A stretch of 64,000 bases of DNA from Sphingobacteriales bacterium 44-15 (GTDB lineage: Bacteria > Bacteroidota > Bacteroidia > Chitinophagales > Chitinophagaceae): positions 232,331 to 296,330 of the forward strand of contig MKWG01000045.1 of NCBI GenBank assembly GCA_001899685.1. The letters are read 5' to 3'. The notes under the pieces were generated by a model. The model was not told the origin of the DNA. It did no database searches and saw only the letters and a program-made list of their open reading frames with translations. A program made the translations under genes and the position numbers. Of this stretch, positions 1 to 64,000 are shown piece by piece (position 1 is the first letter of the stretch; the number at the start of each line of letters is the position of its first letter).

Positions 1-2
1 AC

Positions 3-1151
3 ATGCTTTTCGAAAAAATCCATCAGTTTAATTTTCCTACCACTATACGTTTCGGTGCGAATGTAGTAAAGGAGTTGCCGGCGTATTTAAAAGCGAATAA
101 TTTAAAAGCGCCGTTGATTGTTACTGACCCTAATGTGGCGCAACTGCCTTTTTTTAAAGAGATAATGGATGATCTCCGCAAGAATAATATTGAAGCTGAA
201 GTATTTTCAGATATTCATAAAAACCCGGTGAAGTCTGACGTATACAAAGGTGTGGATGTGTGGGATAAGACCGGCCGCGATAGTGTTGTAGGCATTGGCG
301 GAGGCGCCGGGCTTGATGTGGCGCGTGCCATCCTGCTCCGTATCAATCACAGGGAAGACCTGTTTAAATATGATGATCTTATCGGAGGGGATATTTATGT
401 CACCAACGATGTACCTCATTTCATCACCGTACCTACCACTTCAGGTACCGGCAGCGAAGTGGGCCGGAGTGCTATTATCGCCGATGATGAAACCCATCAG
501 AAAAAGATCCTGTTCTCTCCAAAACTGATGGCGAAGATCGTTTTTGCCGACCCGGTGCTTACAATGGATATTCCCGCTCCTATCACTGCCGCTACCGGCA
601 TGGATGCATTAACGCATAATATGGAGGCTTTCCTGGCCAAGAACTACCACCCTATGTGCGATGGTATCGCCTTACAGGGGATGAAGCTGATACATGAATC
701 CCTGGAAAAAGCGACTAACAAGCCCGACCTAGAATCAAGAAGCAAGATGCTGTTGGGCTCTATGATGGGAGCCATTGCTTTCCAGAAGGGACTGGGTGTA
801 GTGCATTCCCTGGCACACCCACTTTCTTCCTTGCTTGATACACATCACGGATTAGCAAATGCCGTTAATATTCCTTACGGTATGGAATTTAATATCACGG
901 GTTTTGAAGATAAGTTCAGAACGATCGCCAGGACATTGGAGCTGGAAAAAGAAAACGGGGAAGCAGTGGTGCAATATTTATTTGATCTTAACAGCAAGAT
1001 CAGGATACCACATCACCTGAGAGATATCGGCGTGAAAATGGAACATGTGGAAACGCTGGCGGACCTCGCTTTTGCTGATTTTGCACATCCCAATAATCCC
1101 AAGCCGGTGTCGAGAGAAGATTTTAAGCAGTTGTATTTAAAAGCGTTATAG
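3..1151 (+). CDS. Iron-containing alcohol dehydrogenase
   Basis: A 382-residue group III (Fe-type) alcohol dehydrogenase, the usual family length, so the ATG two bases into the window is probably the true start. Visible motifs are the nucleotide-binding GIGGGAGLDVARA near residue 97, PTTSGTGSEVG near residue 145, and the metal-site histidines in MDALTHNMEAF and DTHHGLANAVNIPYG. It should interconvert an alcohol and an aldehyde with NAD(P)H in the cytoplasm; the substrate cannot be read from sequence. The stop codon abuts the ATG of the next gene, so the two are almost certainly co-transcribed. With that hydrolase and the aldehyde dehydrogenase further on, it looks like part of an amine or amino-alcohol degradation set. 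Confidence 0.93.
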   Translation: MLFEKIHQFNFPTTIRFGANVVKELPAYLKANNLKAPLIVTDPNVAQLPFFKEIMDDLRKNNIEAEVFSDIHKNPVKSDVYKGVDVWDKTGRDSVVGIGGGAGLDVARAILLRINHREDLFKYDDLIGGDIYVTNDVPHFITVPTTSGTGSEVGRSAIIADDETHQKKILFSPKLMAKIVFADPVLTMDIPAPITAATGMDALTHNMEAFLAKNYHPMCDGIALQGMKLIHESLEKATNKPDLESRSKMLLGSMMGAIAFQKGLGVVHSLAHPLSSLLDTHHGLANAVNIPYGMEFNITGFEDKFRTIARTLELEKENGEAVVQYLFDLNSKIRIPHHLRDIGVKMEHVETLADLAFADFAHPNNPKPVSREDFKQLYLKAL

Positions 1152-1859
1152 ATGCAGAAGAAAAAGATCATTGGAGTTACCGATTGCAGTAAGTATGCCA
1201 ATTACAGCAACTGGATACTGGAGCATGGCGATACGGTAGAGGTAGTCAAACTGAGTTATAAAACCCAAAACTTCACTGATATCCGGCAATGCGATGGCGT
1301 GCTGCTGACAGGTGGTGAAGATGTTCACCCTCGTTTTTACAACCAGCCGGAATTATACAAATACTGCTATGCAGATGATGTGAGTGAAGAAAGGGATGCA
1401 TTTGAATGGAAAATACTGGAATACACTGAAAAGAACGCCCTGCCGGTACTTGGTATTTGCAGGGGGTTGCAGATAGCCAATGTATTTTTCGGGGGCACCC
1501 TGATCCCTGATATACCCCGCTGGGGAAAATTCAATCATTCCAAAATGCCGGATGATACAGACCGCTACCACGAGGTAGCCGTAGATCCAAACAGTTGGCT
1601 GTATGGGTTGATCAAATCGGAAAAGGGAGTGATAAACAGCAATCATCATCAGAGTGCAGACCGGATTGGGGAAGGGCTCATAGTATCGGCTTTCTCCCCT
1701 GACGGCGTTGTGGAAGCGCTTGACAGAAAAGACCCTGCTGGTAAATCATTTTTATGCCTTATTCAGTGGCATCCTGAACGAATGAACGATCCCGGAAGTA
1801 ACTTTGTAAAAAATATTAAAACAGCTTTTGTGGAAGCAGCGGTAAGTAGTAAGACGTAA
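1152..1859 (+). CDS. Gamma-glutamyl-gamma-aminobutyrate hydrolase family protein (peptidase C26)
   Basis: 235 residues of the class I glutamine amidotransferase fold. The nucleophile elbow PVLGICRGLQIANV supplies the catalytic Cys, and QWHPERM near the C terminus supplies the His-x-Glu pair. By family resemblance to PuuD it would hydrolyse a gamma-glutamyl amide, for example releasing GABA from gamma-glutamyl-GABA; the exact substrate is inference. It starts directly after the stop of the alcohol dehydrogenase gene. The last codons (Ala-Val-Ser-Ser-Lys-Thr-stop) are written in GTAAGTAGTAAGACGTAA words that match the intergenic repeat following the gene, so the C-terminal tail and stop appear to come from the repeat. 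Confidence 0.9.
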   Translation: MQKKKIIGVTDCSKYANYSNWILEHGDTVEVVKLSYKTQNFTDIRQCDGVLLTGGEDVHPRFYNQPELYKYCYADDVSEERDAFEWKILEYTEKNALPVLGICRGLQIANVFFGGTLIPDIPRWGKFNHSKMPDDTDRYHEVAVDPNSWLYGLIKSEKGVINSNHHQSADRIGEGLIVSAFSPDGVVEALDRKDPAGKSFLCLIQWHPERMNDPGSNFVKNIKTAFVEAAVSSKT

Positions 1860-1990
1860 GTGATCAGTTCCAGGGCAGGTTTCAAGTTGCAGGTTACAGG
1901 TACTTAAACTAAAAACATCCTGCAAATTTGCAGCCAGTAACTTGTAACCTGTGCCGCTCTTACCACTTATCACCTACTACTTATCACTTA
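1840..1990. repeat. Word-type inverted repeat (GTAAGTAGTAAG / CTTACCACTTATCAC)
   Basis: The gap between the hydrolase and the aldehyde dehydrogenase is bounded by GTAAGTAGTAAGACGTAAGT on the left and a run of CTTACCACTTATCACCTACT type on the right. Inside are a second degenerate pair, CAGGTTACAGG near 1888 and its partner TTGTAACCTG near 1941. The transcript could fold into a long imperfect hairpin. The left arm overlaps the end of the hydrolase gene including its stop codon. Confidence 0.7.
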
Positions 1991-2001
1991 AATTTACCCA
2001 T

Positions 2002-3366
2002 ATGCAAATCATAAATCCGGCAACAGAAGAAATAATCCAGGAAGTAGCAGAAGATACCCCGGAAACCATACAGGAGAAATTCCAGCTTTTAAAAGAAGGG
2101 CAGAAGCAATGGGCTGCTGTGCCGTTGGCACAGAGGATCAGCGCTATTGAAAAGTTTTATACGTTGCTTGATGAGCGTAAGGATGAGCTGGCTGAAACAC
2201 TGACAAGAGAAGTAGGCAAGCCCATTCAGCAATCGTATAATGAGCTGAACGGCGCAAGAAGGCGCATTGAATATTTCATAAAGAACTCCGCCAAATGGCT
2301 GGCAGAAGAATGGATAACTGAAGAAGATGCGACAAGAGAGAAAATAGTATATGAGCCGCTCGGCATCATTGCTAATATTTCTGCATGGAACTACCCTTAT
2401 CTTGTTGGCGTAAACGTATTTATCCCGGCACTGATTGGCGGTAACGCTGTGCTGTATAAACCTTCTGAATATTCCACATTAACAGGTCTGCATATACAGC
2501 GCTTGTTATACCTGGCGGGTATACCCGAAAATGTGTTCAGCATTGTTATTGGTAAGTCCGCAGCAGGGCAGGCGTTGCTTGATCTGCCGCTGGATGGTTA
2601 TTTCTTTACGGGCAGCTATCGCACCGGTAAATATATAGCGGAACAAACGGCAGGTAAGCTGGTGCCGGTGCAACTGGAATTGGGAGGTAAGGACCCTCTC
2701 TACATAATGGACGATGTGGATGATGTAAACGCTGTGGCCGAAGCCGCGCTGGAAGGAGCGGTATATAATGCAGGGCAGAGCTGCTGCGCAGTGGAAAGAA
2801 TATATGTGCAGGAGAATATCTATGATAAGTTTGTGGATGCTTTTGTCGGGCAGGCAAAAAAGCTGGTGACCGGCAACCCTATGGATAAGAAAACGGATAT
2901 CGGTCCTGTAAGCAGGAAGGAGCAATTGAAATTTCTGGCCGAGCAGGTGGAAGACGCCAGACAGAAGGGAGGGAATATAATGTCGGGCGGGACAACAGCT
3001 AAAGGGTCCGGCTATTTTTTTGAGCCTACAGTAGTTATTAATGCCAACCACCAGATGAAGCTGATGACGGATGAATCTTTTGGCCCGGTGATCGGGATAC
3101 AAAAAGTGAAGGACGACAGTGAAGCGGTACAATTAATGAAGGATACGCCTTACGGGCTGACCGCTGCGGTATATTCAAAAAGCTACGACCGTGCCGAAAA
3201 AGTGATGAAGCAGATGAATACCGGCACCGTATACTGGAACTGCTGCGACAGGGTGAGTGCGGCGCTTCCCTGGTCGGGGCGCAAAAACTCCGGCTTGGGA
3301 GCAACATTATCTTATCTTGGCATCAGGGCATTTGTGCAGCCGAAAGCGTATCATTTGAGGGGGTAG
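2002..3366 (+). CDS. Aldehyde dehydrogenase
   Basis: NAD(P)-dependent aldehyde dehydrogenase of 454 residues starting MQIINPATEEII. An in-frame start 51 nt upstream would translate the intergenic repeat (MPLLPLITYYLS), so ATG 2002 is preferred. Family motifs are NYPYLVGVNVFIPALIGGNA, FTGSYRTGKYIAEQ, the general-base Glu in ELGGKDPLYI, and the catalytic Cys in NAGQSCCAVER. It oxidises an aldehyde to the acid in the cytoplasm. Following the alcohol dehydrogenase and PuuD-like hydrolase, it may finish a pathway running amine or alcohol to aldehyde to acid. The pathway role is inferred from context. Confidence 0.93.
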   Translation: MQIINPATEEIIQEVAEDTPETIQEKFQLLKEGQKQWAAVPLAQRISAIEKFYTLLDERKDELAETLTREVGKPIQQSYNELNGARRRIEYFIKNSAKWLAEEWITEEDATREKIVYEPLGIIANISAWNYPYLVGVNVFIPALIGGNAVLYKPSEYSTLTGLHIQRLLYLAGIPENVFSIVIGKSAAGQALLDLPLDGYFFTGSYRTGKYIAEQTAGKLVPVQLELGGKDPLYIMDDVDDVNAVAEAALEGAVYNAGQSCCAVERIYVQENIYDKFVDAFVGQAKKLVTGNPMDKKTDIGPVSRKEQLKFLAEQVEDARQKGGNIMSGGTTAKGSGYFFEPTVVINANHQMKLMTDESFGPVIGIQKVKDDSEAVQLMKDTPYGLTAAVYSKSYDRAEKVMKQMNTGTVYWNCCDRVSAALPWSGRKNSGLGATLSYLGIRAFVQPKAYHLRG

Positions 3367-3477
3367 TAGTATGCCGCCGGAGACGACAGGAAAGAGGTTC
3401 ACAGCGGATCTGCCGTCAGGGACGTCGCGAACAGCATGCGATACCCGGCAAACAGGAAAATCCCCAAAACAATCCCA

Positions 3478-4026
3478 TTACTTTTTAAATCCAATCCTTA
3501 CCAGATCATCCCATTTACGTTGTGCTGCTTTTTCGTCCAGCAGGTTTTCAATGCTGTCGTAAATCTGGCTGAGCTGTGTATCGTGCTCGGTAATTCTTTG
3601 CTGTATTAACCGGAGCTGCTCTTTAATGTCGGTTTGTTGTAATAATACTCTCCTTACTTCTACAAAAGCACGCATAATAGCGATATTCATTTTAATCGCC
3701 CTGTCGCTGTTGAGTATACCGCTGAGCATAGCAACACCTTGTTCGGTAAAGACATAGGGCAACGCTTTTAACGGACGTTTATCCGGGTATGTCATCACAA
3801 ATTGTGATGACATAGCTTGAGGCATAATGTTTAACCTTAATTCATCCCATTCCTTTCGAGAGAGTTGAAACATAAAGTCTTTGGGGAACCGTTTTATATT
3901 CCGCTTTACAGCCTGGTTAAATACCCGGGTTTCTACTTCATAAAGAGTGGCTAAATCGCGGTCGAGCATTACACGCTCGCCTCTTATTTCGTAAATTCTG
4001 TTTTGAATGGATTGGATGATGTGCAT
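3478..4026 (-). CDS. ORF6N domain-containing DNA-binding protein
   Basis: 182 residues. The N-terminal ~90 residues are an ORF6N domain (IYEIRGERVMLDRDLATLYEVETRVFNQAV is the conserved stretch, residues 12-41, followed by a KRFPKDFMFQL segment). This domain occurs in phage antirepressor-type and chromosomal regulators. The rest is helical and ends in a likely coiled coil (about residues 130-165). No toxin or phage neighbour is present, so this is probably one of the many stand-alone chromosomal ORF6N genes of Bacteroidota. Its targets are unknown. A REP-like repeat lies just upstream of its start, suggesting an accessory locus. Confidence 0.88.
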   Translation of the reverse strand: MHIIQSIQNRIYEIRGERVMLDRDLATLYEVETRVFNQAVKRNIKRFPKDFMFQLSRKEWDELRLNIMPQAMSSQFVMTYPDKRPLKALPYVFTEQGVAMLSGILNSDRAIKMNIAIMRAFVEVRRVLLQQTDIKEQLRLIQQRITEHDTQLSQIYDSIENLLDEKAAQRKWDDLVRIGFKK

Positions 4027-4328
4027 ATAGTGTTTTTAGGTTTGCCGTAGCTAATATACTTAAAGGGGGATGCATTTCAATTTTTCGCATGGGATTGAAA
4101 TCCCATGTGAGAATATGTGATCGAGCCTACGGCTCTGGAACGTGGAGCTGCAAGAGCCATCGGCCCGGTAGCATATTGGTCCAACGGATTTCAATCCGTT
4201 GCATATTTCCGCCTGCGAAAAATTGGAATACGCCCCTTAAAGGGTGCAATATTTTTCTTCCGCCTGTTCAATTGGAGATATAAACGCGCTCAAAATATCT
4301 CATAACTGCAAGATTACGCCAGACCTCT
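4027..4328. other. Gene-free gap holding a REP-like composite element
   Basis: Between the start of the ORF6N gene and the end of the lipoprotein gene I see no credible coding sequence; the short reading frames here lie over palindromes. Most of the gap is the REP-like element at 4072-4230. Confidence 0.7.
4072..4230. repeat. REP/MITE-like element with CATTTCAATTTTTCGC ends
   Basis: The left end GCATTTCAATTTTTCGC (4072-4088) is answered by an imperfect inverted copy GCGAAAAATTGGAATA (4215-4230). Between them are three palindromes: ATGGGATTGAAATCCCAT (4089-4106), GAGCCTACGGCTC (4123-4135) and CAACGGATTTCAATCCGTTG (4182-4201). The same terminal motif recurs at 47900 and 48403, and related sequence at 12043 and 27034. 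Elements of this shape are usually mobilised by REP-associated tyrosine transposases; none is encoded in this window. Confidence 0.72.
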
Positions 4329-5180
4329 TTATTTCGGTGCGTAAACAAATACTTCCTTTTTATTGTTGGTAAGGTCTCTGTATAATGTAAGTACTCCCGC
4401 TGAACTTATAGACTCTATGAAAAGCTGCCTGTATATCATTGAGGGACTGCCTCCTTCTATTGATGCCGGGTCCCAGATGGGAAAGTTAAGTGTATTACTA
4501 TTGTTATTTACGACTGATATATTGGTTGGTATCACTTCGGAGCTGCCATAGGAACATACGCTTTGATTCTTATCAATTGCTGATGTAAATATCAGGCGTT
4601 CAGGGTTAAAGTTCCCCAATTCCCCTGGATATGGAGTAAACCGGTATTCATCATTGTAGCTGCAGGAAAGTTGTACCCCTGAATTATCTGCCTGAACGCC
4701 ATCTTCCACAAAATATCTTTCTTTAAGCAGATAAGGCCTGTTTATCAGGTTGTCGGCTGCCTGTTTCGCCTGTCCTGTTTTGAATTGCAAAAGATCCTTT
4801 TGGGGGTCGTTTAGAGCAAAGGCAATAAAATCCAATACTGCTGTATTTCCTGGCGAGGAGGGTATGCTTGTATAATATGCAATGCGGGTTCCTTTTGAAT
4901 CGGTTACCTCATAGATGCAGGCGATCTTTGAAACAGTAAACTGCACGTATTCCCCTGCTGCAGCGCGGACATAGATCTTTGTCGTATTATTCCGTTCAAC
5001 GATAAAACTTTTCTCTGGTTCAAGAGAAGTTTTTATAGTTAAAGGAATATCCTGGTCAACACTGAAGTTTGTGGCTGTTATAATATAGGTTTGATCATCT
5101 ATTTTATCTTTTGCATCATTGGGTTTGGAACAGCCTGCAATGAAGAAAGTAAGGATCAGGGTCAGGTAGGTGTAATTCAT
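4329..5180 (-). CDS. Putative lipoprotein, function unknown
   Basis: 283 residues beginning with a lipoprotein signal peptide: a short hydrophobic stretch (LTLILTFFIAG) followed by the lipobox cysteine at residue 17 in IAGCSKPND. The mature part is beta-rich with no catalytic motif I recognise; it is probably anchored on the periplasmic or outer face. Its ATG overlaps by one base the stop of the upstream small membrane protein (TAATG), so the two are translationally coupled and may act together. A conserved function cannot be assigned from sequence alone. Confidence 0.8.
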   Translation of the reverse strand: MNYTYLTLILTFFIAGCSKPNDAKDKIDDQTYIITATNFSVDQDIPLTIKTSLEPEKSFIVERNNTTKIYVRAAAGEYVQFTVSKIACIYEVTDSKGTRIAYYTSIPSSPGNTAVLDFIAFALNDPQKDLLQFKTGQAKQAADNLINRPYLLKERYFVEDGVQADNSGVQLSCSYNDEYRFTPYPGELGNFNPERLIFTSAIDKNQSVCSYGSSEVIPTNISVVNNNSNTLNFPIWDPASIEGGSPSMIYRQLFIESISSAGVLTLYRDLTNNKKEVFVYAPK

Positions 5181-5620
5181 TATTTTTTTCCTTGAATATA
5201 CAAAAAAGGAAAGCGTTTTGACAAAAGAAAAGTAGCATTTGGGTGTATAAGCCCCGGTATCAGGAAAATTATGGTTAAACTAATAAAGAAAAATACACCT
5301 AAGGCAATCAGCATTCCCCAATTGCCAGTAAAAGAATCAATTCTTGACCATTCCGGCCGGAAAGCAAAATATTCAACCTGTATTTGCCTGGCAGTATCTT
5401 TCACGCCATTTCGCAAGAAAAAATCAGTATACTCCTTCTCACCCACAACGTAGGATACATTCATTACGTCTACTACATCATACTCGCTTTCCCCTTTGTC
5501 GAACCCAAGAACCTTCCCGGTAGTGGTCTTCGTAAAAAGCCAGAAAGACTGATATAAAAGGCAAAGTATTATAAAGCAGCCTGCCAGTAACAGATATAAT
5601 TGAAATTTAGAAACCCTCAT
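5180..5620 (-). CDS. Small two-TM membrane protein (DUF3592-like)
   Basis: 146 residues with a transmembrane helix near each end (about 8-30 and 103-126) around a soluble, beta-rich middle containing [14 protein letters not shown]. This arrangement resembles DUF3592 proteins, though the match is by eye only. It is the first gene of a two-gene unit with the lipoprotein (one-base TAATG overlap). The upstream side faces the Uma2-like gene divergently. Role unknown, perhaps an envelope partner of the lipoprotein. Confidence 0.7.
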
Positions 5621-5758
5621 GGTGCAACGATCGGTGTAAGGCTTTGGTTATTTGATTTTCTTCATCAACGGATATTTTATATCATTGCTAAGGTATTTAT
5701 TTGCTGCTTTATTTTAGGGCAACAATCAGCAAATTATGAGTATTTTTATACTGTGGAT

Positions 5759-6355
5759 ATGGAATTAAGAGAACCCACTGTTGCTTACGGCAAGCAAAAG
5801 TTCACCATCGAAGAATACCTGGCGATGGAAGAGGCTGCTGTTGAAAAGCATGAGTATTACAGGGGAGAGATTTTTGCCATGTCCGGATCCAAAGTACCGC
5901 ATAACCGGATTTCAGGTAATTTGTATGCCATACTGCACCAAAAACTAAAAGGAAAGAAATGCAGACCCTATAATAGCGACCAGCGCATTCATATAGAGGC
6001 GAATACTTTGTTTACCTACCCGGATATATCTATTGTTTGCGGAGAAGATGTTACGCTGAATAACGATAACTGGAATATCTTAAATCCCGCCGTAATTGTT
6101 GAAATACTTTCTCCCTCAACCAAAAATTACGCCCGTGGTGAAAAATTCATGCTATACCGCGCTATACCCACACTGCAGGAATATATACTGGTTGATTCGG
6201 AAAGGGTACATATTGAGGTATTTCGTCTGAATACGCTCCGGCACTGGGAACTGGAAGAATATAATTCGCCGGAAGACCTGCTTCACATAAAAGCAATTAA
6301 TGAAACAATTCCTGTTACGGAAATATATGATGAGGTGAAGATGCCCGGGCTATGA
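5759..6355 (+). CDS. Uma2 family endonuclease-like protein (DUF820)
   Basis: 198 residues from ATG 5759 ([13 protein letters not shown]). A longer frame from 5600 would overlap the start of the divergent membrane-protein gene and adds a hydrophobic stretch alien to the family, so it is rejected. The Uma2 signature is clear: [25 protein letters not shown], a [12 protein letters not shown] segment and [20 protein letters not shown], which together carry the PD-(D/E)XK-like acidic and lysine residues. These proteins are very abundant in cyanobacteria and Bacteroidota, often in mobile contexts, and their cellular role is poorly known. Confidence 0.88.
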
Positions 6356-6421
6356 TTGAGAAAGATCATAATCCTTTATATAATCAGCAAATCATAGTTC
6401 CGGCTTTTTAATGTAAAAAAT

Positions 6422-6443
6422 TATTTAGATATTTGTCTAAATA
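6422..6443. promoter_or_regulatory. Probable SdpR operator
   Basis: TATTTAGA-TATTTG-TCTAAATA is a perfect 8-bp inverted repeat with a 6-nt centre, 21 bp before the ATG of the ArsR-type regulator. The centre resembles the end of a -7 box (GATATTTG against TAnnTTTG), so a bound repressor would cover the promoter. Autorepression is inferred from this placement. Confidence 0.65.
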
Positions 6444-6464
6444 TATAAGCAACCGGGAAATAGT

Positions 6465-6728
6465 ATGAATATTGTTTTCAAGGCGCTGAATGATGGTACC
6501 CGGCGGGAGATACTGGAATTGCTGCGGAAAAAAGATATGACTGCCGGCGAGATCGCACAGCAGTTTGATATGTCCTGGCCCAGCATATCGCATCATCTGG
6601 ACCTGCTGCGGCAGGCAGGGCTGGTGTCTGCTAAAAAGAGCGGGCAGTTTATTTATTATTCGTTGGACACTACGGTTGTGGATGAGATACTGAAATGGCT
6701 GATACAGCTTAAAACCAAAAAGAAATGA
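6465..6728 (+). CDS. ArsR/SmtB-family autorepressor, SdpR-like
   Basis: 87-residue winged-helix repressor: FKALNDGTRREILELL, then the recognition region AGEIAQQFDMSWPSISHHLD and the beta wing SGQFIYYSLD. It lacks the Cys metal sites of true ArsR sensors, as SdpR does. It is followed one base later by an SdpI-family gene, the same arrangement as Bacillus sdpR-sdpI where the membrane protein sequesters the repressor. A perfect palindrome at 6422-6443 is the likely operator. Confidence 0.88.
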   Translation: MNIVFKALNDGTRREILELLRKKDMTAGEIAQQFDMSWPSISHHLDLLRQAGLVSAKKSGQFIYYSLDTTVVDEILKWLIQLKTKKK

Positions 6729-6729
6729 T

Positions 6730-7389
6730 ATGAAAAAGCTTGTAAACTTCCTGGTATGGACGATACTGCTGGCGCCACCTGTTTTCCTGTGGATGATCTG
6801 GCAAAAATTGCCGGACAGCGTGCCAATGCATTATAATATTCATGGAGAAGCGGATCGGTACGGCAGTAAAAGCGAGCTGCTCACAGTTATTGGCGTTATG
6901 CTTATAGTGAATATCGGTGTCTACCTGCTGCTTTCCAACCTCCACCGCATTGATCCCAGAAAAAAATACACAAACGAAAACATGCCTGTTATGAAAAGGC
7001 TTGCGTTTATCGTCGTATTTTTTCTTTCGGTATTGTCGTGCTATATGATATATACTGCGCTGCATACCGGCAGCAACTTCAGCGGTAAATTTATGGTGGT
7101 TATCACAGGGCTGTTATTCGCTGCTTTAGGCAACTATATGTATAATATCAAGCCCAATTATTTTGCAGGCTTACGGTTGCCATGGACGCTGGAAAATGAG
7201 GACAACTGGAAATATACGCACCGGATCGCCGGCAGGATGTGGTTTGCCGGAGGTCTCATTTTGACTACGCTGGCATTCTTTCTTCCTGCAAAAGCCGGTT
7301 TTATTGCATTGATAATTATTACGGCTATCATAGTAATAGTGCCTTCAGTGTATTCTTACAGATTTTACAAACAACATCAGAAAGGGTAG
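6730..7389 (+). CDS. SdpI family membrane protein
   Basis: 219 residues with six or so transmembrane helices. The N-terminal DUF1648 part contains LPDSVPMHYNIHGEADRYGSK, and the C-terminal SdpI part contains GNYMYNIKPNYFAGLRLPWT and a WKYTHRIAGRMWF segment, both family hallmarks. In Bacillus, SdpI gives immunity to the SdpC toxin and signals to SdpR. No sdpC-like toxin gene is visible here, so the Bacteroidota pair probably has another inducer. It starts one base after the regulator's stop and must be co-expressed with it. Confidence 0.88.
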   Translation: MKKLVNFLVWTILLAPPVFLWMIWQKLPDSVPMHYNIHGEADRYGSKSELLTVIGVMLIVNIGVYLLLSNLHRIDPRKKYTNENMPVMKRLAFIVVFFLSVLSCYMIYTALHTGSNFSGKFMVVITGLLFAALGNYMYNIKPNYFAGLRLPWTLENEDNWKYTHRIAGRMWFAGGLILTTLAFFLPAKAGFIALIIITAIIVIVPSVYSYRFYKQHQKG

Positions 7390-7605
7390 CAGAGGTGAGA
7401 ATAAAAGGTTCCTCGTTTCCGGTTTCAAGTTATTGATGTAGTTTGTAACAAGTTAAGGTTTGCTGTTTCACGTCTGATATCTTATCCCTACCCCTATTTT
7501 TTTCTCAGAAATAATTTCATACATTGGTAATCAAAATTCTATCATCTTACTGATAATCCTAAGGCGTAACCCTCTTGTTTATATCTGTTATAAAATCTAA
7601 ACAAC

Positions 7606-8586
7606 ATGCAAATCAAGTATGGCTTTACGCTCATGAACATTGACGAATTTGAAGCATACATTTCAAATATAATGGTAGCAAGAACTATTATAACGCTTCA
7701 GGAACATCATACTTACAGCCCGGATTATGCTTTGTTTAACGGGAGCAATCATTTTGAGCTGCAAAGGGGCATGAAGAGCTATCATGTAAACAGTAACGGA
7801 TGGGATGATATAGGCCAGCACTTTACTATTTTCCCGGATGGAATGGTAATGACAGGCAGAAATATTGAGAAATCACCTGCCTGTATCTATGGGCAGAATG
7901 CCAATGCTGTCTGCATAGAAAACCTGGGGAATTTTGATACAGGCGCCGATATAGTGAGGGACAGCCAGAAAAATACTATCATCAGGGCTGCAGCGGTAAT
8001 ATGCTTAAAATTTAATATCCCGGTAAGCACCGATGGTATTGTATACCATCACTGGTTCAGGTTGAGCGATGGAGTGAGAAATAACGGGAGCGGCGGCAAC
8101 AAATCCTGCCCGGGAACGAATTTTTTCGGTGGTAATAAAGTCGGCGACTGCCAGCAAAACTTCCTGCCGCTGGTAAAAGCGGTACTCAGCGGGCAAACCA
8201 ATAACAACACCAACACTATTATTAAGTATGTTTCAGTTACGGCCAGCGCTTTAAATATCCGCAAAAAGCCGGACAGCCAGTCTGCGAAAGCTACAGACCG
8301 TGATCCAGCCCTGTTTGGAGCTGTTTTAAGAATATACAAGGAACAAAATGGCTGGTATAAAATTTCCGGTTCTAAAAATCACTGGGTGTACGGCCGGTAT
8401 ACTGTTGATGTTACCAGGGCAACCGTCATTGCAGATGCCTTAAATGTAAGAAATCAACCTTCCGCATCCGGATTAAGGATAGCTTCCCTGCAAAGAGGAG
8501 AAGAAGTGTTTGTTTATGAAGAACAGAGCGGCTGGTGCAGGATAAGTACTGAACAAAAATGGGTGAGCAAAACATTCCTGCAATGA
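7606..8586 (+). CDS. N-acetylmuramoyl-L-alanine amidase (PGRP fold) with two SH3b domains
   Basis: 326 residues. Residues 1-200 form an amidase_2/PGRP domain that cleaves the bond between muramic acid and the stem peptide: Zn ligands are likely His in LQEHHTYSP, His in YHHWFRLSDG, and Cys in SCPGTNFFGG. Residues ~205-265 and ~270-326 are bacterial SH3 repeats (VTASALNIRKKPDS, VIADALNVRNQPSA) that bind the wall or its peptides. No signal peptide is visible, so export is unclear; it may be phage-lysin-like or exported by another route. It stands alone between the SdpI gene and a convergent protease gene. Confidence 0.9.
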   Translation: MQIKYGFTLMNIDEFEAYISNIMVARTIITLQEHHTYSPDYALFNGSNHFELQRGMKSYHVNSNGWDDIGQHFTIFPDGMVMTGRNIEKSPACIYGQNANAVCIENLGNFDTGADIVRDSQKNTIIRAAAVICLKFNIPVSTDGIVYHHWFRLSDGVRNNGSGGNKSCPGTNFFGGNKVGDCQQNFLPLVKAVLSGQTNNNTNTIIKYVSVTASALNIRKKPDSQSAKATDRDPALFGAVLRIYKEQNGWYKISGSKNHWVYGRYTVDVTRATVIADALNVRNQPSASGLRIASLQRGEEVFVYEEQSGWCRISTEQKWVSKTFLQ

Positions 8587-8646
8587 TCTGAGGCAGGAAA
8601 CTGCTTAAGCTATTGTTAAGTCAAGCAAATTATGTCTGTTCATTTT

Positions 8647-8700
8647 CGTGAAACGTGAGAGGTGAAACGTGAGGCAAGCTTTCACCTCTCACATTTCATG
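8647..8700. terminator. Bidirectional word-repeat hairpin between convergent genes
   Basis: TGAGAGGTGAAA (8656-8667) and TTTCACCTCTCA (8680-8691) are a perfect 12-bp pair with a 12-nt loop, and the outer words CGTGAAACG and CATTTCATG extend it with wobble pairs. It lies between the amidase and the convergent Tricorn-like protease. There is no long T tract, so Rho-independent termination is only inferred. Confidence 0.6.
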
Positions 8701-8723
8701 TTTGACATAGCGTCAGTCCGCTC

Positions 8724-11700
8724 TTATCTCTTCTCATACGCCGGCATTCCGGGTGCGTTGTATCCCTTTGTCTTTATCAGTTTTTTTATCTCTGTAATAG
8801 CGCGTTCCAGTTGAGGGTCGGTACCCTTGGCCATTGCCGTCAGGTCTTCGGGTACTTCTATATCGGGGTCTACACCATGGCCTTCTTTGAACCAGGTGCC
8901 GTCTATATTATACATGCGGAAGGTGGGTACGGTGATCCCGCCGCCGTCAATCAGCTGGGGGCAACCGCTTATGCCTATCAGGCCTCCCCAGGTTCTTGTT
9001 CCTATCAGGGGACCTAATCCCCGTTTCCGGAAGAAGTCGGGGAATGCGTCTCCGCCTGAACCGCTCCACCCGTTCATCAGCATTACCTTGGGTCCAAAAT
9101 TGGCAGCGGGCGGCCATGGCCAGGCTTCGCCGTCACGGATCGCCCAGTATGCCAGGGGCTTGCGGTCGAGCATTTCTATAAAGCGATCAGGGATCTGTCC
9201 TCCATCGTTGAAGCGTTCATCAATAATCAGCGCTTTTTTATCGGTCTGCGCATTCAGTTGCCGGAGCAGTTCTGTCTGCCCGTCTATGCCTGTGCTTGGA
9301 ACATATACATAGCCTGCTTCACCATTGGTAGCCTCCTCCACCTGTTTGCGCATGCCCTCTATCCATGCCAGGTTGCGCAGGCGGTATTCATCATCCATTG
9401 TTTTTACGACCACTGTTTTGGCGCCTGAAAAGGACGGGGTGTTGTTGTAAGTAAGCTCCACCGTTTTATTGGACAGGCCAAGAAAAGCCGTATAAGGCTC
9501 TGCCGCGGTGGTAACGGGTATACCGTTTACGGCAAGTATATAGTCACCTTCTTTTATTTTCAGACCGGTAGCATCAAGCGAAGAATGTTCCTCCGCATCC
9601 CAGGAAGCAGCCTTCAGGATCTTTTTGATCTTATAATAGTTGCCTTCCGCCTTCCAGTCAATGCCCAGGTACCCGCAGGAAGCGCGTTTTTTCTTCTCCA
9701 TATCCCCGCCGCCGTGATAGGTGTGCGAAGCATTCAGCTCGCCTATCATTTCACCAATGATAAAATCAACATCTTCTCTTGTCAGTGCATTATCTATCAT
9801 TTTCATATAGCGTTGCCTCACCAGGTTCCAGTCTACGCCATGCATATTCGGATCATAGAAGTAATCTCTTTCCAGCCGCCATGCGTCGGTGAAGATCTGC
9901 TTCCATTCCTGTACGGGATCTACTGTTATCATCATATCGCCAGCAGGCACTGTCTTTTCTGTCTTCTGATTTTCGGCGGGGTTTATTACTGCAAATGATG
10001 TAGCTTTTCTTACCAGTATTTTTTTGCCATCGGCAGAGAGCAGGTATTCGTCCACGCCATCCAGAATGGTTTTTTCTTCCCGCTTTTCTATATCGTAAAA
10101 TCTGAGCGATGGCTGCCCTTCCGGTGCGCCTGTATTGGGACGCCGCAGGTAGATCAGTTTTCCTTTCACCGCGCTTAACCCGCGAAGGTTACCGGAAGAG
10201 GGCGGCAACAGGATCATTCTTTGCTCGAAACCCTCTAAGTCAATTTCTACAGGCTTTATTTTCTCTTCTTTGTCCTTATCATCATCTTTTTTGGAGTCAT
10301 CTTTCTTCGCCTTCTCTTTTTTGCCGGGTGCTTCTTTTTGAGATGCTTCGGATTTTACAGCCACCGTGTCGTTCTGAGGCGCAAGCAATGAAGCAGTATC
10401 CTTTTTAAGCGCTATGCAGGCCAGTTGGGTAGCATTTGCATAAATAAAGGAATTATCAAAATCGCTATAGTAAGGCAGGAATTTTTGTGCGGTCAGCAGG
10501 AAGAGGTATTTCCCTTCGGGATCGAAAACCGGCTCTGCGGTGCTATAGTAACCACTTGTTGCCTGTATGCTTTTTTTGCTGAGAAGGTCGTAGATAAATA
10601 TTGCGGTATGCGAGTTTTCCAGGTCGCGCTGGTAAGCAAGCCACCTGCTGTCGGGCGACCAACTGCAGGTAAAGGATTCAAAGTTGTCTTCTGTATATCT
10701 CAGCACATGATCTGCCTGCAGGGTTTGCCCAGAAGAGATGTCATATATTTTTATATCCCCGGCTTTATCAATAAAGGAAAGCTTTTTGCTGTCGGGGCTC
10801 CAGTAAAGCTTATACCTGAATCCCACACCATAACCGGTGAGCTTTCTTGCGCTGTTCTCTTTGCCGGTTTCCATTATCCATAGTTCGTATTCGCCCGACT
10901 GGTCGCTCCAGTAAGCGATCGTCCTGCCGTCGGGACTCCAGGAAGGATAACGTTCCGCCGCGCCTGCAGTCATAGTAAGATCTTTCACAAAACCTTCTTC
11001 AGCAGGCAGTGAAAAAATATCGCCTCTTGCTTCTGCCAGTACGCGTTTGCCATCGGGGCTGATATTGACATGCTGTATATAGGCTTCCGCTTTTTCGGTC
11101 TTAGGTTTAAGGGCAGTACGGTCCATGACCACATCAATCTTTACTTCGTTGTATTTCATCGCGGAAAAGGAATAGAGATAAAGCTTCCCGCCCTGTTCAA
11201 AAACAATATCATCGGGCCCCATGGAAGGATAGTGCACATCATAATCGGTAAACTTCGTAAGCTGTTCGAATGATTTAGTACTGATATTATACCGCCAGAG
11301 GTTCATCCTTTCTTCAGTGCCGCGATCGCTGAGGAAATAGATAAAATTTTCATGCCACATCGGGAATTCGTCGGCAGCGTCGCTGGAGGCTGATATGTTT
11401 TCAGAAGCGAGGGTCTCGAAATTAAAAATATGAATATCTGCATTCCAGCCGCCGCGGTAGCGCTTCCAGTTGCGCCCCACCTGTGATCGGAAATTAAGCG
11501 CCATTTGCTTACCGTCGGGAGAATAGCAACCATATTCTGCATAGGCTAAAGGCAGCTTGGCAGCAGCTCCGCCGGCTGCAGGAATAGTATAAAACTGGTT
11601 GAAACGGTATTTACCGCTTTCCCGTATGGAGGCAAACAAGATGGAACTCCCGTCATTGGTCCAGTCTATGATCCTGTCTGTGGAGCCATGGGTAGTGACG

Positions 11701-12002
11701 CGTCCCGGCACTCCGCCCGTTACAGACATGGTATATACATCATCATTACCGTCGTAGTTGCCGGTGAATGCAATGCGGCTTCCGTCGGGGGAAAATTTTG
11801 GGAAAACCTCCACGCCTGCCGGTGAGCTCAGCCTTACTGCCGTGCCGCCCTGCTTTGGCGCGATCCAGATATCGTTGGCATACGTAAAAACGATCTGTGT
11901 TTTAGATACATCGGGATACCTGAAAAGTCCGGCATCTACCTGGGCGTGGCCATATTGTATATATAGCGCCAGGAAAAATAATGAGGCAAATATTTTCTGC
12001 AT
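8724..12002 (-). CDS. Tricorn-like S41 family peptidase, periplasmic
   Basis: 1092 residues with a Sec signal peptide (MQKIFASLFFLALYIQYGHA). The first ~600 residues are TolB-like beta-propeller repeats (FSPDGSRIAFTG, WSPDGRTIAYWSD, WSPDSRWLAYQR). A Lys/Asp-rich insert around residues 550-590 probably links propeller and catalytic halves. A PDZ domain follows (GYLGIDWKAEG ... EGDYILAVNGIPVT), then the S41 core with the nucleophile Ser in NGWSGSGGDAFPDFF and RTWGGLIG. Members degrade peptides delivered through the propeller; here export suggests a scavenging role in the periplasm. It is a single-gene unit with its end facing the amidase. Confidence 0.94.
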   Translation of the reverse strand: MQKIFASLFFLALYIQYGHAQVDAGLFRYPDVSKTQIVFTYANDIWIAPKQGGTAVRLSSPAGVEVFPKFSPDGSRIAFTGNYDGNDDVYTMSVTGGVPGRVTTHGSTDRIIDWTNDGSSILFASIRESGKYRFNQFYTIPAAGGAAAKLPLAYAEYGCYSPDGKQMALNFRSQVGRNWKRYRGGWNADIHIFNFETLASENISASSDAADEFPMWHENFIYFLSDRGTEERMNLWRYNISTKSFEQLTKFTDYDVHYPSMGPDDIVFEQGGKLYLYSFSAMKYNEVKIDVVMDRTALKPKTEKAEAYIQHVNISPDGKRVLAEARGDIFSLPAEEGFVKDLTMTAGAAERYPSWSPDGRTIAYWSDQSGEYELWIMETGKENSARKLTGYGVGFRYKLYWSPDSKKLSFIDKAGDIKIYDISSGQTLQADHVLRYTEDNFESFTCSWSPDSRWLAYQRDLENSHTAIFIYDLLSKKSIQATSGYYSTAEPVFDPEGKYLFLLTAQKFLPYYSDFDNSFIYANATQLACIALKKDTASLLAPQNDTVAVKSEASQKEAPGKKEKAKKDDSKKDDDKDKEEKIKPVEIDLEGFEQRMILLPPSSGNLRGLSAVKGKLIYLRRPNTGAPEGQPSLRFYDIEKREEKTILDGVDEYLLSADGKKILVRKATSFAVINPAENQKTEKTVPAGDMMITVDPVQEWKQIFTDAWRLERDYFYDPNMHGVDWNLVRQRYMKMIDNALTREDVDFIIGEMIGELNASHTYHGGGDMEKKKRASCGYLGIDWKAEGNYYKIKKILKAASWDAEEHSSLDATGLKIKEGDYILAVNGIPVTTAAEPYTAFLGLSNKTVELTYNNTPSFSGAKTVVVKTMDDEYRLRNLAWIEGMRKQVEEATNGEAGYVYVPSTGIDGQTELLRQLNAQTDKKALIIDERFNDGGQIPDRFIEMLDRKPLAYWAIRDGEAWPWPPAANFGPKVMLMNGWSGSGGDAFPDFFRKRGLGPLIGTRTWGGLIGISGCPQLIDGGGITVPTFRMYNIDGTWFKEGHGVDPDIEVPEDLTAMAKGTDPQLERAITEIKKLIKTKGYNAPGMPAYEKR

Positions 12003-12042
12003 GTTAGTGATTTAATTTTGTACCGGTGCTTCCGGGATGTGG

Positions 12043-12092
12043 GCGCATTTCAATCCGTTGCACATTTCCGCTTGCGAAAATCTGAAATGCGC
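12043..12092. repeat. 50-nt REP-like hairpin (GCGCATTTCA ends)
   Basis: GCGCATTTCA (12043-12052) and TGAAATGCGC (12083-12092) are a perfect 10-bp inverted pair. The right half CCGCTTGCGAAAATCTGAAATG (12068-12089) recurs around 27034-27055, and related sequence occurs at 4209. It sits in the divergent gap between the protease and the NAD-binding protein. Confidence 0.7.
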
Positions 12093-12148
12093 TCCTTTAA
12101 AGATAAAATTTTTTTACCCGATCTTTATCAGATAAATCCTGTAACAAC

Positions 12149-12805
12149 ATGCCGGGTATTAAAGTAATTATCACCGGGGCTACCGGTATGGTGGGCGAGG
12201 GTGTTTTGTTTGAATGTTTGCAAAACCCGCTGGCCGCCGAAGTGCTGATCATTAACCGAAAACATTATGATATGCAGCATCCAAAGCTTAAAGAGCTGAT
12301 CGTAAATGATTTTTCCCGGCTTGACGATCATGCCGGCCAGGTTGCCGGCTACGATGCATGCTTCTTCTGCGCCGGCGTCAGCTCGGTAGGCATGAAGGAA
12401 GATCAGTACAGGCATATAACGTATGACACCACGCTGGCTTTTGCACTATCGCTGCTGAAAGTGAACAATAACATGGTATTTACCTATGTATCAGGCGCCC
12501 ATACCGACAGTACGGAAAAAGGTCGCCTGATGTGGGCAAGGGTAAAAGGAAAAACCGAAAATGACCTGGCGAAGCTGCCTTTCAAAGCGGAATATAATTT
12601 CCGGCCGGGCGCTATGCTGCCCCTCCCCGGCCAAAAAAACTGGAAGGCGGCCTATAAATGGATCGTAAAACTGATCAAAGTATTCGCTCCTAAACAGGTG
12701 CTTACCATGCAGCAGGTGGGACGGGCCATGCTTCATGCAGTGACAAAAGGATATTCTAAAAATATACTGGAAGTGGAGGATATAAGGGTGCTGGCGGAGG
12801 GTTAA
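12149..12805 (+). CDS. NAD(P)-binding atypical SDR / epimerase-like protein
   Basis: 218 residues with an N-terminal Rossmann fold: VIITGATGMVGEGVLFECL is the dinucleotide-binding loop. The usual YxxxK active site is not obvious; instead there is an ARVKGKTENDLAKL segment and FRPGAMLPLPG, typical of the NmrA/HTATIP2-like atypical SDRs. These bind NAD(P) and may act as oxidoreductases or redox sensors; no substrate can be assigned. The gene is transcribed away from the protease and has no operon partner. Confidence 0.83.
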   Translation: MPGIKVIITGATGMVGEGVLFECLQNPLAAEVLIINRKHYDMQHPKLKELIVNDFSRLDDHAGQVAGYDACFFCAGVSSVGMKEDQYRHITYDTTLAFALSLLKVNNNMVFTYVSGAHTDSTEKGRLMWARVKGKTENDLAKLPFKAEYNFRPGAMLPLPGQKNWKAAYKWIVKLIKVFAPKQVLTMQQVGRAMLHAVTKGYSKNILEVEDIRVLAEG

Positions 12806-12850
12806 AAGCCATGGTAAGTGCTTATAAATAAATAGCTGTAGGTGCTGCTA

Positions 12851-12883
12851 CGTGAAACGTGAAACGAACATTCACGTCTCACG
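12851..12883. repeat. Word-repeat hairpin (CGTGAAACGTGAA)
   Basis: CGTGAAACGTGAA (12851-12863) faces TTCACGTCTCACG (12871-12883), pairing at 12 of 13 positions with a 7-nt loop. It follows the NAD-binding protein gene and is a possible 3' end. The words are of the same GTGARACGTGA family as at 8647, 24014 and 52864. Confidence 0.65.
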
Positions 12884-13093
12884 ATAATTCATAATCCTGA
12901 GTTGATGTTGGATTGCCGGCATGTTAGCAGAAGCATTAATATGCCGGGAAATGAAATTCTATTGAAGAGCCACAAGAGCTTTTACCGACTCTTTTTGCCT
13001 GATCAACTATTCAGGTTTATGTATTCAATTAACGGTGAGCAGATTTGCATCGCACAATTAAACCACCGGAACGGAATATTTTAAATTATTTGT

Positions 13094-13411
13094 ATGCCTG
13101 CTGAAAGGAGGTCTCCGCATATACTGAATACTTCAGCCAATTTGCTGGGGTTTTGCTTTGTAGTACTTACCTCTGTGCGCATATCAAAGTTCAGCGCGTC
13201 AACCAGCATTGATGAAGTAACAGGCGTTGCCTGCCTGTTATTAATGGCAAGTTGTATACTTTCTTTTTTAGCCATGCGGAATAAAGACACCCGTAAGTCG
13301 GACAGGCTTGAATATATCGCTGACATTATTTTTCTTTCTGCATTGCTTTTTGTAACTATTACTATTGCACTTGTTGCATTTAACCTGTTTGAAGTGCAGC
13401 CCGGTGGCTGA
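13094..13411 (+). CDS. Conserved small membrane protein
   Basis: 105 residues with three hydrophobic helices (about 13-28, 43-61 and 77-98) separated by short charged loops. The N-terminal RSPHILNTSANLLGFCFVVLT resembles small uncharacterised membrane proteins found across Bacteroidota; I recognise the type but no function. The start is the first ATG of the frame. The gap before it (12884-13093) holds no credible gene, and a weak partial word repeat (GTGAGAAGAGAGAGGTGAAA) follows its stop. Confidence 0.62.
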   Translation: MPAERRSPHILNTSANLLGFCFVVLTSVRISKFSASTSIDEVTGVACLLLMASCILSFLAMRNKDTRKSDRLEYIADIIFLSALLFVTITIALVAFNLFEVQPGG

Positions 13412-13487
13412 TCTTGGTTTGTGAGAAGAGAGAGGTGAAAGGAAGCGATCTGCCAGCTAAAAAATTTAGTAATTATTGCTAAAAAAG

Positions 13488-13495
13488 TATATTTG
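13488..13495 (+). promoter_or_regulatory. -7 element TATATTTG before umuC
   Basis: TATATTTG fits the Bacteroidota -7 consensus TAnnTTTG and ends only 4 nt before ATG 13500. Transcription starting a few bases downstream would give a leaderless or nearly leaderless mRNA. No clear TTG -33 element is present, so this is tentative. Confidence 0.5.
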
Positions 13496-13499
13496 CGGA

Positions 13500-14846
13500 A
13501 TGACGCCCCCGACTACTTTTAAAAAAAAGGCAATTGCCCCGGAAACGGTTTCCCGGAAAACCGGATTGAAAGCAATCGTGGATTGCAATAGCTTCTACTG
13601 TTCCTGCGAAAGACTGTTCCGCCCCGACCTGCAGCATAAACCGGTGGTGGTATTGAGCAATAATGACGGATGTATTGTTTCCCGCAGTGATGAAGCAAAG
13701 CTGCTGGGCATCGCTATGGCAGGACCTTATTTCATGGCCAAACCTTTAATTGAACAACATGGCGTTACCGCATTCTCTTCCAATTATACACTCTACGGCG
13801 ACCTGAGCTGGCGTGTGATGGAAACACTGAGAATGATCACCGGTAAAGATAAAGTTGAAGTATACTCTGTAGATGAGGCGTTCATTGATCTGCCGGAGAT
13901 GACAGAGCAGGAGGCCGCAGATTATGCCCTGTATATTCGTAAAACAGTGGAAACCTGGACAGGCATCTCGGTATCGGTAGGCATTGCCCCTTCCAAAACG
14001 CTGGCCAAAGCGGCTAATTATATCGCTAAAAAGAACAAGCAGCATACCCAATGTGTGTATGTAATAATTTCAGAAGAAGAACAATACAGAGCGTTGAGCT
14101 CCATAAGGGTGATTCATCTCTGGGGTGTAGGAAGGGCGTATGCGGATAAGCTCATTAATATGGGGATCACCAGCGCCTGGGAACTGCGCAATATGTCTCC
14201 TGAGTGGGCTTATAAACAACTGGGTGGTGTGGTCGGTCTCCGGCTGATCAAGGAATTAAGAGGTATTCCCAGTATCGCTATGAGAGAACCGCTTGAGACA
14301 AAGCGAATGATCGCGTCTACCCGTATGTTCGGCTCACCGGTTGCTGATATAGGCTCTATCAAAGAGGCTATCGCTACTTATACATCTCTTGCAGCACAAA
14401 AGCTCAGACGACAATCCTGTGCCGCCAGAACGGTGAGCATATTCATCGTAGCGAAAGAGCAGGATCATTCGGCTGATTTTAGCTACGGTAATATTACCAG
14501 CATCCATACTACCCTGCCTGCGGCTACTGCTGTTACCAATGAGCTGATCAAGCCGGCCGTAGCACTGGTTGACCGGCTGTTTGAAGAAGGTAAGTCATAT
14601 AAAAAAGCAGGCGTAATGCTCAGCGGACTCGTGCCTGATAATGCAATACAGGGTAACCTGTTTGTGCCTGAAGCGAGGCAGCAGGGAAGATTTCTTATGA
14701 GTGTGCTCGACAACATCAACTTCAGTATGCGCAATGATGTGGTAAAATTTGCAGCATCGGGTACTGCCCGCAACTGGAAGATGCGCCAGGAACTGCGCAG
14801 CCCCCGTTTTACCACCAGATGGGAAGAAATGTTTGAGGTGAAGTAA
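13500..14846 (+). CDS. umuC: Y-family DNA polymerase, UmuC subunit
   Basis: 448 residues from ATG 13500 (MTPPTTFKKK); a start 24 nt earlier would overlap the -7 box. Catalytic motifs are AIVDCNSFYCSCERLF (first Asp), SNNDGCIVSRSDEAK and EVYSVDEAFIDL (the Asp-Glu pair), followed by the GIAPSKTLAKAANYIAKK palm segment, an HhH-like WGVGRAYADKL region and the little-finger domain. It would carry out error-prone translesion synthesis. UmuC normally needs processed UmuD, but no umuD lies beside it here. The metallophosphoesterase gene begins 22 bp later and may be co-transcribed. The ~25 residues before the first motif are longer than in E. coli UmuC. Confidence 0.92.
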   Translation: MTPPTTFKKKAIAPETVSRKTGLKAIVDCNSFYCSCERLFRPDLQHKPVVVLSNNDGCIVSRSDEAKLLGIAMAGPYFMAKPLIEQHGVTAFSSNYTLYGDLSWRVMETLRMITGKDKVEVYSVDEAFIDLPEMTEQEAADYALYIRKTVETWTGISVSVGIAPSKTLAKAANYIAKKNKQHTQCVYVIISEEEQYRALSSIRVIHLWGVGRAYADKLINMGITSAWELRNMSPEWAYKQLGGVVGLRLIKELRGIPSIAMREPLETKRMIASTRMFGSPVADIGSIKEAIATYTSLAAQKLRRQSCAARTVSIFIVAKEQDHSADFSYGNITSIHTTLPAATAVTNELIKPAVALVDRLFEEGKSYKKAGVMLSGLVPDNAIQGNLFVPEARQQGRFLMSVLDNINFSMRNDVVKFAASGTARNWKMRQELRSPRFTTRWEEMFEVK

Positions 14847-14868
14847 AATTTGTAGTATTGTCCCGTAA

Positions 14869-15960
14869 ATGAGCTTCCGGAAATTTGTACAGCGCATACT
14901 TACGCCCCCGGTGATAAAACTGGCAAACAGGTTTTCTGCAAAACCTGATAAGAGAAGAGTGCATCTTGCGCTCACTAAATTGTATTACCACATACGAAGA
15001 AAGCCGGGTAAGAAAGGATTTACCATCCATCTTGATAAAAACCCGCAGAAGATCATTGTTTTTTCGGATCTGCATAAGGGCAATAAAAAAAACTCAGATG
15101 ACTTTGCACCGGCAGAGCAAAATTACCTTGCCGCCCTCGACTACTATAACAGGGAAGGATATACGCTCATTATGCTGGGCGACAGCGAAGAGCTCTGGAA
15201 ATTCAATCTCTTTACCGTGCACAAGCATAATCAGCCTTCCTTCGACAGGGAAAAATTATTTCTGGAGCGTAAGGCTTTTATCAAAATATATGGCAATCAT
15301 GATATCTTCTGGAACAATGATCCTCTGGCAGGACTGCAGTTGATAAATATTTACGGACAGGCTGTGCGGATATATGAGGGAGTGATCCTGCAGTTTAATG
15401 CCGGTGGAAAGTCTGGGGAGATCTTCCTGACGCATGGTCACCAGGGCGACGGGCAGAGCGACGGCAACAAATTCAGCGCATGGTTTGTGGCTAAGATATG
15501 GGCTCCGCTCCAGGCTTTCCTTGAGCTGAATATTAATACCCCGGCTTTTAATGATATCCTGAAAACAGAGCATAACCAGTTTATGTACGAATGGAGCTCA
15601 GCGCAGGAAAACCTGCTGCTGATCACAGGGCATACGCACCAGCCTGTTTTTGAATCCATGACCCACCTCGAAAGATTATACAGGCAACTGCTGATCGCCC
15701 GCCAGCAGAACGATACCGGTACTATTGCCAGTCTGCAGGAGGAGATCCGCTTCCGCCGCCAGGAATATGACCATGTATCGGAAGATTATCTTCACCTGAA
15801 ACCCACTTATTTCAACACAGGTTGCTGCTGCTTCAGCGATGGTGATATTACCGGTATCGAAATAGAAGATGGTGAGATCCGCCTTATCAGGTGGAAGAGG
15901 GACGGTGGTGCTCCCAGGCGGGATATACTCGAAAAAGCTACACTGGAAACACTGTTTTAA
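14869..15960 (+). CDS. Calcineurin-like metallophosphoesterase
   Basis: 363 residues carrying every metal-site block of the family: IIVFSDLHKGN, MLGDSEELW, KIYGNHDIFW, FLTHGHQGD and LLITGHTHQPVFE. A dinuclear-metal phosphatase or phosphodiesterase is expected, and the substrate is unknown. A helical insert around residues 265-300 precedes the C-terminal strands. The ORF starts 22 bp after umuC, so a shared transcript is possible, but a DNA repair role would be speculation. No signal peptide is seen. Confidence 0.9.
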   Translation: MSFRKFVQRILTPPVIKLANRFSAKPDKRRVHLALTKLYYHIRRKPGKKGFTIHLDKNPQKIIVFSDLHKGNKKNSDDFAPAEQNYLAALDYYNREGYTLIMLGDSEELWKFNLFTVHKHNQPSFDREKLFLERKAFIKIYGNHDIFWNNDPLAGLQLINIYGQAVRIYEGVILQFNAGGKSGEIFLTHGHQGDGQSDGNKFSAWFVAKIWAPLQAFLELNINTPAFNDILKTEHNQFMYEWSSAQENLLLITGHTHQPVFESMTHLERLYRQLLIARQQNDTGTIASLQEEIRFRRQEYDHVSEDYLHLKPTYFNTGCCCFSDGDITGIEIEDGEIRLIRWKRDGGAPRRDILEKATLETLF

Positions 15961-16048
15961 CGACGGTAAGTTTCCTTATTTCGTAAATACAGCCATGCTT
16001 ATTATTATAATATTGCAGTTTTTATAATAAAGATCTGGAAAGCTGAAC

Positions 16049-17248
16049 ATGTCCCACAAAGTAAATACCGGTAAAAAACCCGGCAAGTCTGTATGGAGGC
16101 GGGTGACGGGTAAGCTGCATTTATGGCTGGGGCTCGCGTCCGGGCTTATTGTTGTTTTTCTTGGCATCACAGGATGTATACTGGCTTTTGAGCAGGAGAT
16201 CAGGAGTATTACCCAGCCTTATCTCTTTGTAGAAAAGCAGGAAGCGCCATATCTCCCGCCTTCCCGCCTGAAAGCTGAAGCAGAAAAACGGCTGGACGGT
16301 AAAAAGGCATTGAGCATAGAATACCCGGGCAGGGACAGATCGGCAATTGTTTCTTACTATGATGAAGACAATTACCAGCTCATATTCCTTGATCCTTATT
16401 CAGGTAAAATACTGAAGGATAAGAACATGAACCGCGATTTTTTTCGCGTGGTGCTGATGGGACATTTCTATCTCTGGCTTCCTCCCAATATCGGGCAACC
16501 CATTGTGGCTTCTGCAACACTGATATTTTTAATCATGATGATCACCGGGCTTATACTGTGGTGGCCCAAAAACAAGGCTGCGCGTAAGCAACGATTCACC
16601 ATCAGGTGGAATGCAAAATGGAAGCGGGTAAATTATGATATGCATAATGTGCTGGGCTTTTATATGACCTGGGTATGCATTTTTATTGCGATCACCGGGC
16701 TGGTAATGGGGTTTGAGTGGTTTGCAAAATCGGTATACTTTGTAAGCTCCGGCGGGAAAATATTACCGCCTCACGAACACCCGGTATCGGATACTACCAG
16801 GATCGCTGCAGCGGGAGCCGCTCCCGGCGACCAGGTGTATATGTATATGGCTGCTTTGGCAAAGCCCGGCGAGAGTTACGGTGTATATTATCCTTCTGCC
16901 GCTACTGACCCTATTGAAGGTTTTGTAAATCATCGTCCCGGCACTTATTATAATACGGATTATTATCATTACGATCGATACACGGTAAAGGAGCTTCCGG
17001 CTACCGGCGTATATGCAGGCTCTTTTAAAGATGCCGCTATTGAAGATAAGATCGCAAGGATGAATTACGATATACATGTGGGCGCTATACTGGGGCTGGC
17101 GGGAAAGATCATGGCATTTTTTGGATCGCTGATAGGAGCAAGCCTTCCTGTTACCGGCTTTATGATATGGCGGGGGAGAAAGAAGAAAAGCAAAAGCCGG
17201 CAGGTTCAGCCGGAATTTGCTGATACTGCGATACTGGCTCAGGCGTAG
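16049..17248 (+). CDS. PepSY-associated transmembrane protein (PiuB-like)
   Basis: 399 residues with four transmembrane helices (near residues 27-50, 145-170, 195-220 and 340-365) and a large periplasmic loop. The first helix region KLHLWLGLASGLIVVFLGITG and the HFYLWLP and YDMHNVLGFYMTWVC segments are typical of PepSY_TM proteins, which are linked to siderophore or ferric reductase functions and are often iron-regulated. No TonB receptor gene is adjacent, so the iron link is only family knowledge. Confidence 0.9.
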   Translation: MSHKVNTGKKPGKSVWRRVTGKLHLWLGLASGLIVVFLGITGCILAFEQEIRSITQPYLFVEKQEAPYLPPSRLKAEAEKRLDGKKALSIEYPGRDRSAIVSYYDEDNYQLIFLDPYSGKILKDKNMNRDFFRVVLMGHFYLWLPPNIGQPIVASATLIFLIMMITGLILWWPKNKAARKQRFTIRWNAKWKRVNYDMHNVLGFYMTWVCIFIAITGLVMGFEWFAKSVYFVSSGGKILPPHEHPVSDTTRIAAAGAAPGDQVYMYMAALAKPGESYGVYYPSAATDPIEGFVNHRPGTYYNTDYYHYDRYTVKELPATGVYAGSFKDAAIEDKIARMNYDIHVGAILGLAGKIMAFFGSLIGASLPVTGFMIWRGRKKKSKSRQVQPEFADTAILAQA

Positions 17249-17268
17249 AAGAGGTCTCTTTTATCGTT

Positions 17269-17910
17269 TCACGCACTTCCTTTTACCTGCACACTTATTT
17301 TGGTGAACCCAGCGCTTCGTAAAAAATTTTCCATGAGCATTCTACTTCTTGCATCAGCCTTTTGCAAAATACCCTGTTTCAGCGCACGGGCTATCATCAT
17401 ATTGCGCGCTTTGATCTTTACTTTTGTTATCGCATCGCTGCTCCATTCTCCAACTTCAGAAAAAGTTTCAATATCGGAAGGATTCATAATGGCATCCAGG
17501 ATCTCCGCAGGAGGCAATACCACGGCAACAGAATCTCCTTTAGCATATATGGATTGATCATTTAATTTTTTAAGGTCAGTTCCTGCAATTGTTTTACCAC
17601 GACCAATAATTACAAGGCGTTTGCCTGTTACCGGCAGTCTTCCAAAACCGGACATATCAGGCAGGAGAGATTCGAGTGCAGATTTTTCTCTTATCTCCAC
17701 GGAATCAGCTACTACTTCATCAAAGGCAGTGACGGTGCAAAGCTGTGCCAGCTCATGAATTTCTTTAATAAGGATAGGAGTATTGTCAATCATCACCGGT
17801 TGGGCTTTGAAAATGTTTTTCAATGAAGGCAGCCAGCGATCCTTCAGCAATAAGGCAATGATTATCGCCAGCCCAAGGATAATAGCATACCTGATCAGTC
17901 GTTTTACCAT
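17269..17910 (-). CDS. DUF4230 domain-containing protein (paralogue A)
   Basis: 213 residues: an N-terminal membrane anchor (about residues 7-24, YAIILGLAIIIALLL) followed by a DUF4230 domain. Conserved features are IHELAQLCTVTAFDEVVAD, a RLVIIGRGKTIAGTDL strand and VVLPPAEILDAIMNPSD. It lies 2 bp downstream of a second, shorter DUF4230 gene, so the two form an operon of paralogues. DUF4230 proteins are widespread in Bacteroidota and Firmicutes; the function is unknown, but the anchored layout suggests an envelope role. Confidence 0.87.
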   Translation of the reverse strand: MVKRLIRYAIILGLAIIIALLLKDRWLPSLKNIFKAQPVMIDNTPILIKEIHELAQLCTVTAFDEVVADSVEIREKSALESLLPDMSGFGRLPVTGKRLVIIGRGKTIAGTDLKKLNDQSIYAKGDSVAVVLPPAEILDAIMNPSDIETFSEVGEWSSDAITKVKIKARNMMIARALKQGILQKADARSRMLMENFLRSAGFTKISVQVKGSA

Positions 17911-17912
17911 TG

Positions 17913-18482
17913 TCAGTTCAATTTTGGTACTACCGGGTTGTTACTGAATGTAACTATTACTTTTTCATAGCCCATATTTCGCAAAAAGTTACTTACGAAG
18001 AGACTGGCATTAGCTTCTGCTGTATGCAGCACGCCCAGCGAGTCGGCGCTGCTTTTGATTTGTTCCTGCGCCTGGGCTGCAAGCCGGTCTCTTTCTGCCG
18101 ACGAGAAGCTGCTCCTGAATGCGTCCACTTCTTCATAGGCCACTTTTATATCTTCCGGTTTGATGCTGATAGAGAAAAGACTGGCAGGTGGGAGTGTGAG
18201 GGTAATATTTTTGCCGTCAATAACAATATTGTTCTCATTAATTTTAGAAAAATCAATACCGGCTTTCAGTGTGGCTTCGCAGGTCATCAGGATCTTCCTG
18301 TCGCCTACTTTATACCATGTCTTATCATCGCTGGCTTTTATTATTTTATTTACCACGTATTCTACCGTCACCAGTTCATTCATCTCGCGCAGGGCGAGCA
18401 CTTCCTGCTGCTTTGGCGGCTTGACCGGACTGCAGGCAGTAAAGAGGATATATATACTGAACCAGCCGTATTTTTTGAACAT
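17913..18482 (-). CDS. DUF4230 domain-containing lipoprotein (paralogue B)
   Basis: 189 residues from the ATG at 18482 (MFKKYGWFSIYILFTACSPV). The frame stays open upstream, but that part is antisense to ispD and is rejected because the chosen start gives a clean lipoprotein signal with Cys in FTACSPVK. The domain matches paralogue A: EMNELVTVEYVVNKIIKA, DRKILMTCEATLKAGIDFSK and TLTLPPASLFSISIKPEDIK. It is the promoter-proximal gene of the pair and divergent from ispD across a 58-bp gap. Presumably the lipoprotein and membrane-anchored paralogues work together. Confidence 0.85.
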   Translation of the reverse strand: MFKKYGWFSIYILFTACSPVKPPKQQEVLALREMNELVTVEYVVNKIIKASDDKTWYKVGDRKILMTCEATLKAGIDFSKINENNIVIDGKNITLTLPPASLFSISIKPEDIKVAYEEVDAFRSSFSSAERDRLAAQAQEQIKSSADSLGVLHTAEANASLFVSNFLRNMGYEKVIVTFSNNPVVPKLN

Positions 18483-18540
18483 ATTGCAATTTACAAATCC
18501 TCTTTCAGGGTGAATGATTAATTTGCCGGCAAAAGGCTTC

Positions 18541-19233
18541 ATGAAAAAATATGCCGTAATAGTTGCAGGTGGTTCGGGCAGCCGTATGGGCGCAAGCCGT
18601 CCCAAACAATTCCTGCTGCTGAATGGCAAACCTGTGCTGTGGCATACTTTAGAAGCCTTTTCGGCCGCATACAATGATATGCAGATCGTGCTGGTATTGC
18701 CGCCTGGTTTTCTGGAAGAGGGAAAACAGATTATCCAGACCACTTCAGCACCCTCCCGGGTAAAAATTGTTGCAGGCGGAGCAACGCGTTTTCATTCTGT
18801 GAAGAACGGACTGGAACACGCCGCAGATAATGCTATCATTTTTGTGCATGATGCGGTAAGGTGCCTCATCACGCCGGCACTCATCAGGAGATGTTATGAA
18901 CAGGCTTTGCAGAAAGGCAGCGCCATACCTGCTATTGCTGTTACCGACAGTATACGTATGATCGCTGATGGAAAGACCCGCATCGTAGACAGGAATGCGC
19001 TGAGAGCTGTTCAAACACCGCAAACATTCAGGGCTGAAATTATTCTCTCGGCCTTTAAGCAGGAATACGATCCCCGTTTTACCGACGAAGCATCGGTGGT
19101 GGAAGCCGCCGGAGCGGATGTATTTCTGATAGAAGGAGAAAAAGAGAATATCAAAATAACGTTGCCTGCCGATATGCTGCTGGCAGAACAGGTATTGAAA
19201 AACAGGTCCGGGGCGCTATCCAGGGAAGAATGA
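18541..19233 (+). CDS. ispD: 2-C-methyl-D-erythritol 4-phosphate cytidylyltransferase
   Basis: 230 residues from ATG 18541 (MKKYAVIVAGGSG); a start 27 nt earlier is possible but adds nothing conserved. IspD motifs are present: the CTP-binding GGSGSRMGASRPKQFLLL, VHDAVRCLI, the VTDSIRMI segment and the TPQTFRAEII block, then FTDEASVVEAAG. It couples CTP to MEP in the non-mevalonate isoprenoid pathway. No other MEP genes are nearby. It is followed by a repeat-bearing gap before the FkbM methyltransferase. Confidence 0.94.
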   Translation: MKKYAVIVAGGSGSRMGASRPKQFLLLNGKPVLWHTLEAFSAAYNDMQIVLVLPPGFLEEGKQIIQTTSAPSRVKIVAGGATRFHSVKNGLEHAADNAIIFVHDAVRCLITPALIRRCYEQALQKGSAIPAIAVTDSIRMIADGKTRIVDRNALRAVQTPQTFRAEIILSAFKQEYDPRFTDEASVVEAAGADVFLIEGEKENIKITLPADMLLAEQVLKNRSGALSREE

Positions 19234-19254
19234 TTTTAATAACAGAGATTTTTA

Positions 19255-19338
19255 AACCGCAGAGAACACAAAGCTTTTCGCAAAGAAAGCGCAAAGGAGA
19301 CAATTTGATCCGGGAAGTTCTTAGCGAACTTTGCGGTT
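19255..19338. repeat. Word-type inverted repeat (AACCGCAGAG / AACTTTGCGGTT)
   Basis: The gap after ispD contains AACCGCAGAGAACACAAAG (19255-19273), a middle run CGCAAAGAAAGCGCAAAGGA, and AACTTTGCGGTT (19327-19338), so the ends can pair imperfectly (9 of 12 at the tips). It is another degenerate word family with the same architecture as the other gaps in this window. Confidence 0.6.
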
Positions 19339-19362
19339 AAAGAAGCTTACAGCATACTCATC

Positions 19363-20184
19363 ATGATAAAAAGGCTCGCCGCCGCATTGAGCAAATTTTT
19401 TTTCTGCTATGCTATCAGCGCAGATCCTGGCTCCTTTTGCCGGTTGATCATAAACACAAAAAAATACAGCAGGAAAAAAACAGGTACAGTTCAGCGAAAC
19501 AATGAGCAACCAGTTGCTTATCATCTGAAGCCTGGTGGTCATGAGAAAACAATTCAACTGAGAACATTCGCCGGAGACATTGAAATGTTTTACGAAATAT
19601 TCTTGCAAAAAGTATACGAACATCCCATTTTGAAGGAGCACGAGATCAATACTATCGCAGACCTGGGAGCTAATATTGGAATGTCGTCACTATACTTCAG
19701 TCAACTGTTCTCAACTGCGATGATATATGCCGTAGAACCTGACCCTTCGAATTTTGATATCCTGACATCTAATCTTTCGGAAGAGATCCTTCAGTCCCGC
19801 CTTGTTCCTGTACAGGCTGCTATATATTCAACAGATGGAATAGTTAACCTGAAGCAAAGCGCAAAAGCGTATAATACCGGAATAGCAGAGGAAGATACGG
19901 GCATTACCGTCCGCGCCCTTACATTCCCGACGTTTATTAAAGAAATGATGATCACAGGGATTGATCTCCTGAAAATTGATATAGAAGGAGGTGAAGCGTA
20001 TCTTTTCAATGCACCGGAAGAATGGCTGGATATAGTAAAGATCATCGTAATGGAATGTCATTCTCCCGCTATCAGGAAAAAAAGTGCTGCATTGCTCCGG
20101 GAAAAGGGATTCGAGATACTTCCCTCCATAGAGAAGGCAGGCGGTGCTGAACTGGTATGGGCCGTAAGATCAAACAACGATTGA
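19363..20184 (+). CDS. FkbM family methyltransferase
   Basis: 273 residues. The SAM-binding motif I is TIADLGANIGMSSLYFS (about residues 96-112), followed by AVEPDPSNFDIL, and the FkbM block LLKIDIEGGEAYLF near residue 205. FkbM enzymes O-methylate hydroxyl groups of polyketides or sugars. Neighbouring sugar-transferase genes suggest a polysaccharide target, but this is inference. The N-terminal ~60 residues are basic and not conserved by eye. The gene ends near a hairpin shared with the convergent acyltransferase gene. Confidence 0.86.
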   Translation: MIKRLAAALSKFFFCYAISADPGSFCRLIINTKKYSRKKTGTVQRNNEQPVAYHLKPGGHEKTIQLRTFAGDIEMFYEIFLQKVYEHPILKEHEINTIADLGANIGMSSLYFSQLFSTAMIYAVEPDPSNFDILTSNLSEEILQSRLVPVQAAIYSTDGIVNLKQSAKAYNTGIAEEDTGITVRALTFPTFIKEMMITGIDLLKIDIEGGEAYLFNAPEEWLDIVKIIVMECHSPAIRKKSAALLREKGFEILPSIEKAGGAELVWAVRSNND

Positions 20185-20225
20185 CCAGTGTATTTCCCGG
20201 GAAGTCAGATGAAAGGAACGTACGT

Positions 20226-20263
20226 CACTGATGCACGAATAAAAATACATTAGTGCATTCGTG
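20226..20263. terminator. Hairpin of CACGAATGCAC words between convergent genes
   Basis: CACTGATGCACGAAT (20226-20240) faces ATTAGTGCATTCGTG (20249-20263) and pairs at 12 of 15 positions around an 8-nt loop. It sits between the converging FkbM and acyltransferase genes and could end both transcripts. The same words recur at 38494, 39781, 39948, 57617 and 62515. Confidence 0.55.
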
Positions 20264-20268
20264 GCTGT

Positions 20269-21195
20269 TCACTTCAGGAGGTTTACAGGAAAAGGAAGAC
20301 GATTCATTTTTATATGCAGGTATGATACCGGCAAAGCGCCGAACTGCTGGTTGAAGAAGGCGATTCCCGGGATATCAGATCCTTCAAAACGAAAGCCCCT
20401 GTTACTGCCTGCCTGATCTGTGATGGCTGCATCGGTCAGCAAATAAAAAGCCCCGCTTTCTTTGCCGGCGGCGGTGCTGCCGCCTATTAAAGAATATACA
20501 AACTTGCTGCCCTGCAACACGCAATAAAATGCAACAGGTTCTTCCTCCGGAGATAATGCAAGATAGCTTTTCATATAACCCTTTTCTGAAGCCTGTATAC
20601 ATGCTTTAATAAGCGAAAGGTAGTCGGCAGCCTTAATATTTTTATGCCGCCGCTCATATTCGCTGCGGTACAGCTCCACAACATCCTGCACAGGGATGTC
20701 TCTTTTTATACGAAGCTTTGCTGCCGCTGCCCGGGCAAGCGAACGACGGGCAAGGCGGCTGTATCCTTCACGGATCTCGTCCCTGCTTTTAGCAAGGGAA
20801 AGCATTTGGTTGATACGGGATGAGGATTGAAAAAAATGCCTGTTGTTACTGACCTCTTTGTTCGCTTCATTCAGGTCAATATCCCAGAAACGGAACTGCT
20901 GGGGAATGGATTGTAAAAAGTCCGTGATTATTCCATGCTGCTCCGTATTCCCGAATACACCCAGGCAGGCAGTGAAAGGAGGCTGGTACAGATATTTAAA
21001 AGCATATTTTTCGCGCCATATCAAAGGCATAATAGCTTCATAATCGTTTAAAACCAATGCATCCCAGTTTTCCGCCATTTCATCAAGCCACCAGGAATAG
21101 CCATAGATCAACCCGTTGCCTGACATAGTTATACAGCGATCCCATTTTGAAATGTTTATCTTTTGACGCTGCAGATATTGAATTTGTCCGGTCAT
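20269..21195 (-). CDS. GNAT/FemAB-like acyltransferase
   Basis: 308 residues resembling the double-GNAT (FemAB-like) proteins of Bacteroidota. The first half includes a YSWWLDEMAENWDALVLNDY segment and IMPLIWREKYAFKYLYQPPF; the second includes RRSLARAAAAKLRIKRD, YLALSPEEEPVAFYCVLQG and RFEGSDIPGIAFFNQQFGA. An acyl or aminoacyl transfer to an envelope molecule is plausible, but the substrate is unknown. It starts 9 bp after the M1 peptidase gene and is probably its operon partner. Confidence 0.72.
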   Translation of the reverse strand: MTGQIQYLQRQKINISKWDRCITMSGNGLIYGYSWWLDEMAENWDALVLNDYEAIMPLIWREKYAFKYLYQPPFTACLGVFGNTEQHGIITDFLQSIPQQFRFWDIDLNEANKEVSNNRHFFQSSSRINQMLSLAKSRDEIREGYSRLARRSLARAAAAKLRIKRDIPVQDVVELYRSEYERRHKNIKAADYLSLIKACIQASEKGYMKSYLALSPEEEPVAFYCVLQGSKFVYSLIGGSTAAGKESGAFYLLTDAAITDQAGSNRGFRFEGSDIPGIAFFNQQFGALPVSYLHIKMNRLPFPVNLLK

Positions 21196-21204
21196 GATCG
21201 CAGG

Positions 21205-23982
21205 CTATAATGGGATGTGTGGATCTAATTTCTTAAAGCTAAGGTTTTGTATATCTATACTGAAAGATATTTTTTGAAAAAATGTATTTTCTGTATAAGA
21301 ACGGAAATAATCCCGGTATACCTTGCTGTACAACACCGGTATATATATGTTCACTATATCCTTCAGCAAGGACAACCGGATACCTGCATCAAATAATATC
21401 CTTGAAGTTTCTGCATCCTTTTTCCATGCTTCGCTGTAAGTACCTATATCCACAAACAGCTTCAGAGGAACTTTTGGGTGAAAGGAAGAGCTGAAGTTCA
21501 ATGCGCCAAGCCAGTCGTCCGTTTTTCCTACTTTATTGCTTAATAAATCAGTGCCTACTTTAAAGCCTCCATCGCGTATCATTACCTGCTGCGACAGGAA
21601 CCCGTCATATTCATTCCGTCCGATAAAATAATTGCTGTAGGTATAATCTTCATCACCTTTGGGGGCGCTTAGATCCAGGCGATACATATACGTATTGGAT
21701 CTTTTTAAAGAAGTTTCACCACCCAGGTAAATAAATTTTCCTGCAAAAGCGCGGACGTTCAGCCCGGCTTTGTTGGGATAGTTAAAGAAATAATTGCCGG
21801 TAAATGCGAGCCGCATAAAGTCTTTTGAATGTTCCGCCAGGATGTCCCAGCGATAGGGATATAGCGCCCGGCTGTTTTCAGTTACGAACCGCCATTGAAA
21901 AACAGTACGCCATTTCCCCGAAACAGCATACTGGTTTTTCATAGCAACAGTGTCCCGGTAAAAATATAATGCATCTTCATTGATAAAATAAGATTTTAAC
22001 TGTAAGTATCTTGTCTGTTGGCTGCGGGGATCCGCATTGCGGAAGGTGAGCCTGATATGGGGAACCAGTTTTCTGTATCCAAGATAATTCTTTACCCCTG
22101 CCGGGTCTGTATATATATTCTCTGTAAATTTTGAAAATGACAGCCCTGCTTCAGCTTTGTAAACTATATTATCCGGGTACCAGGTATATGTTGCGCGGCC
22201 TATTGCATTGAATTGTTTGCTGCCGGTTGCATACATGGGCACAGCCACAAACTGCAGCTTCCTCAACGGCAGCGTATAATTGTGAATGATACCGCCTATC
22301 ATTAGCCTGTCGTAATAATTATACCCTAATGCCGGTGCAAGGTTGAGGTGATGATATTGCTGTGCCGCATCGGGCTTTCCTATTAACCCGAAACGGAATG
22401 CCTTCTTGTGAGGAGACATGATGCTTCCTTTCGTTGTGAGAAGATCAAAAATGCTATCCTGGTTCTTCCCCGAAACAACTTCCACTATATGCTTAAAATC
22501 TCCCGGATAAGGATGTTTGAACTGCCATTCATTGTAATAACGGTGAATTGCCGAATCAAAAGCAGGAGCTCCCAGCGAAGTCTTTAATTGCTTCATCCAT
22601 TCACCGGTTTTGTAATAGGCGGAGAGTTCGTAATTCAAAAGACTGAAGGCAGGCGCCGGTGTTTCTACCGGTTGATCTTTCTTTGCGGCTGCAACGGTTT
22701 CAAAGGCAATCCTTTCAATGCCTTCCATATCAGTGAATATATTGGCAGGCTTATTATCAGCACGGAAGATGCTTCCAAAATAACTGTTCATTCCTTCATC
22801 CATCCAGGGATGCTGCCGTTCATTGCTGGCCAAAATGCCATACAGCCAGTTATGCCCCACTTCATGCCCGATCACTTCTGCCAGCAACTGCTTTGGCACG
22901 CGGGAGGAAACAGCAGCAATAGTAGGATATTCCATACCCCCGTATTTTTTATCATCCACTTCCACCGCGCTTACAACCGGGTATGGATAGGAGCCGATAG
23001 CATTGGAATAATTTCTCAACGCTGCTTTAATATCATTAACGGTATTGCCCCAGTTATTTTTTGCAGCAGGCAGATAATAGGCGTATACCTCTGTAATCTT
23101 TCCTGTGGTGAGCATGCAGGTGTCCTGTTGTACAATAAACCGCTTATCCGCAAACCAGGCAAAGTCGTGTATATTATCCTGTGAATAATGGAGCGTTTTG
23201 GTAGCTGCGGACGACGGAGGAAAAAGCCGTCGGATGACCTTATAAGTTCCCGGTTTGATCTTTTTCCGGAAACGCTGCTCTTTCCAGTCAAAGGAGTTCC
23301 GGGTTTTCAGCCATTCTTTTTCTGCTTCGTTCTGTAAAACGCCTGTTGCGGCTACAACGTAGTTCTCCGGCACGGTAATAAATACATCATACTTTCCAAA
23401 CTCGCTGTAAAATTCTCCCTGGTTAAGATAGGGCATCGGGTGCCAACCCTTCCGGTCATATACTGCCGGCTTGGGATACCATTGGGTAAGCTGATAAGAC
23501 TGACCGATATGACCGCCACGCGAAAAATTTTGTGGTAATTGCAGGTGAAAAGGCGTTGTGATCAATATGGTTGCTCCCGGCAGCAGCGACTGTGATAATA
23601 TCAGTTTGACCACATCAATATATTGCGGGTGGTTTTCAACGGTTGCATGTATGTCGTTTACCCTGAAGTCGAGCTGGTTGATATATCCCTTCTGTTCCGG
23701 CGTTGAAAAATAAAAATCCGTATTACCATTCTCTATTTGTTGCTCGCTGAATGCTGTCCGGTCATTTTTATATGCATTAGGCCACAGGTGAAGCCATATA
23801 AACGATAATGTATCCGGGGAGTTATTAGTATACTGCATTTTTACAAAGCCATCCACCACATGGTCCGTATCGTTCAGCACAGCCGTAATAGTGTAGTTCA
23901 CCTGCTGTTGCCAGTAAATATCCTGGGCTTTGCTTCCTGCCAGGCAGCACCATAAACAGATTGTAAATGCCAGGTATTTCAC
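21205..23982 (-). CDS. M1 family metallopeptidase, exported
   Basis: 925 residues from a GTG at 23982, giving the signal peptide VKYLAFTICLWCCLAGSKAQ. The only longer start is a TTG at 24003, but that codon lies inside a perfect -7 element (TACATTTG), so it is rejected. The zinc motif is HEVGHNW, with the third ligand Glu downstream in HPWMDEGMNSYFG. The C-terminal ~400 residues are beta-rich and may be an outer-membrane-type domain, as in large gluzincins of this phylum. It probably trims peptides in the periplasm. The acyltransferase gene follows by 9 bp. Confidence 0.9.
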   Translation of the reverse strand: MKYLAFTICLWCCLAGSKAQDIYWQQQVNYTITAVLNDTDHVVDGFVKMQYTNNSPDTLSFIWLHLWPNAYKNDRTAFSEQQIENGNTDFYFSTPEQKGYINQLDFRVNDIHATVENHPQYIDVVKLILSQSLLPGATILITTPFHLQLPQNFSRGGHIGQSYQLTQWYPKPAVYDRKGWHPMPYLNQGEFYSEFGKYDVFITVPENYVVAATGVLQNEAEKEWLKTRNSFDWKEQRFRKKIKPGTYKVIRRLFPPSSAATKTLHYSQDNIHDFAWFADKRFIVQQDTCMLTTGKITEVYAYYLPAAKNNWGNTVNDIKAALRNYSNAIGSYPYPVVSAVEVDDKKYGGMEYPTIAAVSSRVPKQLLAEVIGHEVGHNWLYGILASNERQHPWMDEGMNSYFGSIFRADNKPANIFTDMEGIERIAFETVAAAKKDQPVETPAPAFSLLNYELSAYYKTGEWMKQLKTSLGAPAFDSAIHRYYNEWQFKHPYPGDFKHIVEVVSGKNQDSIFDLLTTKGSIMSPHKKAFRFGLIGKPDAAQQYHHLNLAPALGYNYYDRLMIGGIIHNYTLPLRKLQFVAVPMYATGSKQFNAIGRATYTWYPDNIVYKAEAGLSFSKFTENIYTDPAGVKNYLGYRKLVPHIRLTFRNADPRSQQTRYLQLKSYFINEDALYFYRDTVAMKNQYAVSGKWRTVFQWRFVTENSRALYPYRWDILAEHSKDFMRLAFTGNYFFNYPNKAGLNVRAFAGKFIYLGGETSLKRSNTYMYRLDLSAPKGDEDYTYSNYFIGRNEYDGFLSQQVMIRDGGFKVGTDLLSNKVGKTDDWLGALNFSSSFHPKVPLKLFVDIGTYSEAWKKDAETSRILFDAGIRLSLLKDIVNIYIPVLYSKVYRDYFRSYTENTFFQKISFSIDIQNLSFKKLDPHIPL

Positions 23983-24000
23983 GCGGTAAAAAGTTCGGTT

Positions 24001-24008
24001 CAAATGTA
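24001..24008 (-). promoter_or_regulatory. -7 element TACATTTG before the M1 peptidase gene
   Basis: Read on the minus strand this is TACATTTG, an exact TAnnTTTG, 18 nt before the GTG start at 23982. Transcription would begin about 12 nt before the GTG, so the mRNA leader would be very short. No good TTG is seen 19 nt upstream. Confidence 0.55.
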
Positions 24009-24013
24009 AAACA

Positions 24014-24080
24014 ATTGTGAGACGTGAAAGGTGAAACGTGAGACTTTCACATCTCGTATCTCACGTCTGCCGTTTCACGA
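24014..24080. repeat. Word-repeat hairpin (GTGAGACGTGAAAGG)
   Basis: GTGAGACGTGAAAGGTGAAA (24017-24036) and the continuing CGTGAGA face TTTCACATCTCG and CTCACGTCTGCCGTTTCAC (24060-24078); the arms pair imperfectly. It lies between the end of the sugar-transferase gene and the M1 peptidase promoter, where it could end the first transcript. Confidence 0.6.
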
Positions 24081-24112
24081 TCAACATAGCAGTAGTAACA
24101 AACAATACCCGC

Positions 24113-25531
24113 TCACTTTCCCTTTCCCTTCAGTATTGTCCTGAGCGTATGGAGCATGATATTAAAATCAAGCCCGAGCGAAATATTTTCTATATATACC
24201 AGGTCGTACTGCATGCGTTCGATCATTTCCTCCACATTTTCTGCATAGCCGAATTTTATCATGCCCATGCTGGTAATGCCCGGCTTTACTTTCAGCAGGT
24301 AACGGAAATAGGGGGTGCGCCTGTTTATTTCATCAATATAAAACCGGCGTTCCGGCCGCGGGCCTACCAGGCTCATTTCATCTTTTATTACATTCCAGAA
24401 TTGCGGTAACTCATCAATGCGCCATTTACGCATTGTTTTACCCCAGGGCGTAATGCGCTGGTCTTCATGCGACGAAAGCGCAGGTCCGTTCTTTTCGGCA
24501 TCAGCATACATGGAGCGGAACTTGTACATTATAAACGGTTTGCCTTTGTAACCTACCCGTTCCTGTGCATAAAACACCGGGCCTGCGGAAGACAGTTTTA
24601 CTCTTATGGCGGTATACAGCATCAGGGGGGAGAGCAATACCAGCCCTGATACCGATACCAGGATATCTGTTAATCTTTTCAGGTGTTGCTGCCATTCCGG
24701 TATCAGCCCCTTTCTTAAGTCAATCAATGGTGCATCCAGCACATTCCGGGTTCTCACCGACCCTGCCAGTATATCAAGATGGCTGGGGGCCATTTTTATA
24801 TCTACATCTTTTTCGCTTAAGCGGTTAACGATATCCGTTATTTCACCCGCAGGTGCGCCTTCCATGGCAATGATCACCTGGTCTGCCCTGCTTTCTTCCA
24901 GTATCTCTTCCAGTTTTTCCGTGCCGCCAAGGCAGGGCATATATTTTTTTAAGCCGTTGCGGGAATGGGTGTCGTCTATAAATCCTGCGAACCTGTAGCC
25001 CAGGATCTCCTGGTTCTTTTTTATATCAAGATATACCTGCATGGCCGTAGTATTGTTGCCAATGATCACCGTATCAAACCATACTTTTTTCCTGATTAAT
25101 TGTCTCCGGGCTGTTCCAAGGATAATGGACCGGGCTGTCCAGACCAGCAGGAGGTGGCATATAAACAGCGTAAAAAAGGCCTTGTAGTAATAAGGATAGT
25201 TCACCTGCCTGTCATCAAGCACAAGCATGAAGAAAAGCACCAGGCAGCCAAGCAGGGTACAGATGAATGTTGTGGTAAATTCCGACAGCCCTGACCTGAC
25301 ATACACCGGCCGGTGGTAGCTTCCTGCCAGGAGGAACAACATCAGCCAGCCGGCGGGGATAAGAAAAATGCTGATCTGCAGCAAAAGATTGGAGGAAAGC
25401 TCGCCGGCTATATCCATAGTAAAGCCGCCAAGCTGCTTGCGTATAAAAAATGCTACTGTCCATGCAAGCGCACAGGCAATATAATCGCCGGTCGCATACC
25501 AGGCTATGGATATTTTTTGCCGGTTCTTCAT
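24113..25531 (-). CDS. Polyprenyl-phosphate sugar-1-phosphate transferase (exopolysaccharide initiating)
   Basis: 472 residues of the WcaJ/WbaP class. Residues 1-140 contain four hydrophobic helices, residues ~145-245 a NAD-fold-like domain (VIIGNNTTAMQVYLDIK), then one helix near 280, and a C-terminal catalytic domain: RVGYKGKPFIMYKFRSM, LPQFWNVIKDEMSLVGPRPE and KPGITSMGMI. It loads the first sugar phosphate on undecaprenyl phosphate at the inner membrane, starting a capsule, EPS or O-antigen unit. A Gfo/Idh oxidoreductase gene ends 19 bp upstream and is very probably in the same operon, perhaps making the sugar nucleotide. No glycosyltransferase cluster is beside it. Confidence 0.93.
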   Translation of the reverse strand: MKNRQKISIAWYATGDYIACALAWTVAFFIRKQLGGFTMDIAGELSSNLLLQISIFLIPAGWLMLFLLAGSYHRPVYVRSGLSEFTTTFICTLLGCLVLFFMLVLDDRQVNYPYYYKAFFTLFICHLLLVWTARSIILGTARRQLIRKKVWFDTVIIGNNTTAMQVYLDIKKNQEILGYRFAGFIDDTHSRNGLKKYMPCLGGTEKLEEILEESRADQVIIAMEGAPAGEITDIVNRLSEKDVDIKMAPSHLDILAGSVRTRNVLDAPLIDLRKGLIPEWQQHLKRLTDILVSVSGLVLLSPLMLYTAIRVKLSSAGPVFYAQERVGYKGKPFIMYKFRSMYADAEKNGPALSSHEDQRITPWGKTMRKWRIDELPQFWNVIKDEMSLVGPRPERRFYIDEINRRTPYFRYLLKVKPGITSMGMIKFGYAENVEEMIERMQYDLVYIENISLGLDFNIMLHTLRTILKGKGK

Positions 25532-25550
25532 GGCATGGAAAATGTACCGC

Positions 25551-26528
25551 TTATTTTACAACGTAATTAGCAGACTGGATTTTCTGTAATATCTGGTGCG
25601 CCACATCCATAGCCATTAACCCGTCCACTTCCGACACAGGCGTGGGATTGTTGCCGGTCACTGCCTTCACGAAGGCTTCCAGCTCTAATAAAATAGCGTT
25701 GGCATCTGGCACCGGCGGATTGGCAATGGCGATCTCTTTTTTTCCTGAGGGCGTTTCAATATCAAAGGTGAAGGCATCCCTGTCGGAATCTTCTTTCAGC
25801 TTGATGATCTCTGTTTTCTTTTCCAGGAAGTCAATGCCGATATAGGCGTCTTTTTGAAACAGCCGCATCTTCCGCATTTTCTTCATAGAGATCCTGGAGG
25901 AAGTGAGGTTCGCTACACAGCCGTTGTTAAATTCAATGCGCACATTGGCAATATCGGGTGTATCGGTCATTACCGCTACCCCGCTCGCCGATATATGCTT
26001 TACCCCGCTTTTAACGATGCTCAGCACGATATCTATATCATGGATCATCAGGTCGAGGATCACACTTACCTCCGTGCCACGGGGGTTGAACTGGGAGAGC
26101 CGGTGCACTTCTATGAACATCGGCGCAAGCTGGTAGCCGCTGAGGGCAAGATACGCCGGATTGAAGCGCTCCACATGCCCTACCTGTACTTTGATGCCGG
26201 CCTCTTTGGCAAGCTTTACTATCTTATGCGCCTCCTCCATAGTATCTGCAAGCGGCTTCTCCACAAATACATGCCTGCTGTTGCGTATGGCTTTCTCACA
26301 AAGATCAAAATGAAAGGTGGTAGGAGCGATAATGTCCACCGCATCGCAGGCTGCTACAAGCTCGTCCTGGTTATCAAATCTTTTAAGCCCGTATTGTTTT
26401 GAAACCTCTGCTGCTGCAGTATCATCAGGATCATAGAATCCAACAAGCTTCGCACCTTTTATTTTCTGCCAGTTATTGATATGGAATTTGCCAAGGTGAC
26501 CTACTCCAAAAATACCTACTTTAAGCAT
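25551..26528 (-). CDS. Gfo/Idh/MocA family oxidoreductase (cytoplasmic)
   Basis: 325 residues. The NAD(P) site is GIFGVGHLGKFHINNW at the very N terminus, the catalytic Lys lies in VFVEKPLADTMEEA, and MIHDIDIVLSIVKSG carries the His/Asp pair. The gene lies 19 bp upstream of the sugar-1-phosphate transferase, so modification of a sugar nucleotide (for example a 3-keto step) is plausible; this is context inference. A -7-like element is present upstream on the same strand. Confidence 0.88.
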   Translation of the reverse strand: MLKVGIFGVGHLGKFHINNWQKIKGAKLVGFYDPDDTAAAEVSKQYGLKRFDNQDELVAACDAVDIIAPTTFHFDLCEKAIRNSRHVFVEKPLADTMEEAHKIVKLAKEAGIKVQVGHVERFNPAYLALSGYQLAPMFIEVHRLSQFNPRGTEVSVILDLMIHDIDIVLSIVKSGVKHISASGVAVMTDTPDIANVRIEFNNGCVANLTSSRISMKKMRKMRLFQKDAYIGIDFLEKKTEIIKLKEDSDRDAFTFDIETPSGKKEIAIANPPVPDANAILLELEAFVKAVTGNNPTPVSEVDGLMAMDVAHQILQKIQSANYVVK

Positions 26529-26548
26529 GTATTATCTTTTAGAATGAT

Positions 26549-26556
26549 CAAAGATA
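26549..26556 (-). promoter_or_regulatory. -7 element TATCTTTG before the Gfo/Idh-sugar transferase operon
   Basis: On the minus strand TATCTTTG matches TAnnTTTG, 20 nt before the ATG at 26528. No TTG is found at the expected -33 distance, so confidence is moderate. Confidence 0.5.
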
Positions 26557-27178
26557 AGCTATGCGGGTTTTACGGGGTTATTGAAGTGCTTTTCAAATTA
26601 CCGGGCAGGCACGCCTGCCAAATATGGGGTATGCCCGTGGGGTTTCGGCGAGAGAATAGATTATTTGTAAACCTGAATTATCATGAGCGTTACAAAATCA
26701 TCAACCACTTGCACGTCATTTCGACTGAGCCAACACGATCTCTATAGTTAAATCACTCTTACGCGAAGGAGAAATCTGCGGAGCTTTTGTACCAATGCTC
26801 AACTGTTGTACTCTTGCCCGGCAGATTTCTCTCCCGTCGTAATATGCGTTTACATCAATACGTCATTGGCAGCCGCCAAAGCAACCTCAAAATATTAAGA
26901 ATGATGTGCGGCGAAGCAATCTCAGCGTCGCTGCCGCAATGATTGAAACGCCAGCTAATTGTTAACTCGAAATGACGAAACCGGCTGCACGTACCACAAT
27001 TCAGTGTCTTTTTTTCAATGATTGATGCTCCGCTTGCGAAAATCTGAAATGTGCCAGTAGTAACAGGAACCTCATTTAGTTCGCACAGGAAAACAAAAAT
27101 TTATCAAGCATAAAGGGATCGGGTATACTATTATAAGCTATATTTAATTCTTCAACACTTGTCATAAAATACAGAAGC
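26557..27178. other. Gene-free 620-bp divergent gap rich in inverted repeats
   Basis: No credible gene. It holds GGCAGGC/GCCTGCC (26604-26619), a perfect 11-bp pair GAGAAATCTGC/GCAGATTTCTC (26769-26779 and 26821-26831) in a GTCATTTCGACTGAGC context that resembles a repeat common in Bacteroidota genomes, a GGCGAAGCAATCTC stretch near 26911, and a partial REP-like copy at 27034-27055. It separates two divergent Gfo/Idh genes. Confidence 0.65.
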
Positions 27179-28309
27179 ATGCATAATTTTTCATTGAACC
27201 GCAGGAGATTTATCAAAAACGGTTCCAGGGCAGCCGCTGGTATTACTATTCTCTCCTCCTTATCGCAACCCGCTTTGTCTGCTACCCATAATGCGCCGAA
27301 GATCAGGTTCTCCGTTATTAATATCAATCATTCTCATATATATGGCATGGTAGATGCCGTAACGCGAGGCGGCGGCCAACTGGTTTCCTTTTACGCCAAA
27401 GAACCGGAGCTCGCAGCCGCTTTTTCTAAGAAATATCCGTCGGCAAAACCCGCACGCAGTCAAAAAGAGATACTCGAAGACAATACCATACAGGTGGTGC
27501 TCAGCTCCGGTATCCCGGTAGAGCGTGCGCCGCTTGGCATTGAAGTAATGAAACATGGCAAAGATTACCTGGTGGATAAGCCGGGCATTACCACATTAGA
27601 GCAACTGGAAGAAGTGCGCCGGGTGCAAAAGGAAACCAAACGCATGTACATCATCATGTACAGCGAACGGTTGGAAAATAAAGCGACCGTAAAAGCCGGG
27701 GAACTGGTGAAAGCGGGAGCCATCGGCAATGTGATCCAAACCATCGGTATGGGACCTCACCGAATGAACCCTGCAACCAGACCGGAATGGTTTTTTGATA
27801 AAAAATATTATGGAGGCATTATCACGGATATCGGTTCTCACCAGTTTGACCAGTTCCTTTTTTTTACTGGATCCACGCAGGCTGAGGTCGTTTGTTCCCA
27901 GGCAGGCAATGTCCATTACCCGCAATATCCCGCTTTTGAAGATTTTGGCGATGTAACGGTAAGAGGCAACCAGGGCACAGGGTATATACGCGTGGATTGG
28001 TTCACCCCGGACGGGCTGAAATCCTGGGGAGACGGCCGGCTGACCATCCTCGGCACTGACGGCTATATTGAAATACGCAAAAACATTGATATTGCCAGTC
28101 ATGAAGGCGGCAATCACCTTTACCTGGTAAACCAGAAAGAAACAAAATATATGGATTGCAATAGCGAACCCCTGCCTTTTGGGGAACAATTTGTCAATGA
28201 TGTCATCAACCGCACTGAAACGGCTATGACGCAGGAGCATTGCCTTCTGGCCACCGAGCTGGCGCTGAAAGCGCAGAAGAATGCGCAGGTCCTGAATATT
28301 AAAAAATAA
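27179..28309 (+). CDS. Gfo/Idh/MocA family oxidoreductase with Tat signal
   Basis: 376 residues starting with a twin-arginine signal: NRRRFIKNG followed by the hydrophobic AAAGITILSSLSQPALSA. The NAD domain then contains NINHSHIYGMVDAV, DKPGITTLEQLEEV in place of the common EKP motif, and ITDIGSHQFDQFLFF. Such exported Gfo/Idh proteins are frequent in Bacteroidota and Planctomycetes and usually act on sugars in the periplasm, carrying their cofactor across folded. A PfkB kinase gene follows by ~100 bp. Confidence 0.88.
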   Translation: MHNFSLNRRRFIKNGSRAAAGITILSSLSQPALSATHNAPKIRFSVININHSHIYGMVDAVTRGGGQLVSFYAKEPELAAAFSKKYPSAKPARSQKEILEDNTIQVVLSSGIPVERAPLGIEVMKHGKDYLVDKPGITTLEQLEEVRRVQKETKRMYIIMYSERLENKATVKAGELVKAGAIGNVIQTIGMGPHRMNPATRPEWFFDKKYYGGIITDIGSHQFDQFLFFTGSTQAEVVCSQAGNVHYPQYPAFEDFGDVTVRGNQGTGYIRVDWFTPDGLKSWGDGRLTILGTDGYIEIRKNIDIASHEGGNHLYLVNQKETKYMDCNSEPLPFGEQFVNDVINRTETAMTQEHCLLATELALKAQKNAQVLNIKK

Positions 28310-28406
28310 ACCCTGATACAAAAAGACAATATCACTTAAATGAATTGTCGAAGCATGCACCGTATGATGCTGCTTATAAACAGAAATTTTTCCCTAATTT
28401 GAACGC

Positions 28407-29309
28407 ATGAATAATAACAATTACACTGCCGTATGCTTTGGTGAAATATTATGGGATATACTGCCTGATAAAATGTTGCCCGGCGGGGCGCCAATGAATG
28501 TGGCCTATCATCTTAACCAGTTGGGTGTTCCTGCCGCTATGATCAGCCGGGTAGGGAACGATGACCTGGGGCAACAATTATTAAGCTTTATCACTTCAAA
28601 AAATGTTACGGGCGATTTTGTGCAGGTAGACAACACCCATGAAACGAGCAGGGTGCTGGCAAAGCTCGACGGCAACAGCGTTACTTATGATATCGTCAGG
28701 CCCGTGGCCTGGGACTTTATAGAATACAACCGCCGGCTTCAGCAACTGATCGCAAATACGCCTTATTTTATTTTCGGGAGCCTGGGGGCCAGGAGCGAGG
28801 TTTCCCGGCAAACGCTCTTTGAGCTACTCGAAGTTGCAAGACATAAAGTGCTGGATATCAACTTGCGGCAACCGCATTATGAAAGATCTACCCTTGATTA
28901 CCTGCTGCGGCATGCCGATGTGCTGAAACTGAACGAAGATGAGCTGCACCTGCTTTCCGGCTGGTTTGGCTTTGAAGGAGGTGATAAAGAACAAATTGTG
29001 GCTTTCCAGGATAAATTTCATCTTAATACGATCCTTACTACCCGAGGCGACAAAGGCGCCATCGTGCTGAATGACGGGCAGTTTTATGAGCATCCGGGCT
29101 GCAAAGTTGTGGTGGCGGATACCATTGGCAGCGGGGATTCCTTTCTGGCAGCTTTTCTCTCCAGGGTGATAAAAGGGTCGTCTACTGCCGAAGCGCTGGA
29201 ATTTGCCTCGGGGATGGGCGCTTTTGTAGCCACAAAACATGGCGCATGCCCGGTATATGCTGCCGGGGAAGCGGAGGATGCGATCAGGTCATTTCCGGTG
29301 AACCGGTAA
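28407..29309 (+). CDS. PfkB-family carbohydrate kinase (fructokinase-like)
   Basis: 300 residues of ribokinase fold: the N-terminal sugar-binding glycine pair GGAPMNVAYHLNQ, the KVLDINLRQPHY strand, KLNEDELHLLSGW and the C-terminal catalytic DTIGSGDSFLAAFLS with the base Asp. The closest types are fructokinases, but the substrate could be another ketose. It may work with the preceding Tat oxidoreductase. It ends ~70 bp before the rpoB promoter, so it is not expected to be co-transcribed with rpoB. Confidence 0.88.
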   Translation: MNNNNYTAVCFGEILWDILPDKMLPGGAPMNVAYHLNQLGVPAAMISRVGNDDLGQQLLSFITSKNVTGDFVQVDNTHETSRVLAKLDGNSVTYDIVRPVAWDFIEYNRRLQQLIANTPYFIFGSLGARSEVSRQTLFELLEVARHKVLDINLRQPHYERSTLDYLLRHADVLKLNEDELHLLSGWFGFEGGDKEQIVAFQDKFHLNTILTTRGDKGAIVLNDGQFYEHPGCKVVVADTIGSGDSFLAAFLSRVIKGSSTAEALEFASGMGAFVATKHGACPVYAAGEAEDAIRSFPVNR

Positions 29310-29355
29310 GAAGTTATCAACATTTTATTAAATGCGGGTTAAAGTTCAAAAAAAA

Positions 29356-29385
29356 TTGTTCAGATATTATTATTCAGTACCTTTG
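29356..29385 (+). promoter_or_regulatory. Promoter of the rpoB-rpoC operon
   Basis: TTG (29356-29358) and TACCTTTG (29378-29385) are separated by 19 nt, an exact match to the Bacteroidota housekeeping sigma consensus TTG-N19-TAnnTTTG. Transcription would start near 29391 and leave a ~130-nt leader before the rpoB ATG. The leader has an AT-rich hairpin TTTGTTTT-CCC-AAAACAAA around 29456-29476. Confidence 0.8.
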
Positions 29386-29524
29386 CACTCCTTAAATTAG
29401 GCCTGATACAATTTGACTTTTCAATTGAATTTATAAGTGACTGATATGCAATATGTTTTGTTTTCCCAAAACAAAGCCTATATAGCATTTTTGTCATTAA
29501 ACAAAAAAAGCGCTTTTTAAAACT

Positions 29525-32500
29525 ATGTCTTCAACAAAAGTTGCTGCAAACAGCAGGATTGATTTCGGTAAAATCAAACATTTGGCTGAAACTCCTGACT
29601 TATTAGAGATCCAGATTCAGTCGTTCAAGGAATTTTTCCAGTTGGAAACCACTCCCGACAAGCGAAATATTGAAGGGCTTTTTAAAGTGTTCAAGGAAAA
29701 CTTCCCGATCACTGATACGCGGAACATATTTGTGCTTGAGTTTTTGGATTACTTTATTGATCCGCCCCGCTATAGTATTGATGAGTGTATGGAAAGGGGG
29801 TTGACTTATGCTGTTCCCCTGAAGGCAAAGCTCAGGCTGAGCTGTAATGATGAGGAGCATGTAGACTTCCAGACGATCGTTCAGGATGTGTTTTTGGGCA
29901 ATATTCCTTATATGACCCCCCGCGGCACGTTCGTGATCAACGGTGCTGAGCGTGTGGTGGTTTCACAGCTGCACCGCTCCCCCGGTGTATTTTTCGGGCA
30001 ATCGCTCCACCCCAACGGGACTAAGATATATTCCGCAAGGGTGATCCCGTTCAAGGGCGCCTGGATGGAGTTTGCTACCGATATCAACAATGTAATGTAC
30101 GCATACATTGACCGTAAGAAGAAATTCCCGGTAACTACCCTGCTCCGTTCTATCGGTTATGAGACCGATAAGGACATTCTTGAGCTGTTTGGTATGGCCG
30201 ACGAGGTAAAAGGCGATAAGAAATCCTTAACTCCCTATATCGGGAAGCGCCTCGCTGCCCGCGTATTGAGAACATGGGTAGAAGATTTCGTGGATGAAGA
30301 TACCGGAGAGGTAGTATCTATTGAAAGGAACGAAGTAGTCCTGGAGCGTGATACCGTGCTTGACGAAGAGGCTGTTGACCTGATTGTGGAGATGGATGTA
30401 AAGAGCGTGTTTATCCAGAAGGAAGAAGTGAGCGGAGATTTTGCTATCATTTACAATACGCTGAACAAAGACAGCGCCAACTCCGAGCTGGAAGCTGTGC
30501 AGCATATCTACCGCCAGTTGCGCGGCGCCGATGCCCCGGATAATGAAACAGCCCGCGGCATTATTGACAAGCTGTTCTTCTCTGACAAGAGATATGACCT
30601 GGGCGAAGTAGGAAGGTATAAGATCAACCGCAAGCTCAACCTGCACCAGCCGCTGGATCAGAAAACGCTTACAAAAGAGGATATTATTGAGATCATTAAA
30701 TACCTGGTGAGGCTTACTAATGCCAAAGCGGAAATTGATGATATAGATCACCTGAGCAACCGCCGTGTACGCACAGTGGGTGAGCAGTTGTTTGCACAGT
30801 TTGGCGTTGGTCTGGCACGTATGGCCAGAACCATCCGTGAAAGAATGAACGTGCGCGACAACGAGGTATTTACCCCGGTAGACCTTATCAATGCAAGGAC
30901 ACTCTCTTCTGTGATCAACTCCTTCTTTGGAACTTCGCAGTTGTCGCAGTTCCTTGACCAGACAAACCCGCTGAGTGAGATCACCCACAAGCGTCGTATT
31001 TCCGCGCTCGGGCCCGGTGGTCTGAGCCGCGAACGTGCCGGCTTTGAGGTGCGCGACGTGCATTACTCCCACTATGGCCGTTTATGTACTATTGAAACTC
31101 CTGAAGGTCCGAACATTGGTCTGATATCCACGCTTTGCGTGCATGCCAAGATCAACGAAATGGGCTTTATAGAAACGCCTTACCGGAAAGTGGAACATGG
31201 GAAGGTGAATATGAAAAAGCTGTCTTACCTGAGCGCTGAAGAAGAGGATGAAGCCAAGATCGCGCAGGCCAACGCCCCGCTGGATACCAATGGCGCGTTT
31301 GTGGAAGAACTGGTAAGATCGCGGCAGACAGGTGATTTCCCGATACTGGAAAGAACAGAAGTAGAATATATGGATGTGGCGCCCAACCAGATCGTGGGGC
31401 TGAGCGCATCACTGATCCCGTTCCTTGAGCATGACGATGCCAACCGTGCGCTGATGGGATCAAACATGCAACGCCAGGCTGTTCCTTTGATCGTGCCGCA
31501 GGCGCCGTTTGTAGGCACCGGTCTTGAAGGAAAAGCGGCCCGTGATGCCCGTATACAGATACATGCAGACGGCGATGGCGTGATTGAATTTGTGGATGCC
31601 AACGAGATCCATGTGCGCTACGAAAGAGATGAAGCGCAAAAGCTGGTGAGCTTTGAAGATGACCTCAAGATATACAAGCTTACCAAGTTCATGAAAACGA
31701 ACCAGGAAACCTGTATCAACCTGCGTCCCGCCGTGAAGAAAGGACAGCGGGTGAAGAACGGAGACTTTCTTACCGAAGGATATGCAACCAAAGATGGCGA
31801 GCTGGCGCTCGGGCGTAACCTTAAAGTGGCGTTCATGCCCTGGAAAGGATACAACTTTGAAGATGCGATCGTGATCAGCGAAAAGGTTGCCCGCGAAGAT
31901 CTTTTTACTTCTATTCATATTTCAGAATACGAATTGGAAGTACGTGATACAAAACTGGGTGAAGAAGAGCTGACCCCCGATATTCCTAATGTGTCTGAAG
32001 AAGCTACCAAAGATCTTGATCAGAATGGTATCATCCGTATAGGTGCGCAGGTTAAGGAAGGCGATATCATCATCGGTAAGATCACTCCCAAAGGAGAGAG
32101 CGATCCTACCCCCGAAGAAAAACTGTTGCGTGCCATCTTTGGTGATAAAGCCGGGGATGCGAAAGACGCTTCGCTGAAAGCGCCGAGCGGAACAGAAGGT
32201 GTGGTGATCGGTAAAAAACTTTTCCAGCGCGCCAAAAAAGACAAGAATGCCAAAGTGCGTGAAAAAGCCGCTATTGATAAACTGGAAAAGATACACGAGC
32301 AGAATGAAAAAGAACTGCTTGATGTGCTGATCGGCAAGCTGCAGGTACTGCTGAAAGACAAAACTTCATCAGGCGTTACCAATAACTTTGGTGAAATGCA
32401 GATCGGCAGGAGCGCAAAGTTCAATGCTAAAAATCTTGCTGCATTAGATTACCAGAATATCAATCCTTTGGGATGGACCGGCGATGAACACATAGATCAC

Positions 32501-33334
32501 CAGATCAATATTCTGCTGCACAACTATAATATCAAATACAACGAGGAGCTTGGCCGCTACAAAAGAGAGAAGTTCAATATCTCAATAGGTGATGAGCTGC
32601 CTGCCGGTGTATTGAAGCTTGCCAAAGTATACCTTGCGGTAAAGCGTAAGCTGAAAGTAGGTGATAAGATGGCGGGTCGCCACGGGAACAAAGGTATTGT
32701 AGCCAAGATCGTACGTGCGGAAGATATGCCTTTCCTTGAAGACGGAACGCCTGTTGATATTGTGCTGAACCCGCTGGGGGTACCAAGCCGTATGAACCTG
32801 GGTCAGATCTATGAAACTGTATTGGGCTGGGCTGCGGAAAAGCTGGGTGTGAAATTCGCCACGCCGATCTTCGATGGTGCTTCTACAGAAGAAATTGCCG
32901 ATTATATCAATAAAGCAGGATTGCCTTCATTCGGTCACACTTATCTCCATGATGGGGAGACCGGTGAGCGGTTTGACCAGAAAGCTACCGTGGGTATCAT
33001 TTACATGATCAAGCTGCACCACATGGTGGATGATAAGATGCACGCACGTTCTATCGGGCCGTACAGCTTAATTACACAGCAGCCGCTGGGTGGTAAAGCA
33101 CAGTTTGGTGGTCAGCGTTTTGGTGAAATGGAGGTGTGGGCGCTCGAAGCTTACGGTGCATCTAACATCCTGCAGGAATTATTAACGCTTAAATCAGATG
33201 ATATCATCGGTCGCGCCAAGACTTATGAATCAATTGTAAAAGGCGATAATATTCCAAGAGCCGGATTACCGGAATCCTTTAATGTATTGGTGCATGAGTT
33301 AAGAGGATTGGGATTAGAGCTGAAGTTTGAATAA
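29525..33334 (+). CDS. rpoB: DNA-directed RNA polymerase subunit beta
   Basis: 1269 residues, the usual Bacteroidota length. The rifampicin-binding region is wild type: [20 protein letters not shown] followed by [20 protein letters not shown], with the Asp, His and Ser positions at which resistance usually arises unchanged. Other landmarks are [19 protein letters not shown], the [15 protein letters not shown] block near the active centre, and the C-terminal [18 protein letters not shown]. It forms the catalytic core with RpoC. Its promoter is close upstream (29356-29385); the ribosomal genes rplJ and rplL, which precede rpoB in many bacteria, are not here. A perfect 17-bp hairpin separates it from rpoC. 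Confidence 0.99.
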
Positions 33335-33341
33335 AAAGGGT

Positions 33342-33382
33342 GAATGGTGAATAGTGAATGGGCAATATTCACTATTCACCAT
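33342..33382. repeat. Perfect 17-bp hairpin between rpoB and rpoC
   Basis: AATGGTGAATAGTGAAT (33342-33358) and ATTCACTATTCACCATT (33366-33382) are exact reverse complements around the 7-nt loop GGGCAAT. A further TTGACTATTCACCC copy of the word follows (to 33393). It is built of the short word GTGAATAGTGAAT and has no T tract, so it may set the rpoB/rpoC ratio or be an RNase processing site rather than a full terminator. Confidence 0.8.
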
Positions 33383-33433
33383 TGACTATTCACCCCTCAC
33401 ATAAAACCTGTTATAAAAAACCAAGAAATTTAT

Positions 33434-36400
33434 ATGGCTATCAAAAAAGACAATCGTCCAAGGTCAAATTTTTCTAAGATCACTATCAGCCTGGCTTCTC
33501 CGGATGCCATTCTTGAAAGGTCTTATGGTGAAGTTTTGAAGCCTGAAACCATCAACTACCGTACTTACAAACCGGAAAGAGACGGTTTGTTTTGCGAGAG
33601 GATCTTTGGTCCGGTAAAAGATTATGAATGTGCCTGCGGTAAGTACAAGCGTATCCGTTACAAGGGTATTGTGTGCGACCGTTGCGGTGTGGAAGTAACA
33701 GAGAAGAAAGTGCGTCGTGAGCGCATGGGGCATATTAAACTGGTTGTACCGGTTGTGCATATCTGGTATTTTAAAAGTCTTCCCAATAAAATTGGTTACC
33801 TGCTTGGTATCAGCTCCAAGAAAATGGAAACTATCGTGTATTATGAGCGTTATGTTGTAATACAGCCGGGAATAAGAGAAGACCGCAACCTGAAAATGGG
33901 CGATCTTTTAACAGAAGAAGAATATCTTGAAATTCTGGAAAATCTTCCGAAAGATAACCAGTACCTGCCTGATGATGATCCGCAGAAGTTCATCGCGAAG
34001 ATGGGCGCTGAAGCTATACAGGCAATGCTGTCGAGAATTGATCTTGACCAGTTGAGTTATGATCTGAGAAATGCTGCGGCAACTGAGACCTCTCAGCAAC
34101 GTAAGGCGGATGCGCTGAAGCGTTTGAGCGTGGTAGAATCTTTCCGCGATGCGAATGGCAGGATTGAGAACCGTCCTGAATGGATGGTAATGCAATATAT
34201 ACCGGTAATTCCGCCGGAATTGCGCCCGCTGGTACCACTGGATGGCGGTCGCTTTGCATCTTCTGACCTGAACGATCTGTACCGTCGTGTGATCATCCGC
34301 AACAACCGCCTGAAACGTCTGCTGGAGATCAAAGCGCCTGAAGTGATCCTGCGCAACGAAAAACGTATGCTCCAGGAAGCGATAGATTCTCTCTTTGATA
34401 ACTCACGTAAGTCAAACGCCGTAAAAGCAGAAGGCGGGCGTGCGTTGAAATCACTGAGCGATGTGCTGAAAGGAAAACAGGGTCGTTTCCGCCAGAACCT
34501 GTTGGGTAAACGTGTTGACTACTCCGGTCGTTCCGTAATTGTGGTTGGTCCTGAATTGAAGCTGCATGAGTGTGGGTTACCGAAAGATATGGCTGCGGAA
34601 TTGTTCAAGCCATTTATCATCCGCAAGCTCATTGAAAGAGGGATAGTGAAAACGGTGAAGAGCGCAAGAAAGCTTGTTGACCGTAAAGAAGCTATTGTTT
34701 GGGATATTCTTGAAAATATATTGAAAGGGCATCCGGTGATGTTAAACCGTGCCCCGACGCTGCACCGTTTGTCTATTCAGGCCTTCCAGCCAAGGCTGGT
34801 AGAGGGCAAGGCGATACAGTTGCACCCGCTCGTATGTTCTGCGTTCAACGCCGACTTCGATGGCGACCAGATGGCGGTGCACGTTCCGTTGAGCAGCGCT
34901 GCGATTCTTGAAGCGCAGTTGCTCATGCTTTCTTCCCACAACATTCTCAACCCGCAGAATGGTACACCGATCACCCTGCCTTCGCAGGACATGGTGTTGG
35001 GATTATATTATATTTCCAAAGGGAAAAAATCAACGGAGACTGAAAAGATAAAAGGAGAAGGCAAAGCTTTTTATAATGCAGAAGAGGTGATCATTGCTTA
35101 CAATGAAGGAAAAGTTGATCTGCATGCACAAATCAAGGTGAAAGCAAACGTCCGTAAAGAAAACGGAGAATTGCAAAATAAATTAATTGAAACTACTGTT
35201 GGTCGTGTAATATTCAACCAGCATGTTCCTGCGGAAGTAGGCTTTGTGAATGCATTGCTTACCAAGAAATCATTGAGGGAGATCATTGGTGATATCATCA
35301 AGATCACAAATGTTCCTAAAACAGCTAAATTCCTTGATGATATCAAGCAGCTCGGTTTCCGTACTGCCTTCCGCGGAGGTCTTTCGTTCAACATCAATGA
35401 CCTTGTGATCCCGGAATTAAAGCAGGAGCTGGTAGAGTCAGCATCTGAAGAAGTGAAGGAAGTATGGGATAACTATAACATGGGGCTGATCACCAATAAT
35501 GAACGTTACAACCAGATCATTGATATATGGTCGCGTGTGGATACCCGTGTTACCGAAACGCTGATCCGGGAAATGGCGACAGATAAGCAGGGCTTCAACT
35601 CTGTATATATGATGCTTGATTCCGGGGCCCGTGGTAGTAAGCAGCAGGTAAAGCAGCTTGCCGGTATCAGGGGACTGATGGCGAAGCCCCGTAAGAGCGG
35701 TTCCACAGGATCTGAGATCATTGAAAACCCGATCCTTTCCAACTTTAAAGACGGGTTGAATGTATTGGAATACTTTATCTCCACGCACGGTGCCCGTAAA
35801 GGTCTTGCCGATACGGCACTGAAAACTGCCGATGCCGGTTATCTTACCCGCCGTTTGGTAGACGTAGCCCAGGATGTGGTAATAAATGATGAAGATTGCG
35901 GAACCCTGAGAGGTATTGCCATCAGTGCGCTGAAAGACAATGAAGATATTGTAGAGCCATTGTATGACAGGATACTGGGACGTACTTCCGTTCATGACGT
36001 ATATGATCCGCAGACAGACAAATTAATTATTGCTGCCGGAGAGCTTATTACTGAAGATATAGCACGCGCGATTGAAGACAGCGGTATTGAAACGGTTGAG
36101 ATCCGTTCCGTGCTCACCTGCGAAAGCAAACGCGGAGTGTGTGTAAAATGCTACGGGCTTAACCTCGCTACAGGTTATGTCGCTCAAAAAGGAGATGCAG
36201 TAGGAATTATAGCAGCACAATCTATCGGTGAACCTGGTACACAGTTGACACTTCGTACCTTCCACGTGGGTGGTGTTGCCGGTTCTGCAACCGTTGACTC
36301 GCAGCTTACAGCCAAATTTGACGGTACCGTTCAGTTCGACGGACTTCGTACTGTAGCTTCGGAAAATGCCGGCGGCGAGAAGACCCAGGTTGTTATCGGC

Positions 36401-37726
36401 CGTACCGGGGAGCTGCGTATCATTGATGTAAAAAATGACCGCTTGCTGATCACCAACAATATTCCTTACGGATCAATCCTGATGGTAAAAGACGGCCAGC
36501 AGGTAAGCAAGGGCGATGTGATCTGCACATGGGATCCGTTCAATAATGTAGTTATTTCCGAGCAGAGCGGTGTGGTTAAGTTTGAAAGCATCATAGAAGG
36601 TGTGACCTTCCGTGAAGAAGCGGATGAGCAGACCGGCCACCGTGAGAAAGTGGTTATTGAAACAAAAGACAAGACCAAGATCCCGATGCTCACCGTAGAA
36701 GGAAAAGAGCTAAAAACATATAATCTTCCGGTAGGCTCGCATATCTCTGTGGAAGAAGGAGAAGAGGTGCGTGCCGGCGAAGTAATGGTGAAGATACCGC
36801 GTGTGTTGGGTAAGCTGCGTGATATCACGGGTGGTTTGCCGCGTGTAACAGAATTATTTGAAGCGCGTAACCCCGGCAATCCTGCTGTTGTTTCCGAAAT
36901 TGACGGTGTGGTAACCTTTGGCGCTGTTAAGCGTGGTAACCGCGAGATCATTATTGAAGCGAAAGACGGTGTGGTAAAAAAATACCTTGTTCCGCTGACC
37001 CGCCAGATCCTCGTGCAGGACGGCGACTTTGTAAGGGCAGGTACGCCAATGTCTGATGGTCAGACCGCACCGGCAGATATCCTTAATATCAAAGGACCTT
37101 ACGCCGTGCAGGAATATGTAGTGAACGAGATCCAGGAAGTATACAGGTTACAGGGTGTACGTATCAACGATAAGCATATTGAAGTGATCGTGAGGCAGAT
37201 GATGAAGAAAGTGGAGATCGTAGAGCCGGGAGATACCAAGTTCCTCGAAGAGGATCTTGAAGACAGGTTTGAGTTTATCGAGGAGAACGACTGGATATTC
37301 GATAAGAAAGTTGTTACAGATCCGGGTGATTCTGCCAAGATGCGCGCCGGCCAGATCGTAAGTCTGCGTGAACTGAGGGAAGAGAATTCCATTCTCCGCC
37401 GCAACGACAAGAAGCTGGTTGAGTTCCGTGATGCCAATACTGCCACTTCCAAGCCGGTATTGCTGGGTATCACCAAAGCATCGCTGGGTACGCATAGCTG
37501 GATATCTGCAGCGTCCTTCCAGGAAACTACAAAAGTGTTGAGCTCAGCAGCCATCCAGGGTAAAACCGATGATATGCTCGGGCTGAAGGAAAATGTAATT
37601 ACCGGTCATCCGATACCGGCAGGTACAGGGCTTCGTGAGTTTGAGAACATGATCGTAGGCAGCAAGGAAGAGTACGAACTGTTGCAAACGGCCCGTGAAG
37701 CCATGAGCTTTGACGAAGAAGAATAG
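33434..37726 (+). CDS. rpoC: DNA-directed RNA polymerase subunit beta'
   Basis: 1430 residues. The N-terminal zinc ribbon has [20 protein letters not shown], the active-site loop [14 protein letters not shown] holds the three catalytic Asp residues, and the C-terminal zinc site includes CGTLRG (about residue 820) and [13 protein letters not shown]. The trigger-loop region [20 protein letters not shown] is intact. With RpoB it makes the catalytic core of RNA polymerase. The 99-bp gap from rpoB holds the 17-bp hairpin and no other gene. A strong terminator follows the stop. Confidence 0.99.
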
Positions 37727-37744
37727 TTTTTTTAAATATTTATT

Positions 37745-37780
37745 AAGGAGTAGAGGTCATTGCCTCTGCTCCTTTTTTTT
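37745..37780 (+). terminator. Rho-independent terminator of rpoC
   Basis: AAGGAGTAGAGG (37745-37756) pairs with CCTCTGCTCCTT (37763-37774) with a single G-U, around a 6-nt loop, and is followed by an uninterrupted T run to 37780. This is a textbook intrinsic terminator closing the rpoBC operon. Confidence 0.9.
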
Positions 37781-37795
37781 AAATTGTATCCCCGA

Positions 37796-38401
37796 ATGAA
37801 ATATTTTTCTATTATAATAAGCGCTGTTGCCCTGGTTATTTCAGGGATTGTTTTTTTCCGGAGCAACCCTGGCAGGCCCGGTAAAACCCCGGAACTAAGC
37901 ATAAGCGATTCTGCCCGTCAGCCGGCAAGCCTTAAAGTAGCTTATGTAGATCTTGATTCCATAGATGCAAGATTTGAATTTTACAAGAGCAAGATGGAAG
38001 CATTTGAAAAGAAAAAAGACGGGCTGGACAGGCAGTTGAACGGGGCTTACCAGCAATTAGACAACAGGAGGATCGAATTCTTAAAGAAGGGGAATGCCAT
38101 TACACAGGCGGAGGCGGACGCTTTTAAAAAAGAGTACGATCAGCAATTGCAATACCTGGAGAACCAGCGTAGAAAGACCGAGCAGGAAGTACAGCAGGAG
38201 GCGATGATCCTGCGTGATGATATCTTTAAGAAGATCAACGATTACCTGACCGGCTATAGTAAAGAGCGTGGTTACAGCTATATCTTTTCCTATTCCCGCA
38301 ATGCAAACATTTTCCTTTACCAGGATCCGGCGTATGATATCACTAAAGAAGTTATTGAAGGGTTAAATGCGGCCTATCAAAAGCCGGAAGCAAAAAAATA
38401 G
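37796..38401 (+). CDS. OmpH/Skp family periplasmic chaperone-like protein
   Basis: 201 residues from ATG 37796; the longer frame begins with TTG inside the rpoC terminator stem and is rejected. A hydrophobic N-terminal segment (YFSIIISAVALVISGIVFF) acts as signal or anchor, then KVAYVDLDSIDARFEFYKSK begins the OmpH domain, with a long coiled coil from ~70 to 145 (LEKKKDG ... RRKTEQEVQQEA). Skp-like trimers hold unfolded outer-membrane proteins. The gene lies directly after the rpoC terminator and probably has its own promoter. Confidence 0.88.
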   Translation: MKYFSIIISAVALVISGIVFFRSNPGRPGKTPELSISDSARQPASLKVAYVDLDSIDARFEFYKSKMEAFEKKKDGLDRQLNGAYQQLDNRRIEFLKKGNAITQAEADAFKKEYDQQLQYLENQRRKTEQEVQQEAMILRDDIFKKINDYLTGYSKERGYSYIFSYSRNANIFLYQDPAYDITKEVIEGLNAAYQKPEAKK

Positions 38402-38600
38402 CGTTGCCGCTGTTAATCAGAGGCTGCTGGATCACTGAAAGTGCCTCAATGAGATTTTTGGGAAAAGAATAGTTAGCCACTAATGCACGAATATTTAATG
38501 GAAATGGCAAATGTGGTATAGAAAAAATATATTGAACTGTTAAACAGCAACCCCTAATTAAACCAGCAGAAATCATTCCTTTATACATCAATACAAGGTA
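38402..38600. repeat. Degenerate dispersed repeat before the heptose kinase gene
   Basis: The gap holds a diverged copy of the ~90-nt repeat seen at 39733 and 62466 (GAGATTTTTGGGAAAAGAAT near 38453, then GCCACTAATGCACGAATATT near 38476) followed by the tail GGTATAGAAAAAATATATTG found also at 39986 and 57650. No gene was seen. Confidence 0.6.
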
Positions 38601-39590
38601 ATGGGCGACATCACAGCACTTTTCGGGTCTTTTGAGAATATTAAGGTTGGTATTGTAGGGGATGTAATGTTGGATGCTTATATGTGGGGAAAGGTAGACC
38701 GGATCTCTCCTGAAGCGCCTGTTCCCATTGTGGCAGTGCATAAAAAAGAATACCGGATAGGAGGGGCGGGAAATGTAGCATTGAATATATGCTCGCTGGG
38801 AGCAAAGGCTTCCGTGCTTTCAGTAATGGGAGATGATGATGAGGGGCAGTTGCTGAAAAAAATGTTTGAAGACCACCGCATTGATACAGGCTTTTTGCTT
38901 CAAAGCCATAAGCGTATCACTACCCATAAAACAAGGATCATCGCCCGCAACCAGCAGATGATGCGCCTTGACCAGGAGCTGACAGACGACCTCGGCTATG
39001 AGGATGAAAACAGGCTTATTCTTGCCGTACAGCATTACATCGCACAGGAAAAGCCCCAAATAATTATCCTGGAAGATTATAATAAAGGCGTGCTCACAGC
39101 GCTTGTTATCGAAAAGATAATTGACCTGTGCAGGCACAATGGTATCTTAACTGCAGTAGATCCCAAGCGTAAGCATTTCTTCTCTTATCGCGGAGTGGAT
39201 ATTTTTAAGCCCAACCTCAAAGAGGTCACCGACGGGCTGAATATGATGTTTACGGCGGTTGATGAAAAATTATTGACCGAAATTCATAATGCGCTCCACG
39301 AAAAACTGCAGCACCGTATTTCTTTCATAACATTATCCGAGAAAGGTGTTTTTTACCAGCAGCAGCATGAAGCTGCCCTTATTCCTTCGCATATAAGGAA
39401 TATTGCTGACGTAAGCGGCGCCGGCGATACGGTCATCGCGGTAGCATCGCTTGTATATGCCGCCACACAAGAGGCAAAGCTGATGGCTGAAGTTGCCAAT
39501 ATCGCCGGGGGGCTCGTTTGCGAAGAAGTAGGCACAGCGGCTATTAATAAAGAGAAGCTGCTGGCAGAATGCAAAAAATTGCTCACCTGA
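38601..39590 (+). CDS. D-glycero-beta-D-manno-heptose-7-phosphate kinase (RfaE1/HldE N-terminal type)
   Basis: 329 residues of PfkB fold matching the kinase half of HldE: VGIVGDVMLDAYMWGKVDRI, SPEAPVPIVAV, the GGAGNVALNICSLGA block and the catalytic DVSGAGDTVIAVASL. The adenylyltransferase half (RfaE2) is absent, so this species would have it as a separate gene. It phosphorylates heptose-7-phosphate at O1 on the way to ADP-heptose, the LPS inner-core precursor. The gene stands alone between repeat-rich gaps. Confidence 0.92.
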   Translation: MGDITALFGSFENIKVGIVGDVMLDAYMWGKVDRISPEAPVPIVAVHKKEYRIGGAGNVALNICSLGAKASVLSVMGDDDEGQLLKKMFEDHRIDTGFLLQSHKRITTHKTRIIARNQQMMRLDQELTDDLGYEDENRLILAVQHYIAQEKPQIIILEDYNKGVLTALVIEKIIDLCRHNGILTAVDPKRKHFFSYRGVDIFKPNLKEVTDGLNMMFTAVDEKLLTEIHNALHEKLQHRISFITLSEKGVFYQQQHEAALIPSHIRNIADVSGAGDTVIAVASLVYAATQEAKLMAEVANIAGGLVCEEVGTAAINKEKLLAECKKLLT

Positions 39591-40173
39591 TCTTTATCCC
39601 GTATTCTCCTCACTATTCATATTTCAACGGAATATCAAAAAAGCTTCTTCCGCACTGATGACATTTTACCGGGTTTACAGGTATATATGTCAAATACGAT
39701 TGACTTAAAAGGTTGAACCCAAATGTATGAGAGCTGAATAACTGGAGACGCCTCATAGATTTTGGAAAAAGGAGTATATCGCCACTAATGCACGAATATT
39801 TAGTGTGAATTCATAAAAAATCTTAAGAGAATTATCTGTTTTTGAAGTGTAAGATTTGATCTGGCGGCATCATTGCTGCAAGACTTTTGTGAGAATTATT
39901 TAAAAACTGCTGCAGTTATCAGGCACAGAATACATAACACGAATTTGATACACGAATACGCCGCAGGCGCATTCGTGTATTCGTGGCATAGAAAAAATAG
40001 ACGTGGCCGTTAAACAGAAAGCCCTATTTATTTGTGTACACTTAAGTATATCCCTCGCAGGAGCGCGTACATTTTGTATGTAAAAAAATAATGTTGATAT
40101 AGAAAGATAAAAAGATCAACTATAATAACAATATGCTAACAGTCCTGCATGATATTATTGTTGCATAAAATCA
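39591..40173. other. Repeat-filled 580-bp gap
   Basis: No gene seen. It contains a copy of the ~90-nt dispersed repeat (39733-39823) and a hairpin built of CACGAAT words with ATACACGAAT (39948-39957) facing ATTCGTGTAT (39971-39980). The tail TTCGTGGCATAGAAAAAATA (39980-39999) recurs near 57645. Confidence 0.65.
39733..39823. repeat. Copy of ~90-nt dispersed repeat
   Basis: Starts GCTGAATAAC and runs through CCTCATAGATTTT, AAAAAGGAGTATATCGCCAC and TAATGCACGAATAT to AATTCATAAAAAATCT. The stretch at 62466-62557 is nearly the same over its length, and diverged copies are at 62408 and 38418. No coding capacity was seen. Confidence 0.75.
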
Positions 40174-40785
40174 ATGATCATGATGCAGGGTTTAAAGTGT
40201 ACTATAGTTGTTGCATTATTATTTTCTTTTTGCGAAGCGCTCCAGGCCCAGAAATGGGAATATGGCGTAAATGTTGATCTCAATTATTCTTATGTGAATG
40301 GTAAGGGGATGTCTGCAAAAATGAATCTTGGTTACGGGGGAGGTGTGTGGGCTAACTATGCTATTACTAAAAAGTTTAAGTTTCAGCCTGAATTGTCGGG
40401 TGCGCAATATAATTATACAAAAGCCGGCGACTTTGATAAGTACTATAAAAATGATGTAGGCCGGGTTGATGCCGATACTAAAGTGAGGCTGGCATATTTT
40501 AATGTACCGCTGCTTCTGCGTTATGATATATTTCCCATGTTTTCCGTGCTCGCCGGGCCGCAGGCAGGTATCGTTTTTTTTGAAGATGAGAACCTGAGAA
40601 AAGATGGCATTAATGCTTTCAGGCACCCTGAGCTGAGTGCAACCGGGGGCGTCCAGTTTAATTTCGGATCTGCTTCCCTGTACGGACGCTTCAACCAGGG
40701 GCTTTCCAATATCAGTAATATGAGCACAAAATACAACTGGTATTCAAGCCATATCCAATTTGGGCTGGCTGTGAAAATAAAATAA
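40174..40785 (+). CDS. Outer-membrane beta-barrel protein (porin family)
   Basis: 203 residues with a Sec signal (CTIVVALLFSFCEALQA, cut before QKWEYG). The mature part alternates polar and aromatic residues in short strands (YGVNVDLNYSYVNGK, NYAITKKFKFQPELS, VPLLLRYDIFPMFSVLAGPQ, SSHIQFGLAVKIK ending in a barrel strand). This matches the small outer-membrane beta-barrel (OmpA/PorT-like) group common in Bacteroidota. Ligand unknown. It lies alone, with a ~580-bp repeat-filled gap upstream. Confidence 0.85.
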   Translation: MIMMQGLKCTIVVALLFSFCEALQAQKWEYGVNVDLNYSYVNGKGMSAKMNLGYGGGVWANYAITKKFKFQPELSGAQYNYTKAGDFDKYYKNDVGRVDADTKVRLAYFNVPLLLRYDIFPMFSVLAGPQAGIVFFEDENLRKDGINAFRHPELSATGGVQFNFGSASLYGRFNQGLSNISNMSTKYNWYSSHIQFGLAVKIK

Positions 40786-41051
40786 AGCTGAGCCAGGCTC
40801 TTTTCTCCTTACAGGGTATATTTTTTCTCCGGGAAATAAATGCTGCCGGGAATGGTTCCGGTAAACCTGCGGATACGATTGTTCATCCTGTACTATCCTG
40901 CCATAAAAGTATCCGGGAAGAATTAAAAGGATATGTGTGAATTATCCTGAACAAAATCTTTGCGCTCTTTAATCTAAAGCGGATATTTTTATTATATTTC
41001 CAGAATGTTTTATAAGAACATATTCCTTTAACCATCTAAACTAATATTTTA

Positions 41052-42284
41052 ATGAACGAAAACGTTAACAAGTCGGTCCTGTTTAACGGTAGCTGCTTCG
41101 CCCTGATCACGACTGCTTTTACCTTCTCCATAAGAGCGGGTATACTGCCACAGGTAGGAGAAAGTTTCGGACTCTCCGCCGAACAACTGGGTTTTATCAA
41201 CCTGATGTTCTTTTTAGGTTTTCCTATTTCCATGATCCTCGGAGGACTGTTGTATTATAAGATCGGTCCCAAGCTGATCATGCAGATCGCTTTTGTGATG
41301 CACACCATTGGCATCTTAACCACCATTTTCGCCGGTAGTTATGCCATCCTGCTTGTCTCTACCTTATTTATTGGCTTTGGTAACGGTTGTACGGAAGCGG
41401 CATGTAATCCTATGATCGCGGATATGTATTCGGGTGATAAAATGAGCAAGATGCTTAACAGGTTCCACATGTGGTTCCCCGGCGGCATTGTGATCGGCAG
41501 CCTTATCTCCAAGTATATGACTGATCATAACATGAGCTGGCAGGCGCAAATGTGGATTACCATGGTGCCTACGATAATCTATGCTATTTTGTTTTTCGGA
41601 AAAATATTTCCCAAGCCAAAGGTTCAGGGGTCTACTTCCCTGGCTGAGAACCTGAAAGCTATGGCTACGCCTACGTACATTTTCCTCTTTGTATGTATGT
41701 CGCTTACCGCCATTTCGGAATTTGGACCACAGCAATGGGTGGGGCTGATCATGAGCAAAAGCGGGGCAAGCCCGATGCTCATTCTTGCCCTGGTTACCGG
41801 GCTGATGGCAGTGGGAAGGTTTTTCGGAGGTCCCGTTACCCATACTCTGGGACAGACGGGTGTGTTACTGATGGGGGCGATCTTTGCCGCTATCGGCATT
41901 TATCTTTTCAGCACGGTTACCGGTACTATGGCTTATATAGCGGCAATATTTTTTGCTATAGGCGTTTGCTTTTTCTGGCCTACCATGGTGGGTGCGGTAG
42001 CGCAACGGGTTCCTTTAAGCGGCGCCCTGGGGATGTCCATTATCGGTGGTATAGGGATGTTCTCTACAGCGATATGGCAGCCTATTATCGGTGGCTGGAT
42101 TGACAAAGACAAGGCGGTAGTTGCAGCTACAGGATTAACCGGCGACCAGTTGGACCTGGTTGCGGGTCAGGCTACCCTTGCCAAAATGGTTGCCTTTCCG
42201 GGTATACTGATCGTATTGTTCATTATATTTTTCTTCTGGCAAAAAAATATCAAGGCTGCAGGTGCACCTGCAGCGGCACATTGA
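41052..42284 (+). CDS. MFS transporter
   Basis: 410 residues with about twelve transmembrane helices. The family signature between helices 2 and 3 is GGLLYYKIGPKLIM, and helix 4 region GFGNGCTEAACNPMIADMYS resembles the FucP/GlcP-like branch, where ETAANP is usual. It would couple uptake of a sugar or small polar solute to protons. There is no adjacent catabolic gene that reveals the substrate. An excellent 15-bp hairpin follows its stop. Confidence 0.88.
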   Translation: MNENVNKSVLFNGSCFALITTAFTFSIRAGILPQVGESFGLSAEQLGFINLMFFLGFPISMILGGLLYYKIGPKLIMQIAFVMHTIGILTTIFAGSYAILLVSTLFIGFGNGCTEAACNPMIADMYSGDKMSKMLNRFHMWFPGGIVIGSLISKYMTDHNMSWQAQMWITMVPTIIYAILFFGKIFPKPKVQGSTSLAENLKAMATPTYIFLFVCMSLTAISEFGPQQWVGLIMSKSGASPMLILALVTGLMAVGRFFGGPVTHTLGQTGVLLMGAIFAAIGIYLFSTVTGTMAYIAAIFFAIGVCFFWPTMVGAVAQRVPLSGALGMSIIGGIGMFSTAIWQPIIGGWIDKDKAVVAATGLTGDQLDLVAGQATLAKMVAFPGILIVLFIIFFFWQKNIKAAGAPAAAH

Positions 42285-42301
42285 TATCATATACAGATCT
42301 G

Positions 42302-42344
42302 ATAATAAGAAGAGGTTGCCAGTGAGGTGACCTCTTCTTATTAT
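42302..42344. terminator. Hairpin terminator after the MFS gene
   Basis: ATAATAAGAAGAGGT (42302-42316) and ACCTCTTCTTATTAT (42330-42344) pair over 15 bp without mismatch around a 13-nt loop, 17 bp after the stop. Its T-rich right arm could support termination, although the T tract is broken. Confidence 0.75.
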
Positions 42345-42558
42345 GTGCCAGGGGAAATCACAAAGAAAGGATAAGGGTAGCTCCTACGGCACAAAGGCTT
42401 TTTTTGCAATCATTTCTACAAATCTACAAACGGGTAGCTGGTCTGAGGCTATGATCACACATTTTGTAAGCCTTCCTTAATTGATGTGCCCGGGTTCCGA
42501 TACATTTACAATATTTAAGACTTATTAAGGATCGGGGATTTTGCCTAAATTGCATAGT

Positions 42559-42794
42559 ATGCCAACGCTATTGTTACTGAATGGTTTTAGATTCTTTTTT
42601 TATAGTAATGAGAATGATGAACCTATTCATGTGCATGTAATCAAGGGAAATGCTAAAGGTAAAATATGGCTGGACCCCGAAATTCTAATAGCTTATCTAC
42701 ATGGATTTAGTAGTAGGAAGAAAGTTTTATCATACAAATAGTGAATGACTATACTGAAATCTTTAAACAAAAATGGAATGAATACTTCGCTTAA
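42559..42794 (+). pseudogene. DUF4160 protein gene with a frameshift
   Basis: From ATG 42559 the frame reads MPTLLLLNGFRFFFYSNEND then EPIHVHVIKGNAKGKIWL, a typical DUF4160 start, but it hits TAG at 42739 after LHGFSSRKKVLSYK. One base missing around 42715-42720 restores the family's C terminus: the -1 frame gives EESFIIQIVNDYTEIFKQ then KWNEYFA and a stop at 42792-42794. The full product would be 78-79 residues, the family norm. DUF4160 genes normally precede DUF2442 genes, as here. The pair is often treated as a toxin-antitoxin-like module, but a function is not proven. A programmed -1 shift is less likely because no classical slippery heptamer is seen. Confidence 0.8.
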
Positions 42795-43095
42795 TAAATA
42801 TGATGCTATTGAAAAGATTATCTTCGATACCAATCTGCGTATTCAAAATGTGGAGGTAAAGCCTGAAGTAAACAAGCTGCTTATTTTTTTAAGCACGAAA
42901 CAGTTACTTGTACTTCCTCTTTCATTATACAAAACACTTGCTGGAGCTGATAATGCATCAGTCCTGCAATTTGAACTTATTGCAGACGGCACAGGTATTC
43001 ACTGGCCAATACTGGATGAAGACTTAAGCTTAAAAGGCTTTCTTAAAGAAACACTACAACAATTGATAACCGAGAAACAGGTAATTATTACCTGA
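42778..43095 (+). CDS. DUF2442 domain-containing protein
   Basis: 105 residues from ATG 42778 (MNTSLNKYDAIEKI). An upstream in-frame start at 42745 is possible but sits inside the DUF4160 end. The DUF2442 core is visible: FDTNLRIQNVEVKPEVNKLL, FLSTKQLLVLPLSLYKTLAG and GTGIHWPILDEDLSLKGFL. It overlaps the restored DUF4160 C terminus by 17 nt, the classical coupling of this gene pair. It looks intact although its partner is broken. Confidence 0.82.
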   Translation: MNTSLNKYDAIEKIIFDTNLRIQNVEVKPEVNKLLIFLSTKQLLVLPLSLYKTLAGADNASVLQFELIADGTGIHWPILDEDLSLKGFLKETLQQLITEKQVIIT

Positions 43096-43816
43096 ATTTC
43101 CATTTCCGCAACTGCTGTAAAAAAGCCTTCATATCCTTAGGGAGAGGAGATTCAATAATATGTTGCTGTTTTTGCAGGTCGGTAAAGACCAGCTTTTCGG
43201 CATGTAAGGCCAGGCGGTGAAATAAAGGTCTTTCCTCTTCTTCTTTTTTGGAGAGATTAAAATTCTTTTTGATAGAAGACAGCATCACAGGCTCGCCGTT
43301 ACCATATATTGCATCACATACTATGGGGTGCCCGATATGCTTCATGTGCACACGGATCTGGTGTGTTCTGCCGGTATGAATACGGAATTGCATCACTGAA
43401 TAATTCCCGAATGTTTCTACCAGGCGGTAGTCCGTGAGCGCAGGCTTTCCTTTTTTATTAGTGACCATTATCCCTTTTTTCACCGGGTGTTCCATCATGG
43501 CGGCATCTACTGACCCGCTTTCCTGCGGGGGGATGCCATGCACTATACCGCTGTAATATTTTTCTACTTCCCTGCTTTCAAATAATCCCGACAGGAACTT
43601 ATGGGCATCTGCATTTTTGGCAAATACGATCACGCCGCTTGTATCTTTATCAAGCCGGTGCACGGTGTAGATCTCGCCATGCTGCCGCTTTAATATTTCT
43701 TTCAGCGAGACCTCATTTCCGGCTCTGTCGGGAACAGATAACAACCCGGAAGGCTTATTTATCGCAATAAAATCATTGTTCTCCTCAAGTATGTCGGTTT
43801 TTAGTCTTTGCAACAT
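43088..43816 (-). CDS. RluA family pseudouridine synthase
   Basis: 242 residues. The catalytic Asp is in HRLDKDTSGVIVFAK (about residue 55), and the family blocks NDFIAINKPSGLLSVPD, FRIHTGRTHQIRVHMKHIGH and PIVCDAIYGNGEP are present. It isomerises uridines in rRNA or tRNA; the site cannot be told from sequence. No S4 domain is visible. The RluB-like gene ends 1 bp upstream, so the two synthases share an operon. It converges with DUF2442, and the two stops overlap by a few bases. Confidence 0.92.
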   Translation of the reverse strand: MLQRLKTDILEENNDFIAINKPSGLLSVPDRAGNEVSLKEILKRQHGEIYTVHRLDKDTSGVIVFAKNADAHKFLSGLFESREVEKYYSGIVHGIPPQESGSVDAAMMEHPVKKGIMVTNKKGKPALTDYRLVETFGNYSVMQFRIHTGRTHQIRVHMKHIGHPIVCDAIYGNGEPVMLSSIKKNFNLSKKEEEERPLFHRLALHAEKLVFTDLQKQQHIIESPLPKDMKAFLQQLRKWKFR

Positions 43817-43817
43817 C

Positions 43818-45002
43818 TCAGGCGGGTTTTTTGTTGCGGAAAGAAGTATTCAGGTGCTTGAGCAGGCGTATTTCTTTCTCGGTAAGAAAGCGCCATTTGC
43901 CCCGGTCCACGTTTTTCTTGGTAAAGATGCCATACATTACCCGGTCGAGGTTTTTCACTTTAAAGCCCATGTGCTCAAAAATACGCCGTACGATACGGTT
44001 GCGCCCGCTGTGGATCTCAATGCCTATGACGCTTTTATCTTTGACATCGGCATACGCTACGGCATCGGGCTGGATAAACCCGTCTTCAAGAGTAATGCCT
44101 GATGCAATGGTATCTAACTGTTGTTTGGTCACGGGCTGGTCTACCTTTACCTCATATATTTTTTTTACTTCGTATTTGGGATGAGTAAGCCGCTGTGCAA
44201 GCTCGCCATCATTGGTGAGCAGCATCACTCCCGTGGTATTCCTGTCCAGCCTTCCTACGGGAAACACTCTTTCCGGGGTAGCTTTTTTAATTAAGTCCAT
44301 TACTGTTTTTCTTCCTTCGGGATCATCGGTAGTGGTAATATAGTCTTTGGGCTTATTCAGCAGTATATATACCAGGTTTTTCTGCAGCGATATTTTTTTG
44401 CCGTTCAGCTTTACTACATCTTCCTCGCTTACCCTGAAAGGAGGATCCGTAATAAGCTTTCCATTCACCGTTACCTTGCCTGCTTTCACCAGGTCTGCAG
44501 CTTCCCTCCGGCCACATACGCCACTCCAGGAAATGAATTTGTTGAGGGGTAAGTCGGGGGTTTGAGATTTGAGATTTGAGGTTAGAGGTTGTCCGGATGC
44601 AGCTCCCGAACGCTGACGGCTGATTGCTGACGGCTGACCGCTGCCGGCTGATTGCTGCCGGTTGACCGCCGGTTTCCGGCTGCTGGTTTCCGGCTGCTGT
44701 TTCCGAACTGCCGGTCGTTGTCCATTGGCTGATGCCCTTCCACCGCTGCCGGCTGCCGGCTGCCGGCTCACCGCTGACCGCTCACTGCCGGCTGCTCGCT
44801 GCTGACCGCTGATAGCTGACCGCTCATTGCTCACCGCTGACCGCCCACCACTCTTCCGCTTCTCCGCGGCCAGGCGCTTCTGCTCGTCGAACCATGCATT
44901 TTTTTCGGCGCGTGCTTTTCTTTTCTCCTGGCGGATGCGCTCTTTTTTCTTTGCGCCGCTTTCCGGTTTATTAATGAACTTTTCGAAAGGTTTTTTGCTC
45001 AT
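43818..45002 (-). CDS. RsuA/RluB-type pseudouridine synthase with a long low-complexity N-terminal linker
   Basis: 394 residues from ATG 45002 (MSKKPFEKFINK); a start 36 nt earlier would translate the end region of the broken toxin gene. Residues 1-50 are basic (KKKERIRQEKRKARAEK). Residues ~51-152 are a low-complexity linker of Ser/Ala/Arg/Gln words (SAVSNERSAISG, SAVSRQPAAGS, SAISRQRSG), then an S4 RNA-binding domain (LNKFISWSGVCGRREAADLV) and the catalytic core with Asp in VGRLDRNTTGVMLL. The linker DNA (44547-44852) is made of GCTGACCGCTGATAGC-type words. It shares an operon with the RluA gene. Confidence 0.9.
   Translation of the reverse strand: MSKKPFEKFINKPESGAKKKERIRQEKRKARAEKNAWFDEQKRLAAEKRKSGGRSAVSNERSAISGQQRAAGSERSAVSRQPAAGSGGRASANGQRPAVRKQQPETSSRKPAVNRQQSAGSGQPSAISRQRSGAASGQPLTSNLKSQTPDLPLNKFISWSGVCGRREAADLVKAGKVTVNGKLITDPPFRVSEEDVVKLNGKKISLQKNLVYILLNKPKDYITTTDDPEGRKTVMDLIKKATPERVFPVGRLDRNTTGVMLLTNDGELAQRLTHPKYEVKKIYEVKVDQPVTKQQLDTIASGITLEDGFIQPDAVAYADVKDKSVIGIEIHSGRNRIVRRIFEHMGFKVKNLDRVMYGIFTKKNVDRGKWRFLTEKEIRLLKHLNTSFRNKKPA
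44547..44852. repeat. Word repeats inside the RluB-like gene
   Basis: On the plus strand the region is a run of degenerate GCTGAC, GCTGCCG, GCTGATTG and CCGGCTG words, ending in GAGATTTGAGATTTGAGGTT. The copies vary in length and spelling but the frame stays open in the minus-strand gene. Both word types look like intergenic repeat words rather than a structured domain. Confidence 0.75.
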
Positions 45003-45034
45003 AAAAGTCTGATTAGGGATAGTACGAAAAATTA

Positions 45035-45223
45035 TCAAAGGGCGTTAGAATGTTGGAGTTCCAGCTTATTTAAAGACACCTTAATTGTTAACTCCCAGAG
45101 CGAAGCAATGCTTAAATAACACCTGTTATTAATATTCTCAATTTTATCTTTTGCCCGGAGACTAAGCTCCGGGGAATTTTCTGCAAACCACAAAAATGAG
45201 TGTGTATCTAATAATAGATCCAT
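45035..45223 (-). pseudogene. Truncated PIN-domain (VapC-type) toxin
   Basis: 62 residues (MDLLLDTHSFLWFAENSPEL ... IASLWELTIKV). The first acidic residue (DTHSFLW) and the second-site Glu (SLWELTIK) are in place, but the family's C-terminal half of ~65 residues, with the DRxLxAQA-type helix and the final Asp, is absent. The frame stops 32 bp before the RluB-like start, so a deletion probably removed the rest. It shares a one-base TAATG overlap with the antitoxin gene, as intact VapBC operons do. A stub of this size should be inactive. Confidence 0.8.
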
Positions 45224-45426
45224 TATTGATATGCTTTGAAATCTTCCAATGGATCATCAAAACCTTCTTTTATAGTAAACATATTTTTAGCAAAGCCTGC
45301 TTTCCGGGCTTTCACTATACCGGAAGGTTCTTTTACTTTTTGATTTAAAAAATCAATAAAATCTTCTACCTCTTTCCGGAGATCTTCCGGGAGCGACTGA
45401 ATTTTTTTAATCAGATCACTGTTCAT
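45223..45426 (-). CDS. DUF2281-type antitoxin of a VapBC-like pair
   Basis: 67 residues: MNSDLIKKIQSLPEDLRKEV and FIDFLNQKVKEP form the helical N-terminal half, and FTIKEGFDDPLEDFKAYQ is the family's conserved end that wraps the toxin. It appears intact. Its stop overlaps the ATG of the truncated toxin, so it now would have no functional partner at this locus. Confidence 0.82.
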   Translation of the reverse strand: MNSDLIKKIQSLPEDLRKEVEDFIDFLNQKVKEPSGIVKARKAGFAKNMFTIKEGFDDPLEDFKAYQ

Positions 45427-45456
45427 AACTGCCTCTTTTTATAAAAGTAGTAAAAT

Positions 45457-46518
45457 TCAATGAGTATCCTTGTTTGCCAGCTGTCCGCAGGCGGCATCAA
45501 TATCCTTGCCCCGGCTCCGGCGCAGCCTTGCATTTACATGATGCTTATCAAGGTATTCCATAAATCTTTCCGTAGTAGCCTCATCCGGCTTTGAGAAAGA
45601 TGCCAGCGCTATCGGGTTATATTCAATGATATTTACCAGGTCGGCGGGTATCTGGCGATACAGCTTTACCAGCTCATCCGCATCTTTTAAGGTGTCGTTG
45701 AAATCCCTGAACAGGATATATTCAAGCGTGATCTCATTATGTGTTTTCCGGTAAAAATAATTGAGCGCATCTACCAGCGATTGAATATCATTGGTATTGT
45801 TGATCGGCATGATCTCATGCCGTTTTTTGTCGTTGGCGGCATGAAGTGAAAGCGCCAGCTTGAATTTTACTTCATCATCCCCCAGTTGCCTGATCATTTT
45901 TGCCACTCCTGCGGTAGATACGGTAATGCGTTTGGGGCTCATTCCCAGTCCGTCAGGAGAAGTGATGCGCTCTATTGCTTTTAATACATTTTTATAGTTC
46001 AGCAAGGGCTCGCCCATGCCCATGAATACGATATTGCTCAGCTTTTGCTGGTAGGTATTTTCTGCCTGTCGAAAGATATGCACCACCTCGTCGTATATTT
46101 CATCATAATGGAGATTGCGTTTGCGATCCATATAGCCGGTAGCGCAAAACTTGCAGCTCAGGCTGCAGCCGATCTGCGAGGAGACACAGGCGGTCTGCCG
46201 CGATTCGGTGGGTATCAATACTCCTTCCACAAGATGACCGTCAAAAGTTTTAAAACGGCTTTTAATAGTGCCGTCGGCAGAATACTGGGCGGTGTCAACG
46301 GTAAGCGCCGGAAGCTCAAAATCTGCTGAAAGCTTTGTTCTCAACGCTTTGCTCAGGTTGGTCATGGCATCAAAGCTGTGGGCATGCTTTTGCCACAGCC
46401 ATTCGTATACCTGCATGGCCCTGAACTTTTTATCGCCTGAATTCTCGAAATACTCCTGCAATTCGGGCAGGCTTAAGTGCCTGATATTTCTCTTCTTTGC
46501 TTCCTGCATTGCCTGCAA
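45457..46518 (-). CDS. rlmN: 23S rRNA (adenine-C2)-methyltransferase RlmN
   Basis: 353 residues. The radical-SAM cluster motif is IGCSLSCKFCATGYMDRKRN (CxxxCxxC), preceded by VLIPTESRQTACVSSQIG; the dual-methylation Cys at the C-terminal side is in KDIDAACGQL. KRITVSTAGV and KLALSLHAAND are further family blocks. It methylates A2503 in 23S rRNA and A37 in tRNAs. Either Met1 or Met4 may be the start (46518 or 46509). It lies just downstream of the sterol-desaturase gene with a word-repeat arm between. Confidence 0.95.
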   Translation of the reverse strand: MQAMQEAKKRNIRHLSLPELQEYFENSGDKKFRAMQVYEWLWQKHAHSFDAMTNLSKALRTKLSADFELPALTVDTAQYSADGTIKSRFKTFDGHLVEGVLIPTESRQTACVSSQIGCSLSCKFCATGYMDRKRNLHYDEIYDEVVHIFRQAENTYQQKLSNIVFMGMGEPLLNYKNVLKAIERITSPDGLGMSPKRITVSTAGVAKMIRQLGDDEVKFKLALSLHAANDKKRHEIMPINNTNDIQSLVDALNYFYRKTHNEITLEYILFRDFNDTLKDADELVKLYRQIPADLVNIIEYNPIALASFSKPDEATTERFMEYLDKHHVNARLRRSRGKDIDAACGQLANKDTH

Positions 46519-46559
46519 AGATACACAAAGGACAGCGGTGAAAAGAAAGTATATACTTA

Positions 46560-46600
46560 CTCCTTATCTCTCACCACTCACCACTTACCTCTTACCACTT
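46560..46600. repeat. Single repeat arm of CTTACCACTTA words
   Basis: The run CTCACCACTCACCACTTACC then TCTTACCACTTA between RlmN and the sterol desaturase repeats one arm of the word family seen at 1954-1990 and 54516. No opposite arm is close by. Confidence 0.55.
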
Positions 46601-47837
46601 ATTCAGCCTGCTTCCACACAAACCAGCCTGTCGCAGCAACGGAGACTATAAAATAGCCTAATAAAGCTATTTGAAGCCCCGGCATTGCAGCGCCAAACCA
46701 GTTGCCATTATGCAGCACAATGCCCGTTCCCATGGCGCCTTTTAGTATTTCCCACACTATTGCATAGGGATTCCCGTCGGCAAGCTCCATAAATGCATAT
46801 ACATACAGGAAAATAAATCCGCCATATATAAATATGCCGGGGCTGCCTATCGCAGCAATATTCCCAAAGAAATAGGTGATAAAGCAAAACAAAAAAAGCA
46901 GTTGCAGGATAAGCCAGGCTTTCAGGGCGCCGGAAACCGCAGGGTCATACTTTTCGAAATAATAGACATCTTCAATTTTCCTCACCGGGTAGCGGGCTTC
47001 CACGTCCGGCGGCCGCCAGCCGGTAGGCATCAGCCATATCCTGAACTTATCTTTCCGGCTTTGGGTCCGCCAGGCATCCATAATAAGCAGCCGGAGGTGC
47101 TGGAAATTGATCCGTATGGGGTTCCAGGTGGCGGCAGGCCGGGTGATGCCATATACCGGTTGCACGGTAGCCAGCTCTTCCTGGAAACTGCCAAACCATT
47201 TATCCCAGAAAATAAATATCTGCCCGTAGTTTTTGTCAAGGTATTCTTTATTGATAGCGTGGTGCACCCGGTGATGCGAAGGAGTGACAATGATCTTTTC
47301 CAGGAACCCCATTTTGCCGATATGCCGGGTATGGTACCAGAACTGGGCAAAAAGATGGAGCGGCGCCACAATGGCAATTACTTTTTCCGGAACGCCGAGC
47401 AATGCGGCCGGTAAAAGCAGTATGGTAAACATTTTTACAAACCCTGAGATACTTTGGCGGAGGGCGCAGGCAAGGTTAAACTCTTCGCTGCTGTGATGAA
47501 TGATATGGTTGTTCCAGAAAAAGTTATACTCGTGGGCAATCCGGTGTGTCCAGTAGCCGGCAAAATCAAGGACGAGAAAGGCAATGAGATAAGTGAAAAA
47601 GCCATGCGTTATATGTACTATTGCCAGGTGCCTGAGCATCCACCCATAGGAAAGGATAATGACGCTGAGCCCCAATACATCTTTGGTGACATTGGTGACC
47701 CCGCTGGTCAGGCTGCTTACCATGTCTATGGTGCGGACAGTATCATTGCCTTTTACCCAGCCGTACCATTTTTCAAAGAGCACGAGTGCTAAGAATACGG
47801 GCATGGCGACCAGCAATATTTTACCGTATGTTTCCAT
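46599..47837 (-). CDS. Sterol desaturase / fatty acid hydroxylase family protein
   Basis: 412 residues with several transmembrane helices. The di-iron histidine clusters are HRIAHEYNFFWNNHIIHHS (HxxxH and HxxHH) near residues 92-110 and SHHRVHH near residue 186, with a later helical segment (LKAWLILQLLFLFCFITYF). The enzymes hydroxylate or desaturate lipids in the membrane; the substrate (fatty acid, sphingolipid or hopanoid) is unknown. The C-terminal extension beyond the FA_hydroxylase domain holds four or so extra helices. Confidence 0.9.
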   Translation of the reverse strand: METYGKILLVAMPVFLALVLFEKWYGWVKGNDTVRTIDMVSSLTSGVTNVTKDVLGLSVIILSYGWMLRHLAIVHITHGFFTYLIAFLVLDFAGYWTHRIAHEYNFFWNNHIIHHSSEEFNLACALRQSISGFVKMFTILLLPAALLGVPEKVIAIVAPLHLFAQFWYHTRHIGKMGFLEKIIVTPSHHRVHHAINKEYLDKNYGQIFIFWDKWFGSFQEELATVQPVYGITRPAATWNPIRINFQHLRLLIMDAWRTQSRKDKFRIWLMPTGWRPPDVEARYPVRKIEDVYYFEKYDPAVSGALKAWLILQLLFLFCFITYFFGNIAAIGSPGIFIYGGFIFLYVYAFMELADGNPYAIVWEILKGAMGTGIVLHNGNWFGAAMPGLQIALLGYFIVSVAATGWFVWKQAE

Positions 47838-48430
47838 CTTTATGGATGTCCTTTTTAAAAGTACAAATCAGGCCGTATACCTGCAATGCCCGGCGGGCGC
47901 ATTTCAATTTTTCGCGGGCGGGTAGCGACACCCGCCTTTAGGGCCTGCTACCGGTCGGTGTCTCACTATAGCCAACTTAAGCAAAAAGAATTCCTGGCGA
48001 TATAGCATTGTCGGTTAAACTTATATATATTGAATACACTCTTTCTGCTGCGTTATTTTTGCCTCTGAGCCGGTCCCGCCACTTGGCGGGATAACCGGAA
48101 CACCGCTGCTTTTTGTCTTTTGAAAAAATATGCTCCGCATTTTTTCAATTCCGCCTCCGGCGGAACCAGACAAAAAGAGGCGGCTTATCCGGTTACTGGT
48201 AAAAATTAAAACCCAATTTTACACTATCATCATAATTATTCTCACCACAGTGATTCGTCCCATGGTCGCCCCGGCACGTGTCTCCACGTACCGGAAAGAT
48301 GAGACTGCGCTTCCTTCCTCTATATCCTAGAATACGGCTATGGTGCCCGCCCGACTGAACATCGTTCGGGCGGGTCTCACCGACCGGAAAGTTGTCCATG
48401 CAGCGAAAAATTGAAATGTACCACCGGCAG
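47838..48430. other. Gene-free gap filled by a MITE-like element
   Basis: No credible gene in the ~590 bp between the sterol desaturase start and the mutase end; the frames present overlap palindromes. The element 47900-48418 fills nearly all of it. Confidence 0.7.
47900..48418. mobile_element. MITE-like element with perfect 16-bp terminal inverted repeats
   Basis: CATTTCAATTTTTCGC (47900-47915) and its exact reverse complement GCGAAAAATTGAAATG (48403-48418) enclose 487 bp. Inside are further palindromes, for example CCGCCACTTGGCGG near 48076 and CCGCCTCCGGCGG near 48154, and a CCGGTCGGTG/CACCGACCGG pair close to both ends. There is no transposase gene. The ends match the REP-like element at 4072-4230, so the two belong to one non-autonomous family. 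Confidence 0.72.
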
Positions 48431-51400
48431 CTACATGTTTCTCCTGTATTGCCCGCCCACTTCATACAGCGCATGGGTGATCTGCCCGAGCGAACAATAC
48501 TTCACGGTATGCATCAGTTCCGAAAATATATTTCGGTTACTCATAGCCGTTTCCTTCAGCTTTTGTAAAGCTTCGCAGGCCCTGCCTTCGTTTCTTTTAT
48601 GAAAATGCAGCAGGTTCTCTATTTGTTGCTCCTTTTCTTCAGCAGTGCTTCTTATTACCTCGCCGGGGATCACGGTATGCGATTCTTTTTTATTAAGAAA
48701 AGTATTCACCCCCACTATCGGCAGTTCCCCGCTGTGCCTGAGCTGCTCATAGTGCAGGCTTTCTTCCTGTATCTTGTTGCGCTGGTACATTCTTTCCATT
48801 GCTCCCATCACCCCGCCCCTCTCGTTCAGCCGCTCAAATTCCATCATTACCGCTTCTTCCACAAGATCAGTTAAGGTCTCTATGGCAAAGCTGCCCTGGA
48901 TGAAGTTCTCGGTTTTTGCCGAGCCCAGCTCCCGGTTGATGATAAGCTGTATAGCCATAGCCCTCCGCACACTTTCTTCGGTAGGGGTGGTTATGGCTTC
49001 GTCATAGGCATTGGTATGGAGCGAATTGCAATTGTCGTATATGGCATACAACGCCTGCAGGGTGGTGCGTATATCGTTAAAAGCTATTTCCTGCGAATGC
49101 AGGCTCCTGCCGCTGGTTTGAATATGATATTTCAGCTTTTGAGAACGCTCATTGCCCTTATACTTGTATTTTATGGCTTTTGCCCATATCCTCCTTGCCA
49201 CTCTTCCTATTACACTGTATTCGGGATCTATGCCATTGCTGAAAAAGAAGGAAAGATTAGGAGCAAAATCATCAATATGCATACCACGGCTGAGATAATA
49301 CTCCACATAAGTAAAACCGTTGGCAAGCGTAAATGCAAGCTGTGTAACAGGGTTGGCTCCCGCCTCTGCAATATGATAACCGCTGATACTTACGCTGTAA
49401 AAATTCCGGACTTTGTTTTCAATAAAATATTCCTGCACATCGCCCATCAGCTTCAATGCAAATTCGGTAGAGAAGATGCAGGTATTCTGTGCCTGGTCTT
49501 CTTTCAGGATATCAGCCTGCACCGTACCTCTCACCTGCTGAAGGGCTTTTGCTTTGAGGGATCTGTATACTTCAGGGGGAACAACCTCATCTCCTGATAA
49601 TCCCAGCAATTGCAGCCCCAGACCATTGTTTCCTTCAGGTAATGCAGTGCCGTATTGTGGCGGCGCCTGCTCCTGATACCTGCTCTTTTTTACTGCTTCG
49701 GAGGTTGCCTGATACCTATGCTCTTTAATCCATTTTTCGCAAAGCTGATCTATGGCCGCATTCATAAAAAAGGCAAGGAGCACCGGAGCGGGCCCGTTGA
49801 TGGTCATGCTTACAGATGTGGAAGGGTCGCAGAGGTCAAAGCCGCTGTACAGCTTTTTGGCATCGTCCACCGTGGCAATGCTTACGCCGGCATTCCCGAT
49901 TTTCCCGTATATATCAGGGCGGCGGTCAGGATTTTCTCCATATAGTGTCACACTGTCAAAAGCTGTGGATAAGCGTTTTGCCGGTTCGTCTTTCGACACA
50001 TAATGAAACCGTTTATTCGTTCTTTCGGGACCACCTTCTCCTGCAAACATTCTTGTAGGGTCTTCGCCCGTGCGCTTCAATTCAAAAACCCCTGCAGTAT
50101 AGGGAAAAGAGCCGGGTACGTTTTCCTGCAACTGCCATTTCAATATATCGCCCCAGTCTTTGTATGCAGGCAATACAATTTTGGGAATGCCGATACCGCT
50201 CAATGATTGCGTGGATAATGGCTGCCGGATCACTTTGTCCCGTACATGGTATTCGAGATAGCCTGCTGTGTATTTCTTTTTAACTGTTTCCCAGCTTTCA
50301 ATAAGCTTTTCGCATTCCGGGTCTAATTGTGTTTTGAGCTCCCGGTATTTTTCATCCAGGGATCCGGGAATATCATCCAGTATTTCCATTGCACCCTTTA
50401 GCCGGTACAGGCTGGTAGCGATGGCGCTTTGTTCATGCACCCGGCGATCATATTGCCGGATCGTTTCATTGATCTCTCCCAGGTAACGGATCCTGGCAGG
50501 TGGGATCACTGCAGGATGCTTCGCTTCAGCAGTTACCGCAGGGGAAGTATAGCGCCAGCCGGTATGTAGCTTGTTCTCAATTTTTTGTACCAGCAGATCA
50601 AACAAGGCATTTATTCCCGGGTCGTTGAACCTGCTGGCGCAAACGCCTGATACCGGGAGGTTTTCATCCTTTGCAGAGAACAGCAGGTGGTTTCTCTTAT
50701 ATTGCTTTCTCACATCTGCCAGCGCATCCAGGGCGCCGGGCTTGTCAAACTTGTTTACCGCGACGATATCTGCATAATCGAGCATATTGATCTTTTCCAA
50801 TTGCGAAGCTGCGCCGTATTCCGGCGTCATTACATATATGCTCACATCACAGTGGTCTGTTATGCTTATATCACCCTGCCCCACACCAGCGGTTTCCAGG
50901 AGGATGCAGTCATAGCCTGATCGTTTGCAGACAGCAATGGCTTCCTTGGCGGCTTTACTCAGAGCGGTATTGTCTTCCCGTGTTGCCAGCGAGCGCATAT
51001 ATACGCGGGGATGCGCTACTGCGTTCATCCTGATGCGGTCGCCCAGCAATGCGCCTCCTGTTTTTCTCCTGCTGGGGTCTACCGATAATACCGCAATGAT
51101 CTTTTCCGGGAAACTCCTGAGGTATCGTCTTACTATTTCATCGGTTACCGAAGACTTACCTGCCCCACCGGTTCCCGTTATCCCGATCACCGGCACAGTA
51201 GCGCGAATAAGTGTTGCAGGCAGCAGGGCATCATACGGCATATTGTTCTCTGCGAGCGTTATCGCTCTTGCAGTCTTTCTTATATCTGTTCTTTCACCTA
51301 AGGGAGGAATGCGCCATGAAGTATCTAATGGGCGCAGATATTGACTTATGTTTTGCTGAATTTTATCCAGTACATCCATTATCATCCCTTCCAGTCCCAT

Positions 51401-51772
51401 CCGCCTGCCGTCGTCGGGGCTGTAGATCCTGGCTATACCATAGTCCTCCAGGAGCTTTGCCTCTTCGGGCAGGATAGTGCCGCCGCCACCGCCGAAGATC
51501 AGGATATGACCACAGCCGCTTTCCTGCAGCAGGTCTTTAATATATTTGAAAAATTCTATGTGACCTCCCTGGTAGCTGGTAACTGCTACTGCATTTGCAT
51601 CTTCCTCAATGGCGCATTCCACAATTTCCTTCGCAGAGCGGTTATGCCCCAGGTGAATGACTTCCGCTCCTTTGCTCTGCAATATCCGGCGCATGATATT
51701 GATGGCAGCATCGTGCCCGTCGAATAAGCTGGCGGCAGTTACGATCCGTATTTTTGATATAGCATGGTCCAT
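48431..51772 (-). CDS. icmF: Isobutyryl-CoA mutase, fused (IcmF type)
   Basis: 1113 residues from ATG 51772 ([20 protein letters not shown]); the open frame further upstream translates a word repeat. Domain order: N-terminal B12-binding domain with the cobalt-ligand His in [10 protein letters not shown] (about 1-140); MeaB-like G-protein chaperone with P-loop [16 protein letters not shown] near residue 200; linker; C-terminal acyl-CoA mutase barrel with [20 protein letters not shown] and [20 protein letters not shown]. The Phe in RMFAGE, where methylmalonyl-CoA mutase has Tyr, and this single-chain order fit IcmF. It interconverts isobutyryl-CoA and n-butyryl-CoA. It diverges from the FAH hydrolase gene. 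Confidence 0.93.
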
Positions 51773-51830
51773 GGCAATCGGATACTGTAAAGGTAGGCAA
51801 AAACTAATGTGCGTTAGTTCCTGTTGTGAT

Positions 51831-51882
51831 GTTAAGCGTGAAACGACAGACGATAAATGTGAGCACTTAACGTTTATCGTCT
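51831..51882. repeat. Word-repeat inverted repeat in the icmF-FAH divergent gap
   Basis: AGACGATAAA (51848-51857) and TTTATCGTCT (51873-51882) are a perfect 10-bp pair, with GTTAAG (51831) and CTTAAC (51866) adding to it. The words GTGAAACGACAGACG resemble the other GTGARACG loci. It overlies the 5' side of icmF, where it could affect expression of either divergent gene. Confidence 0.6.
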
Positions 51883-51994
51883 CTCTTCTCATAGAAAAAT
51901 GCGCCCTGTTTTCCCTTATTCAGTCATTTATAAAAATCGTTTGGCACAGATAAAAAATGGGGGTAGCTTAGTCCGCACAAAAAAAGGATACAGC

Positions 51995-52855
51995 ATGAAA
52001 TTAATCAGATTCGGAAAAGCAGGCAAAGAAAAACCAGGCATCGAATTAGAAGGCGGAAAACGCATTGACGTTTCTTCATTTGGAGAAGATTATACAGAAC
52101 AGTTTTTTGAAACGGACGGTATTCGCAGGTTAGCAGAATGGGTAGATACAAATAAAAATTCCTGCCCGGCGGTAAGTGATACTGAAAGACTGGGCTCTCC
52201 ATTGTACAGGCCATCAAAGCTGATCTGTATAGGGCTGAACTATTCAGATCATGCGGCGGAAAGCAATATGCAGTTGCCTACGGAGCCTATTATTTTCTTC
52301 AAGGCCACCACCGCTATTATTGGTCCCAACGACAACGTGGTGATCCCCAGGGACAGTACCAAAACCGACTGGGAAGTGGAGCTGGCCGTAGTGATAGGGA
52401 AAAAAGCTTCTTATGTGGAAGAAAAAGATGCAGACGACTATATTGCCGGCTATGTGTTGCATAATGATTATAGCGAAAGAGCTTTTCAACTGGAAAGAGC
52501 AGGGCAATGGGTAAAGGGTAAAAGTTGCGATACTTTTGCGCCCCTGGGGCCCTGGCTGGTAACCAAAGATGAAATAAAGGATGTGAACAATCTGCGGTTA
52601 TGGCTGACGGTGAATGGTAAAACTTTCCAGGACGGCAACAGCAAAAACCTTATCTTCAAAATCCCCTACCTGGTATCATACCTCAGCCAGTTTATGACCC
52701 TTTTACCGGGTGATATCATTACTACCGGAACACCTGCCGGCGTAGGATTGGGACAAAAGCCTGACCCTGTTTACCTGAAGGCCGGCGACGTTGTAGAACT
52801 GGGAATAGAAGGACTGGGTCAATCCCGGCAGCAACTGGTGGACTGGAGCAGATAG
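51995..52855 (+). CDS. Fumarylacetoacetate hydrolase family protein (probable diketo-deoxy-sugar-acid hydrolase)
   Basis: 286 residues from ATG 51995 (MKLIRFGKAGKEKPG). The FAH metal-site residues are in TDWEVELAVVIGKKAS (Glu-x-Glu) and LHNDYSER, and the C-terminal GDIITTGTPAGVGLGQKPDP block is typical. In bacterial non-phosphorylating L-fucose and L-rhamnose pathways this family cleaves 2,4-diketo-3-deoxy-fuconate or -rhamnonate. The adjoining mutarotase, lactonase, dehydrogenase and FucP genes make L-fucose the likely substrate line. It diverges from icmF. Confidence 0.9.
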   Translation: MKLIRFGKAGKEKPGIELEGGKRIDVSSFGEDYTEQFFETDGIRRLAEWVDTNKNSCPAVSDTERLGSPLYRPSKLICIGLNYSDHAAESNMQLPTEPIIFFKATTAIIGPNDNVVIPRDSTKTDWEVELAVVIGKKASYVEEKDADDYIAGYVLHNDYSERAFQLERAGQWVKGKSCDTFAPLGPWLVTKDEIKDVNNLRLWLTVNGKTFQDGNSKNLIFKIPYLVSYLSQFMTLLPGDIITTGTPAGVGLGQKPDPVYLKAGDVVELGIEGLGQSRQQLVDWSR

Positions 52856-52863
52856 TTAAAATA

Positions 52864-52922
52864 GTGAGACGTGAGATGTGAAACGTGAGACGGACTTTCA
52901 CGTTTCACATCTCACGTCTCAC
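52864..52922. repeat. Perfect 25-bp inverted repeat of GTGAGACGTGAG words
   Basis: The left arm 52864-52888 and right arm 52898-52922 are exact reverse complements over 25 bp, around the 9-nt spacer GACGGACTT. Each arm is made of the words GTGAGACGTGAGATG and GTGAAACGTGA. It lies between the FAH hydrolase and the mutarotase, genes of one expected pathway, so full termination seems unlikely unless a second promoter follows. Confidence 0.9.
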
Positions 52923-52966
52923 GAAAACAAACGGGCAGAATTTGATTGACTTAACAATTATTACCC

Positions 52967-53299
52967 ATGACAAGATATTGCCTCACCTGCGATCTGAAGG
53001 ACGATCCTGCCGTGATAGCAGAATACAAAAAGATCCATCAGAATGTTTGGCCGGAAATACTTCAGAGGATCAAAGCTGATGGTATTACGGTGATGGATAT
53101 ATACCTTTCGGGCAACCGGATGTTTATGATCATGGAGGTAAAAGACGGTTTTTCCTTTGAACGCAAAGCAGCTTCTGACGCTGCTGATCCCAAAGTGCAG
53201 GAATGGGAAAACTTTATGTGGTCTTTTCAGCAGGCCCTGCCCTGGGCCAAGCCGGGAGAAAAATGGGTAATTATGGAAAAGATTTTTGAATTAAAATAA
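52967..53299 (+). CDS. L-rhamnose/L-fucose mutarotase family protein
   Basis: 110 residues, complete: MTRYCLTCDLKDDPAVIAEY, HQNVWPEILQRIKADGI, a DIYLSGNRMFMIMEV strand, WENFMWSFQQALPWAKPGEK near the end. RhaM/FucU-like mutarotases interconvert sugar anomers; here it probably feeds the dehydrogenase with the right anomer of L-fucose. It follows the 25-bp hairpin and is 10 bp upstream of the SGNH hydrolase. Confidence 0.9.
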   Translation: MTRYCLTCDLKDDPAVIAEYKKIHQNVWPEILQRIKADGITVMDIYLSGNRMFMIMEVKDGFSFERKAASDAADPKVQEWENFMWSFQQALPWAKPGEKWVIMEKIFELK

Positions 53300-53309
53300 A
53301 ATTGCCTTT

Positions 53310-53981
53310 ATGAAACGGATACTCCTGTTTGCCTCTCTTGTTATTATTCTTGCGATTGTCTCTGCCTTCAGGCTGATGCAAAAGAAAAAAGTGATTTTTT
53401 TCGGTGATTCTATTACGCAGGCAGGTGTGACACCGCATGGTTATATCACTCTCCTGCAGCAAATGCTTGCCAAGGAAGGCAGGGATAACGCCTTCGATCT
53501 TATCGGTGCAGGAATAGGAGGAAACAAAGTGTATGATCTTTACTTCCGGCTTGAAGATGACGTGTTATCCAAAAAGCCGGACATCGTTTTTATATACGTG
53601 GGAATAAATGATGTATGGCATAAGAAAAGCAATGGCACGGGTACAGACCCTGACAAATTTGAACGTTTTTACAATAAGATCATTGATAAGCTGCAGGCTG
53701 CAGGCGCTAAAGTGATCATTTGCACTCCTACGGTAATTGGTGAAAAGAAAAACTTTGTGAACGAGCTGGATGGCGACCTGAACAAATACGCAGCCATCAT
53801 ACGGAATATAGCAAAGAACAAAAACACCGGGCTGATCGACCTGCACAAAGCCATTCTTGAATATATTGACACCCACAACCCGGAAGATAAGGACAAAGGG
53901 GTGCTTACCACAGACGGAGTGCACATGAATGATACCGGGAATGAGTTTTTGGCGAAGCAGTTTTATCAGTATATAAAGTGA
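53310..53981 (+). CDS. SGNH/GDSL hydrolase
   Basis: 223 residues with an N-terminal signal or anchor (ILLFASLVIILAIVSAF). The four SGNH blocks are visible: FFGDSITQAG (Ser), GAGIGGNKVYDL (Gly), YVGINDVWHK (Asn) and TTDGVHMNDTGNEF (Asp/His). An exported esterase, possibly removing acetyl or other acyl groups from glycans, is likely; its place in a sugar operon suggests deacylation of L-fucose-containing glycans. The stop codon lies in the left arm of the 19-bp word repeat. Confidence 0.9.
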   Translation: MKRILLFASLVIILAIVSAFRLMQKKKVIFFGDSITQAGVTPHGYITLLQQMLAKEGRDNAFDLIGAGIGGNKVYDLYFRLEDDVLSKKPDIVFIYVGINDVWHKKSNGTGTDPDKFERFYNKIIDKLQAAGAKVIICTPTVIGEKKNFVNELDGDLNKYAAIIRNIAKNKNTGLIDLHKAILEYIDTHNPEDKDKGVLTTDGVHMNDTGNEFLAKQFYQYIK

Positions 53982-53996
53982 TAAGTGGTTAGTGGT
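53978..53996. repeat. Left arm of the 19-bp inverted repeat around the four-helix-bundle gene
   Basis: GTGATAAGTGGTTAGTGGT is the exact reverse complement of 54531-54549. It overlaps the stop codon of the SGNH hydrolase. The words recur at 1954-1990 and 46560. Confidence 0.85.
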
Positions 53997-54018
53997 AAGG
54001 GGTAAGAACGCGGGATGT

Positions 54019-54110
54019 AGAGGCAAGGCATGCCTTGCCTCTGAAGTGATAAGTGATTAGTAGTAAGTGGTAAGAAATGCGAGACGTAGAGGCAAGGCAT
54101 GCCTTGCTCT
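54019..54110. repeat. Tandem pair of AGAGGCAAGGCATGCC palindromes
   Basis: The palindrome at 54019-54042 (core AGAGGCAAGGCATGCCTTGC, 24 nt, perfect) is repeated at 54088-54110 with one base lost from its right side. Both are flanked by similar GTAAGAA text, giving a ~70-nt direct repeat. It lies upstream of the four-helix-bundle gene. Confidence 0.85.
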
Positions 54111-54139
54111 CAAGGCAGAGCCCCAAAAAACAGCTAACA

Positions 54140-54508
54140 ATGCATACACCAATCGTAAAATTTGAGGATTTGATTGCCTGGCAAAAAGCGCAGGACCTGG
54201 CAGTGGAAGTATATCGGACATTTATGACGATAAGGGATTTTGGCTTCAGGGGTCAGATATGTTCCGCGGCAGTGTCGGTGTCAAATAATATTGCAGAAGG
54301 ATTTGATTCGAGAAGCAAGAAGGACTTTGCAAGATTTTTAAATATTTCCCGTAATTCATGCAACGAAGTGAAATCCATGTGCTACCTGGCTGAACGATTA
54401 AACTATATAGCAGAAAGTAAAAAAGCGGACCTGATACTGACCTGCAGTGAAGTCTCTAAAATCATTACAGGATTAATACGCTCTATCGAAAAAAAACTAA
54501 ATGCATAA
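54140..54508 (+). CDS. Four-helix-bundle protein (S23-type)
   Basis: 122 residues from ATG 54140 (MHTPIVKFEDLIAWQKAQDL). A longer frame from 54077 would translate the palindromic repeat and is rejected. The conserved parts are FEDLIAWQKAQDLAVEVYRT, SAAVSVSNNIAEGFDSRS and FLNISRNSCNEVKSMCYLAE. Relatives are encoded in intervening sequences of some 23S rRNA genes, and free-standing copies are very common in Bacteroidota; their function is unknown. It interrupts a likely sugar operon and is bracketed by a perfect 19-bp inverted repeat, which suggests it came as a cassette. Confidence 0.88.
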   Translation: MHTPIVKFEDLIAWQKAQDLAVEVYRTFMTIRDFGFRGQICSAAVSVSNNIAEGFDSRSKKDFARFLNISRNSCNEVKSMCYLAERLNYIAESKKADLILTCSEVSKIITGLIRSIEKKLNA

Positions 54509-54513
54509 ATTTT

Positions 54514-54560
54514 CTAACCACTTATCACTAACCACTAACCACTTATCACTTATCACTAAT
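54514..54560. repeat. Right arm and extra words of the 19-bp inverted repeat
   Basis: ACCACTAACCACTTATCAC (54531-54549) is the exact partner of 53978-53996. It is flanked by more copies of CTAACCACTTATCACTAACC words up to 54560, ending just before the amidohydrolase ATG. Confidence 0.85.
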
Positions 54561-54570
54561 TTTACCACTT

Positions 54571-55392
54571 ATGACTATAGATACCCACGTTCACTTCTGG
54601 AAATACAACAGGCAGCGTGATGCCTGGATGGATGGTATGAAAATACTGCAGCAGGATTATACGCCTGAAAGTATTGCATTAACACTTAAGCGGAACGGAG
54701 TGGACGGCTGTGTTGCAGTGCAGGCAGACCAGTCGGAAGTGGAGACAAGGTTCCTGGTGGAGTTGGCAAAAACACATGCTTTCATAAAAGGCGTTGTAGG
54801 ATGGGTAGATCTCCTGGCAAATGACCTTAATGAGCGCCTTGAACATTTTGCCCAATATGATATTATTAAAGGATACCGGCATATTGTGCAGGGCGAACCC
54901 AATGATTTTTTGCTCAGGAAAGACTTTCAGCAGGGAGTGGCAGCGCTTCAGCCGTTCAACTATACCTATGATGTGCTGATCTATCATTACCAGCTTGAAG
55001 CCGCCGCTGCGTTTGTAAAATTATTTCCCGATCAGAAGCTCGTTATTGATCATTGCGCCAAGCCGGACATTAAAAATAAAGAGATCTCTGCGTGGAGCAA
55101 ATGGATGAAGGATATTGCAAAGCAGCCCAATGTATATTGCAAGCTGAGCGGCTTGTTTACCGAGGCAGCCTGGAAAGAATGGCATGCTGCGGATTTTTAT
55201 CCTTATCTTGATACCGTGTTTGAAGCGTTTGGTACCGACAGGCTGATGTTTGGCAGCGACTGGCCGGTAATATTGGTTTCCGGAACTTATGTGCAGTGGA
55301 AAAGCCTTCTTGAAAAGTATATGGAAAACTATCCCGAGGAAGAACGGGAAAAGGTTTTCGGCGCCAATGCCGTCAGGTTCTATGGGCTTTGA
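54571..55392 (+). CDS. Amidohydrolase, probable L-fuconolactonase
   Basis: 273 residues of the amidohydrolase_2 family: the metal-binding DTHVHFWKYNRQRDAWMD at the N terminus, DHCAKPDIKNKEISAW, YCKLSGLFTEAAWKEW and FGSDWPVILVSG at strand 8. Close family members (fuconolactonase type) hydrolyse sugar lactones, which fits the neighbouring mutarotase, dehydrogenase and FucP. The SDR gene starts 46 bp later and the transporter 27 bp after that, so this half is a compact operon. Confidence 0.88.
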   Translation: MTIDTHVHFWKYNRQRDAWMDGMKILQQDYTPESIALTLKRNGVDGCVAVQADQSEVETRFLVELAKTHAFIKGVVGWVDLLANDLNERLEHFAQYDIIKGYRHIVQGEPNDFLLRKDFQQGVAALQPFNYTYDVLIYHYQLEAAAAFVKLFPDQKLVIDHCAKPDIKNKEISAWSKWMKDIAKQPNVYCKLSGLFTEAAWKEWHAADFYPYLDTVFEAFGTDRLMFGSDWPVILVSGTYVQWKSLLEKYMENYPEEEREKVFGANAVRFYGL

Positions 55393-55438
55393 TAATAATG
55401 CAGGTTAAACAAACATTAACATCATATAAAAAGAAAAA

Positions 55439-56218
55439 ATGGATCTGAATCTTTCGAACAAGGTTTTTATAGTGACAGGCGGGGCCAAAGGAATAGGCGC
55501 TGCCATAAGCAAAACAATTGCCGAAGAAGGCGGGATAGCAGTAGTGGTGGGAAGAGGCAAAGCAGATAATATTAAAATAACAGATGAAATTATAAAATCA
55601 GGCGGGAAGGCAAGCTATGTTACTGCTGAGCTGGGCACTCCTGCCGCCTGCAGGGAAGTAATTGATTTTACTTCGGAAAAATACGGGAGGATTGACGGGC
55701 TGGTAAATAATGCGGGGATCAATGATGGGGTAGGGCTGGAGAAAGGGTCGCCTGAAAAATTCTTTGAATCGCTGCACAAAAACCTGAGCCACTATTATAA
55801 CCTCGCCCACTATGCGCTGCCCTTCCTGAAACAATCAAAGGGCAATATTGTGAATATAGGGTCGAAGGTGGCGGTTACCGGGCAGGGTAACACCTCGGGA
55901 TATGCTGCTTCAAAAGGCGCTATCAATGCGTTGACGCGCGAATGGGCGGTAGAGCTGCTGCCTTATTCCATCAGGGTGAACACCGTGCTCCCGGCTGAAG
56001 TATGGACTCCCCTGTATGAAAACTGGATCAACAGCCTGCCCAATCCCAAAGAGAAGCTGGAGCAGATCGTGGCTAAGATCCCTTTTGAGAAGAGAATGAC
56101 CACTGCTGAAGAGATTGCGGATATGACCGTTTTCCTGCTCAGCAGCAGGTCAAGCCATACTACAGGACAGATCTTGTTTGTGGACGGCGGATATACCCAT
56201 CTCGACAGATCATTGTAA
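55439..56218 (+). CDS. SDR family oxidoreductase, probable L-fucose pathway dehydrogenase
   Basis: 259 residues, classical SDR: NAD site VTGGAKGIGAAISKT, NNAGIN, the catalytic Ser in IVNIGSKVAVTGQG and Tyr-x-x-x-Lys in SGYAASKGAINAL, and VDGGYTHLD at the end. In this setting it could oxidise L-fucose to the lactone, or 2-keto-3-deoxy-L-fuconate to the diketo acid. The choice between these steps cannot be made from the sequence. It is flanked by the lactonase and FucP genes. Confidence 0.87.
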   Translation: MDLNLSNKVFIVTGGAKGIGAAISKTIAEEGGIAVVVGRGKADNIKITDEIIKSGGKASYVTAELGTPAACREVIDFTSEKYGRIDGLVNNAGINDGVGLEKGSPEKFFESLHKNLSHYYNLAHYALPFLKQSKGNIVNIGSKVAVTGQGNTSGYAASKGAINALTREWAVELLPYSIRVNTVLPAEVWTPLYENWINSLPNPKEKLEQIVAKIPFEKRMTTAEEIADMTVFLLSSRSSHTTGQILFVDGGYTHLDRSL

Positions 56219-56245
56219 ATTTTTATCAAATCATAAAACGATTGC

Positions 56246-57490
56246 ATGGCGATCACGTCAACCACTACTGCTGCCGCAGCGCCCGCCAATGGTAAAGGGT
56301 ATCTTTTCCCTCTTATTCTGGTAACAAGCCTTTTTCTTTTATGGGGACTTGCTTATGGACTGCTGGATGTGCTGAACAAACATTTCCAGGAAGCATTGAA
56401 TGTAACGAAAGCAAGATCTACCCTGCTTCAGGCGGCGTATTTCGGCGCTTATTTTCTTATAGCATTGCCGGCGGGCATATTTATGAGTAAATATGGCTAT
56501 AAAAAGGGCATTATCCTGGGGCTGCTGTTATACGCCACGGGCGCCTTTTTATTTTATCCGTCAGCGCAACTGATGAGCTTTAATTTCTTTCTGCTTGCCG
56601 TATTCATCCTGGCTTCAGGGCTCACCTGTCTTGAAACGGCAGCTAATCCCTATGTAACGGTTTTGGGTAAGCCGGAAACCTCGGAATTCCGGCTCAATCT
56701 TTCGCAGTGCTTTAACGGGGTGGGGTCTTTTATCGGGCCCATCATTGCAGCAAATGTTTTTTTCAACGAAAGCGGCAGCGGGTCGGGCAACCTTGATTCA
56801 GTGAGGATGGTTTATATAATCATTGCCATCGTGGTTTTGTTCGTGGCCTTTTTATTCTGGCGAACATATTTACCGGAGATAAAGGAAAGCGAGATGGTTT
56901 CCAGCAAAGTGCAGGACACCAAACCTCTTTTTCAGCACAGTCATTTTGTGTATGGCGTTATTGCCCAGTTTTTTTATGTTGCGGCACAGGTAGGTATAGC
57001 CGCCCTGTTCATCAATTATTGTACAGAAGCAAAGCATGAAATTGATAATGCCAAAGCATCCTACCTGCTTTCCATAAGCCTTTTATTATTTACTGTAGGA
57101 CGGTTTGTGGGAACGGCGCTCATGAGAAAGATCGCGCCCAACACCTTATTGATGATCTTTGCGCTTATTAACATTTTACTCTGCGCAGTAGTGGTGTTCG
57201 GCAACGGCTGGCTCTCAGTATATGCCCTGATGACAGTATTTTTCTTTGAAAGCATAATGTTCCCTACCATTTTTGCACTTGGTGTAAAGGATCTGGGTCA
57301 TCATACCAAAAAAGGTTCTTCTTTTCAGATCATGTCAATTGTTGGCGGAGCTTTAATGCCTTATTTCATGGGGCTTCTTTCAGAAAAAGCTACAGCTCAG
57401 GCATATATCATTCCTCTTTTTTGCTTTATAGTGGTGGCATGGTATGGCTGGAAAGGGTATAAGATCAAAACAGGCGCGGTAAGAAGCTAG
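56246..57490 (+). CDS. L-fucose:proton symporter family MFS transporter (FucP-like)
   Basis: 414 residues with twelve predicted helices. FucP family marks are LLWGLAYGLLDVLNKHFQEA, the QAAYFGAYFLIALPAGIFM helix and SGLTCLETAANPYVTVLG. It imports L-fucose or a related 6-deoxyhexose with protons. Its position at the end of the mutarotase-lactonase-SDR series supports L-fucose, though FucP relatives also take glucose, galactose or other sugars. An unusual word-repeat hairpin follows the gene. Confidence 0.9.
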   Translation: MAITSTTTAAAAPANGKGYLFPLILVTSLFLLWGLAYGLLDVLNKHFQEALNVTKARSTLLQAAYFGAYFLIALPAGIFMSKYGYKKGIILGLLLYATGAFLFYPSAQLMSFNFFLLAVFILASGLTCLETAANPYVTVLGKPETSEFRLNLSQCFNGVGSFIGPIIAANVFFNESGSGSGNLDSVRMVYIIIAIVVLFVAFLFWRTYLPEIKESEMVSSKVQDTKPLFQHSHFVYGVIAQFFYVAAQVGIAALFINYCTEAKHEIDNAKASYLLSISLLLFTVGRFVGTALMRKIAPNTLLMIFALINILLCAVVVFGNGWLSVYALMTVFFFESIMFPTIFALGVKDLGHHTKKGSSFQIMSIVGGALMPYFMGLLSEKATAQAYIIPLFCFIVVAWYGWKGYKIKTGAVRS

Positions 57491-57498
57491 GGTTATGT

Positions 57499-57604
57499 CA
57501 AACGTAAGAGGTGAGACTATAAGGTGAGAATTTCACATTTATCGTTTGTCGTCTCACCTCTCACGTCTGTCATTTCACCTCTCACGTCTGTCGTCTCACG
57601 TTTG
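57499..57604. repeat. Word-repeat inverted repeat after the FucP-like gene
   Basis: ACGTAAGAGGTGAGAC (57502-57517) faces GTCTCACCTCTCACGT (57551-57566), pairing at 15 of 16 positions. More CTCACGTCTGTC words continue to 57604, with CAAACGT and ACGTTTG at the outer ends. Confidence 0.7.
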
Positions 57605-57746
57605 TTACAGCACAAAGCCACGAATGCACGAATTTACTAATGCCTTCGTGGCATAGAAAAAATATGCGGCCGTTTAACGGCAGTCCCTATTTAGAGAGAA
57701 TCTCAAAATTCCCCCCTCTGCGTTTCGGATTTTATGCGTCATCCCT

Positions 57747-57754
57747 TACCTTTG
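57747..57754 (+). promoter_or_regulatory. -7 element TACCTTTG of carB
   Basis: TACCTTTG matches TAnnTTTG exactly, 84 nt before the carB ATG, giving a leader of roughly 80 nt. The expected -33 TTG is not clear. Confidence 0.55.
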
Positions 57755-57838
57755 CCCGGTTTTTCCCGTGCCGATCGTGTATAGTGCATGAATTATTATC
57801 GGAAATACCCGCCAGATTTTTCAAAGCTTAATTAAGAA

Positions 57839-60715
57839 ATGCCTAAAGACAACTCTATCAAGACCGTGCTGATTATTGGCTCCGGTCCTATTATCATCGG
57901 ACAAGCATGTGAATTTGACTATTCAGGAACCCAGGCTGCCCGAAGCTTACGCGAAGAAGGGATCAAAGTCATCCTGATCAACAGCAATCCCGCTACCATT
58001 ATGACCGACCCCATGATGGCCGACAGGGTATACCTGCTGCCGCTTACCGTGGAAAGCATTGAGCAGATACTGGAAGAAAACCAGATAGATGCCGTATTGC
58101 CCACCATGGGGGGACAAACCGCCCTTAACCTTGCGAAGGAAGCGCAGGAGCTGGGTGTTTGGGAAAAATATAACGTGCGCCTGATCGGCGTGGATATCAA
58201 GGCGATAGATAAAGCAGAAGACAGGGAGCGTTTCCGCCAGTGGATGATCCGGCTTGGCATACCGGTAGCTCCTGCCAAGACAGCCAACTCTTTCCTGGAA
58301 GGAAAGGAATTTGCCCAGGAAATTGGTTTCCCGCTGGTTATCCGCCCCTCCTATACGCTCGGCGGTACCGGCGGAGGGTTTGTGCATGGCAAAGAGCAAC
58401 TGGATGAAGCGCTGAACAGGGGCCTATCCGCCTCTCCCATACATGAGGTGCTGGTAGAAAAAGCGGTGCTCGGATGGAAAGAATTTGAGCTGGAGCTGCT
58501 GCGCGATGCCGCCGACAATGTGGCTATCATCTGCACGGTAGAGAATTTTGACCCGATGGGCGTGCATACAGGCGACTCCATCACTGTAGCGCCCGCCATG
58601 ACGCTCAGCGATACTGCTTTTCAGCTGATGCGCAATACCGCCATCCGCATGATGCGCGATCTCGGCAACTTCGCGGGCGGATGTAACGTGCAATTTGCGC
58701 TGAATCCTTCCACGGAGGAGATCATTGCAATAGAGATCAACCCGCGCGTGAGCCGCTCTTCCGCGCTGGCTTCCAAAGCAACGGGATACCCTATTGCCAA
58801 AATTGCCGCAAAGCTGGCGATTGGCTATAACCTAGATGAGCTTAAAAACCAGATCACACAATCCACTTCTGCATATTTTGAACCTACTTTAGACTATGTG
58901 ATCGTAAAAGTGCCGAGATGGAATTTTGATAAATTCAAAGGCGCCAATGATACCCTGGGGCTCCAGATGAAATCCGTGGGAGAGGTAATGTCTATCGGGC
59001 GCAACTTTACGGAAGCGCTTCAAAAAGCATGTCAGAGCCTGGAAAACGAAGCGGTAGGATTAGGATATTATGGCAAAAGCATGATGCGTGCGGAAGAGAT
59101 CGTGGAATATCTCAAAACACCGAAATGGGACAGGCTGTTCAGGATAAAAGACGCGCTTATGATGGGCGTAAGCGTTAAATCTATATGCGAGGCTACCCGT
59201 ATTGACCGCTGGTTCATATACCAGATACAGGAGATCGCAAACCTGGAAAAGAAAATTGCGGAGTACAACCTGCAGACCCTGCCCGACCAGCTGCTCATTG
59301 AGGCAAAGCATAATGGTTTCAGCGATGAGCAGATATGCAGGATCATGAAAGACGGCTCAAAAGATGAGGATATATATGAGCGCAGGAAAAAGATAGGGCT
59401 CACACGCGTGTATAAGATGGTGGATACCTGCGCTGCCGAGTTCGAAGCCAAGACGCCTTATTTCTATTCCAGCTTTGAAGCGCCTTCTGTCCCCAACGCA
59501 GCTAAGGATGCTGTTGTACATAACGAAAGCATTGAATTCAACTCCAAAAAAGGAGACAGCTCCAAAGGCTCGGTCATCGTGCTCGGCTCGGGGCCTAACC
59601 GCATTGGGCAGGGCATTGAATTTGACTACTGCTGTGTGCACGGGCTGATGGCCATTAAAGAATCCGGTTATAAAGCCATCATGGTGAATTGTAACCCCGA
59701 AACGGTTTCCACCGACTTTGATATTGCCGATAAATTATATTTCGAACCGGTATTCTGGGAGCACCTGTGGGAGATCGTAGAACATGAAAAACCGGTTGGC
59801 GTAATTGTGCAGCTTGGCGGGCAAACCGCGTTGAAGCTTGCAAAGCGCCTCCACGAAAAAGGCATACGGATCATCGGCTCCTCTTTTGACAGCATGGACA
59901 TCGCCGAAGACAGGGGGCGATTCAGCGACCTGCTGAGGGATCTGAATATTCCGTATCCCAAATACGGCACTGCATATAATACCGATGAGGCGATAGAAGT
60001 AGCCAAAGAAGTAGGCTATCCGGTTCTCGTCCGCCCGAGCTATGTACTGGGAGGGCAGCGGATGCGGATTGTGCTGAATGACGAAGAGCTGGAAAAAGGC
60101 GTATTAAGCCTGCTGAAGCATCTCCCGGGAAATAAAATACTGATCGATCATTTCCTCGACCGCTGCCAGGAAGCTGAGGTAGACGCTATCTATGATGGCG
60201 AGACCTTCCACGTGATGGGCGTGATGGAGCATATTGAGCCTGCGGGCATACACAGCGGCGACAGCAATGCGGTACTGCCTGCATTCAACCTTAGCCCCAT
60301 GGAAGTGACCACTATGGAGTTTTACGCCGAAAAAATAGCCCGGGCCCTTGATATACGCGGGCTGATCAATGTCCAGTTTGCTATCAAAGACGGCACTGTA
60401 TATGTAATTGAAGCCAATCCCAGGGCGTCCCGCACCACCCCGTTCATTGCAAAAGCATACCAGATCCCTTATCTCAATATTGCTACCAGGGTAATGCTGG
60501 GCGAGGTAAAATTAAAAGACCTCAGCTTTAAAAAGAACCTGAAAGGGTTTGCCATCAAAGAACCGGTATTCAGCTTTGACAAGTTCCCGGGAGTAAATAA
60601 GGAGCTGGGGCCTGAAATGAAGTCAACCGGCGAAGCCATACGGTTCATTAAAGACCTGCGTGATCCTTACTTCCGCACATTGTATAAGGAAAGAAGCATG
60701 CACCTGAGCAAATAA
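57839..60715 (+). CDS. carB: Carbamoyl-phosphate synthase large subunit, without the MGS domain
   Basis: 958 residues with two ATP-grasp halves. First half: IIGSGPIIIGQACEFDYSG, RPSYTLGGTGGGFVHGK and AIEINPRVSRSSALASKATG; second half: VLGSGPNRIGQGIEFDYCC, VRPSYVLGGQRMRIV and VIEANPRASRTTPFIAKAY. The chain ends just after the second ATP-grasp; the C-terminal ~120 residues (MGS allosteric domain binding UMP/ornithine in E. coli) are missing. Such short CarB proteins appear usual in Bacteroidota. The enzyme makes carbamoyl phosphate for pyrimidines and arginine with CarA, which is not encoded here. Confidence 0.96.
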   Translation: MPKDNSIKTVLIIGSGPIIIGQACEFDYSGTQAARSLREEGIKVILINSNPATIMTDPMMADRVYLLPLTVESIEQILEENQIDAVLPTMGGQTALNLAKEAQELGVWEKYNVRLIGVDIKAIDKAEDRERFRQWMIRLGIPVAPAKTANSFLEGKEFAQEIGFPLVIRPSYTLGGTGGGFVHGKEQLDEALNRGLSASPIHEVLVEKAVLGWKEFELELLRDAADNVAIICTVENFDPMGVHTGDSITVAPAMTLSDTAFQLMRNTAIRMMRDLGNFAGGCNVQFALNPSTEEIIAIEINPRVSRSSALASKATGYPIAKIAAKLAIGYNLDELKNQITQSTSAYFEPTLDYVIVKVPRWNFDKFKGANDTLGLQMKSVGEVMSIGRNFTEALQKACQSLENEAVGLGYYGKSMMRAEEIVEYLKTPKWDRLFRIKDALMMGVSVKSICEATRIDRWFIYQIQEIANLEKKIAEYNLQTLPDQLLIEAKHNGFSDEQICRIMKDGSKDEDIYERRKKIGLTRVYKMVDTCAAEFEAKTPYFYSSFEAPSVPNAAKDAVVHNESIEFNSKKGDSSKGSVIVLGSGPNRIGQGIEFDYCCVHGLMAIKESGYKAIMVNCNPETVSTDFDIADKLYFEPVFWEHLWEIVEHEKPVGVIVQLGGQTALKLAKRLHEKGIRIIGSSFDSMDIAEDRGRFSDLLRDLNIPYPKYGTAYNTDEAIEVAKEVGYPVLVRPSYVLGGQRMRIVLNDEELEKGVLSLLKHLPGNKILIDHFLDRCQEAEVDAIYDGETFHVMGVMEHIEPAGIHSGDSNAVLPAFNLSPMEVTTMEFYAEKIARALDIRGLINVQFAIKDGTVYVIEANPRASRTTPFIAKAYQIPYLNIATRVMLGEVKLKDLSFKKNLKGFAIKEPVFSFDKFPGVNKELGPEMKSTGEAIRFIKDLRDPYFRTLYKERSMHLSK

Positions 60716-61061
60716 GGGTATACCGCACAGGTACGCCTCAGATCATAGTATTAAAACCAGATTTTTCAAGGGACTGCTTCGCCGCGGGGAGGTAGTTCTT
60801 CAAGTCAGATGTCCTGCTGGCGGCTCGCAGTGACGATGCAGGAAAGGCGTCATTGCGAGGAATGAAGCGATCTGCATCCGGCATACAACTGTTCGGACCC
60901 AATACCACGATTTCCGGGTATTTTGAAATAAACATCCCCCCGACCCGCCAAATGTTCGAATGATTTAATACATTCGCTGTGTTTTTTAAAATTTATTTAA
61001 TGATTGCTACAGAATATTAAATGTATTCTGCAGCTAAGCCCTAAATAGTTGCTTATTCTTT
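60716..61061. other. Gap between carB and gdhA with a CGTCATTGCGAG hairpin
   Basis: CTCGCAGTGACG (60824-60835) faces CGTCATTGCGAG (60848-60859) with one G-T, followed by GAATGAAGCGATCTGCATCC. This text resembles a repeat widespread in bacterial genomes. A short minus-strand frame here lies over the repeat and is not credible. No other gene seen. Confidence 0.6.
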
Positions 61062-62402
61062 ATGAACGAGACGATCAATCAGTTCCTTGAAAAGGTTAAG
61101 ACCAGGAGCGCAGGAGAACATGAATTTTTACAAGCCGTATCCGAAGTTGCGGAATCCATTATTCCTTTCATAAAGGAGATCCCCCAGTACAAAAATGCCA
61201 GGCTTTTAGAGCGCATTGTTGAGCCCGAAAGAGTCATCATTTTCAGGGTGCCCTGGCTCAACGATCAGGGTGATATTGAAGTGAACAGGGGATTCCGTGT
61301 CCAGATGAACAGCAGTATCGGCCCTTATAAAGGAGGGCTGCGGTTCCATCCTTCCGTTAATCTCAGCGTGTTGAAGTTCCTTGCTTTTGAGCAGGTATTT
61401 AAAAACAGCCTTACCGGGCTGCCCATGGGCGGCGGTAAGGGCGGGTCGGATTTTGATCCGAAAGGAAGATCCGACAATGAAGTAATGAAGTTCTGCCAGA
61501 GTTTTATGACCGAGCTGTACCGCCATGTAGGGGCCGATATAGATATCCCGGCGGGAGATATAGGGGTAGGCGGCAGGGAGATCGGATATTTATTTGGCCA
61601 GTACAAACGTATCCGCGGGGAGTTCAGCGGGGTATTGACGGGTAAAGGATTTGAGTGGGGAGGCAGCCTTATCCGCCCCGAAGCTACCGGTTACGGACTG
61701 GTATATTTTGTAGAAGAGATCCTGAAGTCGGCCGGGGAATCGCTGGTAGGGAAAAAAATAACTATTTCAGGTTCGGGGAATGTTGCCCAGTACGCTGCAG
61801 AAAAATGTATTGCCAAAGAAGCTATCGTATTGACCATGTCTGATTCGGAAGGCTTTATATACGACCCCGATGGTATTGACGCCCACAAGCTGGAGTATAT
61901 TAAACACCTCAAGAATACGGAGCGGGGAAGGATAAAAAAATATGCGGAAAAATATAATTGCAGCTTCTTCGCGGGAGAACGTCCCTGGAAGATAAAATGC
62001 GATGTGGCGCTGCCCAATGCCACTCAGAATGAGCTGGATAATGATGATGCCATGCAGTTAGTAAAAAATGGCTGCATCTGTGTTGCCGAAGGCGCCAATA
62101 TGCCCTGTACCCCGGAAGCGATAGCTGTTTTTCACAAATCCCATATCTTCTATGCTCCCGGCAAAGCTGCCAACGCGGGAGGTGTGGCAGTATCGGGGCT
62201 GGAAATGTCGCAAAATTCGCAAAGGTATGCCTGGACCAGGGATGAAGTGGATAGCAAGCTGAAAGCGATCATGAAGGACATCCATAAGATATGCCTCAAA
62301 TACGGAAAGGAAAAAGACGGGCATGTGAATTACGGGAAAGGGGCTAATATAGGAGGATTTGTAAAAGTGGCGGATGCCATGCTGGCGCAGGGGATAGTAT
62401 AA
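61062..62402 (+). CDS. gdhA: Glutamate dehydrogenase, NADP-type
   Basis: 446 residues of the short hexameric class. The active-site Lys is in LPMGGGKGGSDFDPKGRSD, preceded by VNRGFRVQMNSSIGPYKGG; the DIGVGGREIGYLFGQYKR strand and the dinucleotide fold ITISGSGNVAQYAAEK follow. It combines ammonium, 2-oxoglutarate and NADPH into glutamate (NADP-specificity is inferred from the class). It stands alone, flanked by repeat-rich DNA. Confidence 0.95.
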   Translation: MNETINQFLEKVKTRSAGEHEFLQAVSEVAESIIPFIKEIPQYKNARLLERIVEPERVIIFRVPWLNDQGDIEVNRGFRVQMNSSIGPYKGGLRFHPSVNLSVLKFLAFEQVFKNSLTGLPMGGGKGGSDFDPKGRSDNEVMKFCQSFMTELYRHVGADIDIPAGDIGVGGREIGYLFGQYKRIRGEFSGVLTGKGFEWGGSLIRPEATGYGLVYFVEEILKSAGESLVGKKITISGSGNVAQYAAEKCIAKEAIVLTMSDSEGFIYDPDGIDAHKLEYIKHLKNTERGRIKKYAEKYNCSFFAGERPWKIKCDVALPNATQNELDNDDAMQLVKNGCICVAEGANMPCTPEAIAVFHKSHIFYAPGKAANAGGVAVSGLEMSQNSQRYAWTRDEVDSKLKAIMKDIHKICLKYGKEKDGHVNYGKGANIGGFVKVADAMLAQGIV

Positions 62403-62465
62403 TCAGTGGACTCTGAATAACTGAAGGCGGCTCATAAATTTGCGGGGAAAAGAATAGTTAGGGCT

Positions 62466-62557
62466 GCTGAATAACCGGGGATGCCTCATAGATTTGGGAA
62501 AAAGGAGTATATCGCCACTAATGCACGAATATGTAGTGTTAATTCATAAAAAATTCT
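62466..62557. repeat. Copy of ~90-nt dispersed repeat
   Basis: GCTGAATAAC, CCTCATAGATTTGGGAAAAA, GGAGTATATCGCCACTAATG, CACGAATATGTAGTG and AATTCATAAAAAATTCT follow in the same order as at 39733-39823, with few mismatches. A diverged copy lies directly upstream (from 62408), so the unit may be tandemly arranged here. Confidence 0.75.
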
Positions 62558-62559
62558 GT

Positions 62560-62643
62560 ACAACAAAAGGAGATATAGCCACAAATGCACGAATGGATGG
62601 TCAATTGAAAAAAACTTCACTGGTGCATTCGTGGCTTTGTTGT
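62560..62643. repeat. Long hairpin of CACGAATGCAC words after gdhA
   Basis: ACAACAAA (62560-62567) faces TTTGTTGT (62636-62643) at the tips, and AGCCACAAATGCAC (62577-62590) faces GTGCATTCGTGGCT (62622-62635) with one mismatch. The loop is about 30 nt. Confidence 0.7.
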
Positions 62644-62797
62644 ATTCAAAAATCATCCCGCGGGAGCCGCATAGCCTGCCTGTTTTAGAAAGAATGCCGG
62701 AAGTTTTATTCCCCCCGTCAGGGGCAACTATGGTGTCTCACCTGTCGTTTCCTGTTTCCCGCGGTTCACAATCATTCTTCAAATAGCGGCGACTGCT

Positions 62798-64000
62798 TTA
62801 CCACACCCTGCTCACCCTGATCAATCCCCCTGCTGAATTATTCAATAATTTCCCCCGGTCTATTGCCAGCTCGAAACCGATGCGGTAATTGTTCTTCAGC
62901 GGACGGTCGGCTGCTATATAGCCTGAAAACTGTTGTACCTTCTCAAAATAAGGGGGCGGGTAAATGATCCATCCGTTCCTGCCGGTAGGGCCGCCTGCGG
63001 CGTTGGTGGCGTAAGTGCCGAAATTAGTTGAAAAAGAAAGTTTGGTCTGCCAGCTCCATTTGCCAAGGAATCCCTCCATTCCTATATGTAATAGCTGCAC
63101 CCTGTTGTTCACAATATTCTCAAAGTCCCGCATCGCCTGCCCCGGTCGGGCATATTTACGCTGGGTCAGGAAGTTATTACCGATATTTTCACCTTCATAG
63201 GTCCATCCCTGCGCATAGGTATAGTTGTTATAGTAATCTTCGGCTCCCGAGATGGCCAGGCGGGGGGTATCCGGTTCACCGCCCTGGCTTTTGGAGCCAA
63301 AGTATTCCAGCAGTATCTTACACCAGCCGAAGGAAGCCTTCCCTTCCTCTTTCTTATTCCTGAATACTATCCCCCACAGTCCGTCTTTCAGGTTGCTGCC
63401 GTGATACAGCCCGCCTATATCATAAAAAAACTGGTGGTAGGCCATTATATTGAATGCATTAAAATCATACTGCACTCCCTGGTCAAGCGAGCCGAGATGA
63501 TTACCTATTTTGGAAGTAGGCAAAACCCAGCTTCCGTATGCCTTGCCTCTTACCACGTACCAGAACGATTCCAGGGTAGACAGGCCAAAGTCAGGCTCTA
63601 TCGACTTTTCGTGCCCCCACATCACTTGGTGGTTGATCCCCCCGTACAGCTTTAAGCGCCAGCCGGGCTTTCCTATACGGCCGTACAGGGAGGTCTGGTG
63701 ATACCAGGAATGCACCGAAGAATCTTTGCGGGTATACCTCAGGTGGGTCTCTCCAAACCATCCGTGGGCAAAGCTGCCTTTTAGGGCGACCAGCTTACCG
63801 GTGAGAGGGATATACCAGTATGCCGGTATGCTCAGCTCTATTTTAGGGATCCCTAATGCATTGCCCGACACGCCGAAAGACCCGGCGGAGAGGCTGCTGT
63901 CTGCCAGCCCGTCAATGTCTTTGGATCTTCCTGCTTTCAACTGGAAGATGCTGAGCCTTCCCTTCATATAAGCTTCCGTGAGAAGAAATTGGGCCTTATT
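62798..64000 (-). CDS. Wzi-like capsule assembly family outer-membrane protein (partial, N terminus outside)
   Basis: At least 400 residues; the minus-strand frame is open to the window edge (NKAQFLLTEAYMKGR before the internal Met), so the true start lies beyond 64000. The segments FLLTEAYMKGRLSIFQLKAG, ALGIPKIELSIPAYWYIPL and NRVQLLHIGMEGFLGKWSWQ, and many alternating strands fit the Wzi/capsule_assem_Wzi beta-barrel family, which in other bacteria anchors capsule at the surface. The gene converges with gdhA across the repeat gap. Confidence 0.82.
   Translation of the reverse strand, partial: NKAQFLLTEAYMKGRLSIFQLKAGRSKDIDGLADSSLSAGSFGVSGNALGIPKIELSIPAYWYIPLTGKLVALKGSFAHGWFGETHLRYTRKDSSVHSWYHQTSLYGRIGKPGWRLKLYGGINHQVMWGHEKSIEPDFGLSTLESFWYVVRGKAYGSWVLPTSKIGNHLGSLDQGVQYDFNAFNIMAYHQFFYDIGGLYHGSNLKDGLWGIVFRNKKEEGKASFGWCKILLEYFGSKSQGGEPDTPRLAISGAEDYYNNYTYAQGWTYEGENIGNNFLTQRKYARPGQAMRDFENIVNNRVQLLHIGMEGFLGKWSWQTKLSFSTNFGTYATNAAGGPTGRNGWIIYPPPYFEKVQQFSGYIAADRPLKNNYRIGFELAIDRGKLLNNSAGGLIRVSRVW

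Follow-up and report, generated by a model that had tools for sequence, protein, structure and literature searches.

23S rRNA intervening sequences (IVSs) form a stem that carries an S23/IVP gene (PF05635, TIGR02436) in its loop and is cut by RNase III. The STRR sequences of cyanobacteria are heptanucleotide repeats, located in intergenic regions and described as direct repeats. The TAACTGA repeat of Beggiatoaceae also has a 7-nt period, is intergenic and is presented as a direct repeat (PMC4679880). Among Bacteroidota, BrickBuilt of Porphyromonas gingivalis is described as an intergenic element with MITE-like ends and internal tandem repeats of 23 nt, present in 19 copies in one strain (PMC4596501). 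REP/BIME elements are described as high-copy intergenic hairpins with GTAG/CGTC tags and short stems that prefer tandem and convergent gaps (PMC3733652).

Here, we analyse a 64,000-nt stretch of the Sphingobacteriales bacterium 44-15 genome (the window). At 52864-52922 it contains a hairpin whose arms consist of 7-nt words (heptads). This hairpin is probably a gene-less, MITE-like, lineage-specific insertion of a class whose larger forms carry a PF05635 gene. As in the IVSs, the PF05635 gene of the larger forms is enclosed by complementary ends. In contrast to the IVSs, these insertions lie between protein genes instead of in rRNA, their arms are heptad arrays with locus-specific words, and most arrays were seen without a gene. 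Period and intergenic location are shared with STRR and the Beggiatoaceae repeat, but here a complementary array follows the first one and a PF05635 gene may lie between both. BrickBuilt, compared by description only, shares the Bacteroidota host, the intergenic location, MITE-like ends and internal tandem repeats; it differs in repeat length. With REP/BIME elements the family shares high copy number and choice of gaps, whereas its stems are composed of heptads and no link to RAYT was found.

A lineage-specific insertion in a conserved gene pair

The hairpin and its surroundings comprise the following features:

51995-52855, plus strand: FAA hydrolase gene (PF01557, profile match), upstream of the hairpin
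52862-52866, plus strand: TAGTG, a possible remnant of a 5' end, as suggested by 41 element readings
52864-52922, plus strand: heptad hairpin with exact arms 52864-52888 and 52898-52922
52923-52956, plus strand: 3' tail (GAAAACAAACGGGCAGAATTTGATTGACTTAACA) common to the dispersed elements (alignment and nhmmer)
52967-53299, plus strand: L-rhamnose/L-fucose-type mutarotase gene (PF05336, profile match), downstream of the hairpin

The initial annotation had described a perfect 25-bp hairpin with a 9-nt spacer, built of near-repeat words. This description is correct, and the hairpin is non-random. The arms are exact reverse complements (25/25 pairs), and each comprises three and a half heptads, GTGAGAC GTGAGAT GTGAAAC GTGA, mirrored in the second arm. 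With loops of 3-20 nt, 25 nt is the longest exact arm in the whole window; five dinucleotide shuffles reach only 9-11. In the RNA fold of 52820-52980, the stem grows to 27 pairs with a loop of 5 nt (z -8.2; 0/200 shuffles equally stable). A genome search for exact arms, which had been proposed as a check, found the 25-mer twice in 6.0 Mb, both times as an arm of this hairpin. With at most three mismatches, 114 sites were found, the two arms themselves counted (control 0).

The names given to the flanking genes, FAH hydrolase and mutarotase, were likewise right. The mutarotase gene is followed by genes for a GDSL lipase, 23S_rRNA_IVP (PF05635), Amidohydro_2, a short-chain dehydrogenase and an MFS transporter, a set that appears to fit an L-fucose-type cluster. 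All 11 congeners searched have the mutarotase gene, in each case adjoining the FAA hydrolase gene. The gap between both measures 20-55 nt and lacks a hairpin in 11/11 congeners; in the window it has 111 nt. The nearest named relative (L084), whose FAH is 89% identical, has a gap of 48 nt, also without hairpin. Subtraction of the 92-nt element from the 111-nt gap leaves 19 nt, near the 20-55 nt of the relatives, and none of the genomes searched showed an ortholog of the hairpin. The hairpin forms the core of an insertion of about 92 nt (about 52865-52956) that is specific to this lineage and interrupts a conserved gene pair. A conserved regulatory RNA was rejected because the site is empty in all 11 congeners. 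The suggestion that the hairpin is a special conserved structure of the pathway is not borne out either: apart from its absence in these relatives, its words recur at hundreds of sites in the genome.

In other genera, the same gap has arrays of different 7-nt words (records of Longitalea, Niastella and Ferruginibacter, among 28 records with both genes), which means that it has been used repeatedly. Locus L108 contains a piece of a PF05635-type gene together with heptads inside this gap itself.

A dispersed family of heptad hairpins

Further hairpins of the same kind are present in the window, which the initial annotation had overlooked:

8611-8715, minus strand: second family member, 105 nt, both ends recognisable
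12852-12882, plus strand: short heptad hairpin
24017-24071, plus strand: heptad hairpin
33340-33400, plus strand: heptad hairpin of GTGAATG words
51839-51891, plus strand: heptad hairpin, imperfect (82%), preceding the FAA hydrolase gene
57488-57600, plus strand: heptad array/hairpin, 5' end of the element type (TAGGGTTATGTCAAAC)

The longest reading of a minus-strand ORF, 48431-51892, crosses the hairpin at 51839-51891. Its listed start is therefore probably too far upstream.

The motif GTGARACGTGARA occurs at 328 sites in the genome (control 1). Of 58 genomes, this one included, 21 have any site, with high counts here (328) and in G032 (199), G019 (73), G015 (65) and G024 (41); the congeners G008 and G011 have none. 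Genomic context was analysed in 864 kb (window, C2:1-400000 and C3:1-400000), about 14% of the 6.0 Mb, with crude longest ORFs as gene maps; C11:1-400000 was included solely in the gene search. Arrays with a lag of 7 nt number 13 in the window, 60 in C2 and 52 in C3, compared to 0-16 for other lags from 5 to 13. They are intergenic in 94/125 cases, while gaps make up about 10-11% of the DNA. Arrays are common in this genome: 86 of the 662 crude ORFs in the window, C2 and C3 have an array on either flank. Among relatives sampled in single 20-kb stretches, an excess of lag 7 was found in G020, G032 and G003 and none in G005, G019 and G001.

The purine-rich arm comes first in 147 genome-wide pattern matches versus 3 with reversed order, these being overlapping matches with several per hairpin. 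Among the 24 gaps with both kinds of array, 23 read > <, one reads > < > < and none starts with <. The hairpin at 52864 has the features of the proposed heptad-hairpin class: 7-nt period, purine-rich array first and complementary array second. Arrays were found in 23/75 convergent and 55/356 tandem gaps but in only 3/89 divergent ones (p 1.1e-5 by length). Therefore, arrays are rare where only promoters lie.

The tail that follows the hairpin ties it to complete elements. A 36-nt alignment with the copy at 8612-8647 shows 83% identity, and the tail is recognized by an nhmmer profile (E 8e-8) built from 29 other copies, with the window copy left out and L220 dropped, as its match was not centred. 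The tail core was found with at most three mismatches at 54 sites in the genome (control 1), among them the window site with three. With at most two mismatches, it is present 11 times in G007, 10 times in G003, twice in G006 and once each in G001, G005 and G009. Aligned copies are elements of about 105 nt with the composition TAGTGYTATGTCAAAC ... heptad hairpin ... tail ... TTAACACTA. Both ends are present in 41 element readings of 91-181 nt, often 105 or 107 nt, which were not collapsed to one per locus and include some loci read on both strands. The terminal inverted repeat (TIR), whose frame has the end motif TGYTATGTCAAAC, has 151 sites in the genome (control 3).

The window copy retains the tail and the 3' end only; the 5' inverted repeat is missing, and this end appears to be truncated. 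Since TAGTG stands directly before AGACG in this copy, 14 nt may have been lost between the GTG repeats of TAGTG[TTATGTCAAACGTG]AGACG, which would explain the missing inverted repeat. With about 92 nt, the element has room for about 30 codons at most and has no coding capacity.

Other repeats were noticed as well. Another repeated end resembling AATATGTAGTGTTAATTCATAAA is located at 62534 in the window, where it adjoins CCACTAATGCACGAAT/CCACAAATGCACGAAT words (about 62515-62636), and at C2:218323, C2:227484, C3:5587 and C3:79104. Smaller palindromes (CCCGTCCGAATGGCATTCAGCCGGGCGG; CCTGCCAGCCGGCAGGCTGG) are nested in the arms of heptad elements (L218, L229, L239, L240 and others).

PF05635 genes enclosed by heptad arrays

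Two gaps beyond the hairpin, at 53979-54570, GTAAGTG-type arrays and their complement enclose a PF05635 gene:

53979-54074, plus strand: 5' heptad arrays of the gene-bearing element (GTAAGTG/GTGATAA words)
54137-54508, plus strand: 23S_rRNA_IVP gene (PF05635/TIGR02436 four helix bundle, E 1.2e-31), between the arrays
54513-54570, plus strand: 3' heptad array (CACTTATCACTAACC words) that directly adjoins the amidohydrolase start and is complementary to the 5' arrays

Thus, a PF05635 gene lies within the paired ends of this element but not in the 52864 hairpin. In the RNA fold, the outer array pairs with the 3' array around the gene (z -5.5). The protein matches the solved structures 2gsc (E 2.7e-12) and 2rld (E 4e-6), five chains each. 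At the same site, the congeners have the PF05635 gene nearly whole (G007), in pieces or not at all; in G006 and G008 the 3' array alone remains, and in G001, G009, G010 and G011 neither was noted. Interspersed among the 5' heptad arrays of this element are two copies of a GAGGCAAGGCATGCCTTGCC-type palindrome (54022-54042 and 54088-54107).

A second PF05635 gene of this genome, C2:73747-74100, is flanked by inverted GGGCTGTGAGCTGTG arrays. Inverted flanks with a score of at least 22 were found for 6 of the 662 crude ORFs in the window, C2 and C3, and these six include both PF05635 genes of the sample. The other four are a RAYT gene (C3:196006), one GxxExxY gene and two others. The flanks of the RAYT-type gene (PF01797, C3:196006-196449) have an inverted match score of 46 and low lag-7 scores (7 and 9); this match is probably due to the gene's own repeats. 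The GxxExxY gene (TIGR04256, C3:328571-328969; locus set L164-L183) resembles the heptad class in its inverted CGCAAAG-word flanks, but its words are spaced by about 8-9 nt, below the array threshold used, and the protein is a different one. Two GxxExxY genes were seen; the second (L161) has other downstream word repeats and no inverted match between its flanks. Possibly, GxxExxY is a second gene type carried by word-hairpins. C11:279688-280104, a TIGR02436 four-helix-bundle gene, has no heptad flanks and is a counterexample. No PF05635 gene was found in the 200 kb sampled from each of G032 and G020.

With the window protein as query, 24 plasmid records were retrieved, 18 of them cyanobacterial; 18 of the 24 hits were examined (all except H2, H5, H8, H14, H15 and H16). 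Together with six Bacteroidota loci they form a set of 24, several of which are orthologous and hence not independent. A lag-7 array above all 100 shuffles is present on at least one side in 20/24 loci, and the inverted match between the flanks exceeds all 200 shuffles in 13/24, with shuffles that preserve single-base composition only. At L113 and L087, lag 7 is not above the shuffles, and the plasmid loci L350 and L357 lack a heptad array. One-sided arrays only were found at the plasmid loci L342-L345, L353 and L359, and L356 and L358 by eye break the rule of G-rich array first and complement second. The words vary by locus: AGGGTGT in Calothrix, GGTGACA in Anabaena, GTAGGGA in Nostoc edaphicum, GACGGAT in Azospirillum and GGTTTAA in Riemerella.

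Among the 36 flanks of the 18 plasmid loci, lag 7 was found in 24, lag 14 in 16, lag 8 in 7 and each remaining lag from 4 to 15 in at most three. Plasmid PF05635 genes have lag 7 on either flank in 15/18 cases versus 20/133 other genes (Fisher 9e-9) and on both flanks in 9/18 versus 4/133 (Fisher 3e-7). The 133 genes were taken from six of these plasmids, and direct neighbours with a flank in common with the PF05635 gene are among them. The inverted flank match of the PF05635 gene is above that of every comparison gene in 5/6 stretches (0/114 as high). The exception is the Pseudanabaena stretch L365, which failed at 150 nt (score 7; 19/19 as high); the same gene passed at 200 nt (L358).

Comparison of filled and empty sites reveals discrete insertions. 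For 5/5 plasmid genes, the added (unaligned) stretch of 494-849 nt is composed of array, gene and array, and at these sites gene-less relatives have 11, 273, 13, 50 and 13 nt. The added stretch ends a few nt from the ends of the neighbouring genes on most sides; on two sides it reaches past an annotated start by up to about 70 nt, and these two starts may be misplaced. Hosts of the insertions include the gene pairs for ribonucleotide reductase beta/alpha and cas6/cas4. The latter was seen twice: in Anabaena sp. 90 (L361) and Pseudanabaena galeata (L365), a type I-D CRISPR operon has a heptad-flanked PF05635 gene between its cas6 and cas4 genes, with different words in the two genera. The 'empty' relative ABRG5-3 has a gene-less heptad array of AATTACG words at the same spot, and the 'empty' Dolichospermum sp. 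UHCC 0315A (L407), with flanks 99% identical, has a different hairpin with GTAGGTTGGGTTGA ends at the Anabaena 90 insertion site. Since both carry other elements at the same spot, gaps are reused. Phage records gave no match with the PF05635 query. No paper among the matches listed in the PMC open literature joins PF05635/S23 with heptanucleotide arrays; subscription papers lie outside this scope.

Origin of the exact arms and movement of the elements

The initial annotation had argued that arms of this length and exactness are either kept paired by selection on RNA or DNA structure or rebuilt by templated copying. Across 24 hairpins, the longest exact run between true mates averages 10.62 versus 9.11 for swapped arms (sd 0.60; 50/5000 permutations as good), and the duplex energy of 24 distinct hairpins is matched or beaten by 277/5000 permutations. 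An earlier covariation version with 23 pairs yielded 7.83 versus 6.58 (sd 0.71) and was not significant alone. Strong arm covariation was rejected: this score is below the largest shuffle (9.35), and the excess among 24 hairpins is small. Mates pair slightly better than swapped arms and 1/552 swapped arm pairs reaches 25 nt; therefore, the perfect pairing at 52864 lies at the far end of a distribution that mostly reflects the small set of words, and the excess of true mates is weak. Hence, the slightly better pairing within the family stands, while selection or templating of the arms is not established.

The exact arms could have originated after insertion, when a heptad array underwent fold-back template switching (quasi-palindrome correction). 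The exact word order is found genome-wide only in the two arms of this hairpin, and the pairing is imperfect in L322 and L323, two related copies. However, given the few words and the swapped pair of 25 nt, chance and shared words may be sufficient, and the left arm of L324 has the same three words, so that the order may have been inherited. We consider template switching possible but doubtful.

Alternatively, the hairpin might be an ordinary MITE: A transposase would act on the terminal repeats, and the heptads would be an internal minisatellite unrelated to PF05635 genes. TIRs, the frequent sizes of 105 or 107 nt, dispersed copies and CTAG-like flanks (G at +1 in 30/41 readings, C at -1 in 19/41) are consistent with this. 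CTAG-like target flanks are known from IS701-type transposases. Such a transposase was rejected as partner, as PF13546 was found in 0/12 genomes of the genus, this one included. No autonomous transposase was seen, either by PF13546 in the genus or by long-spaced TIR pairs among the 100 listed of the 151 TIR sites, and for an IS481-type partner a literature search in PMC found nothing. With the ends drawn at TAG...CTA, 0/41 readings share at least 3 nt outside, and no empty site with matching letters was found that would indicate a target duplication. BrickBuilt provides a precedent for a MITE with an internal tandem repeat (PMC4596501).

Three observations argue against an ordinary MITE. Many Bacteroidota loci have heptad arrays of other words without such a TIR, and PF05635 genes in other phyla are flanked under the same arm rule. 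Moreover, TIR frame and hairpin cargo are separable because the same frame carries different hairpins. In the congener G008 (L297, L308), the terminal frame TAGTGYTAWGTYAA surrounds a different palindrome of CCACGAATGCACGAAT words, and in G010 (L312, L301) it holds another heptad hairpin. Across species (G008, G010 and G009 L300), CCACGAATGCACGAAT words, GTGAATA heptads and others are found inside it. The TIR count in G008 is 21 versus a control of 14; L297 and L308 nonetheless show both ends. An ordinary MITE is therefore rather unlikely.

A functional RNA, paired by selection and acting as intrinsic terminator, mRNA 3'-end stabiliser or processing site, would agree with the stable fold of 52820-52980, the location after stop codons, the avoidance of divergent gaps and the slightly better pairing of mates. 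On the other hand, the hairpin is not conserved and separates two genes that are closely spaced in the relatives. On the coding strand, no T-run follows the stem (GAAAACAAAC), and the hairpin is absent from the terminator scan list. On the opposite strand, TATTTTAA follows the stem and could act on antisense transcripts; five T in 8 nt were found in 5/25 strand readings of such hairpins. We regard a functional RNA as improbable.

A REP/BIME-type element moved by a RAYT tyrosine transposase would likewise be a high-copy intergenic hairpin scarce between divergent genes, as stated for REPs (PMC3733652), but GTAG/CGTC tags with 5-13 bp stems do not fit the 52864 element and the number of PF01797 genes does not track that of hairpin sites (3 versus 328 here, 0 versus 73 in G019, 9 versus 0 in G008), so that this reading was rejected as very improbable.

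A proposed mobile class with and without the PF05635 gene

The preferred reading of the hairpin as a gene-less member of a wider class is as follows. The 52864 hairpin is the core of an insertion of a dispersed MITE-like family, with arms of 7-nt words, purine-rich first and complement second, and without a gene. Larger insertions follow the same arm rule, with a 7-nt period, a G-rich array before and a C-rich complement after, and enclose a PF05635 gene. The gene-bearing insertions might be the founder form, from which gene-less hairpins such as that at 52864 would descend. In this genome, one gene-less hairpin could have become a TIR-bounded repeat and then multiplied. As RNA, each insertion would form a stem; where a gene is present, it would occupy the loop.

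Heptad hairpins and PF05635 insertions are probably one class, as they share period, arm order and sites (L108; ABRG5-3), and because some single arrays mix words of short hairpins with gene-flanking words (C2:111379-111424; window 46564-46595). Against this link, TIR and tail were not noticed on gene-bearing insertions in searches aimed at other questions. Also counting against the preferred reading are the missing 5' inverted repeat of the window copy, the negative outcome of the transposase searches described above, the PF05635 loci that lack heptads or have them on one side only, and the commonness of arrays in this genome.

Tentatively, the heptad hairpins of Bacteroidota and Cyanobacteria may be extended to one small intergenic mobile class. 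The PF05635 protein of the autonomous form might recognise stems with 7-nt steps or help to copy them, and the gene-less forms would be non-autonomous. The word would shift by lineage, with period and arm order fixed. If true, this would account for the heptanucleotide repeats of these phyla and assign a function to the S23/IVP family.

The 52864 hairpin is one copy among many, and its importance lies in the tie to PF05635. PF05635 genes of Bacteroidota, of Cyanobacteria and of one alphaproteobacterial plasmid are flanked by inverted arrays of 7-nt words and, together with these arrays, constitute discrete insertions between adjacent genes. This tie makes both the function of S23/IVP and the origin of heptanucleotide repeats testable and offers a starting point for tracing the emergence and spread of such hairpins.
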